A DNA stretch of 64,000 bases, from assembly GCA_013141505.1 (NCBI GenBank), contig JABFQX010000002.1:62001-126000 (forward strand), read 5' to 3'. Position numbers and translations under genes: made by a program. Below the pieces are notes generated by a model, which saw nothing but the letters and a program-made list of their open reading frames with translations, searched no databases and was not told the origin of the DNA. Below are positions 1-64,000 of the stretch, piece after piece (position 1 is the stretch's first letter; each line of letters starts with the position of its first letter). The stretch comes from Methyloglobulus sp. GTDB lineage: Bacteria > Pseudomonadota > Gammaproteobacteria > Methylococcales > Methylomonadaceae.

Positions 1-1
1 G

Positions 2-199
2 CTGGGAAGCGGTGTCGGTTCGGAACTGCGACATCCTTTGGGTATTACCATGGTAGGTGGACTGCTGTTCAGCCAGTTGCTGACCTTGTACACCACACCG
101 GTTATTTATCTGACTCTTGATAGGCTGGCTCGACGTTTTCGTGGTGAAGATGCCGGCGAGGGCAACGGTGAAGGTAATGCCGATGTAATTCAGTCATGA
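2..199 (+). CDS. RND multidrug efflux permease, C-terminal end only
   Basis: This is the last 65 codons of an inner-membrane RND pump whose start lies outside the window. The visible end, with [15 protein letters not shown] and then [17 protein letters not shown], matches the final transmembrane helices of the AcrB/MdtB type, followed by a short acidic cytoplasmic tail. Its stop overlaps the ATG of the next RND gene (ATGA), so the two are translationally coupled. Two adjacent RND permeases in this arrangement resemble MdtB-MdtC, which form a mixed trimer. The adaptor would be expected upstream, outside the window. Substrate cannot be told from this fragment. Confidence 0.9.
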
Positions 200-3100
200 A
201 TCCATCGGCATTTTTCATCTACCGCCCGGTAGCGACCACATTATTGACGATAGGTCTTGCGCTTGCCGGATTTGTGGCATTTCTGCAATTGCCGGTAGCA
301 CCGTTACCTCAAGTCGATTTTCCAAGTATTTCGGTGTTGGCGGCCATGCCCGGTGCCAGTCCGGAAACCATGGCAGCTACTATTGCCACGCCGCTGGAAC
401 GCTCACTAGGCCGGATCGCAGGCATTACCGAAATGACTTCGACCAGCTCTTTAGGGTCAACCCGAATCAATCTTCAATTTGAGCTAGACCGTGATATAGA
501 TGGTGCTGCCCGTGATGTACAAGCTGCCATCAATGCCGCCAGCAGCCTGTTGCCAAGCAACTTGCCCAGCCGCCCCAGTTACCGCAAAGTCAATCCTGCC
601 GAATCGCCGATCATGATTTTGGCATTGACATCTACCACTGTAAATCGTGGACAAATGTACGATGCCGCTTCAACCATCCTGGCTCAAAAAATCGCCCAGA
701 TACCCGGTATAGGTCAGGTTGCGGTGGGAGGGAGTTCTCTGCCTGCGGTACGCGTAGAATTGAATCCCGGACCGTTGGCGAAATACGGCATCAGCCTTGA
801 TGATGTTGCTAACGCTATCGCCACCGCGAATTCCAATCGTCCCAAGGGATCATTTGAAGCCAATGACAGGCACTGGCAAATTTACGCTAATGACCAAGCC
901 AAACAGGCCGCCGATTACAACCCGCTGATTGTTGCGTATCGAAATAATGCGCCGATTCGCATAGCCGATCTGGGCGAGGCTATCGACTCGGTAGAAGATT
1001 TGCGTAATAGCGGCCTAAAAAATGGCCAGCCGTCGATCCTATTATTCGTCGGCAAACAACCCGGTGCAAATATTATCGAAACCGTGGAGCAAGTGAAATC
1101 TATGCTTCCCCAATTGCGGGCATTGCTGCCGGATGCCATAAACCTTTCAGTCGCCGTGGATAGGACGCTCACCATTCGCGCATCGGTCAGTGAAGCAGAG
1201 CGCAGTTTGCTGATTGCTATCGGCTTGGTGATTCTGGTCGTGCTGTTGTTTCTGCGTAAGTTGCGTACAGCACTGATTCCCATCATTGCTGTGCCGGTTT
1301 CGCTGATTGGTGCCTGTACGGTGATGTATCTGTGTAAATTCAGTTTGGACAATCTGTCGTTAATGGCGCTGACTATCGCTACCGGATTCGTAGTTGATGA
1401 TGCTATCGTCGTCCTCGAAAATATAAACCGACATATCGAAAAAGGTTTGCCACCCTTTGAGGCGGCGTTACTCGGTGCGCGGGAAGTCGGGTTTACCGTA
1501 TTGTCGATGAGTTTATCGTTGATTGCGGTGTTCATTCCCATCTTGTTAATGGGCGGCATCGTCGGTCGATTGTTTAGGGAATTTGCTGTGACCTTATCTG
1601 CCGCTGTTCTGGTGTCGCTGGTCGTCTCGTTGACAGTAACGCCGATGCTTTGTGCCCGATGGCTGACGGTTGAAAAACAACCCGGCAAGGGCTTGCCACG
1701 AGCAATAGAACGCGTGTTTATCAGCCTTCAAAACAGTTATGAACGCAGTTTACGCTGGGCCTTAAACCATGCGCCAGTGATGTTGGTTGTACTATTCGCC
1801 TGCGTTGCTTTGAATATTCACTTGTACAACATCGTACCTAAAGGTTTTTTTCCGACGCAGGATAATGGTCGATTGATGGGAAGCATTCAAGCAGATCAAA
1901 GCATTTCCTTTCAAGCCATGCAGAAAAAGCTTTATACCTTCGCTAATATATTACAGAACGATCCGGCAATTACCGATGTCATCGGCTTTGTCGGTGGCAA
2001 CCAAAACTTTAATACCGGCCAGATGTTTGCGGTGTTAAAGCCGCCGGAACAACGCGGTGAATCAATGGCTGATGTTAGCCAACGCTTACGTAAAAAGCTG
2101 GCTGACGAGCCGGGTGCGAGTTTGTACTTGCAACCTGTACAAGAACTTAGGATTGGTGCGCGAAGTTCGGCTTCCATGTTTGAATATACCTTGCAGTCGG
2201 AAAAATTGGGCGAGCTTCGCGAATGGACACCAAAAATTGTTACTGCCCTGCAAAGCAAACCTGGACTGGTCGATGTCAATTCAAACGAGCAAGATAAAGG
2301 TCAACAAATTTCATTACAGGTAGATCGAGAAAAGGCCGCCCGTTTCGGGGTAACTCAAGCGGCAATTGATTCGACACTTTATAACGCTTTCGGTCAACGT
2401 CAGGTTTCTGTCATCTACAATACCCGCAACCAATACCATGTCGTCATGGAGCTGGCACCGCAATATTGGCAAAATCCCGACATCTTAAACCAGCTATACG
2501 TCAGCCCTTCCTCAGCAGCAAACAAGCAAAAAACCGCAACAAACCAGATACCATTGTCTTCATTAGCCAGTTTTGCGCCTACCAATGTGTCTTTAACGGT
2601 AAATCATCAAAGTCAATTTGCGGCGGCTACGCTATCGTTTGCTTTAAAGCCGGGAGTTTCGCTATCGACCGCGACCCAATTGATAACGCAAACCATGAAT
2701 GACATTGGTGTACCAAGTTCAGTTCGTGGTAGCTTTCAAGGCAACGCCAAAGCGTTTCAGGAATCCTTGCAGAATCAGCCTTGGTTGATTCTGGCGGCAA
2801 TTATCACTATTTATATTGTTCTGGGTGTGCTGTACGAAAGTTATATTCACCCGTTGACCATACTCTCCACGTTACCATCCGCTGGAATGGGTGCCATTAT
2901 GGCACTCATGATTTGTGACACTGAATTTAGTATTATCGCCCTGATTGGTGTGGTACTGTTGATTGGAATTGTCAAAAAAAATGCCATCATGATGATTGAC
3001 TTTGCCCTACAAGCGCAGCGCGAACAAGGCCTGAGTAGCGAAGATGCGATTATCAGTGCCTGCCTACTGCGGTTTCGACCTATCATGATGACCACACTGG

Positions 3101-3306
3101 CGGCATTGTTGGGTGCATTGCCGCTGGCTATGGCGACTGGCTACGGTGCTGAGCTACGGCAACCACTGGGGATTTCCATTGTCGGCGGGTTGTTGGTCAG
3201 CCAACTGTTAACTTTTTACACGACACCGGTAGTGTATTTGTATTTGGATCGCCTCAGTATTAAAAGCAAACGCCTGTTCCGGCGCAACGGTGCAAATTCT
3301 GTTTAA
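196..3306 (+). CDS. RND multidrug efflux permease (MdtC-like)
   Basis: A 1036-residue proton-driven inner-membrane pump of the hydrophobe/amphiphile (HAE) RND class. It begins with the typical N-terminal helix ([15 protein letters not shown]) followed by [18 protein letters not shown] of the porter domain. Helix 4 carries the proton-relay pair in [20 protein letters not shown] near residue 400, and the last helices repeat the family ending ([15 protein letters not shown]). Full family length is about 1025-1050, so it is intact. The start is fixed by the ATGA overlap with the preceding permease. The tandem suggests an MdtBC-like heteromeric pump exporting hydrophobic drugs or bile-salt-like compounds; this is family knowledge, and the substrate is not visible. 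Confidence 0.93.
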
Positions 3307-3333
3307 ACCAACATCCCAAATCGGCGAATAGCT

Positions 3334-4242
3334 TTAAACTGGCAATTTGATTTCCAGAAATGCGGCGATCAATTGATTAACCTCTTGGCTATGGGTGATA
3401 GGTGTAGCATGACCGCCACCCGCTATGATTTCAAGCCGTCCTTGCCCCAACATCTGCGCCATTTGTTTAGAGTGGGCTGGATCAATAATATCGTGTTCGC
3501 CGGTCATGACCAGCGTTGCTGCGCTAATATCACGCAGATCGGAAGGCTTCAGTTGTGGCTCGGTTCGCCACAATTCATATATCGCCGATACCAAGGCAGG
3601 ATCATTTGCAAGACTTCCTGGCCAGTGGCTTCGCAACCAGCATTTAATTTTGCTGAACGTGCTTTGGGGAACTACCTCTTGAACACTGCTGGCATCAAAA
3701 GTTAGTCCGGAAGGCTCGTAATTGGCGCTGATAGCCACAATCCGCTGGACTCGCTGCGGTGCTTTCAGTCCCATTAACAGCGCAATGATGCCACCATCGC
3801 TGGAACCAATCACATCAGTGCGTTCAATACCAAGACGTTCCAGGACATGCAAGGCATCTTCAAGAAAAACCTCATAGCTGAGTTTTGCGTTTCCGACTGT
3901 TGATTTGCCATGGCCACGGGTGTCAATCAATATCACTTGTCGCCCAGATTCGACTAGCCAAGGAATTTGGGCAAGCCAACTGTGCATATTGCTCAGTCCG
4001 CCGTGCAACAGTAATACAGGGTCGCCCTTACCATAAACGACATAGTGAATATGTGCGCCTTGATTATCAATAGCACCTGATTCGGTATGCGCTGACGTTG
4101 CTATCTTCCAATTAAGGTAATTCAAGGTATTAGCTGATTTCGGCCTGAGTCTGGTTAACAACCTTAATACCGCTGTCGGTAAGATCATCACATTGAAACG
4201 AAATAAGCGCTTCAGCCGTTCATCAAGGTCAGTTATCTTCAT
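3334..4242 (-). CDS. alpha/beta hydrolase
   Basis: A 302-residue enzyme with the alpha/beta hydrolase fold. The oxyanion region is DPVLLLHGGLSNMHSW, the nucleophile elbow is VIGSSDGGIIALL, the acid is probably the Asp in MTGEHDIIDP, and the catalytic His sits in GGGHATPI near the C-terminus. About 75 residues precede the core, including a hydrophobic stretch (VMILPTAVLRLLTRL) that may be a membrane anchor. It converges on the RND gene with only 27 bases between stops, so it is a separate unit. Substrate unknown: esterases, haloalkane dehalogenases and lactonases share these motifs. Confidence 0.85.
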   Translation of the reverse strand: MKITDLDERLKRLFRFNVMILPTAVLRLLTRLRPKSANTLNYLNWKIATSAHTESGAIDNQGAHIHYVVYGKGDPVLLLHGGLSNMHSWLAQIPWLVESGRQVILIDTRGHGKSTVGNAKLSYEVFLEDALHVLERLGIERTDVIGSSDGGIIALLMGLKAPQRVQRIVAISANYEPSGLTFDASSVQEVVPQSTFSKIKCWLRSHWPGSLANDPALVSAIYELWRTEPQLKPSDLRDISAATLVMTGEHDIIDPAHSKQMAQMLGQGRLEIIAGGGHATPITHSQEVNQLIAAFLEIKLPV

Positions 4243-4305
4243 AAAGCGGTTCTGCCATAAATTTTAACCGATTGAATGTTTAACAAAATGAATTTTAATG
4301 CCTTT

Positions 4306-4611
4306 TCAAATTTCACTGCTTTCCAACATTGGTACAATCCAATATTGAATCCCCGCTCCTGAAAACTCTTCCTGCAACCGCTTTAACAATAGTTTGGCAC
4401 CTTCTTCATCAATATGGATCTGGAAACAAATTTGTTTTTGGCGTCCAGTGACTTGCTCCGCCAGCGACAATCCTTTGTTTTCATGGTGATGCACATTGAC
4501 AGGAAAGCTACTAAAGCCGTGTTCAGATTCCAGGGTCAATAGGCAATCAACAACCGCTTCTTCAAGACTCGATGCGGTGTTGAGTATTACCAGACAATCT
4601 TTGCTCATCAT
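4306..4611 (-). CDS. DUF3240 family protein, last gene of metal-efflux operon
   Basis: A 101-residue cytoplasmic protein with no signal peptide. It resembles the DUF3240 family, which is commonly found beside CusA/CzcA pumps and has a PII-like ferredoxin fold (family knowledge, recalled not searched). It contains several His residues (EHGFSSFPVNVHHHENKG) and acidic patches that could bind metal. Its ATG overlaps the stop of the pump gene by 4 bases, so it is co-translated with it. A metal-sensing or pump-regulating role is an inference from position; no catalytic motif is visible. Confidence 0.75.
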   Translation of the reverse strand: MMSKDCLVILNTASSLEEAVVDCLLTLESEHGFSSFPVNVHHHENKGLSLAEQVTGRQKQICFQIHIDEEGAKLLLKRLQEEFSGAGIQYWIVPMLESSEI

Positions 4612-7600
4612 ACAAGCTCCTTGGCCTTACCAAATCGTTTAAACAGGATGGGCAATAAAAATAGGGTTAGGAAAGTAGACGATACCAATCCACCAATAAC
4701 CACTATTGCCAAGGGTCGCTGAATTTCTGAACCCGGACCGGTGGCGAACAACAAAGGGATCAAACCAAAAGCAGCAATGCTGGCGGTCATCATAACGGGT
4801 CGTAGCCGTCTGGCAGACCCGACCACCACAACCTTAGCGATGTCCATGCCAACCGCCAGCAGTTGATTAAAATAGCTGACCATTACCACGCCGTTGAGTA
4901 CGGCAATCCCTAGCAGCGCGATGAAGCCGACTGATGCAGGTACAGAAAGATATTCGCCCGACAGCCATAACGCAAATACTCCCCCGATCATAGCTAAGGG
5001 TATATTAGACAGCACCAATAATGCCTGTCGCACTGAGCCGAAGGTTGAAAACAGCAACAGAAAAATCAGCCCTAGCGATACCGGAATAACCAACGACAAA
5101 GTAGCCGCCGCACGTTGTTGGTTCTCAAACTGGCCACCAAATGCAACAGTATAGCCCGTGGGCAGTTTGACCTTATCGGCAACTGCCTTTTTGGCTTCAT
5201 CGACAAAACCGACCAAATCGCGGCCATCAACATTACTGCGAACCACTGTAAACCGCTGTCCACGTTCCCGACCTATAGAAACCAAGCCTTCCGTTTTGTG
5301 GACTTTGGCAACGGTTGTTATCGGCACATGGTTGCCATTCGGCAAGGTTAATTGCAGGTTCTCAAAATTGGCTACGGTACTATCGCCGCGCACTATCAAA
5401 GGCGTACGTTTTATCCCTTCTTGTACAATGCCGAGATTTAACCCTTCAATTTGTGCTCTCAAGAGATTTTCAATCGTATCGCCATCAAGGCCAAGACGAC
5501 CTGCCGCCGATCTGTCTATACTGACTTGCAGAAACTGCATTCCGCTATTCTGTTTAACAAACACATCGCTGGAGCCTTGGATATGCTTCAATATTTCAAC
5601 AATTTCATCGGCTTTTTTATTCAGTACCGCAAGATCAGGGCCAAATAGTTTAACCGCCAGATCACCTCGTGTTCCGGTCAGCATTTCGGAAACCCGCATT
5701 TCGATGGGCTGGGTAAAGCCAAAGGAAATTCCTGGCAATTGCTCCATGACCTTACGAATTTTCTCGATCAACGCTTCTTTTGATGCCACGCCCCATTCTT
5801 CTTTAGGTTTAAGTACCAAGAATGTATCGGTTTCATTAAGCCCCATTGGATCAAGCCCCAACTCATCAGAACCTACCCGTGCAACAACCGTCGTGATTTC
5901 TGGAATTTCCCTGAGCAACAATTTTTGTACTTGACCATCCAATGCAACCGACTGATCTAACGTAATCGACGGTAGTTTTTCGACTTGGACAATGATATCG
6001 CCTTCGTCCATCGTCGGCATGAAGGTGCTACCAATACGGGTAAATACCAAAGCGGTAACAATCAGCAATCCACCGGCAATCATGAAAATCTTTTTGCTAT
6101 TGTCCAGACACCACAACAAAGAAGGCTGATAGAGACTTAATAACTTACGCGGTAGCCAAGGTTCTTCATGGGTGACCTCCTTGAGTAGAAAGGATGCCAG
6201 AACGGGAATCACACTTAACGATAAAATCAGGGAGCCGCCCAACGCAAACACAATAGTCAGTGCTACGGGTGTAAATAATTTGCCTTCCAAACCTTGCAAG
6301 GTCAACAAGGGCAGAAACACGATGATGATGATCAAGATGCCCGATGTGACCGGCACGGCAACTTCGCGGGCGGCACGGTAAATCACATGCAAACGCGGCA
6401 AGCGCTCGGCTTTTTCCTTATGTGCCATATGAGTGATGATGTTTTCGACCACGACCACCGCCGCATCGACCAGCATACCAATCGCAATCGCCAAACCGCC
6501 CAGGCTCATCAAGTTTGCCGACATGCCAGCAAATTTCATCAGTATAAAAGTGACCATTGCCGCCATCGGTAATGCCAAGGCGACTGTCAGTGCGGCGCGT
6601 AAGTCGCCCAAAAATAAAATGAGCAAGATAACGACCAGTACGATGGCTTCCATGAGTGCATGGAATACGGTATCGACAGCTTTGTCCACGAGGTTGCCGC
6701 GATTGTAAAACACCTTTACTTTCACGCCTTCAGGAAAACTGGGGGTAATTTCTGCCAGCTTTTCTTCAATGCCGACGATGGTTTGCCTGGCATTGGCACC
6801 GCGAAGACTCAACACCAGGCCCGTCACCGCTTCGCCTTTGCCGTCTTTGCTGACCGCGCCATAGCGGGTTAACGCGCCTATCGACACATCAGCAACATCA
6901 CCAACCGTAATCGACATGCCTTGGTTGCTTTCGACCACAATGGCATTTACATCAGCCAATGTTTTAATACGGCCTTCGGCACGGACGATCAAAGCTTCAT
7001 CGCCCTCGGTCATGCGCCCTGCGCCGTCATTACGGTTATTTTTTTCCAGTACACTGATTAACTTGTCGATACCAATCCCACGCGCAGCCAAACGGGCGTT
7101 ATCGGGCATGACAACAAAACTTCTGACCATACCGCCCAATGAATTGACATCGGCCACACCTGGAACGGTCCTGAGTGCCGGACGGATAACCCAATCGAGC
7201 AAATCGCGCTTTTCCATCAGATTTAAGCCATCACCTTCGATGGAGAACATAAACATTTCTCCCAGCGGTGTGGTCATTGGCGCAATACCGCCTGATACAC
7301 CGGACGGCAAATTGCCCCACATGCCATTCAAGCGTTCGGCAATTTGCTGACGCGCCCAGTAAATATCGGTGCCTTCTTCAAAATCAACGGTGATGTCAGT
7401 CAACGCATATTTCGCAATCGAACGCAGCATGGTTTGGTGGGAAATGCCCAGTAGATCGACTTCGATAGGTGCAGTAATTCGAGCTTCCACCTCTTCCGGG
7501 GTCATACCGGGCGCTTTAACGATAATTTTTACCTGGGTGGGCGAAACTTCAGGAAAGGCGTCGATGGGGATATTTTTGAACGCATAATAACCACCGCCCG

Positions 7601-7667
7601 CCAGCAGGAACACAGCTAATAGAATGAGTATGCGCTGGCTGAGCGCAAATCGGATTAAGCCCCCCAT
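4608..7667 (-). CDS. CusA/CzcA family heavy-metal RND efflux pump
   Basis: A 1019-residue inner-membrane pump of the heavy-metal (HME) RND class. Family features are the N-terminal FALSQRILILLAVFLLAGG helix, IPIDAFPEVSPTQVKI, and the helix-4 motif AIGMLVDAAVVVVEN near residue 400. In HME pumps the DAA form of this motif goes with the Cu/Ag (CusA) group and the DGA form with divalent-cation pumps, so this one leans to monovalent copper or silver; the methionine relay was not verified. The C-terminal half repeats the fold and ends normally, so the gene is intact. It overlaps the adaptor stop by one base and DUF3240 by four, indicating one operon. Confidence 0.93.
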   Translation of the reverse strand: MGGLIRFALSQRILILLAVFLLAGGGYYAFKNIPIDAFPEVSPTQVKIIVKAPGMTPEEVEARITAPIEVDLLGISHQTMLRSIAKYALTDITVDFEEGTDIYWARQQIAERLNGMWGNLPSGVSGGIAPMTTPLGEMFMFSIEGDGLNLMEKRDLLDWVIRPALRTVPGVADVNSLGGMVRSFVVMPDNARLAARGIGIDKLISVLEKNNRNDGAGRMTEGDEALIVRAEGRIKTLADVNAIVVESNQGMSITVGDVADVSIGALTRYGAVSKDGKGEAVTGLVLSLRGANARQTIVGIEEKLAEITPSFPEGVKVKVFYNRGNLVDKAVDTVFHALMEAIVLVVILLILFLGDLRAALTVALALPMAAMVTFILMKFAGMSANLMSLGGLAIAIGMLVDAAVVVVENIITHMAHKEKAERLPRLHVIYRAAREVAVPVTSGILIIIIVFLPLLTLQGLEGKLFTPVALTIVFALGGSLILSLSVIPVLASFLLKEVTHEEPWLPRKLLSLYQPSLLWCLDNSKKIFMIAGGLLIVTALVFTRIGSTFMPTMDEGDIIVQVEKLPSITLDQSVALDGQVQKLLLREIPEITTVVARVGSDELGLDPMGLNETDTFLVLKPKEEWGVASKEALIEKIRKVMEQLPGISFGFTQPIEMRVSEMLTGTRGDLAVKLFGPDLAVLNKKADEIVEILKHIQGSSDVFVKQNSGMQFLQVSIDRSAAGRLGLDGDTIENLLRAQIEGLNLGIVQEGIKRTPLIVRGDSTVANFENLQLTLPNGNHVPITTVAKVHKTEGLVSIGRERGQRFTVVRSNVDGRDLVGFVDEAKKAVADKVKLPTGYTVAFGGQFENQQRAAATLSLVIPVSLGLIFLLLFSTFGSVRQALLVLSNIPLAMIGGVFALWLSGEYLSVPASVGFIALLGIAVLNGVVMVSYFNQLLAVGMDIAKVVVVGSARRLRPVMMTASIAAFGLIPLLFATGPGSEIQRPLAIVVIGGLVSSTFLTLFLLPILFKRFGKAKELV

Positions 7668-8776
7668 TATTCACTGCTCCCCAAACCCAGCATTGTGGCT
7701 TTGAGTGCTGCGGCATTGTTGATGGCAATGTCCTCAGTACCGGAAAAATGTCCGCTAATTACCGAGCCGTCAGCTTGTTTACCCAAAATAGTCACTTCGC
7801 GGGCCTTAAAACCGTCTTTATCCTTGATAAAAATGTAGGTTTTGCCGTCATTATGAGCAATGGCAACATTGGGTAATTTATAGGTGACAGCTTCGCTTGT
7901 TTGCATGTGCTGAATATTAACCTTTTGCCCGACCCGTATTGATGACGGGTTATTCCTGACAATTGCTCGTGCCAGGATAGTCTGATTTTCTGGATTCACA
8001 CTTTGTCCTAGCGCCTTGATTTCTGCTTCAACCAAACCATTTTCCACTTGGATTTTATCGCCAATTTTTATGTCGCTGATGTGTTCCTGGGGAATATTAA
8101 CTTCCAGCCAAAGCTCATCCAGATTGGCGATGCGGTAAAGCGGCGACATAGGATCAACATGCGTTCCTGAAATCGCCATACGCTCAATGACCCGACCCGC
8201 AATCGGTGACCTGATGCTGATCTGGCTGGTTAAACGACCCGTACTATCCAGTTGCTTAACTTCCTTAGCAGTCATTCCGGCAATTTGCAGCAGTTGCTTC
8301 GCTTCATTCACCTGAATTAAGGCTGCGCTATAAACGCTGAACGCTTCTTGTTCACCCCGACCGGAAATAACGCCCTCCTTGCGTAGTGTTTTATCTCGGT
8401 TGTAGGTGGCAGAAGCCAGCTTTAACGCGCCGACCGCTTTGAGGTAATTACTCTGTAACGTCAGTAAATCTGGGCTATTTATCAAACCCAGCAGCTCACC
8501 TTTTACAACCTTGTCGCCGACGGAAGCGTTCATTTTGAGAAGCAATCCCGCCTGCGAAGTGCTAACGATATATTCGTTTGCTGAAGGCACCACAACTTTG
8601 GCAGGAGCCGTAAACAACGGGATATGGCTGGTTGATTCCAACTTACCTATTTTTATGCCCAGATTATCTATCTGTTGTTGTGATATCTGGATTACATTGG
8701 TTTCTGCCCATGACTGTGTACTTAAAGCCATTAAGCCGAGCAGGGAAAGCACTAATCCGGTTATTTTATTGTTCAT
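7667..8776 (-). CDS. RND efflux periplasmic adaptor (CusB/CzcB-like)
   Basis: A 369-residue membrane-fusion protein bridging the pump and the outer-membrane channel. It has a cleavable signal peptide (GLMALSTQSWA at about residue 24), the two halves of the barrel-sandwich domain (AGLLLKMNASVGDKVVKGEL and SIRSPIAGRVIERMAISGTH), a helical hairpin between them, and a beta-barrel/membrane-proximal region. No Met/His-rich N-terminal metal domain like that of long CusB proteins is visible. It overlaps the TolC-type gene by 4 bases and touches the pump gene, consistent with a single tripartite system. Confidence 0.92.
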   Translation of the reverse strand: MNNKITGLVLSLLGLMALSTQSWAETNVIQISQQQIDNLGIKIGKLESTSHIPLFTAPAKVVVPSANEYIVSTSQAGLLLKMNASVGDKVVKGELLGLINSPDLLTLQSNYLKAVGALKLASATYNRDKTLRKEGVISGRGEQEAFSVYSAALIQVNEAKQLLQIAGMTAKEVKQLDSTGRLTSQISIRSPIAGRVIERMAISGTHVDPMSPLYRIANLDELWLEVNIPQEHISDIKIGDKIQVENGLVEAEIKALGQSVNPENQTILARAIVRNNPSSIRVGQKVNIQHMQTSEAVTYKLPNVAIAHNDGKTYIFIKDKDGFKAREVTILGKQADGSVISGHFSGTEDIAINNAAALKATMLGLGSSE

Positions 8777-10029
8777 GGCAAGACTCCTACCGCTTGGTTA
8801 TAAAACGCAATATCGCGTTGCAGCATAGTCGCACGTTCTTTGGCGCTTAAAATCGCTTGCTGTGTTCTGGATTCCACTTTTAGTAAGTCCATTAAATTAA
8901 TTTCACCGACCGAGAAACTCAGTTGCATCATGCTTAGATGTTGTTGGGCAATCCGTTTCAGTTCATTGGCAATTTCCAGTTCCGCTTCATTAACTTCCAG
9001 ATTATGTTCAGCTTCATGGTGGGCAAGCTCAAGACTCCGGTAGAGTTGTTCACGATCTGCAATCAGTCGATTGAGTTCTACATTAAGTGCAGCTATGTGG
9101 GGTTGAAGATGCTCAGAACCCCCAAAAGGGATATTAACGCCAATGTTAAAACTCTCGGTTTGATTGCTTCGCGGATCATTGTTTTGCGTCCGGTCACTAT
9201 TGATGCCAACAATGACATTGGTTTGCCCGGAACCGGTCAATTTAAGGGCTTTTAATTCCGCCTGTTTTCTTTCGATTTCACCATTAATCGCTACCAAATT
9301 AGGATGGTTAAGTTCCAGTTTTTTGATAGCCACCAATTTTTCCTGGTAAGCACCGGGAATTCGGCTTAATTGAGTGATGCTGGAGTAACGCTTGCGGGCG
9401 TGCATTAACTCAGCTTCTGCTTGAGTCAATACCGACAGTTTTTGTAATAACTCAGTTTGTGCCAGCAAGACGTCGGCACGGGGAAGATCGCCTAATTGCA
9501 CGCGGCGTTCAACTTTACCCAGTAATTTTTCAAAGATGTCTATTTCCGCACGGGCTTGCTCGTAGCGGATTTTTTGCAGCTCCATATCCCAAAGCGCACT
9601 TCTGACCAAACCGGCAATACGTAATCGAGTTGCCACAGATTGCAGGTTGGCGCTGTTTTCGGCTTTGCTACCACTGTCTTTTGCGGCATCACGCTGACCT
9701 AGATTCCACAACGGTACCTGTACCGTCGCATCGACATAATGCACTGTGCCACTGGTCATATTCTGATAACGAAGTCCGGCCTGGGATGCGCCTGCCGTCC
9801 AGCTTTCGCCCCTGTTGCGGAGTGCGACGGCCTCTTCTTCGAGTGCCGTAAGCCAAGCCATATCAGGAAATTTTTCCATAGTGAGGTCAATCACTTTGGG
9901 TAAGGTCAGCGATTTATCGACTTCTACAATATCTTCATGGGCAACGCTAGGTTTCAGGTCGGCAAATGCGACTGAAGTGATTAGGATTAGTCCAAGCATA
10001 ACCTTTAAAAAAGGTTTCAAAACAAACAT
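8773..10029 (-). CDS. TolC/CzcC family outer-membrane efflux channel
   Basis: A 418-residue exported protein with a signal peptide (MLGLILITSVAFA) and long amphipathic helices rich in Ala, Glu, Leu and Gln, typical of the coiled-coil barrel of TolC-family channels. The conserved end of the outer-membrane efflux repeat is seen in FSVGEINLMDLLKVESRTQQA near the C-terminus. Length fits CzcC/CusC proteins. It is the first large gene of the tripartite metal-efflux operon. No lipobox cysteine follows the signal peptide, unlike E. coli CusC. Confidence 0.9.
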   Translation of the reverse strand: MFVLKPFLKVMLGLILITSVAFADLKPSVAHEDIVEVDKSLTLPKVIDLTMEKFPDMAWLTALEEEAVALRNRGESWTAGASQAGLRYQNMTSGTVHYVDATVQVPLWNLGQRDAAKDSGSKAENSANLQSVATRLRIAGLVRSALWDMELQKIRYEQARAEIDIFEKLLGKVERRVQLGDLPRADVLLAQTELLQKLSVLTQAEAELMHARKRYSSITQLSRIPGAYQEKLVAIKKLELNHPNLVAINGEIERKQAELKALKLTGSGQTNVIVGINSDRTQNNDPRSNQTESFNIGVNIPFGGSEHLQPHIAALNVELNRLIADREQLYRSLELAHHEAEHNLEVNEAELEIANELKRIAQQHLSMMQLSFSVGEINLMDLLKVESRTQQAILSAKERATMLQRDIAFYNQAVGVLP

Positions 10030-10095
10030 ATAAGCTCATTGCGGCAAAACCGCGTTGTTAATCTAAAAAAATCCCTTGTGGATTTGAATGATAGC

Positions 10096-10494
10096 TTATT
10101 GAGCGGGAGGTGCGCGGGGGGAATGGGAAGCGAGATTAACGCGAGAATAGAACGGAAATAGATGTGGCGAAAAATTGCACTTAAATTCAGGTATTGCAGC
10201 TATTCGCGGCAAATCGGCTGGCGGCAAATAAAAATCATTGCCGGTATATTCAACAGATACGTCTTGGTAACTCCTGATACCGGCATCAATCATCACCAAC
10301 ATGCCTTCAGAATCCCTGTCAGCATTGACATTCTGCATAACAGGGGAATGCTGTTGCGTAGGATAGGCTTCAAGGCCGGGAATGTGTAAACCTTGGTTAA
10401 ACCGATTTGCACCGGTATGGGCATGGACTAATGGTGCAAAAAACTGCAACATTGCCAGCACAATAATCAACGATTTACTTAAATTAGGTAACAT
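10096..10494 (-). CDS. small exported protein leading the metal-efflux operon
   Basis: A 132-residue protein of unknown function with a clear signal peptide (LIIVLAMLQFFAPLVHA) and a mature chain starting near HTGANRFNQG. It is probably periplasmic; a single Cys and scattered His and Met residues are present, and the tail is Pro-rich (SHSPRAPPAQ). It lies 66 bases upstream of the TolC-type gene on the same strand, so it is likely the first gene of the efflux operon. Small periplasmic proteins often lead Cus/Czc operons as metal-binding factors, which is the only basis for guessing a role. No recognised domain. Confidence 0.6.
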   Translation of the reverse strand: MLPNLSKSLIIVLAMLQFFAPLVHAHTGANRFNQGLHIPGLEAYPTQQHSPVMQNVNADRDSEGMLVMIDAGIRSYQDVSVEYTGNDFYLPPADLPRIAAIPEFKCNFSPHLFPFYSRVNLASHSPRAPPAQ

Positions 10495-10591
10495 GCCATT
10501 AATGTTATTCTATAAATAAGTAATTAACAACTTGAAACTTTTACTGCAATGCCCCATCTTAGATGGACATTGCTTAAATTCTGAGGAAATC

Positions 10592-11560
10592 ATGAAAATT
10601 AAAACCGGTATTATCTTTAGCCTTTTACTCACCCTGTTTCTGGTTTTTGCAGGGTTGAACAACGCAGAAGCCAGACGGTTTGGTGGCGGCGGTAATTTTG
10701 GCGGGAGATCGTCTTACAGCGCGCCTTACCAGCGGTCTGCACAACCTTCACGCGCGCCAAACCAACAACAAGCGGCCCAACCTAACCAAGGTGCGAAGCC
10801 AGGTTTTGGTATGCGTAACGGACTGATGGGTATGTTGGGCGGCTTGGCGATTGGCGGCCTGTTGGGTTCTATGTTCATGGGTGGCGGCTTTCATGGCCTT
10901 AACTTCCTCGACATCCTGATTTTTGGCGGTATTGCATTCATGCTTTACCGGATGTTTGCAGCAAGGGCGAAATCAAACGCCGCTGCCCAGCAGCCTGTAT
11001 ATGGGCGTACGTCTGATAATAATTATCAGCGGAATACCAATGACCTCAACAATTCTCAACCGTCTTCAGACAATAATTCAACCGGATTTAACACGGATCT
11101 GTTGTTTGATAAAAACAAAAAATCTGCTGATATTTCCGAACCATTTTCACAAAATCAGGATGTAGGCTTTTCTGCAGCCGTTATTCCCAAAGATTTCGAT
11201 GAACAGGGTTTCCTGACCGGTGCCAAAATTGCCTACAAGACTTTGCAGAAAGCCTGGGATGACCGCGATCTTGCCGAGATACGCGGTTTAACGACGGATA
11301 AGGTATTTGCTGAAATCCAGGATCAGATTAATGCATCACCCGAAGCAAATCATACGGAAATATTGAAATTAAATGCTGAATTGCTAGAGGTTCGGGAAAT
11401 AGGCAACGAAATCGAAGCCGTAGTACTGTTTGATAATATTATGCGTGAAGATAACGATACCCAAGCTACGCAAATTAGGGAAGTGTGGCATTTTGTTAAA
11501 CCTAAAAGCGGTTTACAAACCAAATGGTTGTTGGATGGTATTCAGCAATTGGCAGATTAA
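10592..11560 (+). CDS. Tim44-like domain membrane protein
   Basis: A 322-residue protein read from the ATG preceded by GAGGAAAT; an upstream in-frame ATG lacks a comparable site. It has a signal peptide or N-terminal helix (FSLLLTLFLVFAGLNNAEA), a Gly/Arg/Ser/Gln-rich low-complexity stretch (RRFGGGGNFGG), one or two hydrophobic segments rich in Gly and Met (residues roughly 90-130), a polar linker, and a C-terminal domain of about 120 residues resembling the Tim44/MBA1-type fold (KDFDEQGFLTGAKIAYKTLQ, then REVWHFVKP). Bacterial members are envelope proteins of unknown function. It diverges from the metal-efflux operon. Confidence 0.8.
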   Translation: MKIKTGIIFSLLLTLFLVFAGLNNAEARRFGGGGNFGGRSSYSAPYQRSAQPSRAPNQQQAAQPNQGAKPGFGMRNGLMGMLGGLAIGGLLGSMFMGGGFHGLNFLDILIFGGIAFMLYRMFAARAKSNAAAQQPVYGRTSDNNYQRNTNDLNNSQPSSDNNSTGFNTDLLFDKNKKSADISEPFSQNQDVGFSAAVIPKDFDEQGFLTGAKIAYKTLQKAWDDRDLAEIRGLTTDKVFAEIQDQINASPEANHTEILKLNAELLEVREIGNEIEAVVLFDNIMREDNDTQATQIREVWHFVKPKSGLQTKWLLDGIQQLAD

Positions 11561-11632
11561 GGGATTGTTGTTAAAACATCTGTCATTTTATTACCTGTTT
11601 ATGTCAATGATCTTATTGGCTTAGTTTGATGG

Positions 11633-11671
11633 CATGTTAGCGATTCGATTAAAACCGAATTCGCTAACATG
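11633..11671. repeat. inverted repeat between two convergent genes
   Basis: The arms CATGTTAGCGATTCG and CGAATTCGCTAACATG are complementary except for one bulged base and are separated by about 8 bases. The hairpin lies between the stops of the Tim44-like gene and mltF. No T-run follows on either side, so it may be a bidirectional transcription-stop or mRNA-end structure, or a member of a dispersed repeat family. Confidence 0.6.
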
Positions 11672-11716
11672 ATTGTTAACACCTCAGTCGCACCACCAAT
11701 AATTTATCTATTCAAC

Positions 11717-13156
11717 CTAATACAACGGGGTAAGCATTTCTTCAGTTGTTTGCGCTTCAACAACAATTTTTTCAGCCGCCATCGCTTTGTTTTTAATCTG
11801 GTTTTCTTCCGTCAACCAAACCAGCAAATCATAATAACCACGAATGTTTTCAACATAGTGAACCGGTTCATCGCCACGCGCCTGACCGTATTGGGTTTTT
11901 GGATACCACTTCGGATCGCTCAATAACGGCAGGTGTTTTTTGACATCTAGCCATTTATTGGGATCACCACCTTGCTTCTCGGTTAACATCCGCGCATCTT
12001 GAAGGTGTCCGGTACCGACATTATACGAGGCGAGCGCAAACCATGTACGGTCGGGCTCAGGTATATCGTCCGCCATAACTTGAATACGTTGTTTGAAGTA
12101 GCGGGCGCCACCCAAAATGCTTTCCTCAGGATCTTTGCGATTTTTAATGTTGAGGAGTTTGGCGGTGTCGTTAGTCAGCATCATGATGCCTTCAACCCCG
12201 GTCGGAGACATGGCGTTATCGAGCCAGTGCGACTCCTGATAACCAATAGCAGCCAGCAAACGCCAGTCGAGGCCGTGGTCTTTCCCTGCTTGGTCAAAAT
12301 ATTTTTGATATTGGGGCAACCGGCTTTTTTTGTGCTCCCTGAACGTGCAGTTATCGACATAATTAAGGCTGTTTGCGTGACCATAATGTTTTTCGATAAG
12401 TTGCGCCAGTGTTTTATCGGCGATAATGCGCTTAAAAAAGCGTTCCACTTCTTCATTCAAGCTGTTGTCATCAGAAATGGGCATTGCCCAAGCCAGTTGT
12501 TGAGGTTTACCGAGATCAAAAGCGATATTCAGGTCGGGATAAAAGCGCCGAATCAGCAAAATCTGATTGGAATCAGCGACGGTATAGTCAATCAAGCCCT
12601 CATGCAGCAAGTACAGCAAGCCGCTGGTGTCTTGTTCATCGTTGACTGCCCAGTCGAGCGAGGCATTTCCTTTCTTAAGCGCAAGCAGGGTATCGATATG
12701 GCTAGTGCCTTTCCCAACTTCCAATATGCCCTTGCTCAAGTCATTGACCGTTCCGGGACGACGGTGATCGGAACGGTAAACCAGCTGTTCGTTGACTTTG
12801 TGGTAACTGGGCGCAAACGTCATGTGTAGCTTGCGTAACGGGGTGACAGTAAGTCCGGCGGCGGCTATGTCGGCTTTGCCATTGGCGATGTCGGCAAGTA
12901 GCTGGGGGAAGGTTGCGGGGATTTCAAACTTGGCTTCAACGCCCAGATGTTCGGCGAATAACAATACCAGGTCATATTCAAGCCCTGAGTAACCGTCAGG
13001 GCTTTGGTAATACGTGGTTGGATCGACACGGGTTAGAACATGCAAAGTACCTGAACGCTTGATTTTTGCCAGCTTATTCCTGGGTATGAAAGCAATAAAG
13101 CTGGCGGCAATTAAAAAGGCTATGCAGCCAATAATCAGTTGTCGTGGTCGGGTCAA
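11717..13156 (-). CDS. mltF: membrane-bound lytic murein transglycosylase F
   Basis: A 479-residue peptidoglycan lytic transglycosylase. It has an N-terminal hydrophobic anchor ([17 protein letters not shown]), then a solute-binding-protein family 3 domain ([16 protein letters not shown] to about residue 260), then a C-terminal SLT domain where the catalytic Glu lies in [19 protein letters not shown]. This two-domain order is diagnostic of MltF. E. coli MltF is 518 residues, so the protein is close to full length. Its start overlaps the pgi stop by 4 bases, an unusual pairing of a wall-remodelling enzyme with a glycolytic gene. Confidence 0.93.
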
Positions 13157-14793
13157 GTTTGCCGTAATTTTTTGTAAGCGTTAATCAGGCCGTTCGTTGA
13201 GCAATCGTGACTTTTGATAAATTCATTGTTATTAAGTTCAGGTTGGATGACTTTGGCGAGTAATTTACCAAGTTCAACACCCATCTGGTCGAAAGAATTG
13301 ATGTTCCAGATGATGCCCTGGACAAATATTTTGTGTTCATAAAACGCCAGCAACGAACCCAATGTTTTTGGCGTTAATTGTTTATACAAGAAGGAGTTGG
13401 AAGGCTTATTGCCATCGAACACTTTTGACGCAACCAGTACCGAATCAGCACGTTGGTCTGCTGGCAATTCACTCACTACTTCTTCCGCAGTTTTGCCGCG
13501 CATCAGCGCTTCCGGTTGGGCAAAGAAATTTGAGACGAGGATTTCATGATGTTCCGGCAGATCGTAGAAACTGTTAGCAGCCGCAAGAAAATCGCACGGA
13601 ATCAATTTAGTGCCCTGGTGTATCAGTTGGTAAAAGGCATGTTGACCGTTGGTGCCTTGTTGACCCCAGATAATCTGCCCGGTTTCGTAGTCGATTTTTT
13701 TGCCATTCATATCGACACTTTTGCCATTACTTTCCATATCGCCCTGTTGCAGGTAATCGGAAAAATAACGCATGGAGTAATCATATGGCAACAACGCATA
13801 GGATTGGGCACCGAAAAAATTGTTGTACCAAACACCTAGTAAACCCATGATAACGGGGATATTTTGTTCAAAAGGCTGAGTGCGGAAATGCTCGTCGGCA
13901 GCGTAAGCACCCTCCAGCAGTTCCTCAAATCTATCCATCCCAACATACAGCGCGATTGACAAGCCTACCGCAGACCAGAGCGAATAGCGACCACCAACCC
14001 AATCCCAAATCTCAAACATATTGTCGGAATCAATGCCAAATTCCTTGACCAGTTTGGTATTGGTAGAAATAGCCACAAAATGTTTGGCAATGGCCGATTC
14101 GTCATTATTAACGCGATCCAAAAACCATTTGCGCGCCGATTTGGCGTTAACCATCGCTTCTTGTGTCCCAAAAGATTTAGAGGCGATAATAAATAACGTC
14201 GTTTCTGGGGACTTGTTCCTTAGCAGCCTGATATGGTCAGCCGCATCAATGTTGGACACATAATAAACATTTAAGTTGGGTGAGCTATAAGGCGCAAGCG
14301 CAGCGGAAACCATCTTGGGGCCAAGGCTAGAGCCGCCGATGCCAATGTTGATAATATCTGTGATGGTCTTGCCGGTATAACCTTTCCATTCCCCTGATCG
14401 GACGCGCTGGCAAAACGACCGCATTTGCGCCAACACCCGGTTGATTTCTGGCATCACATCTTGCCCGTCAACATAAATAGGACGATTGCTGCGATTTCGT
14501 AACGCTGTGTGCAAAACCGCCCGATGTTCAGTGGTATTTATTTCTGCCCCGGAGAACATGGCCTGAATTTTTGCTTCTAACTGAGCTTCCCTGGCAAGAT
14601 TTACCAATAACGGCAGGGTTTCTTCATTAATCAGGTTTTTTGAATAATCAAACAGAATATCGTTTAAATGCAGTGAAAATTTGTTAAATCGATTTGAATC
14701 CTGGGCAAAGACATCACGCATCGAATAGTCTTTAATGCGTTGATAATGATCCTGTAATGCAATCCAGGTTTTTGCGGTCGTCATTGATGACAT
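13153..14793 (-). CDS. pgi: glucose-6-phosphate isomerase
   Basis: Interconverts glucose 6-phosphate and fructose 6-phosphate in the cytoplasm. Signatures are [25 protein letters not shown], the PGI pattern [19 protein letters not shown], and the active-site helix with [18 protein letters not shown] near the C-terminus. The chosen ATG gives 546 residues, close to the E. coli 549; an upstream in-frame start would add 34 residues with no homology to the usual N-terminus. It is followed by mltF with a 4-base overlap. The gene appears intact. Confidence 0.95.
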
Positions 14794-15074
14794 ATTTTGG
14801 GGGCTCCACTTGGGTATCTTGCCCTTAAGTCTACGAGAAGGCCGAAAGGATAGCAAGACAAGTGGATGATATTGATGTGCATCAATGGAGCCCACGATAC
14901 TTTAATCAGGGTTCTTTATTTGTCTTGTTTGATATGCTAGAGTGCATTGTCACTATTGACGAACAGAAAATGACAGTTATTGTGTAAATCGTAAGCTAAG
15001 GTTTACAGACAAAACCGGTGTTTTTCAAAGAAAATCATTATAAATTATAATAAGACTGGAAGGTGCGAGGTATT

Positions 15075-15665
15075 ATGAACACATCACAATTATTTAAACA
15101 GATCTCCCTAGGAATTTTAACAGTTGTTTTTTCCGTATCCGTTTGGGCGCATGGAGGCGCAAAGGGAACAGACACAGACCAATGTAAATTTGAACTTGAA
15201 CCAGACCACTGGATACATTACACCGCTTATCAACCCAATGCTTTTCCAGCAGAGGAGTTTTGTGCTAGTCTGCCACGGGAAAAGGAATCAACCATTTTAG
15301 TGTTTGATTATCAAGACCAAAAATATAAGAACGACACCGTTGAATTCGAGGTTACCAAGGAACCTGAAGGAACCCGTGTATTTTTTCTGGAAGGCGCAAA
15401 ACATAAAAAAGGTACCGTTGAACTAAAGTTGCCAAACGGCGTGCCAGAGGTTGGCAAATATCTTATTCACATCACGCTGGTACCTGATCAAGGCGAAAGA
15501 AAAGATGTCCACATGAGCTTCAAAGCCGGTGGCGGCCCAGCTGCGTCCAATAGCACTATGTTCTTGTACCTGCTGTTTATAGGTGGCGGGCTTTACGTGT
15601 TTTATTTGTCAAACGCTGCTTTCAGAAATACGGTTGATAAATTTATTGGTAAGGCTAAAGCCTGA
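15075..15665 (+). CDS. anchored exported protein with predicted N-terminal histidine
   Basis: A 196-residue protein of unknown family. A signal peptide ends in VFSVSVWA, and predicted cleavage leaves a mature chain starting HGGAKGTD. The roughly 135-residue extracytoplasmic part has two Cys (in DQCKFELEP and EEFCASLP), several His (DHWIHYTAY) and beta-strand-like patterning. A C-terminal hydrophobic helix (FLYLLFIGGGLYVFYL) and short basic tail anchor it. A free N-terminal His is the hallmark of histidine-brace copper proteins, and PmoB also starts its mature chain with His-Gly; the parallel is suggestive only. It lies 92 bases upstream of an anchored cupredoxin on the same strand. The ATG was preferred over an upstream GTG because of the better Shine-Dalgarno spacing. 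Confidence 0.75.
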   Translation: MNTSQLFKQISLGILTVVFSVSVWAHGGAKGTDTDQCKFELEPDHWIHYTAYQPNAFPAEEFCASLPREKESTILVFDYQDQKYKNDTVEFEVTKEPEGTRVFFLEGAKHKKGTVELKLPNGVPEVGKYLIHITLVPDQGERKDVHMSFKAGGGPAASNSTMFLYLLFIGGGLYVFYLSNAAFRNTVDKFIGKAKA

Positions 15666-15757
15666 TTTTTTGTAATTCAGCAAGTCCGGTGTGGGTAGTA
15701 AGTCTAACAAAAAGTTTGTGCCAACCCTGAATCAAGGTAGCAAGAGGTTTAAGAGCA

Positions 15758-16681
15758 ATGATGAAGTTATTGATGGTTGGTTTATTAGGTAGCGTATTCT
15801 CGACCGCTTTGGTGGCAGAGGAGATAGAAGACCACACCAAGTTGCTCATGGATCACGGGGATGGTCACTTAATGGAAATGTCCGGCGGCATGGTAATGGG
15901 TCAGAACACTGACAAATTACCGGGCGGCTGTGACAAGATTTCCGAGACCAAAGAAGTGACCGTCCATGCCGGACATAAGTTTGCCGAAAAGTTTCCGGGG
16001 CGGATGTTTGCGTTTGACACTCAGGAATTCAATTTTGAGCCCTGTGCAAAAGTAACCGTTCACTTCATCAATGAAGACAAAATCCGTCATCAATGGATGA
16101 TGCACGGCTTGCCTAAGTATCTGTACCCCAAAGGTATGTTTCATCTTGAAGTGTCCGGGCCAGGAAAGATTTCCGGCACCTTTATCCTGCCGCCGGGCGA
16201 CAAAACCTATCTGGTTCATTGCGACATAGCGCAGCACATGGAAAAAGGCATGAAAGCGCAATTGAAAGTCGGCGATGGCGATGGTGATCTGCCAAGCATT
16301 CCTGGCGTGACAGCGCTTACTTATCCCGATGACTATAATGCCGGCCCTGAGCAAATGGCTGCGGCGGCAAAAATTACCGCAGCAGAGGTAGCTACAGCTA
16401 GCGAGACCCTGGCTAAGCAAGAAGCGGATGCCAAAGCCGGAAAAAAACCGCCACCGCCTACAAGCGACTCTTTTGTTTCCGGTACGACTGTCATCGGTTT
16501 GGCAATTGGTTTTGCCCTTGCACCGTTTCTAGGTCGAAAATTTCAGGGCAAGAACGCTGCTGAAGTGACCGCATACTGCTTTGACGTATTAAGGGTACTG
16601 ATTCAGTTTATAAAAAGTTTGATTGTACGTTTGCTTAACTTACTTTCATCTTCTAAAAACAAAACCTTACCAAGTAAGTAA
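15758..16681 (+). CDS. membrane-anchored cupredoxin-domain protein
   Basis: A 307-residue exported copper-type protein. After a signal peptide (LLGSVFSTALVA) comes a His/Met-rich stretch (residues 26-50, with DHGDGHLMEMSGGMVMG) suited to extra copper binding. The cupredoxin domain supplies a full type-1 set: His111 (IRHQWMMHG), then Cys155, His160 and Met165 in HCDIAQHMEKGM. An Ala/Lys/Pro linker leads to a hydrophobic segment near residue 240 (IGLAIGFALAPFLG) and a second one near the C-terminus. It follows the histidine-started anchored protein and is closed by a strong terminator, so the two probably form a unit. Electron transfer or copper delivery at the membrane is likely; the partner is unknown. 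Confidence 0.85.
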   Translation: MMKLLMVGLLGSVFSTALVAEEIEDHTKLLMDHGDGHLMEMSGGMVMGQNTDKLPGGCDKISETKEVTVHAGHKFAEKFPGRMFAFDTQEFNFEPCAKVTVHFINEDKIRHQWMMHGLPKYLYPKGMFHLEVSGPGKISGTFILPPGDKTYLVHCDIAQHMEKGMKAQLKVGDGDGDLPSIPGVTALTYPDDYNAGPEQMAAAAKITAAEVATASETLAKQEADAKAGKKPPPPTSDSFVSGTTVIGLAIGFALAPFLGRKFQGKNAAEVTAYCFDVLRVLIQFIKSLIVRLLNLLSSSKNKTLPSK

Positions 16682-16696
16682 AAATAGCAATATATA

Positions 16697-16730
16697 AAAA
16701 GCCCTGCAATTTTTTGCGGGGCTTTTTTTT
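16697..16730 (+). terminator. rho-independent terminator after cupredoxin gene
   Basis: The stem AAAAGCCCTGCAA / TTGCGGGGCTTTT with a short T-rich loop is followed by a run of T. It starts about 15 bases after the cupredoxin stop, closing the two-gene unit and separating it from the membrane protein downstream. Confidence 0.9.
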
Positions 16731-16758
16731 GTTGTCATAAAACTACAACACATAAGTT

Positions 16759-17169
16759 ATGACTCTCTGGGAATTGTTCTTAAGCGCCTTCATATCATCT
16801 ACTATTGCACCGGGTGGTTCTGAAGCTGTTTTGGCTTACATGGCATCGACCGGAAACCACAAGATCGACCATTTGCTCATTGCCGCGACCACGGGCAACA
16901 CACTGGGGGCTATGACCACCTGGGGGTTGGGCGTATTGGCGGCAAAAAAATTTCCTGTTGCGTCCCTGTTATCGGCAAAACAGCAAAAAGCACTGATTAC
17001 GGTGAGAAGCAAAGGATTATGGGTGCTATTTTTCTCGTGGTTGCCTGTTGTCGGCGATGCTTTATGTTTTGCGGCAGGCTGGTTAAAATTACCCTTGTTG
17101 TCCGGTTTTTTAGTCATAATGGTAGGCAAATTATGTCGATATGCGTTTATTGTATGGTTTTTTATTTAA
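16759..17169 (+). CDS. YqaA/DedA-like small membrane protein
   Basis: A 136-residue integral membrane protein with about four hydrophobic segments. The early helix FISSTIAPGGSEAVLAYMAS, then TTGNTLGAMTTWGLG and FSWLPVVGDALCFAAGWLKL resemble the YqaA subgroup of the VTT (DedA-like) family. These proteins are implicated in membrane homeostasis or lipid/ion transport; no specific function can be assigned. It lies after the cupredoxin terminator and 55 bases before another membrane protein on the same strand. Confidence 0.78.
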   Translation: MTLWELFLSAFISSTIAPGGSEAVLAYMASTGNHKIDHLLIAATTGNTLGAMTTWGLGVLAAKKFPVASLLSAKQQKALITVRSKGLWVLFFSWLPVVGDALCFAAGWLKLPLLSGFLVIMVGKLCRYAFIVWFFI

Positions 17170-17224
17170 AATAATCATAACCTTAATGCGATAACCAAAC
17201 GATTCGTTCTTTAAAGGATTTATT

Positions 17225-18010
17225 GTGCTACGCCACTTCCCACAAATTAACCATAACTATAGCCATCATAAGCGGGACTATTTTATCGCCGTATTCACCT
17301 TTGTGTGTGTGGCTATTTGCCTGTTGACAGATGCACATGCCCCGATGGAAAAGCAAAACGCCTTGGGAGTGTGTGGATGGGTCTTCCTGTTTGGCTTGTT
17401 GCTGGGTGAAAAAATTGATGTCAGGGTTCAGGTGGGCATAGCCGTCATTTTTGCAACGATAGGCGAGCATTTCGCTTCACCCTACATGGGCGGGTACACC
17501 TATCGGTTTCATAACGTACCAGCGTACGTGCCGCCGGGGCATGGGATGGTTTATTTAACTGCTGTGGCTTTGGCAAGGTCGGGATTTTTTATGACCTACG
17601 CAAGACAAATTGCGACATTTGTCGTATCAGTCTGCGGGATTTGGTCACTCTGGGGCATCAGCGGCATTCCAGACCAAGGCGATGCTGTTGGTGCGTTGCT
17701 GTTTTGTGTATTTCTGGCTTATCTTTTTAAAGGGCGTTCCCCCATGGTGTATCTTGCCGCTTTTTTTATAACCACGTGGCTGGAACTCATTGGCACAGCG
17801 GTAGGCACCTGGAAATGGGCTGCCATTGATCCTGTGTTGGGCTGGACTCAAGGTAATCCCCCCAGTGGTGTTGCGGCTTGGTACTGCCTAGTTGATGCCG
17901 TTGCTTTAGGTGGTTCCGCAATAGTGATGAGCACTGTAAAATGCATCCAGGACGGGCTAAATACAGCAAAATCCAGAAAAAATACCTTTCAAAGTGCTGA
18001 AAGCGAGTAG
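17225..18010 (+). CDS. polytopic membrane protein of unknown function
   Basis: A 261-residue protein with roughly seven hydrophobic segments, read from GTG with AAAGGA upstream. Visible features are a His-rich N-terminus (INHNYSHHKRDYF), helices such as YFIAVFTFVCVAICLLT and GVCGWVFLFGLLLGE, a conserved-looking polar loop (YMGGYTYRFHNVPAYVPPGH) and a late motif TWKWAAIDPVLGWTQGNPPSG. The polar loops and in-membrane His/Trp suggest an enzyme or channel rather than a simple anchor. I do not recognise the family. It lies between the YqaA-like gene and the superoxide reductase gene. Confidence 0.7.
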   Translation: MLRHFPQINHNYSHHKRDYFIAVFTFVCVAICLLTDAHAPMEKQNALGVCGWVFLFGLLLGEKIDVRVQVGIAVIFATIGEHFASPYMGGYTYRFHNVPAYVPPGHGMVYLTAVALARSGFFMTYARQIATFVVSVCGIWSLWGISGIPDQGDAVGALLFCVFLAYLFKGRSPMVYLAAFFITTWLELIGTAVGTWKWAAIDPVLGWTQGNPPSGVAAWYCLVDAVALGGSAIVMSTVKCIQDGLNTAKSRKNTFQSAESE

Positions 18011-18182
18011 TTCAGTAGCGATCAGCGAATTTAGCACAGTCATTTGTTACGATTAAACACTGAAGAAAGATTGCATCTGAGTTAGAATTGCGCTTCATAA
18101 TTCTTGGTGCATTTGAAAGTCAGGATTAAGGGTTTCTTGTAGGCAGTAGTAGTAATTGTTTATACAACAACACATGGCAATA

Positions 18183-18210
18183 CATCTCTGCCATCAACCG
18201 AGATGGGATT
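18183..18210 (+). promoter_or_regulatory. hairpin in the 5' leader of the superoxide reductase gene
   Basis: The 220-base gap before the superoxide reductase gene contains CATCTC, an 11-base loop and GAGATG, followed by GGATTTTT. It ends about 25 bases before the start codon. It could be a weak attenuator or a leader structure affecting ribosome access; the stem is only 6 bp, so chance is possible. I see nothing else definite in the gap. Confidence 0.35.
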
Positions 18211-18230
18211 TTTAGTCGCGAGAACATACT

Positions 18231-18656
18231 ATGGAACGTCGTAATTTTATCGGTTTAAGTTTAGCCAGTATAGGAACAGCCCTGGTCACGCCAGAATTGG
18301 CCTTGGCAAAAAATGTACCTGCATCACCGGTTAGCGACATCTATTACACTAAAGAATCGCCTGGCCGCTGGAAAGAGAAAGTTGCAGGGCATTTACCCAG
18401 TATCGGCATAGAAAAGACCGGATCTAAAATTACTATAAGGGTGGTGACTTCGCACGAGATGAAAGGTTTCGAGCACTATATCGTCAAACATGTGTTGCTG
18501 GATCAGAACTATAAATTTCTGGACGAACACTTGTTTAATCCAGACAAAGACAAAGCGGCCATATCCACTTTTACGCTTGATAACTACAGTGGCGCTGTTT
18601 ACGCCTTGAGCATGTGCAATAAACACGACCTTTGGCTAAATACTGCGACTGTATAG
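18231..18656 (+). CDS. Tat-exported superoxide reductase (neelaredoxin-like)
   Basis: A 141-residue protein with a twin-arginine type leader (ERRNFIGLS, cleavage after PELALA), so it is probably exported folded. The mature part carries the expected ligand set of the superoxide reductase iron centre: His54 (AGHLPSIG), His75 (SHEM), His82 (EHYI), then Cys129 and His132 in MCNKHDLW. The Cys-x-x-His spacing matches desulfoferrodoxin/neelaredoxin proteins, which reduce superoxide to peroxide at a His4Cys iron site. There is no N-terminal desulforedoxin domain. A periplasmic enzyme of this type is unusual in an apparent aerobe. It has its own leader, 220 bases after the membrane-protein gene. Confidence 0.82.
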   Translation: MERRNFIGLSLASIGTALVTPELALAKNVPASPVSDIYYTKESPGRWKEKVAGHLPSIGIEKTGSKITIRVVTSHEMKGFEHYIVKHVLLDQNYKFLDEHLFNPDKDKAAISTFTLDNYSGAVYALSMCNKHDLWLNTATV

Positions 18657-18686
18657 AGTAGCCGTTATATATTCAAGCCTTGGTAT

Positions 18687-19014
18687 CTAATGAAAGGCGT
18701 TTTCTATTTGATTAGCAGCTTCAATGTTTATAAGATAATCTGGATTAGAAGTATGATTTATAGTGACCGTCGGTTTTTTTTTGTAATAAAAACTCTTGAA
18801 TAGCACTTGTAGTGTCGGCAAACATCAAAGTTGCTTTTTTAAACAACGGAATTAAATCTGTAGTTGGATGATAGGTAAAGTTTTCATTATTCAATGCTTT
18901 CCATTTCTCAATAATATGTTTTGGCATCATTGGGTGCATAACTAACATGAATTTATAATTTCCAGTTTTTGATAGCGCTTTTATTTTTTGAAAAACCTGC
19001 TCGTTGTGAGCCAA
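18687..19014 (-). pseudogene. CDP-glycerol glycerophosphotransferase-like remnant
   Basis: About 110 residues of the C-terminal half of a TagB/SpsB-type transferase remain (YKFMLVMHPMMPKHIIEKW, then FADTTSAIQEFLLQKK). The frame breaks at a run of nine A (minus strand). With eight, it continues as KKPTVTINHTSNPDYL and on to a stop near 18687, giving a normal-looking C-terminus. On the 5' side a stop codon sits just before the fragment and no N-terminal half follows. So it is 5'-truncated whatever the cause of the frameshift. It marks erosion of a surface-polysaccharide cluster. Confidence 0.75.
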
Positions 19015-19208
19015 ATATTGTTATACAAAATACTTAGCTTAGGCGGGAATAGTATGTTTATATTAAGTTTGGAATGGCACTCCCACAAACAAATCGAAGC
19101 TCTAAATGTTGGGATTTGAGCCTCGCTAAAACCTATGCGCTGGTTCGGTTTCTTTGCTCAATAACTGCAACTCTTACCGTTTCATCATGAATTGATAACT
19201 AAAGAAAA

Positions 19209-20012
19209 ATGAAAAATCTGAAAAACCAATTTAGATACATTAAGCGTTCATTCAGGGCCGCTGGATTTAGAGGGCTTTTTTACGCGATAAAAGGGACTGT
19301 CACAAATTCTGAAGTGGTATTAAATATAGGTAGAAAAGATCTCAGATTTCCCATTGGGTTACGCATTCCCTCGTCGGACACTCCAACTTACAAGCAAATC
19401 TTTATAAAAAATGACTACGATTTTTTAGTGGCGTCACCACCCAAAGTTATCGTAGACGCAGGGGCAAACATTGGGCTTGCCTCGGTATACTTCGCAAACA
19501 AGTATCCTGATGCAATGATTATTGCTATAGAGCCAGAAAAAGACAATTTCGAGTTACTTACAAGGAATGTAGAGCCCTATAAGAACGTTACTACTGTGCA
19601 TGCCGCATTGTGGAATAAAAATGAGCTAATAAATTTAATTGATCCTGGCTTAGGTTCGTGGGGGTTTATGACGGAGGAAAATAACATATTAGAAACAATA
19701 CCTTGTAATTTTGTGCACATGGTAAAAGCAATTACGCTTGATAAAATAATAGAAGATTTTCAGTTGGAGAAAATCGACATTCTAAAGATTGATATTGAAG
19801 GGGCGGAAAAAGAAGTATTTGAAGACACTTCGGCTTGGATTGGAAAAGTTAACGCTTTAATCATTGAACTGCATGAGTCCATGAAACCAGGGTGCATTCG
19901 TAGCTTTTATAATGGTTCTAACGGTTTCGATGACGAGTGGAAACACGGCGAAAATTTGTATCTTTCAAAGGGCAAATACCTAACAAAGCGGCTAATCCGC
20001 CCTACGATCTAA
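19209..20012 (+). CDS. FkbM family methyltransferase
   Basis: A 267-residue SAM-dependent O-methyltransferase of the FkbM family. The SAM-binding loop is VIVDAGANIGLASVYFANKY near residue 80, followed by the acidic strand end IAIEPEKDNFELL, and the family motif DILKIDIEGAEKEVF near residue 195. Such enzymes methylate sugars in O-antigens, capsules and glycolipids, fitting the neighbouring glycosyltransferase and ligase genes. The last seven codons (RLIRPTI plus stop) are encoded by a repeat arm also found near 55.0 kb, so the native C-terminus may have been replaced. AT-rich compared with its neighbours, consistent with transfer. Confidence 0.87.
   Translation: MKNLKNQFRYIKRSFRAAGFRGLFYAIKGTVTNSEVVLNIGRKDLRFPIGLRIPSSDTPTYKQIFIKNDYDFLVASPPKVIVDAGANIGLASVYFANKYPDAMIIAIEPEKDNFELLTRNVEPYKNVTTVHAALWNKNELINLIDPGLGSWGFMTEENNILETIPCNFVHMVKAITLDKIIEDFQLEKIDILKIDIEGAEKEVFEDTSAWIGKVNALIIELHESMKPGCIRSFYNGSNGFDDEWKHGENLYLSKGKYLTKRLIRPTI
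19988..20008 (+). repeat. half-arm of dispersed GGATTAG-type repeat
   Basis: The stretch GGCTAATCCGCCCTACGAT occurs here and again at 55002-55020, where it is the right arm of a complete inverted repeat. Here it lies within the last codons of the FkbM gene and no matching left arm is seen nearby. It is therefore a single arm left by insertion or recombination. Confidence 0.7.
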
Positions 20013-20022
20013 GGTTAGTTTT

Positions 20023-20067
20023 AGCGAGTAGCCTCGATTCCGTTACACTTTATCGAGGTTACTCGCT
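20023..20067. repeat. long hairpin downstream of FkbM gene
   Basis: AGCGAGTAGCCTCGAT and ATCGAGGTTACTCGCT pair over 16 bp with a single G-T wobble, around a 13-base loop. It starts 10 bases after the FkbM stop. It lacks a T-run, so it is either a REP-like element or an mRNA 3'-end stabiliser. Confidence 0.7.
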
Positions 20068-20191
20068 CGCTGTCGGCAAGATGATCTTGGCGAATTAGTT
20101 GTGCAGTTTTATGCTCAGTCTAAGGTGGCGTGTCGATGCCTGAATGCGTCCCAGATCAAAATTTACCAGTTGTCTTTAATATGTGATCAAA

Positions 20192-20923
20192 ATGAAAATA
20201 GTTGTGATTAGCTTGCCTTCAAGCCTTGAACGACGCGCTAAAGCTATTGAAAAATTAAGCGCTCTTGATCTTGAGTTTGAATTTTTGGATGCAATTGATG
20301 GACGCACCGATGAACACCCCTACTTTAAAAACTACAATGAAACGGCGTTTTTGGCAAATCGTCGGCGCAAAGCCGCCCCTGGCGAATTAGGTTGTTACGT
20401 TAGTCATTTACTGGCATGGGAAAAGTGCATTGATTTAAATCAGCCTATTGTTGTTTTGGAAGACGACTTTGAGTTCACGGATGGTTTTTCCGAAGGGCTT
20501 AAATTTGTAGGGCAAATTGTTGATAAGGTTTCATTTGTCCGCTTGGAGCCGCTTGAATCAAAATTTTTTGTACGTTCCTATGAAGGAAAAAATTTTTCAC
20601 TGGTTAAGCAACTAAAAGCAGGGGTGTGCTCAACGGGCTATGTTATTACGCCCCAAGGCGCTAAAACCTTTCTTCGTATGGGCACAGACATTTGTTACCC
20701 CATTGATATTTATATTAAGAACACATTAATTCATAAACAGGTTTTACATGCCATAGTCCCGAATATCGTTTATGCGACCCACGCTGACTCCATTATAGGT
20801 TTTAAGGCTAGGGAAATAAGGGAAAAAGGTTATATTTTGAAAATGAAGCGTTTTATCCTTAAACGCAAATATGAACTAGGCAACCTGATTGTCAATTTTG
20901 TAAATGCGGTCAAATATAAATAA
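20192..20923 (+). CDS. glycosyltransferase family 25 (LPS-type)
   Basis: A 243-residue cytoplasmic glycosyltransferase of family GT25, which adds galactose or similar sugars to lipooligosaccharide. The N-terminus MKIVVISLPSSLERRAKAIE, the motif AAPGELGCYVSHLLAWEKC and the metal-binding acidic cluster VVLEDDFEF are typical. The GT25 late motif STGYVITPQGAKTFL is also present. The ATG was chosen over a GTG three codons upstream. It is 10 bases from the O-antigen ligase-like gene. Together they point to LPS core or O-chain assembly. Confidence 0.88.
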   Translation: MKIVVISLPSSLERRAKAIEKLSALDLEFEFLDAIDGRTDEHPYFKNYNETAFLANRRRKAAPGELGCYVSHLLAWEKCIDLNQPIVVLEDDFEFTDGFSEGLKFVGQIVDKVSFVRLEPLESKFFVRSYEGKNFSLVKQLKAGVCSTGYVITPQGAKTFLRMGTDICYPIDIYIKNTLIHKQVLHAIVPNIVYATHADSIIGFKAREIREKGYILKMKRFILKRKYELGNLIVNFVNAVKYK

Positions 20924-20933
20924 GGACGTTAGC

Positions 20934-22148
20934 ATGGCGGCTTCTCTTCATGGGGCGCAATTATCTTCCCATAAAAATGGCTGCTATTTGATGGCGTTAT
21001 TTGTGGTCGCCTTTTTCTTCTCCACAGCTTTGACCACTGTTTTATCTATTTTACTGGGCTTAATTTGGCTGTTTACTGAACAATACAAGGCATTGCCTAA
21101 GCTGTTGAAATCGCAACCTATCGCTGGTTGGTCTGTGCTGATGATGCTATGTTTTATAATCGGCTTAAGTTATGGCAACGCCACTGAAAGTGAAGCACTG
21201 TATTCGCTGGGCAAATATAAAAAATTTCTTTTCATCCCCGTTTTAATGGTTTTTTTTCATGATGAGCGCTATCGTCGTTGGGCGTGGTTAGGTTTTACCT
21301 TTGCCGCTGCTTTAACAGTAATTCTTTCTGATATTAAAGCTATCGGTATTGTGGATCTTAATCCCCATTATGTCAGCGCTACCATAAAAAATCGCATCAC
21401 CCATAGCATGTTCGTTGCATTTTTTGCTTATTACTGCATGAGTAAAAGTGTTAACTCGCCTCGGTTTACAAAACTGTATTGGGGATTATGTGCGCTTAGC
21501 CTGCATAATCTTTTTTTTGTGGTTGAGGGGCGTACCGGACAAATCGCAGGCTTGGCACTCATCATTTTGTTTGTCTGCCAAAGATTGAGCAAGAAAGGTT
21601 TGTTAGTGTCTTTGGTGGCGATAGCAATGCTTATGGTAGTATTCCTTAATTTTTCCGATAAGGCCAAACGCTTTAACGAAGGTATCGTCAATTCAAAAGC
21701 TTATTTGGAACAGAATCTCGACCCAAAACTGCGAAAAAATAGTGCCGCGACCCGTTATGTTTTTTGGGAGTATTCTGCAAAACTGATTGCAGAGAAGCCG
21801 CTGTTAGGTCATGGAACAGGAAGTTTTGTTCCTCAATATAAACGTATAGCAGCAGGGGAAAATCTCTCTCCCATACACGCCCATAACGAACTTTTTATGA
21901 TCGGTGTCCAGCTAGGGCTGTTAGGGATAATTGTTTATTTGGGTTTTATTGCTAGCCAATATTATGCTGCCAGCCAATTGATTGGCGAAAATAAGTTTTT
22001 GGCTCACGGTTTTTTGCTTACTTTAGTTATTACCAGTATATTCAATTGCCCCATTTATGATCACGCGCAAGGTCATTGGGTTGTCACCTTAATTGCCTTA
22101 TGTTTTGCGCCAACACGGGATAATAGCAGCCGAGAAAACTATGCTTAG
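20934..22148 (+). CDS. O-antigen ligase family membrane protein (WaaL/Wzy-like)
   Basis: A 404-residue protein with about 10-12 transmembrane segments. It has the Wzy_C/WaaL hallmark of a large periplasmic loop before late helices: KPLLGHGTGSFVPQYKRIA, then LSPIHAHNELFMIGVQLGLL, where the His of HAHNE is conserved in ligases. It joins O-antigen or other glycan from undecaprenyl diphosphate to lipid A-core, or polymerises repeat units; sequence alone does not separate these. The start is the ATG after AAGGACGTT. Its stop overlaps the start of a GT2 remnant (ATGCTTAG), showing that a coupled gene once followed. Confidence 0.88.
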   Translation: MAASLHGAQLSSHKNGCYLMALFVVAFFFSTALTTVLSILLGLIWLFTEQYKALPKLLKSQPIAGWSVLMMLCFIIGLSYGNATESEALYSLGKYKKFLFIPVLMVFFHDERYRRWAWLGFTFAAALTVILSDIKAIGIVDLNPHYVSATIKNRITHSMFVAFFAYYCMSKSVNSPRFTKLYWGLCALSLHNLFFVVEGRTGQIAGLALIILFVCQRLSKKGLLVSLVAIAMLMVVFLNFSDKAKRFNEGIVNSKAYLEQNLDPKLRKNSAATRYVFWEYSAKLIAEKPLLGHGTGSFVPQYKRIAAGENLSPIHAHNELFMIGVQLGLLGIIVYLGFIASQYYAASQLIGENKFLAHGFLLTLVITSIFNCPIYDHAQGHWVVTLIALCFAPTRDNSSRENYA

Positions 22149-22228
22149 TGTCATTATAATCACCAAGAATGAAGCGCATAACATTGACAATGTGTTTAGA
22201 CTCGGTTGCTTGGGCTGTGGCGATTTTG
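22141..22228 (+). pseudogene. 5' remnant of a GT2 glycosyltransferase (WaaE/KdtX-like)
   Basis: The first codons give MLSVIIITKNEAHNID, the exact type of start seen in LPS-core GT2 enzymes such as WaaE. After a one-base frame change the next residues read SVAWAVAIL, matching the following family motif (usually SVAWADEI). Homology then stops at the left edge of a palindrome at 22228. About 30 of an expected 250 residues remain. The start overlaps the ligase gene stop by 8 bases, so the original operon continued here. Confidence 0.7.
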
Positions 22229-22255
22229 GAGTAACAAACCTAGGTTTGTCACTCC
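22228..22255. repeat. 28-base palindrome at the edge of the GT2 remnant
   Basis: GGAGTAACAAACC / TAGGTTTGTCACTCC forms a near-perfect palindrome centred on CCTAGG, with one mismatch. It sits exactly where the glycosyltransferase homology ends, so it may mark the deletion or insertion junction. I found no second copy in the window. Confidence 0.7.
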
Positions 22256-22274
22256 GCTCTATAATCAAGTCAAA

Positions 22275-22304
22275 GCTATAACCCGCTACCCCGTAAGTTA
22301 TAGC
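22275..22304. repeat. short inverted repeat upstream of msbA
   Basis: GCTATAAC and GTTATAGC are perfect inverted arms of 8 bp separated by 14 bases. It follows the 28-base palindrome and precedes the msbA leader. Function unknown: it could be part of the same inserted element. Confidence 0.5.
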
Positions 22305-22449
22305 GTTTAGCCATTTACAATAAGCTAACAGCGTATTTTAAAATTAGTTGGCACTTTATAGTATTGGCGACACCTATTAAAGACAAATTAACCGCTTGGC
22401 AAAGGTAATCACTCACTCATATCTTGGCTTGTTTAATCCAGATCTCTCA

Positions 22450-24246
22450 ATGAAACCTTCAAAAAAAAATAAAAAACCTAACGCAAGCATCCAGATTTAC
22501 AAGCGATTGCTCACCTACGTCAAACCCCAAATGGGCTTGTTCGCTATCAGTATTTTTGGTTTTTTAATCTATTCTGCGACCCAGTATTTATTGCCGGTTT
22601 TAGTTCAACAGATTGTCGATACCTTAAAATCGGAAGTGCGCGAAGGTATGCAATATTTGCCCTTGTTTTTCTGCGGGTTATTTCTGGTGCAAGGTATTGG
22701 CAATTTTCTGGGTAATTACTTCCTGGCGAAAGTGTCAACCAATGTCGTCCATGACTTGCGCTGTGAGATTTTCGATAAGTACACCGAATTACCGACTGCA
22801 TTCTTCGACGCCAACAATAGCGGCTTCCTTATCTCCCGAATAACCAATAACGTCGGCGAAATGACCAAAGCCAGTACCGATGCCATCCGTACCTTTGTTC
22901 GGGAAGGCTTGACCGTAGTCGTGCTATTAATTTACCTGTTTAAATCAAACTGGATGTTGTCCCTGACTTTTTTAGCCATCGCGCCCATTATTGTCTGGCT
23001 AGTCAAATATGTCAGCAAGCGCTTGAGGGCAATCAGCAAACGTATGCAGGAATCGGTCGGTGACATCACGCATATTACCTCTGAATTGGTTACTGGACAC
23101 CGAATCGTGCGGGGATATGGCGGCGAAGACTACGAACGCCGACGTTTTCTGGAAAGTAGCTCCTATAACCGCAGCCAATCGCTCAAATTGGCTACCACCA
23201 CGGCGATCCACAATCCCATTATGCAGTTTATTATTGCATTGGCGATTGCCTTTTTGATGTATATGGCGCTGATGTTTATGAAGCAAGCCAGTGTGGGTGA
23301 ATTCAGCGCTTATTTGATGACCGCAATTTTAGTCCAGCGACCTATCCGCCAGTTAAGCGATGCCAACAGCGATATTCAAAAAGGCATTGCGGCCGCGCAA
23401 TCCATTTTCGATATTTTGGATGAACCCGGCGAGCCGGATACGGGGTCTTATGAAGTCGCCAAAGCTAAAGGCGCTTTGGAATTCAAAAACCTGTCTTTTT
23501 ATTATGAGGGCACTCATGAGCCAGCATTAAATAATCTCAGCTTCAAGGTAGCACCTGGGCAAACTATTGCACTGGTTGGCGCGTCGGGCGGTGGCAAAAG
23601 TACCTTGGTCAATTTAGTGCCCCGCTTTTATCAACACAGTCGTGGCGAAATATTGCTGGATGACATTGAAGTCAACCGTTATCAATTAGCCAATTTACGT
23701 AAACAATTGGCGCTAGTCACCCAGCATGTCACCTTGTTTAATGACACCATAGCCAATAACATTGCCTATGGGGCGCTTGCGAATGCAAGCCGGGAGGCGA
23801 TAATTGCTGCCGCCACCGATGCGTATGCGATGGAGTTCATCAACAAAATGGAACATGGCCTTGATACCGAAATCGGTGAAAATGGCGTGAAATTGTCCGG
23901 CGGACAACGCCAACGTCTAGCACTGGCACGTGCCTTATTAAAAGATGCGCCGGTTTTGATTTTAGACGAAGCCACTTCAGCATTAGATACCGCTTCTGAA
24001 CGCTATATTCAAAAAGCACTGCAAAAAATCATGCTTAACCGGACGACATTGGTTATCGCCCACCGTCTTAGCACCATAGAAAACGCCGATTTGATTTTAG
24101 TGATGGAACGTGGCGAAATTGTTGAACGTGGTAGCCATGCCGAATTGATTGCCAAAAATGGCGCTTATGCACGTTTGCATCATATCCAACTTGAACGCAG
24201 TACCGAAACCGATCAACACGCGGTTGATGCTATCCCATCAACTTAA
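22450..24246 (+). CDS. msbA: lipid A export ABC transporter MsbA
   Basis: A 598-residue half-transporter that flips lipid A-core across the inner membrane using ATP. The N-terminal membrane domain has six helices (residues about 30-325). The ATPase domain carries Walker A (GASGGGKST, near 377), the signature LSGGQRQRLALARALL (near 482), Walker B (VLILDEATSALD, near 501) and the H-loop His in VIAHRLST. The ATG gives MsbA-like length (E. coli 582); an upstream TTG would add 18 residues. Position before gmhA and hldE supports an LPS role over a generic drug exporter. Confidence 0.93.
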   Translation: MKPSKKNKKPNASIQIYKRLLTYVKPQMGLFAISIFGFLIYSATQYLLPVLVQQIVDTLKSEVREGMQYLPLFFCGLFLVQGIGNFLGNYFLAKVSTNVVHDLRCEIFDKYTELPTAFFDANNSGFLISRITNNVGEMTKASTDAIRTFVREGLTVVVLLIYLFKSNWMLSLTFLAIAPIIVWLVKYVSKRLRAISKRMQESVGDITHITSELVTGHRIVRGYGGEDYERRRFLESSSYNRSQSLKLATTTAIHNPIMQFIIALAIAFLMYMALMFMKQASVGEFSAYLMTAILVQRPIRQLSDANSDIQKGIAAAQSIFDILDEPGEPDTGSYEVAKAKGALEFKNLSFYYEGTHEPALNNLSFKVAPGQTIALVGASGGGKSTLVNLVPRFYQHSRGEILLDDIEVNRYQLANLRKQLALVTQHVTLFNDTIANNIAYGALANASREAIIAAATDAYAMEFINKMEHGLDTEIGENGVKLSGGQRQRLALARALLKDAPVLILDEATSALDTASERYIQKALQKIMLNRTTLVIAHRLSTIENADLILVMERGEIVERGSHAELIAKNGAYARLHHIQLERSTETDQHAVDAIPST

Positions 24247-24275
24247 GATCAATAGCCATTAACCCAAGGAATAAC

Positions 24276-24869
24276 GTGAGGCCATTTTTGTCTGTACTTG
24301 CCCAGCATCAAGAAGTTCTGGCGCAAGTTGCACATCAAACCCAACTTATCGAAGCCGCCGGTGCTTTATTGCTGCAGACCCTACAAAATAAGGGCAAAAT
24401 CTTGCTATGTGGTAATGGCGGGAGTGCCGCAGATTGCCAACATATTGCCGCAGAATTTGTTGTCCGTTATGAAAAAAAACGTCGGGCATTGGCGGCTATC
24501 GCCTTGACAACAGACACGTCGATATTAACTGCATCTGCGAACGATTTTGAGTTCAGTGCTGTTTTTTCGCGGCAAGTTGAGGCGATCGGCAATGCAAGCG
24601 ATTGTTTAATTGCCATTTCAACATCGGGACGTAGTGCAAATGTCATCAATGCTATAAAAGCCGCTAAAAGCAAAGGGATGACCGTGATTGCTTTGACAGG
24701 CTCAGATGGCGGTGAGCTGGGTGCTTTAGCCACCCTAACAATTAAGGTGCCCTCAAATGTGACTGCACGGGTTCAGGAAGCCCATATTGTCATCGGGCAT
24801 TGGTGGTGTTCTGTGGTTGAAGATGCATTCAGCGAGGAGGGAAGCAACCATGCTGGCAACAACACCTGA
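24276..24869 (+). CDS. gmhA: sedoheptulose-7-phosphate isomerase (phosphoheptose isomerase)
   Basis: A 197-residue SIS-domain enzyme converting sedoheptulose 7-phosphate to D-glycero-D-manno-heptose 7-phosphate, the first step to ADP-heptose for the LPS core. Key motifs are LLCGNGGSAADCQHIAAEF and LIAISTSGRSANVINA, with EAHIVIGHWWC near the C-terminus. The GTG start is preceded by AAGGA. Its 3' end overlaps hldE by 20 bases, so the heptose genes are coupled. The related SIS protein DiaA is similar in sequence, but the hldE linkage favours GmhA. Confidence 0.9.
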   Translation: MRPFLSVLAQHQEVLAQVAHQTQLIEAAGALLLQTLQNKGKILLCGNGGSAADCQHIAAEFVVRYEKKRRALAAIALTTDTSILTASANDFEFSAVFSRQVEAIGNASDCLIAISTSGRSANVINAIKAAKSKGMTVIALTGSDGGELGALATLTIKVPSNVTARVQEAHIVIGHWWCSVVEDAFSEEGSNHAGNNT

Positions 24870-26268
24870 TTTTACCAAAGCCAGCGTCCTGGTCGTGGGC
24901 GATGTGATGCTTGATCGGTATTGGTCAGGCAAGGCAGCGCGCATCTCCCCTGAAGCGCCTGTGCCTGTCGTGCATGTTAAGATGATTGAAGACCGGGTTG
25001 GCGGCGCAGGCAATGTCGCACTTAATATCGCCAAGCTGGGCGGCAAAGTGACCTTGTTGGGTGTCGTTGGCGACGATGAGGAAGGCCGAATAATCAAGCA
25101 ATTGCTCGAAACTGCTGGCGTGACCTGTGACTTAATCGTCGAAAGCTCTGCCCGCAGCATCTGCAAACTGCGGATTATGGCACAACATCAGCAATTGCTT
25201 CGGCTTGATTTTGAAGAAGTGCCTATTTTATTTGCACCAGATGTAATCATGTCGCGCATGTCCAGCTATTTGCCTGAACATAACGTGGCCGTTTTTTCAG
25301 ACTACGGCAAAGGTACTTTGAAACATGTCCAACAGTTTATCCAGGCTGCGAAGCAACATGGTGTCAGCGTATTGGTCGATCCTAAAGGCTTAGATTACCA
25401 CGCCTACCGACAAGCCGACCTGATTACGCCCAATCTGTCAGAATTCCAGGCTGTCATGGGCATCTGTAACGATGAAACGCAATTGCTTGAAAAAGGCCGC
25501 GAACTCATCAATACATACGGAATTGACAGCCTTCTGGTGACCCGTGGTGAAGCTGGCATGACGATGATCCAGAAAGACCATACACATACCATTTCGGCAC
25601 ACGCCAAAGAAGTATTTGACGTGACTGGCGCGGGCGACACCGTACTTGCCCTATTTGCCTTGTGTGTAAGCATCGGTATGGAATGGCGCGATGCGATGTA
25701 TTTGGGAAATCTGGCGGGTGGCATCGTGGTAGGGAAGTCGGGGACATCTACCGTCTCCATTGAAGAACTCACCCGAGGGCTGCATGGCGACAAAGATTCG
25801 CAATACGGTGTCGTTTCCGAAGCTGAGTTGACACCCATCATCGCCAGGGCTAAAGCCAACGGTGAGCGCATCATCATGACCAATGGCTGTTTCGATCTGT
25901 TGCATGTTGGGCATATAACGTGCCTAGAACAAGCCAAAGCCTTGGGTGACCGTTTGTGCATTGCGGTTAATTCGGACGAATCGGTCAAAAAACTCAAAGG
26001 TGAATCAAGGCCGATTAACGGCCTGCAAGAACGCATGACTGTACTGTCTGCTTTGAGCTGCGTAGATTGGGTTGTGCCATTCTCGGAAGAAACGCCGGAA
26101 CGCTTGTATTGCAAGCTATTACCGGATGTCATCGTCAAAGGCGGCGATTACACGGTTGATCAGGTAGCTGGTGGTGATTGTGTTATCAAGGCGGGAGGTG
26201 AAGTAAAAATACTATCTTTTGTGGAAGGGCAATCGACGACCACGATGATTAAAAAGTCGATGTCCTGA
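24850..26268 (+). CDS. hldE: bifunctional heptose-7-phosphate kinase / heptose-1-phosphate adenylyltransferase
   Basis: A 472-residue fusion enzyme of ADP-heptose synthesis, cytoplasmic. The N-terminal ribokinase-like domain (about residues 10-315) shows VVGDVMLDRYWSG, RVGGAGNVALNIAKLGG and the catalytic DVTGAGDTVLALF. The C-terminal nucleotidyltransferase domain (from about 340) shows MTNGCFDLLHVGHITCLEQA, with the HVGH signature. E. coli HldE is 477 residues. The ATG inside the gmhA end was chosen because it gives the normal N-terminus; an upstream start would add 21 non-homologous residues. The gene is complete. Confidence 0.95.
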   Translation: MLATTPDFTKASVLVVGDVMLDRYWSGKAARISPEAPVPVVHVKMIEDRVGGAGNVALNIAKLGGKVTLLGVVGDDEEGRIIKQLLETAGVTCDLIVESSARSICKLRIMAQHQQLLRLDFEEVPILFAPDVIMSRMSSYLPEHNVAVFSDYGKGTLKHVQQFIQAAKQHGVSVLVDPKGLDYHAYRQADLITPNLSEFQAVMGICNDETQLLEKGRELINTYGIDSLLVTRGEAGMTMIQKDHTHTISAHAKEVFDVTGAGDTVLALFALCVSIGMEWRDAMYLGNLAGGIVVGKSGTSTVSIEELTRGLHGDKDSQYGVVSEAELTPIIARAKANGERIIMTNGCFDLLHVGHITCLEQAKALGDRLCIAVNSDESVKKLKGESRPINGLQERMTVLSALSCVDWVVPFSEETPERLYCKLLPDVIVKGGDYTVDQVAGGDCVIKAGGEVKILSFVEGQSTTTMIKKSMS

Positions 26269-26320
26269 AATTTAGGGGCAATCAAACCTAAGATATATTG
26301 GCACAAATCAAGATCATGCC

Positions 26321-26779
26321 TTAACGTCTGGCTCTAAAAAAATCTTTCAATAATTCCGAACACTCTGCTTCCAGTACACCGCCTTGCCAGTTGATGATGT
26401 GATTTAAAAAACCAGCATCAGCAAGTTTTAACGCATTACAAACCGCGCCCCGTTTAGGATCGTAAGCGCCAAACACCAGCCGCTTAATTCGGGCATGGAC
26501 AATCGCGCCCATGCACATGACGCAGGGTTCCAAAGTGACGTATAAGGTAGTATCGACTAGCCGGTAATTGGCGATACGTTTACCACCTTCGCGCAAAGCA
26601 TTGATTTCTGCATGGGCAGTGACATCATGCGTTACGATGGGTGAATTCCAGCCTTCGGCCAAATATTGATTATCTTTGACTAGCACGGCACCCACAGGCA
26701 CTTCTCCCAGCATTTCCGCCCGTTGTGCAAGGCGTAAGGCATGGCGCATCCAGGCTTCGTCTTGTTGAGTTATTTCCAT
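26321..26779 (-). CDS. tadA: tRNA-specific adenosine deaminase
   Basis: A 152-residue zinc deaminase that converts A34 to inosine in tRNA-Arg(ACG). The zinc and catalytic residues are in VTAHAEINALREGG (His and the proton-shuttling Glu) and EPCVMCMGAIVHARI (two Cys). RLVFGAYDPKRGA and the N-terminal WMRHALRLAQRAEMLGEVPVG match TadA closely. It converges on hldE with a 52-base gap. Length is typical, with no sign of damage. Confidence 0.94.
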   Translation of the reverse strand: MEITQQDEAWMRHALRLAQRAEMLGEVPVGAVLVKDNQYLAEGWNSPIVTHDVTAHAEINALREGGKRIANYRLVDTTLYVTLEPCVMCMGAIVHARIKRLVFGAYDPKRGAVCNALKLADAGFLNHIINWQGGVLEAECSELLKDFFRARR

Positions 26780-26920
26780 CGATAATTATTTAACATGATT
26801 CAAAGTACAACAAATTTTACAAGGTCGGCACAAGGATTAACAACCAATACAGAACCCTAATAATCCTAAACAGTTATGCTATGTTATTTTAATGACTTAA
26901 TTATCGATTCGGCCTTGTGA

Positions 26921-27008
26921 GGTTTTCCCTTCGGCTCCGTTCAGGGAACGTTATTAAGCATTCTTGCTTCTCCACAAGGTTCCCTGGGCGGAGCCGAAAG
27001 GAACAACC
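26921..27008. repeat. inverted repeat with CCTTCGGCTCCG arms
   Basis: The left arm around TTCCCTTCGGCTCCGTTC and right arm around GCGGAGCCGAAAGGAAC are imperfect inverted copies flanked by matching CAGGGAAC/GTTCCCTG blocks, with about 27 bases between. It lies in the gap between tadA and the transposase remnant, with no convincing gene around it. This looks like a dispersed intergenic repeat; only this copy was found here. Confidence 0.7.
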
Positions 27009-27024
27009 ACAACGAGACAACAGA

Positions 27025-27132
27025 ATGAGCTGGCAACTTTTAAACTTTGATGATGTTTTTGAAAATGCCACTAAGCATTTTGAGAGAATTCCGGCTGATA
27101 GTCATATCACCCCTGTGAAGCGGGGGACTTGA
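27025..27132 (+). other. short open frame, possibly a truncated gene start
   Basis: A 35-codon frame begins MSWQLLNFDDVFENATKHF and stops just inside the probable right end of the insertion element. The residue make-up looks protein-like, so it may be the 5' end of a gene cut by insertion. There is no homology I can name and the Shine-Dalgarno site is weak. It may equally be chance. The rest of the 400-base stretch between tadA and the transposase holds only the inverted repeat and the element end. Confidence 0.25.
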
Positions 27133-27660
27133 CGGTTGTCAGCAGCCCCAAGGGCTACCATGGTTAGGTCTCAGTGGTTCTTTTAAAACTCTCCGCTATC
27201 TTCAGGGCTTTGTCCTTCTAGCTGTTCTTGGTTTCGGATATATTTTCTGATCTGCTCCTCTTCAAAACCGACGTGGATACCGCATAACCCCGAGCCCAAA
27301 ACGTTCTCCGTTGAAATTCCTACGCCCTGCAAATTGCCGCGCTACCGCTATTGCGCTTTTCCCTTTGATGCAGCCAACAACTTCCGATACCGCATATTTG
27401 GACGGAATTTCAATCAGCATATGGACATGACCCATATGCCCTTTAATGCCCTTAGGGTATTCCAAAATCTTACTGTCCAATTAGACAGCTCATGAAATAC
27501 CGACCAAAAAAATTTTCGTATCTTTCCATACAGCACTTTCTTTCTATATTGGGGTACAAATACGACATAATTTACCCCCCATTTTGAATGACTTAAGCTT
27601 TCAGATAACATGTGGTTGTTTCCTCTTCCGTTCGGGCCGCCAAGCCCGAGGAACAATCTA
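27115..27660 (-). mobile_element. degenerate IS200/IS605-type insertion element
   Basis: A single-gene element with subterminal hairpins instead of terminal inverted repeats, as is normal for this family. At 27633-27648 CGGGC/GCCCG forms a stem near the left end (5' of the transposase). At 27144-27156 AGCCC/GGGCT forms one near the right end. The transposase between them is broken. It lies downstream of the truncated tpsA fragment and probably interrupted that gene. The exact ends are estimates, because these elements make no target duplication. Confidence 0.65.
27183..27611 (-). pseudogene. tnpA: IS200-type HUH transposase TnpA, multiply frameshifted
   Basis: The coding remains match a Y1 transposase of about 140 residues: SHSKWGVNYVVFVPQYRKKV at the start, the HUH-type HVHMLIEIP core, EVVGCIKGKSAIAVARQF, then YAVST around the catalytic Tyr, and FEEEQIRKYIRNQEQLEGQ at the end. 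These pieces lie in three frames. At least one break fits a missing T in a T-run (RF-GLG for RFWARG) and another a missing G before VGFEEE; the stretch before the HUH motif is also disturbed. The element cannot move by itself. Confidence 0.8.
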
Positions 27661-27680
27661 CATGTCTTTTAAAACCAAAT

Positions 27681-28010
27681 CTAAAGGTAAAGCCTTAAGG
27701 GTCTCGCTGGTTTAACCAGTAGCTTACCTGTCAACGAGTTAACGTGTTCGCCCCAGTCAATATTAAAGTTTTGCCAGTTGATGACTGCCCGTTGGCTGGT
27801 TTGATTGATGTCCATCCGGGCATTTTGTCGGGCAATTTCAGCATTGCCTGCGACAACCTGTCCACCACTGGGGTTGGCAAATGCCAAAGGTGATATCACT
27901 AGCGCAATACCGCTTATGCGGCTCAAGATCAACAGTCGCTTAATAACGCATGGCAGATTTGTTTTAGGATCGGCTGCGGTGCTTGAGAAAATAGTGGTTA
28001 AACCTTTCAT
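27681..28010 (-). pseudogene. tpsA 5' fragment: two-partner secretion exoprotein
   Basis: The 109 codons start with an extended signal region (LLILSRISGIALVISPLAFA) followed by the opening of a filamentous-haemagglutinin TPS domain: NPSGGQVVAGNAEIARQN and SQRAVINWQNFNIDWGEHVN. Homology ends after GEHVN, where FQQP would normally follow. TpsA proteins usually run to over a thousand residues, so nearly all is missing. The IS200-type element lies immediately downstream. The fragment starts 24 bases after the end of the tpsB remnant, the usual operon order. Confidence 0.75.
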
Positions 28011-28033
28011 GTTGCCCTCGCTTAACGCAATGC

Positions 28034-28745
28034 TTAAAAAGTTAATCTCAAGCCACCAAACAGGCGCATGTCTTTGTTATGTGCGATGGCTTGGGTGTAA
28101 GGGTTTGGTGCCTTCAATATAACCCGAAAAATAAGGTGTTATGGATACTCTCATGCCAACCCCGGCAGCACCAATAGAGATACTTGGGCGATTGGCGCTG
28201 TAATGGATCTGTCCGTAATCATAGAAGCCGTAAAAAGTCATGCTACCAACATCGAAGGGATTAAAGGTGTAACGCAATTCTGCTTTAGTAGCGAAACCTT
28301 TATCACCGATGAATTCCGAGGGATCGTAAGCGCGTAAAAATTGTTCGTCCCCCAACGAGAATTGTTCGGCCGCGAGCAGGACATCTTCTCTAAATTGGCC
28401 TTGCGCGGCGGACAGGTCTGATTTGTCGGAGTTCCTGTCCGCATCGGAAGGATCGTGTGCGCCCAGAGCGTTTATGCCCTGGTTAGCTCCAGATCAGCAA
28501 TATTAATACCTTACCAACTGTCGGCAAGATCGAAAGTAAGTCCCATCCGAAAAGAGCGTATGCGGTCATTGGTTATGATGCCGTTTAAGGCTTTGCTTTT
28601 TGAGTTTGAATCGAGCATTGAAAAACCGACGCGAACGCTTAGGTTCATGCTGCGGGTTCTAATAAGCGGATGGATCAAATTGACATTAAAATCTTCACCC
28701 CTCTATCTCCACGCTTCCAAGATTTTCAGCGGATGTATTTTTGAT
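28034..28745 (-). pseudogene. tpsB (ShlB/FhaC-type transporter) 3' fragment
   Basis: About 235 codons of the C-terminal beta-barrel of a two-partner secretion porin can be followed: NLSVRVGFSMLDSNSKS, RSFRMGLTFDLADSW, then NQGINALGAHDP, SLGDEQFLRAYDPSEFIGDKG and the ending NKDMRLFGGLRLTF. The frame is broken at least three times, including a stop in place of the Tyr after DLADSW and shifts near LELTQG and before the last 20 residues. The POTRA domains and N-terminus are absent; the adjacent porin promoter occupies that side. Confidence 0.8.
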
Positions 28746-28781
28746 CAAGCAAAGAGGCAAGGTAGGCTTATTGACTCACAT

Positions 28782-28800
28782 ACAAATAAGAATCATTTGC
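28782..28800 (+). promoter_or_regulatory. candidate Fur box upstream of porin gene
   Basis: The 19 bases ACAAATAAGAATCATTTGC match 12 of 19 positions of the Fur consensus GATAATGATAATCATTATC and are palindromic (CAAAT/ATTTG). The site is 57 bases before the porin start codon, where a repressor would cover the promoter. This suggests iron-responsive control; a 12/19 match is suggestive, not proof. Confidence 0.5.
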
Positions 28801-28857
28801 ATTAATTGCCGTTTGTGTGCTATTTTTACCGTAAGTTCAATAAATCAAGGAACAAGT

Positions 28858-30267
28858 ATGAATACATGTCGAATAGCCCAAAGTGGCCTGGGAATAACGA
28901 TGCTTTTGGCAGTAAGCGCGTCGGCCTGGTCTTTAGAAAAGCCTAAGTCAATGGAGGATATGTGGAAAATTATCCAGGCTCAACAACAGGAAATTGAAGC
29001 CATGAAAGCGCAGATGAGCAAGGCGCAGGTGAGCGATCAGCCACCACCGGTTGCTGAATCAGCACCAAGCAGCGTTAAAACGCTGGAACGCAAAACCGAT
29101 GTTTTAAGCCAGGAAGTTGAAAAATTACGTACCAACTTGGCAATACCTGAAGAAGCGAAATACAAAAGCATGTACGGTTTGGGGCCTGCGGCATCGAAAA
29201 TTTATTCGGTTGGCAAAGGCTTGTCAATCGGTGGTTATGGCGAGGCCAGCTACCAAGCCAATGTTGGTGACAAGGCCGATAATGTCGATAACGCCGACCT
29301 CGAACGGATAGTGTTGTATGCGGGTTACAAATTTACCGACAATATTCTTTTCAATAGCGAAATTGAATTTGAACACGCGACTACCGGCGAGGGCGAAGAA
29401 GAAAAAGGCGAGGTATCTGTCGAGTTTGCAGCATTGGATTTTTTCATTGATCCAATGGCAAATATCAGGGCGGGTTTGGTATTGATGCCGATGGGCTTTA
29501 TCAACCAGATTCATGAACCGCCTTTCTACTTTGGTAATAACCGCCCTGAAGTTGAACGTCGCATTATTCCCAGTACCTGGCGCGAAGTCGGCGTGGGTTT
29601 ATTCGGGCAAATTACGCCAGAGCTGACTTATACGACGTATGTAGTAAATGGCCTGAATGCTGAAGAGTTCAGTTCCGAAGGTATCAAAGAAGGCCGTGGT
29701 GGTGGCAGCAGTGCTAAGGCAGAGAATTTTGCTTATGTTGCCCGTATGGATTATACGCCTGAAGCTTTACCTGGCGTGTCGGTGGGTGGCTCTGCTTATG
29801 TTGGCAATTCCGGTCAAAACCAAACCTTTGCCGGACAAAAACCTGATGTGTTCGTGCAGCTTTATGAGGGCCATGCCCAATGGAAATATCGAGGTTTGGA
29901 ATGGCGTGCATTAGGATCTTGGGGGCATATTAACAATGCTGATCTCTTGAGTGCCGCAAAAGGTGAAACCATCGGTTCAGAAAACTACGGTTGGTATACA
30001 GAAGTTGGTTATGACATTTTGCCGCTGATCTTCAACGATACCGCACAATATTTTGCGCCATTTTTCCGCTATGAACAATTTGATACGATTGCATCGGCAC
30101 CTGATGGCTTTCTCGACAATGAAAATATGGACAGGCATATTTATCAATTTGGCTTGCAATATAAACCCATTCCTAACGTGGTGATAAAAGCCGATTATCG
30201 CAACATTGGCGCCAAAAAAGGCAGTGTGCCGGATGACTTTAATTTAGGCTTTGGTTTTATTTTCTAA
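28858..30267 (+). CDS. phosphate-selective-type outer-membrane porin
   Basis: A 469-residue outer-membrane protein. After a signal peptide (LLAVSASAWS) comes a coiled-coil stretch (residues 30-95, with MWKIIQAQQQEIEAMKAQM), then a beta-barrel of the OprO/OprP-like type (KGLSIGGYGEASYQAN, YAGYKFTDNILFNSEIEFEH, LVLMPMGFINQIHEPPFYFG) ending in the outer-membrane C-terminal Phe (LGFGFIF). The ATG was chosen to expose the signal peptide. A Fur-like site lies upstream, and an FMN-binding protein gene follows after 199 bases. Substrate unknown: iron or other anions are possible. Confidence 0.85.
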   Translation: MNTCRIAQSGLGITMLLAVSASAWSLEKPKSMEDMWKIIQAQQQEIEAMKAQMSKAQVSDQPPPVAESAPSSVKTLERKTDVLSQEVEKLRTNLAIPEEAKYKSMYGLGPAASKIYSVGKGLSIGGYGEASYQANVGDKADNVDNADLERIVLYAGYKFTDNILFNSEIEFEHATTGEGEEEKGEVSVEFAALDFFIDPMANIRAGLVLMPMGFINQIHEPPFYFGNNRPEVERRIIPSTWREVGVGLFGQITPELTYTTYVVNGLNAEEFSSEGIKEGRGGGSSAKAENFAYVARMDYTPEALPGVSVGGSAYVGNSGQNQTFAGQKPDVFVQLYEGHAQWKYRGLEWRALGSWGHINNADLLSAAKGETIGSENYGWYTEVGYDILPLIFNDTAQYFAPFFRYEQFDTIASAPDGFLDNENMDRHIYQFGLQYKPIPNVVIKADYRNIGAKKGSVPDDFNLGFGFIF

Positions 30268-30466
30268 CAGAATCTTTGTCACTTATTTGGTGTATTATAA
30301 CTTTCAGTCAGTTATATGAAGACTGCATCGCTGTTAGAGCAAACTGCATGAGATAAGGTCGCACGTCGGTCATGGTAACTCGAATAGGGTTGTTTGGCTG
30401 GTGTTTTACTGTTGTATAAATTGCACGTGTTCTCTAATTTAAAGAGAGGGAAATTTGAGAGAGATA

Positions 30467-31006
30467 ATGGAAAAATTCTGGAATAGAGGGTTAATCATCA
30501 TTTTGTTGCTTGCGGTGGCTATGCCTGGTTTTGCCAAGATTTTTTACAGTAAAAACGAAGCAATGGTTTTAGCCTTTGGTGAAGGCGCGCAAATCGAAAC
30601 CTTATCGTTATTTCCAGACGACCAGCAAGTAACAACCATTCAACAGAGTGCTAAAGTAAAACTGGATTCAGGCTTATTTACTTTTTATGTCGGTAAAAAC
30701 AAGGATAAGGTGCTCGGCTATGCCGCAATCGAAACGATTACAGTGCGGACGAAACCGGAAACACTAATGATAGTGTTGACCCCGGAAGGCGAGATACGTA
30801 AAGTCCACACCCTTGCTTTCCATGAACCGCCAGAATATCAACCGCCAGAACGCTGGTTTGATCAGCTTAACGGTAAGCCATTGGCAGAGTTGGATTTTAG
30901 CAAAGGAATCCAAGGCGTTTCGGGGGCAACCTTAAGCACACGCGCTAACGTTAATAGCGTCCGCAAGGTCATGGCGATATTTCAAGTTATGGTAAAACCG
31001 AAATAA
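30467..31006 (+). CDS. exported FMN-binding domain protein
   Basis: A 179-residue protein with an N-terminal anchor or signal (IIILLLAVAMPGFA). It has an FMN_bind domain whose C-terminal motif GVSGATLSTRANV (Ser152-Thr155) matches the site where ApbE attaches FMN through phosphoester linkage to Thr in RnfG/NqrC proteins. It is therefore probably a flavinylated extracytoplasmic electron carrier. It lies 5 bases before a histidine-bearing membrane protein and downstream of the porin. No ApbE gene is in the window. The ATG was preferred over a TTG four codons upstream because of the Shine-Dalgarno site AGAGAG. Confidence 0.83.
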   Translation: MEKFWNRGLIIILLLAVAMPGFAKIFYSKNEAMVLAFGEGAQIETLSLFPDDQQVTTIQQSAKVKLDSGLFTFYVGKNKDKVLGYAAIETITVRTKPETLMIVLTPEGEIRKVHTLAFHEPPEYQPPERWFDQLNGKPLAELDFSKGIQGVSGATLSTRANVNSVRKVMAIFQVMVKPK

Positions 31007-31011
31007 TTCTG

Positions 31012-31515
31012 ATGCGCTACTTTGTAACCGGCGAACAACACCGCAAATCTTTGCTGAATGCACTCGTGCTAATGTTTTTGGGCTATATCGCATTGTTATG
31101 GCTAAGCAATGGCCTCATGTATTTTCATCACATGGATTTGACCGCTAAATCGGTGGTTGCCTATTATCTCGGTTCTGAGGAGCAATTTACCCAGCCCAAA
31201 AGTTATCAAGGTATGCTCGAAGTGTCACACTTTCACTTATTTTCAATGGGGATGCTGGTCGTCACCTTAACGCATTTAATGTTGATGACGAATTTTTCCA
31301 CGCGCTTAAAAATATGGTTAAGTGGTTTAACTTACATTTCCGCGCTTGCCGACGAAGCGGGTGGCTGGTTGGTCAGGTTTGCACACCCGTTATTTGCTTA
31401 TTTTAAGATAGCCTCATTTTTGTTATTGGAGATTTCCTTGCTAGCGTTAATTGTCGTGGTCTCAATTGCCCTTATCCGTGCAAGAAGGGATTTCAATCAG
31501 GTCGAGTCAAATTAA
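31012..31515 (+). CDS. four-helix membrane protein with conserved-type histidines
   Basis: A 167-residue integral membrane protein with about four hydrophobic helices. Histidines lie at or near helix ends: YFHHMDLT, EVSHFHLFSMGMLVVTLTHL and RFAHPLF, which could ligate haem or metal as in small cytochrome b proteins. It starts 5 bases after the FMN-binding gene, so the two are co-transcribed. A membrane electron donor to the flavoprotein is a reasonable inference. I do not recognise a named family and no experimental function is known to me. Confidence 0.72.
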   Translation: MRYFVTGEQHRKSLLNALVLMFLGYIALLWLSNGLMYFHHMDLTAKSVVAYYLGSEEQFTQPKSYQGMLEVSHFHLFSMGMLVVTLTHLMLMTNFSTRLKIWLSGLTYISALADEAGGWLVRFAHPLFAYFKIASFLLLEISLLALIVVVSIALIRARRDFNQVESN

Positions 31516-31657
31516 TTTTACCTAGTGGCAGATTGTTTGCGGCATCAAAACGGTCTGAAAAGCACCTTAAATTTGTAGTTTTTAGTGTCGGAATGCGCCA
31601 ACATGTTGCAACAAAGCCTTGACTTTAATGTTCCCTAAAGTATCATTGCCGTTCCAT

Positions 31658-31680
31658 TTGTTACTAATTGAAAGTAACAA
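31658..31680. promoter_or_regulatory. inverted repeat resembling an operator
   Basis: TTGTTACT, 7 bases, then AGTAACAA: a perfect 8-bp inverted repeat 32 bases upstream of the small membrane-peptide gene. An A/T-rich ATATAAAC follows and could be the -10 element. Spacing and symmetry suit a dimeric repressor site; the regulator is unknown. Confidence 0.45.
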
Positions 31681-31711
31681 TCTCTAAAATATAAACATAG
31701 GTAGGACAGAC

Positions 31712-31843
31712 ATGGGGTTCATCTTAGATTTAACTGAAACATTAAAAACACCAGCAGGTGTAATTGGCCTTATTGTGGTAATTGGTGCGGTCGTTTTGCT
31801 GTTGAAATGGGTATTCGCTCCACATCCAGACGACGAACAATAA
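31712..31843 (+). CDS. 43-residue single-helix membrane protein
   Basis: Too short for routine gene finding. It begins MGFILDLTETLKTPAGVIG, has one strongly hydrophobic helix (residues 17-34) and ends in an acidic tail (HPDDEQ). GGTAGGA lies 6-12 bases upstream of the ATG, an operator-like repeat precedes it, and a stem-loop terminator follows, so it forms a complete transcription unit. Small membrane proteins of this kind often modulate a larger complex; the partner is unknown. Confidence 0.72.
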   Translation: MGFILDLTETLKTPAGVIGLIVVIGAVVLLLKWVFAPHPDDEQ

Positions 31844-31865
31844 GCAAAGTCTTCTTTTTGTTTTA

Positions 31866-31902
31866 AAAGCCGCTAGCGATTCTTTTGAGTCTTAGCGGCT
31901 TT
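31866..31902 (+). terminator. stem-loop terminator after 43-residue membrane protein
   Basis: AAAGCCGCTA and TAGCGGCTTT are perfect 10-bp arms around a 17-base loop, followed by GGTTTGTTTGG. It begins 23 bases after the stop codon. The T-tract is weak but the stem is strong, and it closes a single-gene unit. Confidence 0.75.
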
Positions 31903-32000
31903 GGTTTGTTTGGTGTTTCTTATTTATCCTTGCCTTCATTTTAAGTAGCGAGTCCTTCAAATAGCTTGTTCTTTGTGTTTCGATAATTTCGAATTCTTGA

Positions 32001-33905
32001 GTGTTTCAGCTCGTATTTAACAAAATCCATCATAGTCTTTTAAAAAAAGCACCTGCCACAGGCATAGGTTTGTTACGGCTTTTTTATGGTCTAGTTACCT
32101 TACAGGAAATAATATTCCTAACTTATTTCAACCATCTAATTTTCGATCCTCTTCCCTTTATAGATGTTGAATTTCCGTCTATTCCTTTGTTTCTTGGTCT
32201 ATGGGGAATCGTCGCTTTTTGTGTGGCGATAGGTTACCGATACCAGTTTGCGATAATCGCCAACTACGTATTCTGGATCGTTTTTGTGAATTTTACGCCG
32301 ATGCAGCGGGATTTTGATGGCGGGTTTGATACCTTCATGATTGGTGTCGGCTTTTTTCTGCTGTTTATGCCCGGAGATAGGGCGTTTTCGATTGATAGCC
32401 TTCGTTACAAGCTCAGTACGCCTTTTAAACATTACAGCGAGTATCCAAAGGCGACTGTTTCGGCGCTCACTTATCATCTGCCTGTATTTATCTGCTTGGG
32501 TTTGCTTTATCTGGACTCGGATATCCACAAACTGTTTGCGCCACATTGGCGCAACGGTTTAGGTTCCTGGTTGCCTGCCACCCAGCCTTATTACGTCTCA
32601 GCGCTCGATACCTCACCGCTGTTAAATATTGAGTTACTACAAAAAACTATCGGCTATACGATTATGGTTTTTCAGATGAGCTTTGTGTTTTTTTTCGCTC
32701 ATCGGCAGTTAAGGGTTGTCTATCTTTTGCTTGGCATGGCAATGCATCTTGGCATTACCTTAACCTTGAATATATACCCGTTCGGGATAGGTATGCTCAT
32801 TTGCTATACCTTGTTGATACCTTTCAAGTGGTGGCGTGAAATTGCGACCTGGTTCAAAGCCAACCAGCCCGGCCTGATTGTTTTTTATGACCAACAATGC
32901 CCATTGTGCAACCGTACTGTGCTGACGCTCAATCACTTCGATATTTTTGGCCGCATCGACTTTAAAAGCGCCCAGCAATTTGCTGCAGATTATCCGGGGA
33001 TGGCAGCGGTTGAGATGAATGTGTTATTAACCGATTTGTACGCACTGGATAAAAATAATAACCGATATTCGGGCGTTGAAACCTATCGGCAAATTATGTT
33101 GAAAATGCTCTATTTGGCACCTGTCGGAATGCTATTAGAGCTTCCCGGTATTAAAGATTTCGCTAACAGAACATATCGTTCCATAGCCGATTCCCGCCAG
33201 CGTATTACTTGCGATAATGAATGTTATATTGGTTCGTCTCTGCCGGACAACACATTCTATCACCAGTTATTTGAAGGGTATGCCCGACAAAAACCCAAAG
33301 CCTTTACGAGGAAATTAGCGAAAATCGTTTTGGCGTTACTGTTTTTACAAATCAACAGTACAGTACATTATGGGCTTGCCTATCGGCTGCCTTTGGCTTA
33401 TGAAAAGTGGCCGATTAGCCAACCGCTTTCCCAGGCAAGCAACGCCTTGTTGATGGTGTCATCGACTTTCTTGGGTATCACGCCCCATGCGCTTTATTTA
33501 CATGACCATTTTGCAGGTTACGACCGGATCTTGGCTATCACATATATTGACCCGCAAGGCAATGAGCAATGGTTGCCGTTTGTGAATGAGCAAGGGCGGT
33601 TGCTTGCGCCAAATTGGGGGCGGGTGCATTCAATGTGGGCAAACATAGCCGTGACACCGACTATAAACAACATTAGGTTGCGTAAATTCATAATGAAAGT
33701 CACCGCCTTCTGGGGGCAGAAATCAGGCTTAAACCTTGACGATGTAACCTTTAATATAAAAATGAAAAAAATTGCGCCGCCAACGCAATGGGTGCCTGAT
33801 CAATTGCACAAAAACTTTTTATCTCAATGGCTTACTATTGGTACAGTACACTGGGTGGATAAGCAAATTAGTTATGATTTGCCGATGGACATAAATTCTT
33901 TGTAA
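32001..33905 (+). CDS. HTTM-DCC fusion membrane protein
   Basis: A 634-residue protein joining two known domains. Residues 15-285 form a multi-helix HTTM domain (related to the membrane part of vitamin K-dependent gamma-carboxylase), with LRLFYGLVTLQEIIF, RDFDGGFDTFMIGVGFFLLF and AMHLGITLTLNIYPFG. Residues 291-400 form a DCC (DUF393) domain with the thioredoxin-like FYDQQCPLCN (Asp297, Cys300, Cys303). The last 200 residues contain another hydrophobic stretch and a probable extracytoplasmic domain. Redox or carboxylation chemistry is unproven. Start is GTG with a poor Shine-Dalgarno site, so the exact start is uncertain. Confidence 0.82.
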   Translation: MFQLVFNKIHHSLLKKAPATGIGLLRLFYGLVTLQEIIFLTYFNHLIFDPLPFIDVEFPSIPLFLGLWGIVAFCVAIGYRYQFAIIANYVFWIVFVNFTPMQRDFDGGFDTFMIGVGFFLLFMPGDRAFSIDSLRYKLSTPFKHYSEYPKATVSALTYHLPVFICLGLLYLDSDIHKLFAPHWRNGLGSWLPATQPYYVSALDTSPLLNIELLQKTIGYTIMVFQMSFVFFFAHRQLRVVYLLLGMAMHLGITLTLNIYPFGIGMLICYTLLIPFKWWREIATWFKANQPGLIVFYDQQCPLCNRTVLTLNHFDIFGRIDFKSAQQFAADYPGMAAVEMNVLLTDLYALDKNNNRYSGVETYRQIMLKMLYLAPVGMLLELPGIKDFANRTYRSIADSRQRITCDNECYIGSSLPDNTFYHQLFEGYARQKPKAFTRKLAKIVLALLFLQINSTVHYGLAYRLPLAYEKWPISQPLSQASNALLMVSSTFLGITPHALYLHDHFAGYDRILAITYIDPQGNEQWLPFVNEQGRLLAPNWGRVHSMWANIAVTPTINNIRLRKFIMKVTAFWGQKSGLNLDDVTFNIKMKKIAPPTQWVPDQLHKNFLSQWLTIGTVHWVDKQISYDLPMDINSL

Positions 33906-33933
33906 TAAGGCTTGGTGGATAAGGTTTTAATTA

Positions 33934-33962
33934 TTGCATCACCTCGCCAGTCATGATATAAA
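33934..33962 (+). promoter_or_regulatory. sigma-70 promoter for small lipoprotein
   Basis: TTGCAT, 17 bases, TATAAA: near-consensus spacing and good hexamers. It lies 63 bases upstream of the lipoprotein ATG and 29 bases after the HTTM-DCC stop, giving the small gene its own transcript. Confidence 0.65.
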
Positions 33963-34024
33963 TTCACCGTGCTTTTAAGGCGCACAATAAAATAAGAAAT
34001 TCAAACCCATTGGAGGATAATTTT

Positions 34025-34144
34025 ATGAAAAAAGTTATATCAATTGTAGCTGTTGCATTAATGATTGTTGGTTTAACAGGGTGTATGGATCCCCAAGACG
34101 GCACTAAGCAAAGACCAGGCACATCAACATCTGTTGGTCTTTAA
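34025..34144 (+). CDS. 39-residue lipoprotein
   Basis: A small lipoprotein with a signal of the form KKVISIVAVALMIVGLTGC, lipobox LTGC (Cys20), and a 19-residue mature tail (MDPQDGTKQRPGTSTSVGL) rich in Thr, Ser and Gly. The Met after the lipidated Cys disfavours inner-membrane retention, so it is probably sorted to the outer membrane. It has a strong Shine-Dalgarno (GGAGGAT), its own promoter and a classical terminator. Its size recalls entericidin-type lipoproteins, but there is no clear sequence match. Confidence 0.8.
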   Translation: MKKVISIVAVALMIVGLTGCMDPQDGTKQRPGTSTSVGL

Positions 34145-34168
34145 GTTTTAAAACTTAGTCTGTAGAAA

Positions 34169-34196
34169 AACCCAGCCTTAGTGCTGGGTTTTTTTT
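34169..34196 (+). terminator. rho-independent terminator after small lipoprotein
   Basis: AACCCAGC/GCTGGGTT, a perfect 8-bp stem with a 6-base loop, followed by eight T. It begins 25 bases after the lipoprotein stop. Confidence 0.95.
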
Positions 34197-34257
34197 GCCT
34201 GAAGGTTTTACAACTAAATGTATTGGGTCCGATGATTAAGTTCGAAAAATAGGGCGG

Positions 34258-35037
34258 TTAACTGCCGTGAATTTCTGCGTATAACGCACGGTATTCGTCG
34301 GTTAACTTGTGTTTGGGAACATAATGCACCAGAGGTTTAGACACAGAATGAGATTCCCTGACCTTAATGGAAGGTGATAATTTCGCGTCAAGCACCGGCA
34401 AACCTTCAGCGATGAGCGCTTCTACCAATTGTTGAGGCAAGTTAGCTTGTCTTTGGAACTGATTGACGATAATGCCTTCAATTTCCAGCTTTTGGTTGTG
34501 ATCCGCTTTAACCTCGGTGATTGTCTGCGTGAGCGTATAGAGCGCCTCCCTTGAGAAGCTGTCGCAATCGAATGGTATCAGGCAGGTGTCCGCCGCAATG
34601 AGCGCTGACTGGCTGTAAAAATTAAGGACAGGCGGCGTGTCCAGATACACATTATCAAATCCCGTCAGTTTTTCAAGAGCCTCCCTCAGCTTAAGCATTT
34701 TCATGCGTGATTCCAAGCGGCTCTGCAAGGGTTCAAGTTCGGGGTGCGAAGGTATTACGTACAGATTGGGAAAAGGCGTTTCGTGAATTAAATTTTCAAG
34801 GCCGGAACTGTTGCCCCCGCCGAACAGCGACAGGCTTAAACAATCCTTAAAGAAATGGGCAATTGTCTGGTTGCTGTCAGTAACCTTTTTGCCAAGCAAA
34901 TACTGCGTGGAATTACCTTGAATATCAAGGTCGATAACCAGGGTTTTTTTTCCCTCAACCGCATTAATCGCGGCCAGATTACAGGTAATTGTTGATTTAC
35001 CCACCCCGCCTTTCTGGTTAAAAATAACTCTACGCAT
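34258..35037 (-). CDS. ParA/MinD-like ATPase, orphan
   Basis: A 259-residue P-loop ATPase of the ParA family. The deviant Walker A is FNQKGGVGKSTI at residues 7-18, the Walker A' region is VIDLDIQGNSTQYLLG, and Walker B is VYLDTPPVLNFYS. Such proteins position DNA or protein complexes using ATP-dependent dimers on the nucleoid. No ParB-like gene or parS-like site is seen beside it, so it is unlikely to be the chromosome-partition ParA. It may act on a plasmid-like or protein cargo. It stands alone between two opposite-strand units. Confidence 0.88.
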   Translation of the reverse strand: MRRVIFNQKGGVGKSTITCNLAAINAVEGKKTLVIDLDIQGNSTQYLLGKKVTDSNQTIAHFFKDCLSLSLFGGGNSSGLENLIHETPFPNLYVIPSHPELEPLQSRLESRMKMLKLREALEKLTGFDNVYLDTPPVLNFYSQSALIAADTCLIPFDCDSFSREALYTLTQTITEVKADHNQKLEIEGIIVNQFQRQANLPQQLVEALIAEGLPVLDAKLSPSIKVRESHSVSKPLVHYVPKHKLTDEYRALYAEIHGS

Positions 35038-35097
35038 ATTATTTCCCCGTTAAATCAAATAGATGAAATTACCATTATAGGACTAAAGTCACTGATT

Positions 35098-35583
35098 TCA
35101 AATGCGGATAAAGGTTTTGCCGTGACAGCTAGGGCATTCTGGAATCTGGCTGGGTGTTTTAAAGGCTATTTCCTTGTTGCATTGCTGGCATACAAATGTT
35201 CCCGGTAAAGTCACATCGCCACTTTGATACGCGTGGTGTTTCGCCTGTTCGCCCAGCTTAGCCAATTCAAGCCGGGTTTTGTCGGCTAGGCTGAGGAAGG
35301 CATCCAGGGCGAAATTCTCAATTAAGTCAATGTCAAACTTAAACCATTCCGAGAGTGAACTGGTGTCTTTATGGTTTGGCAAGCCATGCGCGGCACTTTC
35401 AATATCGCGTTTGAGCGCATCGGAAATGGTGTTCACCTCTTCCGTGGTCAGCTCTCCGGCTTTGTCGAGTTTGTGTTTGGCTATCTCCAGCGCATCGGCC
35501 AATGAATGTAGTGAGTCATCCATGACCAGATACAGATGTTCCATCAAGTCCGCGTAAGCAGTAACAAATTTATTTTTAGCCAT
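35098..35583 (-). CDS. ybeL: zinc-ribbon protein of the YbeL (DUF1451) type
   Basis: A 161-residue cytoplasmic protein with an acidic helical body and a C-terminal zinc ribbon: FVCQQCNKE and ECPSCHGKTF give four Cys in two CxxC pairs. This matches the DUF1451/YbeL family, whose function is unknown. In E. coli ybeL also lies next to leuS, and here too it diverges from leuS across an 83-base gap, supporting the identification. Intact. Confidence 0.85.
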   Translation of the reverse strand: MAKNKFVTAYADLMEHLYLVMDDSLHSLADALEIAKHKLDKAGELTTEEVNTISDALKRDIESAAHGLPNHKDTSSLSEWFKFDIDLIENFALDAFLSLADKTRLELAKLGEQAKHHAYQSGDVTLPGTFVCQQCNKEIAFKTPSQIPECPSCHGKTFIRI

Positions 35584-35666
35584 GGCACAACTCCTGAAAA
35601 TGGCACTTTAGATTTAAGCGTGTGTACGGTATTCTAACGCTTTTACACGCAGATAGAACAAGAAGG

Positions 35667-38183
35667 ATGCAGGAAAATTATCAAGCGCTAGAGATCGAGC
35701 AACGCGTACAAAAAAATTGGCAAGAATCGGGGGTTTTTACAGCTACCGAATCGTCCGCCCAAGAAAAATATTATTGCCTGTCGATGTTCCCTTACCCCAG
35801 CGGCAAATTGCACATGGGTCATGTTCGCAATTATACAATTGGTGATGTCATCAGCCGCTATCAACGCATGTTGGGCAAGAATGTCATGCAGCCGATGGGT
35901 TGGGATGCCTTTGGACTGCCGGCAGAAAATGCGGCCATGCAGCATGGTGTGCATCCTGCAGACTGGACGTACAGCAATATCGACTACATGCGCGACCAGC
36001 TCAAGCGTCTTGGTTTTGGCTATGACTGGGATAGAGAGATAGCCACCTGCGATCCTAATTATTACAAATGGGAGCAGTGGTTTTTCCTGAAATTGCTGGA
36101 AAAAGGCCTTGCCTACAAAAAGACCGCCCCCGTTAACTGGTGTCCAAAAGACATGACCGTGCTTGCCAATGAGCAAGTGATTGATGGTTGCTGCTGGCGT
36201 TGTGATGCCAAAGTTGAGCGCAAAGAAATAGCCCAATGGTTCTTGAAAATTACTGCCTATGCGGATGAATTGCTGCAATCTTTGGACACGCTCGATGGCT
36301 GGCCGGAACAGGTCAAGACCATGCAAGCCAATTGGATTGGCAAAAGTTATGGCGTACGGTTTGCCTTCCCTTACGAACTCGATGGCAAACCAGAGCTGCT
36401 TTGGGTTTACACCACCCGCGCCGATACCATCATGGGCGTTACTTTTTGTGCTGTGGCAGCCGCACATCCCTTAGCTATTCATGCCGCCAAGACCAATCCT
36501 GAACTGGCAGAATTCTTAAAAGAATGTGAGCGGAGCGGAACGGCGGAAGCCGATATGGCTACCATGGAAAAGAAGGGAATGCCAACCGACATTTCTGTAA
36601 CGCATCCGTTGACTGGAGAACAAATACCAGTCTGGGTCGGCAACTATGTGTTGATGAATTACGGCGAAGGTGCTGTCATGGCTGTGCCAGCCCATGATGA
36701 GCGGGATTTTTATTTTGCCAATAAATACGAACTACCCATTGTCCAAGTTTTGAATCGTAAGAATGACGAATTTTCTAACGAAGAAACGCCGTTCGATTCT
36801 CAAAACTGGCAGGCTTGGTATGCTGCTAAAGATGAATCAATGCTTTTGCTCAACAGTGGTAAATATAACGGCCTAAGCCCAAAAGATGCCATAGATGCCA
36901 TAGCTAACGACCTGAAAGCTAAAGAACTAGGTGAAAAGCAGGTCAACTTCCGTTTGCGCGACTGGGGTGTTTCCCGTCAACGCTATTGGGGCGCACCGAT
37001 TCCGGTCATATATTGTGATGATTGCGGTACTGTACCTGTACCCGAAAAAGATTTGCCAGTCACCTTACCTAAAGACGTGGTTTTGGACGGTTCGCAATCG
37101 CCGTTAATAGCGCACCCAACTTTCTCGAAATGTGACTGCCCAACGTGTGGTAAATCTGCTCGGCGCGAAACCGATACCTTCGATACCTTTATGGAATCAT
37201 CTTGGTATTTCGCCCGATTTGCCAGCCAACCCGACAACGCTATGCTCGATGCAAAAGCCAGTCATTGGTTGCCTGTTGACCATTACATCGGCGGCATAGA
37301 GCATGCTATCTTGCATTTGTTATATGCCCGCTTTTATACCAAGTTATTGCGCGATGAAGGCTTGGTTATTTGCGACGAACCCTTCAAGAAATTGCTCACC
37401 CAAGGCATGGTACTTAAAGACGGCAGCAAAATGTCCAAGTCAAAAGGCAATACGGTTGACCCGCAAGGTTTAATAGACCAATACGGCGCGGACACTGTAC
37501 GCTTGTTCATCATGTTTGCTGCGCCACCAGAGCAGTCATTGGAATGGTCGGATAGTGGTGTGGAAGGCGCTTCACGCTTTTTGAAACGCTTGTGGCGGCA
37601 GGTTTATCTGCATGTTAAATCATTGGGTGACGATATTAATAAGGGTTTAACTTGGTTATATTTGCAAAAAGATAAAAACGCCTATACATCAGAACAACAA
37701 TCGGTCAGAAGGCAATTACACCAAACCATCCAGAAAGTCAGCCACGATATGGGCGTTCGTACCATATTTAACACGGCTATCGCGGCGAATATGGAATTGC
37801 TCAATACCTTATCCAGATTTGAGGATGACTCCAATAATGCCAAAGCGATCAGGCAAGAAGCATTGGAAGCCATCGTACTGATGTTATCGCCCATCGTTCC
37901 GCATATCTGCCATCAATTGTGGCTGGACTTGGGGCATAAAGACATGCTGGTTAATGTTCCGTGGCCGCAGGTGGACGCGACAGCTTTAGTGCAAGATTCC
38001 ATAGATTATGTCCTGCAAGTGAATGGTAAATTGCGCAGCAAAATGACTGTCCCGGCCTTGGCGACTAATGCAGAAATAGAAAAAACGGCATTGGCTGACG
38101 AACATGTGATTAAATTTGTCGATGGAAACGCCATTAAAAAAGTCATTATTGTACCCAAGAAATTGGTCAACATTGTCATATAG
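35667..38183 (+). CDS. leuS: leucyl-tRNA synthetase
   Basis: Charges tRNA-Leu with leucine. The 838-residue class I enzyme has the HIGH-type motif [19 protein letters not shown] near residue 45, a CP1 editing domain ([13 protein letters not shown] at about 250), and the KMSKS loop [15 protein letters not shown] near 600. Zinc-type cysteines occur in CDCPTCGK. E. coli LeuS is 860 residues. The ATG after AAGGATG... was chosen because [18 protein letters not shown] aligns with the usual N-terminus; an upstream start adds 15 residues. First gene of the leuS-lptE-holA run. Confidence 0.96.
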
Positions 38184-38193
38184 GAGCCAGTTT

Positions 38194-38691
38194 GTGCGGA
38201 TAACTCGATCAGCCATCTTAATTGCCGCGCTACTAACAAGCGCGTGTGGTTATCATTTGCGCGGTGCTTATGACTTGCCCGCCGGAATGAAAGCCGTTTT
38301 TTTGCAGGGCGGATCATCAGCTCTACGTGAGCAACTAAATAATGCGTTGAAATCATCTTCCGGGCGGCTTGTTGATTCGCCAGAAAAGGCCGAAGTTGTG
38401 CTGAGGATAATGGGCGACACTATTGAGCGTCGCGCCTTGTCCTTGAGCGAAAGGGGGAGGTCGAATGAAATCGAACTGGCAGGGCATCTGGAATATGAAA
38501 TGCTTGATTCCAAAGGCGCTGTTCTGGTTACGAATGAGCCGATTGATTTTAGGCGCGAATATTTTAACGACCAGCAAGATGTTATCGCCAAGGATAATGA
38601 AGAAACCGTTATCCGAACTGAAATGTATCAGCAAGTGGTCAGAACAATTATTAACCGTGGTCGGGCTGCCTTGCAGGGCAAAGCCAAATAA
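38194..38691 (+). CDS. lptE: LPS-assembly lipoprotein LptE
   Basis: A 165-residue outer-membrane lipoprotein that plugs the LptD barrel and helps insert LPS. The GTG start lies 10 bases after the leuS stop with TAGGAG just upstream. The signal peptide ends in a lipobox LTSACGYHLRGAYDLP, where CGYHLRG is the family signature. Length fits the family (E. coli 193). An upstream ATG inside leuS is in frame but would bury the lipobox. It lies between leuS and holA as in E. coli. Confidence 0.92.
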   Translation: MRITRSAILIAALLTSACGYHLRGAYDLPAGMKAVFLQGGSSALREQLNNALKSSSGRLVDSPEKAEVVLRIMGDTIERRALSLSERGRSNEIELAGHLEYEMLDSKGAVLVTNEPIDFRREYFNDQQDVIAKDNEETVIRTEMYQQVVRTIINRGRAALQGKAK

Positions 38692-38711
38692 AATAGACAG
38701 ACCTAAATAGG

Positions 38712-39734
38712 ATGCAGATAAAGGCGCAGCAATTAGAGGCCGCGTTGCAAAAATCCCTGGCTCCGGTTTACCTTATCTGTGGTGAAGAGCCACAGCAGAT
38801 GGTAGGGTTATCTGATTTAATCAGGCACTCGGCAAAATCCAAGGGGTTTACCACACGTGAAATTTTTTTCGTCGACAAAATTTTCGACTGGAAGCAAATT
38901 AATGTTTCCGCAGACACTTTTTCGCTCTTTGCCGACAAAAAAATTATCGACATCAGGTTGCCAACCGGAACGCCGGGAGTTGAAGGTGCAAAAGCATTAA
39001 CGGCTTATTGCCAACGACCGCCAGAAGATACCTTATTGCTGATTACTGCCGGAAAAATTGGCAGAGACTCGCAAAAATCGGCTTGGTATCAAGCCATCGA
39101 CAAAATTGGTTGTGTTATCCAGGTGTGGCCGTTAACCGGCCAAGACCTGCTGCGCTGGATACAAGACAGGATGCAGCAACGCGGTATTGTGCCAGAACCA
39201 GGTGCGGTTAAATTGTTGGTTGACCGGGTTGAAGGCAATTTGCTGGCTGCAGCTCAGGAAATCGAAAAACTGTATGTTTTGTATGGATCGGGCACGTTAA
39301 GTACCCGGCAAATCATCGACGTAGTGGCAGACAATTCCCGCTACGATGTTTTTAAGCTGGTCGAATCGGCAATGGCTGGGCAGGTTGATAAAGTTCTAAA
39401 AATTTTGTCGTCCCTGAAAGCCGAAGGCATCGCGTCGGCTATTGTGTTATGGGCGCTCACGCGGGAAACCAGGCTATTGATTGCTTATAAAGCCGCACAA
39501 GGCCAAGGTGAAAAAGAATTGATTTTGAAAAAAAATGGCGTTTGGGGTGAGCGCAAACAACTGCTTGATTCGTCAGCCAAAAGGCTAACTCACACTGAAC
39601 TAAATCAAGTGTTAATCTTGGGTGCAAAAGCAGACCGCCAAATCAAAGGCCAACAGCAAGGTGATGCTTGGGAAACATTGTTGGAGGCTAGCTTAGTATT
39701 GGCTTCTGTTTTGGTGTTGGATGAAACGGGTTAG
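38712..39734 (+). CDS. holA: DNA polymerase III subunit delta
   Basis: A 340-residue clamp-loader subunit that opens the beta clamp. The N-terminal AAA+-like domain has PVYLICGEEPQQMVGLSDLI, FSLFADKKIIDIRLP (clamp-contact region) and a Walker-like area without a functional P-loop, as expected for delta. The C-terminal collar domain has KLLVDRVEGNLLAAAQEIEK and FKLVESAMAGQVDKVLKIL. Length equals the E. coli protein (343). Follows lptE by 20 bases. Its 3' end overlaps a possible upstream start of the next gene. Confidence 0.93.
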   Translation: MQIKAQQLEAALQKSLAPVYLICGEEPQQMVGLSDLIRHSAKSKGFTTREIFFVDKIFDWKQINVSADTFSLFADKKIIDIRLPTGTPGVEGAKALTAYCQRPPEDTLLLITAGKIGRDSQKSAWYQAIDKIGCVIQVWPLTGQDLLRWIQDRMQQRGIVPEPGAVKLLVDRVEGNLLAAAQEIEKLYVLYGSGTLSTRQIIDVVADNSRYDVFKLVESAMAGQVDKVLKILSSLKAEGIASAIVLWALTRETRLLIAYKAAQGQGEKELILKKNGVWGERKQLLDSSAKRLTHTELNQVLILGAKADRQIKGQQQGDAWETLLEASLVLASVLVLDETG

Positions 39735-39765
39735 CCAAAGTGAAGGCGAAAAATGCCGAAAAGCC

Positions 39766-41647
<1,882 letters not shown>

Positions 41648-41688
41648 TGGGCGATTATCTAATTATACGAATAATAACTGAGGGTAAC

Positions 41689-42036
41689 ATGAGTTTCTTT
41701 ATTTCCGACGCGTTAGCCGCCGCACCTGCAATACAACAACCTGGCATGGAAGGATTGCTGTTTCCGGTCGGCATTCTGGTGTTTTTTTATTTTTTGTTTC
41801 TGCGCCCTCAAGCTCAACGCGCTAAGGAAAAAAAGCAAATGATTGCCGCAATGAATGTTGGTGCAGAAGTCGTTACCGCAGGCGGTATTTTGGGTAAGAT
41901 TGCCGAGTTGGACGATAATTTTGCCAAGCTGGAAGTCGGCGACGGCATATTTATTCAGGTTCAGCGTCAAAGTATAGAAACCATGATGCCAAAAGGAACT
42001 TACAAAGCTGTGGTCAACAAAAAAACCAAGGCATAA
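41689..42036 (+). CDS. yajC: preprotein translocase subunit YajC
   Basis: A 115-residue small membrane partner of SecDF. One hydrophobic helix (GILVFFYFLFLRP) is followed by a basic stretch (QAQRAKEKKQMIAAM) and a cytoplasmic domain with GAEVVTAGGILGKIAEL, all typical. The ATG after GAGGGTAAC gives the family length; an upstream in-frame start would overlap tgt. It precedes secD by 59 bases. Confidence 0.95.
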   Translation: MSFFISDALAAAPAIQQPGMEGLLFPVGILVFFYFLFLRPQAQRAKEKKQMIAAMNVGAEVVTAGGILGKIAELDDNFAKLEVGDGIFIQVQRQSIETMMPKGTYKAVVNKKTKA

Positions 42037-42095
42037 TCTATCGCTATGCCGAGCGATTAGAAAATCGCGGCATCGTTTAATTCATGGAATAACAC

Positions 42096-43937
42096 ATGCA
42101 AAACCATTATCCTTTCTGGAAAAACTTGCTGATATTGAGCGTTTTCCTAATCAGCTTTATTTATTCGCTCCCGAATTTGTTTGGTGAAGATCCGTCTGTT
42201 CAGGTTTCATCCAGCAATGCCCTTACTACAGAGCAAGCCAACAAAATCGAATCGACCATAAAGTCCAGTGGCGTAAATTCAAAAGCATTCCAATTTAAAG
42301 ATGGTCGAATATTGGCGCGTTTTGCCAATACCGACGACCAGTTAAAAGTTGCTGACTTGCTTCGCGAGCAAATGGGCAGTGATGCCACCGTTGCTTTAAA
42401 TCTTGCGCCAACAACGCCAAGCTGGTTACAGGCAATAGGTGCTGATGCCATGTATTTGGGGTTAGATTTACGCGGCGGGGTGCATTTTTTGCTCGAAGTT
42501 GATATGGATGCCGCAGTCAAGCAAGCCGAAGAACGTTATACCGAAGATCTGCGTTTAGCTCTGCGGGATGCAAAAATTCGTTATCTTTCGGTGGCAAAAG
42601 ACAGCGGTTTTATTAAGCTCAAATTGAAATCTGCCGAAGACAAGGCGGCTGTGTTTGCGCTTTTGGGTAAAGACTTTAGAGGCTTGAAAGTTACTGAACC
42701 CAATGAGCCAGATCAACTTTGGGCGCAAATGTCCGAGATTGATATCCGCGAGGTAAAGAAATTTGCCGTCGCCCAGAATATGACGACCTTGCGGAACCGT
42801 GTCAACGAATTGGGCGTTGCCGAACCGGTTATCCAACAGCAAGGCGACAACCGGATTGTCGTGCAATTGCCCGGTGTGCAAGATACTACCCGCGCCAAAG
42901 AAATTTTGGGTACAACCGCTACCTTAGAGTATCGCTTGGTCGATGTCGAACACGATGTGCAAAAAGCCGTTGAAGGTCATGTGCCGGTAGGCAGTAAATT
43001 GTATTATGACAAGAACAAAAGCCCGGTATTACTGGACAAGCGCGTCATCGTCACAGGTGATCAGATTGTTGATGCATCATCCGGTATGGATCAAGATGGT
43101 CGTCCCGCCGTCTTCATTTCTTTGAATGGTGTTGGTGCGGCGAAAATGGGCAAATTGACCCAAAGCAATATCGGCAAGCCGATGGCTGTTGTATTTATTG
43201 AAAACAAGGTCGAGACCAAAACCGTGGCGGGACAAAAAATCCGTCACAAAGAAGTTGTTGAAAAAGTTATCAGTGTTGCGACTATTCAGGGCGCTTTCAG
43301 CAAACGCTTCCAGACGACAGGGCTGGATAGCCCACAAGAAGCACGAAACCTTTCGCTTCTGCTCCGTGCAGGTGCGCTAGCGGCACCGGTTGATATTGTT
43401 GAAGAACGTACAGTAGGGCCGAGTTTGGGTCAGGACAACATTAATAAAGGTGTTTTGTCGTTTGTGGTCGGCTTTGTGCTGGTCGTATTGCTGATGGCGG
43501 GTTATTACAAGGTATTCGGCATGATTGCTGATGTCGCATTGGCCTTTAACGTCGTTATCGTCATCGCCATTTTGTCGATGTTACAAGCGACGCTGACCTT
43601 GCCGGGGATCGCCGGTATTATTTTGACCGTGGGCATGTCGGTTGATGCTAACGTACTGATTTTTGAACGGATTCGCGAAGAAATAAAAAATGGCAATACG
43701 CCACAGTCCGCGATTTATATGGGCTATGACCGGGCTTTTGGAACTATTCTTGATTCGCATGTCACCAACCTAGTAGTAGCGGTGGTGTTATTTGCTTTCG
43801 GCACAGGTTCTGTGAAAGGTTTTGCCGTGACACTGATTATTGGTATTTTGTCTTCCATGTTTACCGCAATTGCGGGAACACGGATGATCATAAACTGGGT
43901 ATACGGTAACCGTAGGGTCGATAAGCTATCAATCTAG
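42096..43937 (+). CDS. secD: protein translocase subunit SecD
   Basis: A 613-residue inner-membrane protein that uses the proton gradient to help complete protein export with SecF. It starts with one helix (LLILSVFLISFIYSLPNLFG), then a large periplasmic P1 region with LGLDLRGGVHFLLEVDMD and VVQLPGVQDTTRAKEILGTT, then the five-helix RND-like bundle (VGMSVDANVLIFERIREEIK with the functional Asp). The length matches E. coli SecD (615). Followed by secF after 51 bases. Confidence 0.97.
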   Translation: MQNHYPFWKNLLILSVFLISFIYSLPNLFGEDPSVQVSSSNALTTEQANKIESTIKSSGVNSKAFQFKDGRILARFANTDDQLKVADLLREQMGSDATVALNLAPTTPSWLQAIGADAMYLGLDLRGGVHFLLEVDMDAAVKQAEERYTEDLRLALRDAKIRYLSVAKDSGFIKLKLKSAEDKAAVFALLGKDFRGLKVTEPNEPDQLWAQMSEIDIREVKKFAVAQNMTTLRNRVNELGVAEPVIQQQGDNRIVVQLPGVQDTTRAKEILGTTATLEYRLVDVEHDVQKAVEGHVPVGSKLYYDKNKSPVLLDKRVIVTGDQIVDASSGMDQDGRPAVFISLNGVGAAKMGKLTQSNIGKPMAVVFIENKVETKTVAGQKIRHKEVVEKVISVATIQGAFSKRFQTTGLDSPQEARNLSLLLRAGALAAPVDIVEERTVGPSLGQDNINKGVLSFVVGFVLVVLLMAGYYKVFGMIADVALAFNVVIVIAILSMLQATLTLPGIAGIILTVGMSVDANVLIFERIREEIKNGNTPQSAIYMGYDRAFGTILDSHVTNLVVAVVLFAFGTGSVKGFAVTLIIGILSSMFTAIAGTRMIINWVYGNRRVDKLSI

Positions 43938-43988
43938 TTTTGATCGATAACTATACGTTTTAGTCCGAAATAAACATATAAAGAACTT

Positions 43989-44915
43989 ATGAAGAGCACA
44001 ACTATTAATTTTATCGGCAACCGAAAAATTGCCATGACCTTTTCAACCATACTGATGATAATAGCCATTGTATCGCTCGCCACGCGAGGCTTGCGTATGG
44101 GTATTGATTTCACCGGAGGTACGTTGATTGAAGTCGGTTATCAACAAGCCGCCGATTTGACAACACTGCGTAAGACTTTAGACGAGTCCGGTTTTGCGAA
44201 TGCGACCGTGCAGAATTTTGGCAGCACCAAAGATGTCTTGATACGCTTGAAACTTCAAGAAGGCATAAGTAGTGCGGATTTAAGCACCAAAGTCCTGGAG
44301 GCCATCAACAAAAATGCCGCAACGCCAGCCAGTCTGCGCCGTGTCGAATTTGTCGGGCCACAGGTTGGTGACGATCTTGCCACCGACGGTTTTTTGGCTT
44401 TGCTGTACTCAACATTAGCCATCTTGGTTTATATTTCCTTACGGTTTGAATGGAAGTTTTCAGTCGGTGCGATTATCGCAACATTTCACGATGTCATCGT
44501 GACGCTTGGCGTATTTTCGGTATTCGCCCTGGAGTTCGATCTGACGGTGTTGGCCGCTATTCTTGCCCTGATCGGTTATTCGTTAAACGATACCATCGTG
44601 GTTTATGACCGTATTCGGGAAAACTTCATGAAGATGCGTAAAATCTCAACTGAAGACATGATGAACATTGCGGTCAATGACACTTTAAGCCGAACCATCA
44701 TGATTTCGATGACTGTGTTTTTGGTGCTGGTTTCCCTATTTTTCTTAGGGGGGGAGGTTATCCATAATTTCTCTATTGCCTTATTGTTCGGCGTAGTTTT
44801 CGGTACATATTCGTCAATCTTTATCGCCAGTCCTGCGGCCTTGATGCTGGGTGTCAGTCCCGAAGATTTAATTGCCCCCGAGAAAGAAGGCGCACATCTC
44901 GATGGGATGCCTTAA
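43989..44915 (+). CDS. secF: protein translocase subunit SecF
   Basis: The 308-residue partner of SecD. Hallmarks are RGLRMGIDFTGGTLIEVGYQ after the first helix, then the membrane bundle with ATFHDVIVTLGVFSVFALEFD and IGYSLNDTIVVYDRIRENF. The length equals typical SecF (323 in E. coli). It ends with a short acidic-basic tail. The order secD-secF matches E. coli, and the next gene is ndk after 78 bases. Confidence 0.96.
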   Translation: MKSTTINFIGNRKIAMTFSTILMIIAIVSLATRGLRMGIDFTGGTLIEVGYQQAADLTTLRKTLDESGFANATVQNFGSTKDVLIRLKLQEGISSADLSTKVLEAINKNAATPASLRRVEFVGPQVGDDLATDGFLALLYSTLAILVYISLRFEWKFSVGAIIATFHDVIVTLGVFSVFALEFDLTVLAAILALIGYSLNDTIVVYDRIRENFMKMRKISTEDMMNIAVNDTLSRTIMISMTVFLVLVSLFFLGGEVIHNFSIALLFGVVFGTYSSIFIASPAALMLGVSPEDLIAPEKEGAHLDGMP

Positions 44916-44993
44916 TCGTAAGCCCTACGATATTGTCGTATCGGTTATAATAAAACATTAATTTTTTTATCTTTTTTGGAGTTTTAAAAACAC

Positions 44994-45425
44994 ATGGCGA
45001 TAGAACGCACATTCTCAATCATCAAACCAGACGCAGTAGCAAAAAATGTCATTGGTGAAATTTACAGCCGCTTTGAAAAAAATGACTTAAAAATCGTTGC
45101 AGCAAAAATGTTGCACCTAACCCAGGCACAAGCCGAAGGGTTTTATGCAGAACACAAAGAACGCGGATTTTTTAAAGATTTAGTGGCGTTCATGATTTCA
45201 GGGCCAGTCATCATGCAGGTTTTGGAAGGCGAAAATGCCGTTCTAAAGCACCGTGAAATTATGGGTGCAACAAATCCTAAAGAAGCTGCGGCTGGCACTA
45301 TTCGGGCTGACTTTGCCAATAGCATCGACGAAAATGCAGTGCATGGTTCTGATGCGCTGGCAACAGCCCAAAGAGAAATTGCTTACTTTTTCTCAGACAA
45401 TGAACTCTGCGCCCGCACCCGCTAA
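44994..45425 (+). CDS. ndk: nucleoside-diphosphate kinase
   Basis: A 143-residue enzyme transferring phosphate between nucleoside tri- and diphosphates. Signatures are [20 protein letters not shown], the [19 protein letters not shown] nucleotide-binding part, and the phosphorylated His in [16 protein letters not shown]. Length equals E. coli Ndk (143). Its 3' end overlaps rlmN by 26 bases. A TTTTTGGAG Shine-Dalgarno lies just upstream. Confidence 0.97.
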
Positions 45426-46512
45426 GCAAAACTCATTGAATTTGCTGGATTTTGACAGAGAAGGCTTGGCGGCCTTCTTTGTCGGACTGGGTGAAAAGGC
45501 TTTTCGTGCCACCCAATTAATGAAATGGGTTTATCAGGAAGATATCGTCGACTTCGACTTGATGACTAATTTCAGTAAATCGTTGCGTTCATATTTAAAA
45601 GAAAATTGCCATATTACGACCCCTGAAATCGTCCTGGAAAAGATTGCCAGCGATGGTACGCGTAAGTGGGTGGTTCAGACTGGCTGTGGTAATAAGATCG
45701 AAACGGTATTTATCCCAGAAGAAAGTCGGGGTACTTTGTGCGTGTCATCACAAGTGGGTTGTGCACTGGCCTGTACGTTTTGCTCGACCGCCCAACAAGG
45801 CTTTAACCGTAACCTGACGACGGCTGAAATTATCGGACAAGTCAAGGTTGCCCAAGATCGCTTGGGGCAAACGAGAAAAATCACCAATGTCGTCATGATG
45901 GGCATGGGCGAGCCGTTGTTGAATTTTGATAATGTCGTTGCAGCTATGAATCTGATGATGGATGATTTCGCTTACGGGCTTTCCAAACGGCGGGTAACTA
46001 TCAGCACATCCGGTGTGGTACCGGCGATGTATCGCTTGACCGAGGTCTGCGATGTCAGCCTGGCTGTATCCTTACATGCGGTGACCGATGAGTTGCGGGA
46101 TGAGCTGGTTCCAATTAACAAAAAATACCCATTGAAAGAATTGCTTGAGGCTTGTCGGGACAATGCCAAATTGGCTCCCCGACGCACTATTACCTTTGAA
46201 TATGTCATGTTAAATGGTGTTAATGATTCAACCGAAGATGCACACGGTCTGATTGAGTTACTCAAAACTGTGCCATCAAAACTGAATTTGATCCCCTTTA
46301 ATCCGTTTCCTAATTCTATTTATACCTGTTCCAGCAATAACGCCATTCATCGGTTTAAAACCTTATTGAACGATGCCGGAATTGTGACGACGGTAAGAAA
46401 AACCCGTGGCGAAGATATTGATGCGGCCTGTGGGCAATTGGTCGGTCAAGTGGCAGATAAAAGCCGCAGGCACTTAAAACTTAAGACGATGAGTGTTAAT
46501 CATGCCGCTTAA
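45400..46512 (+). CDS. rlmN: dual-specificity 23S rRNA/tRNA adenine-C2 methyltransferase RlmN
   Basis: A 370-residue radical SAM enzyme methylating A2503 of 23S rRNA and A37 of some tRNAs. The iron-sulfur cluster motif is [16 protein letters not shown], followed by [17 protein letters not shown] and [17 protein letters not shown]. The catalytic Cys near the C-terminus lies in [12 protein letters not shown]. The ATG overlapping the ndk end gives the correct N-terminus ([13 protein letters not shown]); an upstream start would add 49 residues of ndk-overlapping sequence. Followed by pilF. Confidence 0.95.
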
Positions 46513-47257
46513 ATCGCTTAATAAAATAACCCGAGTAACCGTTGGTTTGCTGTCAATGACCTTGGTAGCCTGTTCCTGGTTTTCAGCTGGTTCCGATGAA
46601 AAGCCAACTGATGTCTATATGCAGTTGGGTGTTCGCTATATGGAGTTGAATAAACTCGAATTAGCCAAAGAAAACTTGCAGAAAGCCGTGGACAAAGATA
46701 GCGATAATTACCGGGCGCACAGTGCTTTGGGCTACTTGTATGAAAAAATCAATAAGCTGGATAATGCCAAACAGCATTATGAAGCGGCGTTGAGTATTGC
46801 CCCTGATGACGCGGGCGTACAAAACAATTTTGGCCGCTTCCTGTGTGAGCGTAGACAATTTGACAAAGGCTTGGCATTGCTGATTCAAGCTGGTGACAAT
46901 ATGTTGAATGATAAACAGTGGTTAGCCTTGACCAATGCCGGACGTTGCCAGCTTGGTATGGGGCAGCGTGATAAGGCGATCACCTATTTAAGGCAGGCTT
47001 TGGCGTTGAATGATCGCTACGCGCCGGCTTTGTTTGAAATGCAAAGAATCAGTTATGAAATTGGTGAGTATCGGGCATCAGAAGATTACTTGCAGCGTTA
47101 TCTGGGTGAAGCCAACCACACACCGGAAACTTTGTGGATAGGCATACAAACCGAACAAGCATTAGGGAATTCGTCGCTTGCCAATGAATACCGCAACCTG
47201 TTATTGGATAAATTTCCAGATTCCAATGAAGCCAAACAAGTGTCCGGCATTCGTTAG
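46502..47257 (+). CDS. pilF: type IV pilus biogenesis/stability lipoprotein PilF (PilW)
   Basis: A 251-residue outer-membrane lipoprotein with a lipobox near residue 23 ([15 protein letters not shown]). Tandem TPR repeats follow: [40 protein letters not shown] and [19 protein letters not shown]. PilF/PilW pilots or stabilises secretin multimers of type IV pili. It overlaps rlmN by 11 bases, as in many gammaproteobacteria. The ATG was chosen; a GTG three codons upstream is the alternative. No other pilus gene is in the window. Confidence 0.9.
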
Positions 47258-47272
47258 TTCAACCAATAAACC

Positions 47273-48556
47273 ATGTCAGTGAATATACAAGCCATTCGAG
47301 GAATGCATGATGTCCTCCCGGAGCAAACCCCACTTTGGCAATATGCGGAAAATTGCATCAGGGAAGTGCTCGCCAGTTACGGTTACAGCGAAATCCGTTT
47401 GCCTGTCGTCGAGAAAACCGAGTTGTTTAAACGTTCTATCGGCGAAGTCACCGACATCGTCGAAAAAGAAATGTACACGTTCGATGACCGCAACGGCGAT
47501 TCATTAACCCTCAGGCCAGAAGGTACGGCAGGTTGTTTACGTGCATGTCTGGAGCATGGTTTGCTGCATCATCAAACCCACCGGTTATGGTATTACGGCC
47601 CCATGTACCGACATGAAAGGCCCCAGAAAGGGCGTTATCGGCAATTCATTCAGCTTGGTGTCGAAACTTATGGTATGTCTGGCTCCGCTATTGATGCAGA
47701 ATTGATTTTACTGATGCATCGATTATGGAAGAAACTGGGCATTCGCGGCAAAGTCAGGTTGCAGCTGAATTCCTTGGGAACCATTGCTGAACGCATTGCT
47801 TATCGTGAAGTCCTGGTAGCCTACTTTGAGCAACATAAACATTGTTTGGATGAAGACAGTTTGCGCCGGCTGAATACCAATCCTTTACGTATCTTGGATA
47901 GCAAAAATCCCCAGATGCATGAAGTGATTGCCAACGCGCCGGAGTTGATGGCCTATTTGGGCGATGAAAGCATCGCTCACTTTAAAGCGATTACGACAAG
48001 CCTTGAAGGCTTGGGCGTGGCGTATGAAATTAATCCCAGATTAGTGCGTGGCCTTGATTATTACAGTAAAACCGTATTTGAATGGGTCACTGATGAGCTA
48101 GGTTCGCAAGGTACTGTTTGTGCGGGTGGGCGCTACGATGGGCTTATAGAGCAACTAGGTGGCAAGCCTAACCATGCCGTCGGTTTCGCAATGGGCATGG
48201 AGCGGTTGTTGGCTTTGCTGGAAACCCGCGAAGATATTGCTGTCGCCAAGCCGGTGGATGTTTATCTGATTCGGGTCGGGAACAAAGCGGAGCAGGAAGG
48301 CTTACGTTTTGCCGAAATGCTCAGAGATGAGCTTCCCTCACTGAAACTACAAATAAGTATCGACGGCGGTAACTTCAAAAGCCAGTTCAAAAAGGCTGAC
48401 AAGACCGGAGCAGAATTTGCCATAATTATCGGTGATGATGAAGTTGACCGTGGTGAAGTAGGTATTAAGTTTCTCAGGGATGACCGGCCTCAACAAACCC
48501 TTTCACACACTCAGGCAGTCAGTTTTTTGCAGCAACAACTCCAAATAACGAATTAA
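47273..48556 (+). CDS. hisS: histidyl-tRNA synthetase
   Basis: A 427-residue class II synthetase charging tRNA-His. Motif 2 is [18 protein letters not shown] and the histidine-binding motifs are [14 protein letters not shown] and [20 protein letters not shown]. The C-terminal anticodon-binding domain carries [16 protein letters not shown]. Length matches the E. coli enzyme (424). It lies 15 bases after pilF and 29 bases before yfgM, so all belong to one operon. Confidence 0.97.
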
Positions 48557-48585
48557 CCCAATCCAAAATAACATAGAGAACGACA

Positions 48586-49233
48586 GTGGAAATTTACGAT
48601 ACAGAAGAAGAACAACTCGAAGCCGTAAAAAGATGGTGGAAGGAAAATGGCACCTCGACGATTGTTGGTTTAGCCATTGGCATCGCCGTTATCGTGGGCT
48701 GGAATTATTTTCAAGATCACAAGAAAGAGCAAGCCAATCAGGCTTCAGCTATTTATGATCAATTAATCAAAGCATCTGAGACAAATCAAAAAGATTCGGT
48801 TGATAAACTAGCCAAGCGTTTGGAAGAACAATTTTCGGGTACGAATTATGCCGCTTATGCCGGCTTGTTTCAGGCGAAATTTAAAGTCGACCAAGGTGAT
48901 ATTGCTGGAGCCAAGGACATCCTGAAAAAAATAGCGGCTGGTTCGGATAAAGAATTAAGCCATGTTGCCAAAATAAGATTGGTAAAACTTATGTTGGCGA
49001 GCGGTGAATATGAAGATGGCTTGAAGTTGATTAATGGCATCGACCAATCCGGTGCTGCAAAGTTTTCCGATAATTACGATGAACTGGTTGGCGATCTATA
49101 TGTTGCACTGGATCGTTTGGACGAAGCTCGTACCTCTTATCAAAAAGCCCAAAAGAATGGCTACCAGTCACCGTTGTTGCAACTTAAAATCGACGACCTG
49201 ACTGCGCCAGAAACTGTTGCTGCAAAAAAATAA
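48586..49233 (+). CDS. yfgM: YfgM family ancillary SecYEG translocon / chaperone protein
   Basis: A 215-residue membrane-anchored periplasmic protein. A short cytoplasmic N-terminus (EEEQLEAVKRWWKENG) leads into one helix (IVGLAIGIAVIVGWNYF), followed by TPR-like helices. This is the YfgM pattern; in E. coli it interacts with PpiD at the Sec translocon. Start is GTG, and hisS precedes and bamB follows, the conserved order. Its stop overlaps the bamB ATG by one base (TAATG). Confidence 0.9.
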   Translation: MEIYDTEEEQLEAVKRWWKENGTSTIVGLAIGIAVIVGWNYFQDHKKEQANQASAIYDQLIKASETNQKDSVDKLAKRLEEQFSGTNYAAYAGLFQAKFKVDQGDIAGAKDILKKIAAGSDKELSHVAKIRLVKLMLASGEYEDGLKLINGIDQSGAAKFSDNYDELVGDLYVALDRLDEARTSYQKAQKNGYQSPLLQLKIDDLTAPETVAAKK

Positions 49234-50450
49234 TGCGCTTACTTATCTCATTTTGCCTTGCCCTGATGCTCTCGGGTTGTGCCGCTTTCGATACCGTTGG
49301 CGATTCCCTGTCCGGCATCAAAGATTATTTCACCGGTGGCGCGGACAATTCCGAGCCACCCAGCGAACTGGTCGAGTACACACCGGAAATCAAGGCCGAA
49401 GTGCTTTGGGATGAAAGCGTAGGCGTGGGTGCCGATGGGCAAACTTTGAAGCTCGTTCCTGCTATCGGCAATGGCAGAATCTTTGCGGCGGATCGGGATG
49501 GCTTGGTGCAGGCCAGGGATTTGACGACAGGCAACCTTGTCTGGGAAGTCGAAATCGAAAATGAAGCGGGTGATGAAGTCAACTTTTCCAGCGGCCCAGG
49601 GTTGGGTGCAAATACCGTCATCCTGGGCACAAACGATGCCGAGGTTATTGCCTTAAATAATGAAAACGGCGCGTTACTTTGGAAAGTGCCGGTTTCCAGC
49701 GAAGTGTTGGCCGTGCCTGTGGCCGCGCAAGGTATCATTATCATTCGTACAACCGATGGTTCTGTCATTGCTTTAAATGAAAAGACTGGGCAAAAAATCT
49801 GGAGCTATGAACACAATGTCCCTACCTTAACGGTGCGTGGTACGGGTGTGCCGTTAATCATAGACATGGATAACACCAACACTATCATCGAAGGTTACGA
49901 CAACGGCAAACTGATGGCGTTACGCCTGGATGATGGCAAGTATGTTTGGGAGTCCAGCGTCACCCTCCCCAAAGGACGTTCAGAAGTCGAGCGTTTGGTC
50001 GATATAGATGTTGATCCTATCGAAGCCAAAGGCGTTATTTATACCGCTAGCTATAACGGTGGTTCGGCCGCAGTTTCAATTCTGGATGGCGATGTCTTGT
50101 GGCGGAACGAAAACGTATCTTCACATACCGGCTTAAGTTTGGACTCCCAAAACCTCTATGTTTCCAATTCAGATGGACATGTCGTGCAATTGGATATACG
50201 TACAGGCTCGTCGCTGTGGGAGCAAAAAGATTTACATGGACGCAGATTGACCTCGCCTGTCACTTACGAATCGTATGTGGTTGTAGGCGATCTGGAAGGT
50301 TATGTACATTGGTTGAGCAGTAGTGATGGCCGTCAACTCGGCCGAGTCAAGGTGGCGGGTGATGCTATTGAAGTCAAGCCCTTGGTGGTTGGAGATACTG
50401 TATACATCTATGCTAAAGACGGCACACTCGCCGCTTTGAAAGCCCAATAG
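49233..50450 (+). CDS. bamB: outer-membrane protein assembly factor BamB
   Basis: A 405-residue lipoprotein of the BAM complex that folds outer-membrane beta-barrels. The lipobox is LMLSGCAAFDTV at the N-terminus. Repeated PQQ-type blades follow, such as GRIFAADRDGLVQARDLTTG, VIALNENGALLWKVP-like units and DGSVIALNEKTGQKIWSYEH, as expected for an eight-bladed propeller. E. coli BamB is 392 residues. Its start overlaps the yfgM stop. Intact. Confidence 0.95.
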   Translation: MRLLISFCLALMLSGCAAFDTVGDSLSGIKDYFTGGADNSEPPSELVEYTPEIKAEVLWDESVGVGADGQTLKLVPAIGNGRIFAADRDGLVQARDLTTGNLVWEVEIENEAGDEVNFSSGPGLGANTVILGTNDAEVIALNNENGALLWKVPVSSEVLAVPVAAQGIIIIRTTDGSVIALNEKTGQKIWSYEHNVPTLTVRGTGVPLIIDMDNTNTIIEGYDNGKLMALRLDDGKYVWESSVTLPKGRSEVERLVDIDVDPIEAKGVIYTASYNGGSAAVSILDGDVLWRNENVSSHTGLSLDSQNLYVSNSDGHVVQLDIRTGSSLWEQKDLHGRRLTSPVTYESYVVVGDLEGYVHWLSSSDGRQLGRVKVAGDAIEVKPLVVGDTVYIYAKDGTLAALKAQ

Positions 50451-50454
50451 ATTT

Positions 50455-51849
50455 ATGTTGCCTGTCATAGCCCTGGTAGGGCGACCCAATGTCGGTAAAT
50501 CGACTTTATTTAATTACCTGACCCGTAGCCGAGAAGCACTGGTTGCGGATTTTCCTGGCCTGACCCGGGACAGGCAGTATGGCCGTTTGAAACACGGCGA
50601 CCGACCCTGCCTGATCGTCGATACCGGCGGTATAGCCGATGATGCCGAGGGCATAGAAAGCCTTTCCAGAAAGCAGGTGCAAGTCGCACTGGAAGAAGCC
50701 GACATCATTTTTTTTATGGTTGATGCCCGAGAAGGCTTGAGCGTATCCGATAAAGTGATTGCCGAAACCTTGCGGAAACTGGCTAAACCGGTCGTGTTGG
50801 TGACCAATAAAATCGACGGCATTGATTCAACGGTCGCCATGTCAGATTTTTATTCCCTGGCTTTGGGTGAGCCTGTCGCTTGTTCAGCAACGCATGGACG
50901 CGGCATTCCCGAACTGCTGGAAAGGGCTTATGCTTTATTGCCACCAGTACAAGCGAGTGCGGATGATAATCAAGGCGGGATTGGTATTGCCGTAGTCGGT
51001 AGGCCTAATGTAGGGAAATCCACCCTCGTTAACCGATTGTTGGGAGAAGAACGGGTCATCGTTTACGACCAGCCCGGCACGACCCGCGACAGCATTTATA
51101 TCCCCTTTGAAAGAAACGGCAAACAATTTACCCTGATTGACACGGCGGGTATGCGTCGCCGCGCAAGGGTTTCAGAAGCTATCGAAAAATTCAGTATTAT
51201 TAAATCCTTACAAGCCATCGAAAAAGCCCATGTGGTCATTTTTTTAATTGATGCCAGCGAAGGCATTACCGATCAGGACGCGCATTTATTGGGTTTGGTA
51301 TTGGAAGCGGGACGGGCATTGATTGTCGGTTTGAACAAATGGGATGGCTTAAGCCCTGACCAAAAAAACACCATCCAACGGCATTTGGATATAAAACTGT
51401 CTTTCCTCGAATTCGCGGAAAAGCGTCCGATATCGGCATTGCATGGCAGTGGTGTTGGCAAACTGTTCGATGTTGTCCATACCCTGTATGATTCGGCGAT
51501 GGTCAATATGTCCACACCGATGTTGACCCGAATCCTCAAAGAAGCCACCGACGCGCATCAGCCGCCTTTAGTGGGCAATCGACGTATCAAGTTAAAGTAC
51601 GCACACCAGGGCGGACGCAATCCACCTGTAGTCATCATCCACGGCGTGCAAACTGATGCGCTGCCGATTTCTTATAAGCGCTACCTGACCAATTATTTCA
51701 GGACAAAACTGCATTTATCCGGTACGCCGATACGTTTGGAATTCAAGTCGCCCATCAACCCTTTTCATGGCCAAAAAAGCAAGCTAGGCGATAAGCTAGT
51801 CGAAAAACGTAAGCGCTTGGTTAGGCGCATTAAAAAAAATGAAAAATAA
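50455..51849 (+). CDS. der: ribosome-associated GTPase Der (EngA)
   Basis: A 464-residue GTPase with two consecutive G domains, needed for 50S subunit assembly. The first P-loop is GRPNVGKSTLFNYLT near residue 9, with VTNKID for G4. The second is VVGRPNVGKSTLVNRLLGEE near 180, with VGLNKWDGL for its G4. The C-terminal KH-like domain includes RRIKLKYAHQGGRNPPVVI. It follows bamB by 4 bases, as in E. coli. Complete length. Confidence 0.97.
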   Translation: MLPVIALVGRPNVGKSTLFNYLTRSREALVADFPGLTRDRQYGRLKHGDRPCLIVDTGGIADDAEGIESLSRKQVQVALEEADIIFFMVDAREGLSVSDKVIAETLRKLAKPVVLVTNKIDGIDSTVAMSDFYSLALGEPVACSATHGRGIPELLERAYALLPPVQASADDNQGGIGIAVVGRPNVGKSTLVNRLLGEERVIVYDQPGTTRDSIYIPFERNGKQFTLIDTAGMRRRARVSEAIEKFSIIKSLQAIEKAHVVIFLIDASEGITDQDAHLLGLVLEAGRALIVGLNKWDGLSPDQKNTIQRHLDIKLSFLEFAEKRPISALHGSGVGKLFDVVHTLYDSAMVNMSTPMLTRILKEATDAHQPPLVGNRRIKLKYAHQGGRNPPVVIIHGVQTDALPISYKRYLTNYFRTKLHLSGTPIRLEFKSPINPFHGQKSKLGDKLVEKRKRLVRRIKKNEK

Positions 51850-51891
51850 TTCAATAACCTACCGACATTAAACCACAAGAGGAATAAGATC

Positions 51892-52386
51892 ATGGCCACC
51901 ATCAAATTTCAAGGCAGTCCGCTTCATACTTCTGGTGAATTACCTGCGGTTGGTAGCAAAGCGCCTGATTTCTTCTTGGTTAATGGCAAATTGGCGGATG
52001 TCAATTTGGCAAGTTATGCGGGAAATAAAAAAATATTGAATATCGTCCCCAGCCTGGATACACCAACTTGCGCGATGTCTACGCGTAAATTCAACGAAAA
52101 GGCCAGCAAGCTCGATAATACCGTCGTGTTGGTGATTTCCGCAGATTTACCGTTCGCGCAGTGCCGGTTTTGTGAAACCGAGGGTTTAAAAGATGTCATA
52201 CCGTTATCGACTTTTCGTTCCAGTTTTGCCGATGATTACGGGGTCAAATTAACAGATACTTTCCTTGCTGGTTTAACTGCCCGCGCAGTCATCATCATCG
52301 ACGAAAGCGACAATGTGGTTTACACCCAGTTGGTTGACGAGTTGGCTAATGAGCCGGATTACGATAGTGCATTGGCGGTTTTGTAA
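51892..52386 (+). CDS. tpx: thiol peroxidase
   Basis: A 164-residue atypical 2-Cys peroxiredoxin that reduces lipid and other hydroperoxides with thioredoxin. The peroxidatic Cys lies in [15 protein letters not shown] and the resolving Cys in [11 protein letters not shown], both at the expected spacing. An extra Cys also lies in that second motif. The ATG is preceded by AAGAGGAAT. Length is nearly the same as the E. coli protein (168). Confidence 0.95.
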
Positions 52387-52425
52387 GCGGATCTTTTAGG
52401 TTTGTTACGACAAACGGTTATCCGC
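52387..52425 (+). terminator. nested hairpin just after tpx
   Basis: The sequence starts at the base after the stop codon. Outer arms GCGGAT/ATCCGC enclose an inner perfect stem GTTTGT/ACAAAC with loop TACG. Without a T-run it is a probable mRNA-end or rho-dependent stop structure rather than a classical terminator. Confidence 0.55.
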
Positions 52426-52542
52426 GTATAACCAACCACACCCAGTAAAGTTAATTCCAAATGAGAGAGCCATATTCAATTGCAGATAAAGGATCGTTTT
52501 TAGTTTCTATAGTCAGCAAATTATTCCTCTTTTGTAGTTAAC

Positions 52543-53772
52543 GTGCTTAATATCATCTGGATTGGCTTTTTTCTCGCCGCGTTTTGCACCGCATTAGTTA
52601 AACTTCTATTTTTTGGCGACCAGCAAGTTTTTACGTTGCTTATGGAAGCCATGTTCAGCTTGTCGAAATCGGCGTTTGAAATTTCTTTGGGGCTAACCGG
52701 GGTGTTGTCCTTGTGGCTGGGGATTATGCGAATTGGCGAGCGCAGCGGCTTTATCCAATTGTTGACGCAGTTTCTCACGCCATTATTTACTAAACTGATG
52801 CCCGATGTGCCGGAAGGTCACCCCGCCCTGGGTGCAATTGTCATGAATATCTCCGCCAATATGCTTGGTTTGGATAATGCCGCCACGCCTTTGGGCATAA
52901 AGGCAATGAAAGAACTGCAAACTCTAAATCCGCATCCTGAAACCGCCACCAACGCACAAATCCTGTTCCTTGTTATCAATACATCAGGCGTGACTTTATT
53001 TCCTGTAACGATTTTGACGTATCGCGCGCAATTAGGTGCGGCTAATCCTACAGATGTTTTCATCCCCATCCTGATCGCCACCTACATATCAACATTGGTG
53101 GGCCTGCTTGCCGTTGCGGTCGTGCAAAAAATCAATTTGCTGGATAAGGTTGTTATGACCTATTTAGTTGGATTTACCGTAATTGTGGGTGGTTTGCTCG
53201 GCTATTTCACTCATTTGCCCCAGCAAGAAATGCTGATGCAATCGGCATTGATGAGTAATGTCATCCTATTTTCTTTGGTGATTACCTTTATTTGCGGCGC
53301 AGTTTACAAAAAAGTGAATGCTTATGATGCCTTCATCGAAGGTGCGAAAGAAGGTTTTCAAACGGCTGTCACGATCATTCCGTATCTGGTCGCCATGTTG
53401 GTGGCGATTGGCGTATTCAGGGCGAGCGGCGCACTGGATTTGCTGGCGGATGGCGTACGTTCTATTGTCCATTTTTTTAAGATGGATGATCGATTTGTGG
53501 ATGCCCTGCCGACTGCTTTGATAAAACCTTTTAGCGGCAGCGGCGCCAGGGCGATGATGATCGACACCATGAAAACCCACGGCGCGGATTCTTTTGCCGG
53601 ACGCTTATCATCAATTGTTCAGGGCAGTACGGAAACGACTTTTTACGTGCTGGCGATATACTTTGGCGCGGTAGGCATCAAGCATATTCGCCATGCCGCC
53701 GCCTGTGGGATAATATCCGATTTTGGCGGTATTATCGCGGCTATTATTGTTGCTTATTGGTTTTTTGGTTAA
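52543..53772 (+). CDS. fused SpmA/SpmB-type nucleoside-recognition membrane protein
   Basis: A 409-residue polytopic protein joining two Gate-domain halves. The first carries the SpmA-like GHPALGAIVMNISANMLGLD and AATPLGIKAMKELQ; the second carries the SpmB-like VTIIPYLVAMLVAIGVFRAS and MMIDTMKTHGADSFAGRL with SIVQGSTETTFYVLAIYFG. In spore-formers SpmA and SpmB affect spore core dehydration; this organism is not a spore-former, so the name is only a family label, and transport of nucleoside-like or other small molecules is likely. The GTG start lacks a strong Shine-Dalgarno, so the N-terminus is tentative. Confidence 0.87.
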   Translation: MLNIIWIGFFLAAFCTALVKLLFFGDQQVFTLLMEAMFSLSKSAFEISLGLTGVLSLWLGIMRIGERSGFIQLLTQFLTPLFTKLMPDVPEGHPALGAIVMNISANMLGLDNAATPLGIKAMKELQTLNPHPETATNAQILFLVINTSGVTLFPVTILTYRAQLGAANPTDVFIPILIATYISTLVGLLAVAVVQKINLLDKVVMTYLVGFTVIVGGLLGYFTHLPQQEMLMQSALMSNVILFSLVITFICGAVYKKVNAYDAFIEGAKEGFQTAVTIIPYLVAMLVAIGVFRASGALDLLADGVRSIVHFFKMDDRFVDALPTALIKPFSGSGARAMMIDTMKTHGADSFAGRLSSIVQGSTETTFYVLAIYFGAVGIKHIRHAAACGIISDFGGIIAAIIVAYWFFG

Positions 53773-53808
53773 GTATTAACTCGAAGTTTTTTGATTTCGG
53801 TTGTTCAT

Positions 53809-53876
53809 GGTTCGACAAGCTCACCACGAACGGTTTTTTGAATTTTATTATCCGTTCGTCCTGAGCTTGTCGAAGG
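53809..53876. repeat. inverted repeat with TTCGACAAGCTC arms
   Basis: The arms GTTCGACAAGCTCACCACG and CGTCCTGAGCTTGTCGAAG, with GAACGG/CCGTTC continuing inward, form a long imperfect hairpin around an 18-base AT-rich centre. This type of intergenic hairpin is common in many proteobacterial genomes. It lies 36 bases after the SpmA/SpmB gene. Confidence 0.8.
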
Positions 53877-53890
53877 GCGAACCTCAAAAC

Positions 53891-53996
53891 GTAGGATGGA
53901 TAAGCAACGCGCATTCATCATTTGCAGGTGCGAATATAATGATAGATTTTGATGGATACCCAAAGAGCCTAAATGCACGTTGCTTATCCACCCTAC
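53891..53996. repeat. inverted repeat with GGATAAGCAACG arms
   Basis: GTAGGATGGATAAGCAACG at the left and CGTTGCTTATCCACCCTAC at the right are near-perfect inverted arms, about 65 bases apart. The central part codes for nothing recognisable. It follows the preceding repeat by 15 bases. Confidence 0.82.
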
Positions 53997-54028
53997 ATAC
54001 TTACAATATTTTTTCGGAGAAAAATAAT

Positions 54029-54857
54029 ATGAAGTTGCTTATATTATTTACGGCAATGATGTTTCCAACGTGGGTAAATGCTTTTGACAAGTATTGATAA
54101 TACTGTATGTGAAGCGTTGGCAAGTGATGCTAAAAAAGTCGTTTCTTGTTTTCGAGACCTTAAATTTAATACTGCATGTCGCAATGATCCGAAAACAGAG
54201 CTTGAGTGTTACAGGCAGGCGGCTTCAAAAATATTAGTAGAGCAGGAAGCGCAAGAAAACGCACAACAACAGGCTGATACTGCCGCCAAAGAATTGGCTG
54301 AAAAGAAAGCGTATAGCTACAGGTCTAGAATGTCTCCAGGAGCATTATCGCCCTATAGAAAAGAAGCTTATCCTAAACTTTTTGCTGAATTTGGTAGCCG
54401 AATTAATGAAATAGAAAACTTTAAAAAGAAAGCTGCCGAGATGGCACTTGATAGTGGTAAATGTGATTTTGTCGAGTATGTCGATATGAGCATAGAAAAT
54501 AGTACACTTGAACACTTGAAATTTTGGGTTGATTGCTCAAATAAACAACGTATCCGCTTAGATGAGAATCAACTTAAATCATCAGGTAAAGTTTTGACAG
54601 AAGCTGAAAAATCATGGAGCGAGGCAGATGCTTTGTCAACTTGCCAAAATGCAATCAAAAATAATGCGTCATTCCCAAGCGTGGTTGATATGCATTCATT
54701 AACTGGCACTTCGGTTCGCAAAGCAGACATTACTAATTATGTGATAGTTAATATAGATTTTGATGCAAAAAACGGTTTGGGAATGGAGCTTCCTTATAAG
54801 GCAGAATGCGTTTTTGCACCCGGTGAGCAAGGAGCTTTAAACATTTTACAACGCTAG
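54029..54857 (+). pseudogene. frameshifted exported Cys-rich protein of unknown function
   Basis: A signal peptide (KLLILFTAMMFPTWVNA) is encoded from 54029 with a good Shine-Dalgarno (GGAGAAAAA), but that frame stops at 54097. The rest, about 250 residues, is in another frame. Removing one T from the TTTT run at 54082-54085 joins them cleanly as VNA-LTSIDNTVCEA, with a normal cleavage site. The mature part has four Cys in its first 45 residues, a coiled-coil of Gln/Ala/Glu, and a C-terminal region with DALSTCQNAIKNN. The family is not recognised. A shorter start at 54078 would lack a signal peptide, so a frameshift or sequence error is the better reading. Confidence 0.65.
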
Positions 54858-54859
54858 CA

Positions 54860-55018
54860 CGTAGGGCGGATTAGACGCGCAAATAACTTTTTTGCTTTGG
54901 TTTGGGCGCGTCGTAATCCGCCGCATGAAAATATACATCCATGCGGCGGATTACGCCACGCCCAAAGATACTTGATTTATTCAGCATTAGCGGTTTTGCG
55001 TGGCTAATCCGCCCTACG
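54860..55018. repeat. nested inverted repeat with GGCGGATTAG arms
   Basis: Outer arms CGTAGGGCGGATTAG and CTAATCCGCCCTACG are perfectly complementary over 15 bp, and inner arms CGTAATCCGCCGCATG / CATGCGGCGGATTACG over 16 bp, with partial pairing between (TTTGGGCG/CGCCCAAA). The whole 159-base block could fold as one long hairpin. One outer arm also ends the FkbM gene at 20.0 kb. Confidence 0.85.
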
Positions 55019-55034
55019 ATATTAAAGAATTTTG

Positions 55035-56333
55035 ATGAAAGTCCATTTAAAAACATTAGGTTGCCGCCTGAACGAAGCCGAACTGGAAACCTGGGCGCAG
55101 GCGTTCCAAAAATCCGGACATCAAGTGACCCGGCAAGCCGAAAGCGCCAACCTGATCGTGATTAATTCGTGTGCCGTCACCCAGGACGCCGCCAGAAAAT
55201 CCCGTCAATTGATTCGTCGTGTTCATCGGGAAAATCCCGCCGCCAAATTGGTCGTTAGCGGTTGCTATGCCACGCTTAATCAACAAGAAGCCGAGCAATT
55301 GTTAGGCGTTGATCTAGTCGTAAGCAACAAAGATAAAAGCCAATTGGTCGAAAAGGCCTTAACCGAATTAAACCTGGAAACTATGCCCGCGATGGCGACC
55401 GAACCGGGCGAAATATCTTTATTTACCCGTGGTCGTCAACGCGCATTTATTAAAGTGCAGGACGGCTGCCGTTACCGCTGTACCTTTTGTATCGTCACTA
55501 TCGCCCGTGGTGAGGAACTTAGCCGGACTCTGCAAGAAATAATCGCTGAGATCAATGCGCTGCACCGGCAGAATATTAATGAGATTATTCTGACCGGCGT
55601 ACATTTGGGCGGTTATGGCAGTGACATAGGCAGCAACCTTACAGCGTTAATCCAAACCATTCTTGACGAAACTGAAATACCACGCATAAGGCTGGGTTCA
55701 TTGGAACCTTGGGAGTTGAACGACGAGTTTTATCAGCTTTTCGATAATCCTAGAATCATGCCGCACCTGCATTTGCCGCTCCAAAGCGGTTCTTATTCTG
55801 TTTTGCGGCGGATGGCTCGACGTTGTAAAACCGAAGAGTTTGCCGAAATTGTTTTCCGTTTACGACAAATAAATCCGCTGTTTAACATTACCACCGATGT
55901 TATTGTCGGTTTTCCCGGCGAAACCGAGCAAGAATGGCAAGAGAGCTTTGAATATATCAAGCAAGTCAGTTTCGGACAGCTCCATATCTTCACTTACTCG
56001 CCCAGAGAGGGGACAAAAGCCGTCTCCTTGGCTGATCCCGTTCCAGAACAGATAAAAAAACACCGTAGTCAGCAATTACACAAACTTGGCGATGAGATGC
56101 GTTTACAGTTCTATCAGGCGAATCTAAGTCAGCAGTTCCCGGTCTTATGGGAAGGCTATTGCGAACCTCTTGGCGAAGACAGGCAGCGGGTATTTGGTTA
56201 CACGCCCAATTACCTTAAAGTAGGGTGCGAAATTGCTAAGGAACACGTGTTGGAAAACAAAACAACTTTGGCTGTTTTAACTGAAGTACGCGACAACTTT
56301 ATAGCCGTGGAACAATCCGAAAGCGGTATCTAA
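55035..56333 (+). CDS. mtaB: tRNA threonylcarbamoyladenosine methylthiotransferase
   Basis: A 432-residue radical SAM enzyme that adds a methylthio group to t6A37 of tRNA. The N-terminal UPF0004 domain (KVHLKTLGCRLNEAELE, VINSCAVTQDAARK, VVSGCYATL) holds one cluster. The radical SAM motif DGCRYRCTFCIVTIARGEEL holds the other. The C-terminal TRAM domain follows. GCRLNEAE rather than GCQMN favours MtaB over MiaB. The ATG gives the family length and begins 16 bases after a repeat block. Confidence 0.9.
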   Translation: MKVHLKTLGCRLNEAELETWAQAFQKSGHQVTRQAESANLIVINSCAVTQDAARKSRQLIRRVHRENPAAKLVVSGCYATLNQQEAEQLLGVDLVVSNKDKSQLVEKALTELNLETMPAMATEPGEISLFTRGRQRAFIKVQDGCRYRCTFCIVTIARGEELSRTLQEIIAEINALHRQNINEIILTGVHLGGYGSDIGSNLTALIQTILDETEIPRIRLGSLEPWELNDEFYQLFDNPRIMPHLHLPLQSGSYSVLRRMARRCKTEEFAEIVFRLRQINPLFNITTDVIVGFPGETEQEWQESFEYIKQVSFGQLHIFTYSPREGTKAVSLADPVPEQIKKHRSQQLHKLGDEMRLQFYQANLSQQFPVLWEGYCEPLGEDRQRVFGYTPNYLKVGCEIAKEHVLENKTTLAVLTEVRDNFIAVEQSESGI

Positions 56334-56363
56334 GATAGGTGTTTTCACCTCTAATATCAGCTT

Positions 56364-57011
56364 ATGGAGAACACTCTACCTATTTTGTATAGTTTCCGCC
56401 GTTGCCCCTATGCCATCAGGGCAAGATTGGCAATCGCTTATGCTGGCATTGCGATAGAAATCAGGGAAGTGCAGTTAAAACAAAAGCCTGAGCAGATGCT
56501 GGCTATTTCACCCAAAGGCACAGTGCCGGTATTGCAATTGCCGGACGGCAAGGTTCTCGACGAAAGTCTGGATATCATGCGCTGGGCTTTGGCGCAAAAT
56601 GACCCCGACAACTGGCTGGACGTGGTTGAAGACGCAGGTGAGTTAATCCTCTGGAATGACGGTGAATTCAAATATTTTCTGGGCCGCTACAAATATGCTG
56701 ACCGTTATCCTGAGTTTCCGCCTAGCTATTATCGAAGTCAGGCGGAAAAATTTCTGGCTGAACTCGAAGCCAGACTTGCGCAACATCCTTTTTTAAGCGG
56801 GCATCACTATGGACTTTTGGATGCAGCTATCCTATCTTTCATCAGGCAATTTGCTGCCGTGGATAACCTGTGGTTTCAAGCGTCTGATTACCGGCGAGTA
56901 ATTGAATGGTTAAAAAGGGGGATTGCAACTGATTTATTTGCCTCGGTAATGATTAAGTATGCGATCTGGAATCCACTTGTAGACAAAATCAGTGAAATTA
57001 GGCACAATTAG
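56364..57011 (+). CDS. glutathione S-transferase family protein
   Basis: A 215-residue protein with a thioredoxin-like N-terminal domain (LYSFRRCPYAIRARLAIAYA) and an all-helical C-terminal domain, the GST arrangement. The CPYA motif and the GTVPVLQLPDGKVLDESLDI pattern, where Glu-Ser contacts glutathione, place it near glutaredoxin-2/GST-like proteins. Conjugation or deglutathionylation activity is possible; the substrate is unknown. It follows mtaB after 30 bases. Confidence 0.87.
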   Translation: MENTLPILYSFRRCPYAIRARLAIAYAGIAIEIREVQLKQKPEQMLAISPKGTVPVLQLPDGKVLDESLDIMRWALAQNDPDNWLDVVEDAGELILWNDGEFKYFLGRYKYADRYPEFPPSYYRSQAEKFLAELEARLAQHPFLSGHHYGLLDAAILSFIRQFAAVDNLWFQASDYRRVIEWLKRGIATDLFASVMIKYAIWNPLVDKISEIRHN

Positions 57012-57048
57012 CAGCTAAAATACCTACTAACCCGACAGCAGCTTAGTC

Positions 57049-57504
57049 ATGGCGACAATTACCGTACTAAATGGACCGAATTTGAATCTATTAGGTCTAC
57101 GTGAGCCCACACTCTACGGTAATCAATCATTGGCGGACATTCGGTTCTGTCTCGAAAAAACAGCGAAAAGTTTAAATCATCACCTTAACTTTCACCAAAA
57201 CAATGCCGAGCATGAGATTGTCGATCTTATCCATCAGGCTTATCAGGCTCAGGTAGATTTCATTATTATCAACCCTGCTGCATTTACCCATACCAGTATT
57301 GCCATTCGTGATGCCTTACTGGCAACCCGAATACCTTTTATTGAAGTGCACTTATCAAACGTACACGCCCGCGAACCATTTCGGCATCATTCCTATCTTT
57401 CTGATATTGCTGTTGGGGTCATTTGCGGACTGGGCGCGATAGGGTACGAGTTGGCTTTGCAGGCCGCCCATCAGAATTTATGCTCATTAGAAAATAACAA
57501 ATAA
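57049..57504 (+). CDS. aroQ: type II 3-dehydroquinate dehydratase
   Basis: The 151-residue dodecameric enzyme of the shikimate pathway. Family motifs are [17 protein letters not shown] with the catalytic Tyr, [33 protein letters not shown] and [17 protein letters not shown] with the catalytic His. It precedes accB by 13 bases, the common aroQ-accB-accC order. Complete. Confidence 0.96.
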
Positions 57505-57517
57505 GAGACGACCCATC

Positions 57518-57961
57518 ATGGACATCAGAAAAATAAAAAAATTAATAGAGATTTTAGAGGAATCAGGAATAGCCGAGCTGGAAATCAAGGAAGGCGAAGA
57601 GGCAATTCGTATTACCCGCTATTCCGCAGCACCTGCGTCGGTTGCTTATGCTCCCGCGCCAGTGCAGATTACCGCCGGACATGCGCCCGGTTTAACGGTA
57701 GCCGCCGATGTAGAGGAAAAATTGTCTGGGCATATTGTTAAATCGCCAATGGTAGGTACTTTTTACCGATCCGCTTCGCCTGGTACTAAAGCCTTTGTTG
57801 AGGTTGGGCATTCCGTGCAAGCCGGGGACACGCTCTGCATCATCGAAGCCATGAAAATACTTAATCAAATCGAAGCGGACAAAACCGGAACTGTCACCAA
57901 GATTCTGGTAGATAATGCGGAACCGGTCGAATACGGTCAACCCTTGTTCATCATTGAATAA
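57518..57961 (+). CDS. accB: acetyl-CoA carboxylase biotin carboxyl carrier protein
   Basis: A 147-residue carrier of the first committed fatty-acid synthesis enzyme. The N-terminal helix ([20 protein letters not shown]) is followed by an Ala/Pro-rich linker ([17 protein letters not shown]) and the biotinyl domain. The biotin-attachment Lys is in [18 protein letters not shown], and [10 protein letters not shown] closes the domain. Followed by accC after 18 bases. Length matches E. coli (156). Confidence 0.97.
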
Positions 57962-57979
57962 TAACTGGACGAGAAAGCC

Positions 57980-59323
57980 ATGTTCGATAAGATAGTTATC
58001 GCCAATCGAGGCGAAATAGCACTGCGTATATTACGAGCCTGTAGGGAGTTGGGTGTCAAAGTGGTTGCCGTCCATTCCGAGGCGGATAGGGATTTGAAGC
58101 ATGTTCGCCTAGCCGATGAGTCTGTTTGTATAGGGCCTGCACCATCCATTGACAGTTACCTGAACATCCCTGCGATTATCAGCGCAGCGGAAGTCACCGA
58201 TGCCGAAGCTATTCATCCAGGTTACGGATTCCTTTCGGAAAATGCCGATTTTGCAGAAAAAGTCCTATTCAGCGGCTTTGTCTTTATCGGCCCTAACCCA
58301 GAAACCATTCGTATGATGGGCGATAAGATCTCTGCCAAAAATGCCATGATAGCGGCGGGAATCCCTTGTGTACCTGGCAATAATGATCCCCTCACTGATA
58401 ATGCCAAAAAGAACCTGAAGTTGGCGCATGACATCGGTTATCCGGTCATCATCAAGGCGGCGGGCGGCGGCGGCGGGCGTGGGATGCGTACCGTTCATAC
58501 GGAAGCCGCACTATTGAATGCTATCGCTATGACCAAAGCGGAAGCGGGTACCGCGTTTAACAATAGCACGGTATACATGGAGAAGTTCCTGGAAGATCCG
58601 CGCCATATTGAATTCCAAGTAATGGCGGATGCCCACGGCAACGCGATTCACCTGGGTGAACGCGATTGTTCCATGCAACGTCGCCACCAGAAAGTGGTGG
58701 AAGAAGCGCCAGCGCCCGGCATTACCGAAGAGCAGCGCAAGCTGATTGGTGAACGGTGTGCCAAGGCTTGTGTTGACATTGGTTATTTGGGTGCAGGGAC
58801 TTTCGAGTTCTTATATGAAAAAGGCCAGTTCTTCTTTATTGAAATGAATACCCGTGTCCAAGTTGAGCATCCGGTTACCGAAATGATCACCGGCTTTGAT
58901 ATCGTCAAAGAACAGCTACGGATAGCAGCGGGCATGCCATTGTCTATCAAGCAAGACCAAGTCAGGTTTACCGGACATGCTATCGAATGCCGCTTGAATG
59001 CGGAAGATCCGCGCACCTTTATGCCGTGTCCTGGAACCATAGAGCAGTTCCACATGCCCGGTGGCCCAGGTATTCGCTGCGAAACTCACATCTACAATGG
59101 CTATAAAGTGCCGCCGTATTATGATTCCATGATCGGCAAATTGATCGCGCATGGGGAAGACCGCAAAAGCGCGATTGCCCGTATGAATACGGCACTCAGT
59201 GAAATTATTATTGATGGCATAAAGACCAATATTCCATTGCAACACGATATTATGAATGACAGCGCATTTGCGGCCGGTGGGCAAAATATCCACTACCTGG
59301 AAAAAAAGCTGGGCATTACGTAA
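57980..59323 (+). CDS. accC: biotin carboxylase subunit of acetyl-CoA carboxylase
   Basis: A 447-residue ATP-grasp enzyme that carboxylates biotin on AccB. The N-terminal [20 protein letters not shown], the Gly-rich loop [34 protein letters not shown] and the [20 protein letters not shown] region are all present, and [12 protein letters not shown] is the biotin-carboxylase C-terminal signature. Length matches E. coli (449). It forms a unit with accB. Confidence 0.97.
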
Positions 59324-59399
59324 GGCGCTATCAAATAAAAGATATTCGTTATCAACGCCTGTGCTTGTCGATTTAATGATCACCTAGATTGTATAACTT

Positions 59400-60284
59400 A
59401 TGGCTTGGCATCAAATTTCCGTTATTACCAATGAAGATACCGCACCCAGGATAGCCGATTATTTCAGCGATCTGGGGGCGGTATCCGTCACCTACATGGA
59501 CGCTGAAGATGAACCGGTTTATGAGCCGGCTATCGGCGAGACAAAAATTTGGACACAAACCCAAGTTATTGCGCTTTACGAATTACCCACTGATCCGTTA
59601 AAAATAAAAGCCCAGGTTGTTAAGCTCTTTCAACAAGAGGGTTTGCAAGATTGGCGCATCGAAGCGATTGCTGACCAAGTTTGGGAACGTGCTTGGATGG
59701 AACATTACCGACCCATGAAGTTCGGCGAAAAACTTTGGGTTTGCCCTACCGGTCAGGAACAACAGGAACAGGGTGCTGTGTGTCTAATCCTAGATCCGGG
59801 CTTGGCGTTCGGCACCGGTACCCATCCCACCACGGCATTATGCTTGGAATGGTTGGCGACTCATGACTTAAAAGGCAAAACCGTTATAGATTACGGTTGC
59901 GGATCGGGGATATTGGCGATTGCTGCCTTACTTCTGGGAGCAGAAAATGCCTACGCAGTCGATATTGATCCCCAAGCCATCACGGCGACCGAGAGCAATG
60001 CCGAAAAAAATAATGTCCAGGATAAGATCATCTGCCAGTTACCGGAACAGTTTAATCGGCACACTGTGAAAGCCAATGTGGTTTTAGCCAATATTCTCGC
60101 CAAGCCATTAATGGAAATGGCAGGGAAGATCAGTGGGCTAGTCGCTTCTGAAGGTCAGCTTGTCCTGTCGGGCATCCTTGCCGAACAGTCTGATTCTGTT
60201 GTCAACGCTTACCAGGCTTTCTTGCCATTGGATAGTCTCGTGCAACAAGAAGATTGGGTCAGATTGGCGGGCGTTAAAAAGTAA
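59400..60284 (+). CDS. prmA: ribosomal protein L11 methyltransferase
   Basis: Trimethylates ribosomal protein L11 using SAM. The 294-residue protein has a small N-terminal substrate-recognition domain (MAWHQISVITNEDTAPRI) and a methyltransferase domain with VIDYGCGSGILAIAALLLGA and the catalytic-region ANVVLANILAKPLMEM. The GTGTHPTT motif is also typical. Length equals E. coli PrmA (293). It is linked to accBC as in many gammaproteobacteria and ends 4 bases before the DUF3426 gene. Confidence 0.95.
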   Translation: MAWHQISVITNEDTAPRIADYFSDLGAVSVTYMDAEDEPVYEPAIGETKIWTQTQVIALYELPTDPLKIKAQVVKLFQQEGLQDWRIEAIADQVWERAWMEHYRPMKFGEKLWVCPTGQEQQEQGAVCLILDPGLAFGTGTHPTTALCLEWLATHDLKGKTVIDYGCGSGILAIAALLLGAENAYAVDIDPQAITATESNAEKNNVQDKIICQLPEQFNRHTVKANVVLANILAKPLMEMAGKISGLVASEGQLVLSGILAEQSDSVVNAYQAFLPLDSLVQQEDWVRLAGVKK

Positions 60285-60288
60285 AGCA

Positions 60289-61230
60289 ATGATTACCCAA
60301 TGCCCTGATTGCCGCAAAACCTACCCGCTGACCCAAAAGCAGCTACAGGCTAACTTATCAGTTTTTTGCACCGATTGCGATAAAGAATTTAATGCCCTTG
60401 AGTTGCTGAGTGAAAAGGTGGCAGCATCAAAAACTGCCCCTGAGACTAAAGCTAAAGCAAAAAAAAAACCGAAGAGTCGGCAAGCAACCAAAAAAAATCT
60501 GCCTATCAATCTTGACGGATGGCCGGATGTTAAAGATTTAGAGTTACAGTTAAAAAAACCGGCCGGATTGCTTGCCGAAGCTACAGCCGAATTTATACCA
60601 AAAGCGGAAAGCGCCCCTAAAAATTATCTGCAAGTGGTGGTTGATGGTTGGCGGCAAGCAAAAATGCAATTCAGTGCCGCGATTAAAAAACATGATCTTG
60701 CTGTACCCGCAACTGGCTCAGGGATAGCGCCATCAACGACTGAACGCCTACCCTGGGAAGCCGAAAAAATCCCCGTCAATATCAATTGGTCACTGGGTTT
60801 CATCTTGGGCTGCGTTGTATTGTTCGGGCAAATAATTTATTTTGAGAGCGGTAACTGGAGCCAAAATCCATCCTATCGACCCATCATGGAAAAATTTTGC
60901 AAGTATCTGGGCTGCACACTGCGTGATTATGACCATCTTGATGAATTAGCCGTATTAAAAGGCTCATTTATATCCAAAGCCGATGATACGATTGTATTTA
61001 GAGCAGTGATCAGTAACCAGGCGCTTTTTAAGCAACATCTGCCCAGCATCAAATTGAGCTTGCTTGATTACAACGAGAAGCTATTTGCCCAAAGAGTCTT
61101 CACCCCGAAAGAATATGTCGGGGCACATAAGGATTATTTCTTGCCATCCGATTCCACATTAGAAATTAAACTGTCGATTGCCATGCCGAGAACTCCCGTC
61201 GGCGGGTATTATTTTGATCTTATCCATTAG
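60289..61230 (+). CDS. DUF3426 zinc-finger membrane protein
   Basis: A 313-residue protein with an N-terminal MJ0042-type zinc finger (ITQCPDCRKTYPLT, then VFCTDCDKEF: four Cys), a long Lys/Ala/Pro-rich cytoplasmic linker, one membrane helix near residue 175 (GFILGCVVLFGQIIYF), and a C-terminal DUF3426 domain with CKYLGCTLRDYDHLDEL. Proteins of this build commonly follow prmA in beta- and gammaproteobacteria; function is unknown, perhaps regulatory. The ATG 4 bases after prmA was chosen; an upstream overlapping start is not credible. Confidence 0.85.
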   Translation: MITQCPDCRKTYPLTQKQLQANLSVFCTDCDKEFNALELLSEKVAASKTAPETKAKAKKKPKSRQATKKNLPINLDGWPDVKDLELQLKKPAGLLAEATAEFIPKAESAPKNYLQVVVDGWRQAKMQFSAAIKKHDLAVPATGSGIAPSTTERLPWEAEKIPVNINWSLGFILGCVVLFGQIIYFESGNWSQNPSYRPIMEKFCKYLGCTLRDYDHLDELAVLKGSFISKADDTIVFRAVISNQALFKQHLPSIKLSLLDYNEKLFAQRVFTPKEYVGAHKDYFLPSDSTLEIKLSIAMPRTPVGGYYFDLIH

Positions 61231-61238
61231 CCTTAAAT

Positions 61239-62435
61239 ATGTCATCAGGCGAAATTTATTTAAAGAAAAATGAAGATAAACGTCTGCGAAACGGGCATTT
61301 GTGGGTTTTCAGCAATGAAGTTGATACCAAGCGGTCACCACTGGATTTTTTTGCGCCAGGAGATCTGGTGCAGGTAAAAGCGTCCGATGGCAAAGCGATA
61401 GGGACTGCTTACATTAATCCGCAAAGTTTGATTTGCGCTCGGCTTTTGTCCCGAAAAAGCAATATTAAGTGTGATGTTAGTTTTTTTAAAAAGCGCATTA
61501 CCACAGCGTTGGCTTTACGCGAAAAACTGTTCGATAAACCGTTCTACCGCTTGGTTTATGGCGAAAGTGATGGTCTGCCGGGATTGGTCATAGACCGTTT
61601 TGGCACAGTGCTGTCAGTACAAATTACAACCGCCGGTATTGAACTGCGGAAAGAGCTGTTGATAACGGCCTTACAAGAACTGTTGTCACCTTCCGCAATC
61701 GTCCTGAAAAATGATAACAAGCAGCGGCAATTGGAAGGTTTGGACACAGAATCGCACGTTGTTCTGGGTCAGCTTCCCGATGTAATTGTCATTGAAGAAA
61801 ATAATGCCCAATTTCAGATAGATATAATAGGTGGACAGAAAACTGGCTGGTTTTATGACCACAGGGAAAGTCGCGCTCAGATGGCGGCATTTGCCAAAAA
61901 TCAGCGGGTGCTGGATTTGTTTTGTTATACCGGAGCATGGGCTGTACCGGCCGCCTTGGCCGGTGCATCTGAGGTCGTTTGTGTGGATGCGTCTGAAAGT
62001 GCTTTGCAGTTGGCTCAGGAAAATGCCCGGCTAAACCAGGTTGAGGGTAAGATGAAATTTACCCGCAGCGATGTGTTTGAATTTCTCAAACAAGCACGCC
62101 AAAACGGGGAGCTTTATGACATAATAGTCCTAGATCCGCCAGCCTTAGTTAAGCGTAAAAAAGATTTTAAAGAAGGCTACGAAGCTTACCGGCGATTAAA
62201 CCATCTGGCTTTGCAGGTGTTGGCTAACAATGGTGTGTTAATTTCCGCTTCCTGTTCTTTTCATCTCAGTGCTGAAAACTTAAAAGAAATTTTACGGTCA
62301 TCAGGGCGGCATATTGACAGGCATTTGACATTTTTTTCCTGCGGCGGGCAGGGTTCGGATCATCCGATTGATCCTGCAATACCTGAAACAGCGTATTTGA
62401 AGACATTCTTTTGTTCGGTTTCTACAAGCCTATAA
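61239..62435 (+). CDS. rlmI: 23S rRNA m5C1962 methyltransferase
   Basis: A 398-residue SAM-dependent rRNA methyltransferase. It has an N-terminal PUA-like domain (KKNEDKRLRNGHLWVFSNEV), then the RlmI/RlmK-type catalytic domain with GQKTGWFYDHRESRAQMA, SAM loop VLDLFCYTGAWAVPAALAGA, DPPALVKRKKDFKEGYEAY and the catalytic Cys in ISASCSFHLS. E. coli RlmI is 396 residues. It follows the DUF3426 gene by 8 bases. Confidence 0.93.
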   Translation: MSSGEIYLKKNEDKRLRNGHLWVFSNEVDTKRSPLDFFAPGDLVQVKASDGKAIGTAYINPQSLICARLLSRKSNIKCDVSFFKKRITTALALREKLFDKPFYRLVYGESDGLPGLVIDRFGTVLSVQITTAGIELRKELLITALQELLSPSAIVLKNDNKQRQLEGLDTESHVVLGQLPDVIVIEENNAQFQIDIIGGQKTGWFYDHRESRAQMAAFAKNQRVLDLFCYTGAWAVPAALAGASEVVCVDASESALQLAQENARLNQVEGKMKFTRSDVFEFLKQARQNGELYDIIVLDPPALVKRKKDFKEGYEAYRRLNHLALQVLANNGVLISASCSFHLSAENLKEILRSSGRHIDRHLTFFSCGGQGSDHPIDPAIPETAYLKTFFCSVSTSL

Positions 62436-62454
62436 AGTTTTTTGAGGCAGCATT

Positions 62455-62652
62455 TTGGTCACGGTAAAATTTGTAAAGAACTGCGATCTTTGTGGTCAAC
62501 CTGTCGAAATTAAAGGGTTTTCCATAAATGCAGAAAAAAACAAACTGATGTTTTGTTGTGCGGGATGCCAAAGTATTTATCAACTTTTATATATCCCCCA
62601 TCGGTCAACAAAGTCAGATACTATAAAAACAACTACTCATGAGGACAACTAA
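62455..62652 (+). CDS. stand-alone P-type-ATPase metal-binding domain
   Basis: A 65-residue protein with cysteines in NCDLCGQPVE and FCCAGCQSIY. This CxxC...CCxGC pattern is the small metal-binding domain normally fused to the N-terminus of CcoI-type copper-exporting P-type ATPases. Here it is followed by a short hydrophilic tail and a stop, with no ATPase nearby. The start appears to be TTG with GAGGCAG upstream; the exact start is tentative. It lies 3 bases from the next gene, so the two are coupled. It may carry copper to another protein. Confidence 0.7.
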   Translation: MVTVKFVKNCDLCGQPVEIKGFSINAEKNKLMFCCAGCQSIYQLLYIPHRSTKSDTIKTTTHEDN

Positions 62653-62655
62653 TTA

Positions 62656-63192
62656 ATGAAAGCCTGCGACACCTGTTCCAATCGCGTTGAAATTGGCAAA
62701 AACCACGCCCAAATGTCCGTAACACGTAGGACAATTGGTTTATTTTTTGTCTATGCGCCCATAGTCACTTTGCCTTTTGTATTTGCTAGCGCCTATATGA
62801 CTTACTTTCATTTATGGATGGTCGGTGCCAAAAATGTCAAAAAATTTACCGATTACTTGCCCGATCTCAATAGCCATCGATATACGTTAAAAAACCAGAT
62901 TACTATGGAGCCGAGTTTTGGATTTAGTCTTTCCCAATACAAATTGTATTGGATATTAAATTGCACATGGTACTGCCCGGTCAGCGTCGCGGTTTTTGAA
63001 TGGCATGCTTATCTGGTTAAGCTGGTCGAAAACTGGTGGTGTCCGTTCACCCATGAGAAAAAAGAAGGTTACGCTAATGCTAAGATCGACAAATCTTTCT
63101 GGCATATATACGAAGAAGATATCGTCAAATTGAATCCAGAAGATCGCGATAATCCCATTTGGAATGATGAAAAAGATCAAAAAGACGCGTAA
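62656..63192 (+). CDS. two-helix membrane protein with N-terminal CxxC
   Basis: A 178-residue protein of unknown family. It begins [14 protein letters not shown], a CxxC metal or redox motif, then a hydrophobic segment ([17 protein letters not shown]), an extracytoplasmic loop, and a second membrane-proximal stretch rich in Trp and Cys ([20 protein letters not shown]). The C-terminal part is highly charged ([19 protein letters not shown]). The cysteine content and coupling to the metal-binding protein just upstream suggest a role in copper handling or redox; this is inference. Six Cys are visible in all. Confidence 0.7.
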
Positions 63193-63248
63193 TCGTTTTT
63201 TACTTAAATCACTGTTTTCAGGATTTCCGATGTTTTGCTGGCTTTGAT

Positions 63249-64000
63249 ATGCAGATTGGTTCTTATCAACTGCCCAATAAATTGATCCTGGCGCCTATGG
63301 CGGGTATCAGTGACCGGCCTTTCAGGAGTCTGTGTAAAGATTTTGGCGCGGGTATGGCCGTATCTGAGATGGTGGCATCGAATCCGGCATTGCGGGATAA
63401 CAAAAAAACAAGGCTAAAAGCCGAACATGACGGTGAGCATGGTTTGTGTTCGGTTCAGATAGTGGGTACCAACCCCCGGCATATGGCTGATGCGGCACTT
63501 TACAATGTCCAGCGTGGCGCACAAATCATCGACATCAACATGGGTTGTCCTGCCAAAAAAGTATGTGCGGTTGCGGCGGGATCGGCATTATTACGCGATG
63601 CTGATCTGGTCAAAAAGATTCTCGATGCGGTGGTCAATGCCGTAGATGTGCCGGTCACACTTAAAATCCGTACTGGTTGGGATATGCACAATCGCAATGC
63701 AGTTGATATAGCCCGAATTGCCGAAAATTCCGGCATTGCCGCGCTTACTGTACACGGACGCACACGTGCTTGTAAGTTTGCAGGTCAGGCAGAATACGAA
63801 ACAATAAAGCAAGTAAAGCAGGAAGTGGGTATTCCTGTCATTGCCAATGGCGATATTGATTCTGCTGAGAAAGCTAAATTCGTACTCGACTCAACCGGTG
63901 TCGATGCACTTATGATTGGTCGTGCGGCGCAGGGTAATCCGTGGTTGTTCAAAGAAATAAATTCTTTTATTTGTGAAGGTAAAATATTTGAAAAACAAAC
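63249..64000 (+). CDS. dusB: tRNA dihydrouridine synthase B, 5' part
   Basis: The first 250 codons of an FMN-dependent enzyme reducing uridine to dihydrouridine in tRNA; the gene runs off the right edge. The start [20 protein letters not shown], the signature [13 protein letters not shown] with the catalytic Cys in the NMGCPAKK region, and the [13 protein letters not shown] and [13 protein letters not shown] motifs identify the DusB class rather than DusA/DusC. Often followed by fis, which would lie beyond the window. Confidence 0.93.

Follow-up and report, generated by a model that had tools for sequence, protein, structure and literature searches.

The window, the whole stretch of 64,000 nucleotides of a Methyloglobulus contig that we analysed, carries two consecutive genes on the forward strand, a pmoD-family gene (ORF1) and a gene for a membrane-anchored cupredoxin (ORF2), in a unit closed by an intrinsic terminator. 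The features of this locus are the following:

15075..15665, + strand: pmoD-family gene, ORF1 (signal peptide, residues 1-25; mature His26; PmoD-type cupredoxin domain with Cys37/Cys63; C-terminal transmembrane helix)
15150..15152, + strand: codon of His26, with which the mature protein is predicted to begin (from the -3/-1 rule and conservation)
15183..15263, + strand: Cys37...Cys63 core motif with His45 and His48 (from the alignment to 6CPD, the order-wide alignment A3 and the motif classes of PMC6189053)
15666..15757, + strand: intergenic gap of 92 bp, a spot occupied in other genera by a two-domain multicopper oxidase gene
15758..16681, + strand: gene for a membrane-anchored cupredoxin, ORF2 (His/Met-rich N-terminal segment, Cys58-Cys96, type-1 ligands, C-terminal hydrophobic helices)
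16696..16727, + strand: intrinsic terminator 3' of the pair, a 14-pair stem followed by T's
16759..17169, + strand: gene for a small VTT/DedA-like membrane protein, a conserved next neighbour in several families and at most a candidate member of the functional unit

A preliminary description of this DNA had placed two open reading frames here, encoding exported proteins anchored at their C-termini, and had the unit end in a terminator. This outline holds: both frames lie at the coordinates listed above, both proteins are predicted to be exported and have C-terminal hydrophobic stretches, and the stem with its T tail at 16696-16727 is the strongest of six terminators in the scan (2.5 expected). 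Within the 92 bp that separate the genes, the scan found no terminator on the + strand.

Most loci of the family are flanked by the same divergent gene of 545-580 aa (glucose-6-phosphate isomerase-like by eye) and by the small VTT-type membrane gene. In the window, positions 17225-18010 encode a 261-aa membrane protein without Pfam match that adjoins the unit in most family loci, and positions 18231-18656 an exported desulfoferrodoxin-like protein (superoxide reductase domain), a conserved neighbour in several family genomes. On the - strand, positions 4608-10494 carry an RND heavy-metal efflux set (inner pump, adaptor and outer-membrane channel) that is of the Cus/Czc type by similarity, with a small DUF2946-like gene upstream of it.

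ORF1 encodes 196 amino acids from the ATG at 15075, with an in-frame GTG 12 bases upstream, and has its C-terminal hydrophobic stretch at about residues 161-179 (the helix spans 135-154 of the mature chain). A single-sequence phmmer search of solved structures retrieved PmoD (6CPD, E 0.0015), as did a profile built from 14 family relatives (A1, E 3.7e-7) and the order-spanning profile A3 (E 1.4e-23), for which no other solved structure scored below 0.01. Modelled with AlphaFold2 (pLDDT 83), the mature protein aligns with 6CPD in VIA-align at Z 15.8, with an rmsd of 2.0 over 115 residues (next-best entry, 9.4). Cys37 and Cys63 correspond to both invariant PmoD cysteines. According to the alignment, His48 falls on the CuA ligand His51 of 6CPD and Trp46 occupies the position of another CuA ligand, Met49, so that the core of ORF1 matches the PmoD series Cys41-Met49-His51-Cys65 with Met49 replaced by Trp46. 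The motif of ORF1, C37-x10-H48 (Cx10H), is one residue longer than the Cx9H of most of the order and departs from the CuA-forming subclass, which requires Met and His in Cx7MxH spacing. Only Cx7MxH PmoDs form a CuA site, and one Cx9H PmoD binds copper without forming CuA (PMC6189053). Because of both the Trp in place of the Met49 ligand and the Cx10H spacing, a CuA site of the published type is not expected in ORF1. Sequence profiles and predicted fold thus put ORF1 in the PmoD/AmoD family, outside the CuA-forming subclass. We could not detect any convincing family match to CopC, LPMO, PCuAC or CopA.

The N-terminus of ORF1 is hydrophobic and ends in V-W-A|H26-G-G, corresponding to a 25-residue signal. 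A mature protein beginning with His had been predicted in the preliminary description, and cleavage at VWA|H26 fits the -3/-1 rule. We compared 38 PmoD-family rows drawn from many families, among them copies on plasmids of Methylosinus, Nitrosomonas and Methylomonas. Residue -1 is A in 34 of them and residue -3 is A, L, V or I in 37, as signal peptidase I prefers, and in the family of ORF1 the invariant block begins abruptly at W24-A25-H26, preceded by a variable signal. By this prediction the mature chain starts with His in 33 rows, with Asp in four and with Gln in one. Conservation of His26, on which the preliminary description had made its claim depend, is complete among close relatives (His26, His45 and His48 are invariant in 61/61, alignment A6) but does not extend to the whole family: in the four Asp-start proteins Met stands at the His48 position, whereas the His forms in A3 keep His48 in 14 of 17 cases. 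This joint loss of His26 and His48 hints at a shared site, although the four Asp forms are related paralogues. PmoD paralogues with the predicted mature start ADGGGGGG instead of AHGG, and Met at the His48 position, are encoded at L227 (7947-8573), L228 (4545-6045) and L223 (7744-8358). The AlphaFold2 model leaves the first ~9 mature residues of ORF1 disordered (mean pLDDT 44). Since Cys37 is only 11 residues past His26 and His48 sits in a hairpin adjoining Cys37, His48 is not out of reach of His26, and the two may or may not form the T-shaped brace considered in the preliminary description.

Histidine-brace proteins (LPMO, CopC, PmoB and PCuAC/PmoF1) resemble ORF1, with its predicted mature start, in their mature N-terminal His and in a further His nearby in the sequence, and differ from it in fold family. 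The N-terminal His is conserved in PmoD but is not discussed in the main text of PMC6189053. All PmoD constructs used there had two extra vector-derived N-terminal residues (Ser-Met), which places the native N-terminal amine and His outside that work. Moreover, PmoD is absent from a 2025 survey of N-terminal-His metalloproteins (PMC12537917) and from a histidine-brace review (PMC10952591).

ORF2 encodes a protein of 307 aa in which a His/Met-rich segment spans residues 26-47 and two hydrophobic stretches lie near residues 240-258 and 277-295. The complete type-1 site that had been read from the sequence, together with the His/Met-rich N-terminal segment, is present: the ligands His111, Cys155, His160 and Met165 are invariant in 17/17 rows of the order-wide alignment A4. 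Met114, His116, His129, His154, Cys58/Cys96, Met39, Met45 and Met47 are also invariant across the order, and these extra His, Met and Cys residues may bind copper. The spacing H111-x4-H116 and the pair H154-C155 match a pattern of copper nitrite reductase, where it supplies type-1 ligands and two type-2 ligands. The Pfam domain Cu-oxidase_2 matches at 22.4 bits (cut-off 20.4) and covers residues 146-174 only. With a single cupredoxin domain, and HCD where HCH would be expected, ORF2 is, judging from its sequence, a type-1 cupredoxin and not a multicopper oxidase. The cupredoxin domains of copper nitrite reductases and two-domain multicopper oxidases share with it the type-1 ligands and the H-x4-H and His-Cys pairs (H111/H116, H154/C155). 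ORF2 differs from them in being single-domain and membrane-anchored, in its His/Met-rich tail and in having no second domain with which to build a type-2 or trinuclear site. The best fold neighbours of the ORF2 model are auracyanin and copper nitrite reductases (Z 8-9), matches that we regard as supporting because the confidence of the model is modest (pLDDT 67). Sequence and profile searches found no convincing relative of ORF2 among solved structures. Profile-profile comparison gave no confident relation between the cupredoxin and the multicopper oxidase of the same operon, and we do not claim that the cupredoxin derives directly from that oxidase. An extreme form of the tail, a His/Met/Asp-rich N-terminal extension of ~90 residues, is present in a cupredoxin homologue encoded beside nitric oxide reductase-like genes (L262, 5806-6807).

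Across Methylococcales, a survey of gene neighbourhoods revealed that the pair noticed in the preliminary description, or a trio including it, recurs in the family and in the order. In 19 of the 20 family loci read, pmoD and the cupredoxin gene are adjacent or have one oxidase gene between them; this, and the second copy in the same genome, places the pairing far beyond chance. Among the 19 fully read family loci with both genes, the two are direct neighbours in 13 and are separated in the other six by a gene for a two-domain multicopper oxidase of ~575 aa, with short gaps or overlaps. The three-gene form is present in 14 loci outside the family of the window (families f3 to f8, in the same order). 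The order pmoD-multicopper oxidase-cupredoxin occurs in families f1 and f3 to f8; the f2 trio is either divided or located where a contig stops. The oxidase of the trio has an HCH type-1 motif in its first domain, HDH in the second, a DGDGDPD loop and, in most families, a C-terminal helix of its own. It is absent from the locus in the genus of the window. Since the trio prevails elsewhere in the order, the ancestral unit is best read, from these gene orders, as pmoD - two-domain multicopper oxidase - cupredoxin, the two-gene form having been derived by loss of the oxidase from the locus.

The second pmoD-cupredoxin pair of the same genome lies on another contig (L006, G000:C6, 15374-17007) and shows 78% and 70% identity to the window pair. 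This copy sits at the end of its contig, with several TonB-dependent receptor genes upstream and a transposase-like fragment beside it, a setting that perhaps corresponds to copper or chelator uptake. The genome also encodes a multicopper oxidase-cupredoxin pair without pmoD (L007, 7238-9627), with a shorter cupredoxin of 225 aa, and short second cupredoxin matches similar to this one are found in many family genomes.

The pair had been described as matching no known copper system, which has to be corrected for its first member: ORF1 belongs to PmoD/AmoD, and pmoD beside a multicopper oxidase gene has been published for Methylococcus capsulatus (PMC6688271). The pmoD of that locus, MCA2130, is less expressed without copper, and the adjacency of pmoD and oxidase fits the trio order of our survey. 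The window differs in having no multicopper oxidase between the genes, and the cupredoxin is not mentioned in PMC6688271. The PmoD/AmoD/AmoE proteins (6CPD; PMC6189053) resemble ORF1 in their signal peptide, cupredoxin domain, two invariant Cys, C-terminal helix, near-exclusive occurrence in genomes with copper membrane monooxygenases (CuMMOs) and the correspondence of His48 with His51. ORF1 departs from them in the Trp at the Met49 ligand, in its Cys-His spacing and in its partner, a cupredoxin instead of pmoCAB or copC. PmoD and its position beside a multicopper oxidase are therefore already known, and the cupredoxin partner is apparently undescribed. We found no account in the open literature of this partner, the order-wide three-gene operon, the co-occurrence with PmoB or the N-terminal His, although the supplementary tables of PMC6189053 may list the neighbourhood. 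Methylomonas DH-1 has been used as a strain with a pmo operon without pmoD (PMC8764830). The Methylomonas records that we sampled carry the pmoD-cupredoxin pair elsewhere (L153, L156 and L166), which matters for the controls of that experiment.

A link to a copper membrane enzyme, raised as a possibility in the preliminary description, is supported by both operon membership and co-occurrence with PmoB. In family f8 (L225 and L226) the gene order is pmoC-pmoA-pmoB-pmoD-oxidase-cupredoxin on one strand, and in f18 (L257) and f145 (L260) it is pmoA-pmoB-pmoD-oxidase-cupredoxin; in these three families, the trio lies inside a copper monooxygenase operon. In f2 (L235), no more than about 5 kb separates pmoC from the oxidase and cupredoxin genes. 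Of 369 gammaproteobacterial genomes, sampled evenly across the class, 12 contained the cupredoxin, 11 PmoB and 10 both (Fisher p 6e-17, a value that overstates the independent evidence because the sampled genomes are related). In family f7, PmoB is present in 13/13 genomes with the cupredoxin and in 0/5 without it. Genome G439 has PmoB, PmoD, CopC and CopD and no cupredoxin, and G485 gave a weak match only. In G548, the operon runs monooxygenase C-A-B then D-copC-copD, which we infer to be an ammonia-oxidiser-like arrangement, and an oxidase-cupredoxin pair lies beside nitric oxide reductase-like genes. In the closed, single-contig genome G271 (L261/L271), the trio directly follows a cytochrome c oxidase operon and PmoB is absent; the client of the module therefore need not be a monooxygenase. 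Phylum-wide sampling for the cupredoxin gave only weak matches in large oxidase-sized frames, alphaproteobacterial methanotrophs being perhaps missed. No cupredoxin match was found in 72,556 plasmids. On two of the plasmids inspected, PmoD homologues adjoin amoC/pmoC.

Family membership, topology, conservation, gene order, co-occurrence and operon membership, as read from the sequences, lead us to consider it somewhat probable that the pair represents a conserved periplasmic copper module, cut down here to two genes, which serves copper membrane monooxygenases (pMMO and relatives). For this module we rank copper loading or maintenance above a role in electron donation only. The C-terminal helices would anchor both proteins in the cytoplasmic membrane, on its outer side and beside pMMO. 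Copper would be held by the His/Met-rich tail of the cupredoxin (in which M39, M45 and M47 are invariant) and by the N-terminal His/His48/Cys site of PmoD. The redox-active type-1 site, aided by the multicopper oxidase in loci that have one, would set the oxidation state of copper or pass electrons, and copper would finally be delivered to the monooxygenase and kept there. The His/Met-rich tail, the copper ligands of PmoD and the case beside cytochrome oxidase favour copper loading or maintenance. The published growth defect of a Methylosinus trichosporium pmoD deletion, seen only with copper (PMC6189053), and the lower expression of MCA2130 without copper (PMC6688271) also speak for this reading. 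Against it are the location of the window pair away from pmoCAB, the absence of the oxidase from the locus in the genus of the window, and the exceptions G271 and G439.

The intact type-1 site favours electron transfer, and it is possible, if doubtful in our view, that the module is an electron relay in which the cupredoxin is reduced by the respiratory chain, or by the multicopper oxidase or PmoD, and in turn reduces pMMO. The type-1 ligand set is complete and invariant, the fold neighbours of the modest-confidence model are electron carriers such as auracyanin, the operon is shared with CuMMO subunits, and electron delivery by PmoD has been proposed (PMC6189053). However, electron transfer does not need a His/Met-rich copper-binding tail, the G271 trio accompanies a cytochrome oxidase and no monooxygenase, and the PmoD of the window is without the Met ligand of the CuA site. 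Between copper delivery and electron transfer, the present sequence data decide neither way.

We consider it improbable that PmoD and the cupredoxin form a copper tolerance unit that sequesters or oxidises excess periplasmic copper as Cop/Cue systems do. The multicopper oxidase partner in most families and the Cus/Czc-type RND efflux genes about 5 kb away in the window would suit such a function, but among the samples searched the module is nearly confined to CuMMO-bearing genomes, its cupredoxin is unmatched in the plasmids, and the strain of Methylosinus trichosporium in which the operon pmoD was deleted already fails in ordinary copper-replete growth on pMMO (PMC6189053). Going by its conserved mature N-terminal His, ORF1 might be taken for an independent histidine-brace protein of LPMO or CopC type with no relation to PmoD. 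This is very improbable, since both its sequence profile and its fold assign it to PmoD and it lacks an LPMO or CopC family match.

Within the copper module proposed above, we can imagine, as a speculation that we hold to be rather unlikely, that native PmoD bears an N-terminal-His copper site hidden from published work by the Ser-Met extension. Together with His48, and possibly with the His pair His116/His154 of the cupredoxin, a half type-2 site, it would make up a joint centre for copper transfer or redox chemistry that completes or feeds the copper monooxygenase. The conserved N-terminal His suggests that the metal-binding work on PmoD should be redone with the native N-terminus.

Most of the activity of methane and ammonia monooxygenases is gone after purification, and it has long been suspected that an accessory component is then lacking, the leading candidate being PmoD. 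The cupredoxin described here is present or absent together with the copper monooxygenase in almost every genome, lies within its operon in several lineages, and stays beside pmoD even after loss of the oxidase, which makes it a concrete second component to add back.
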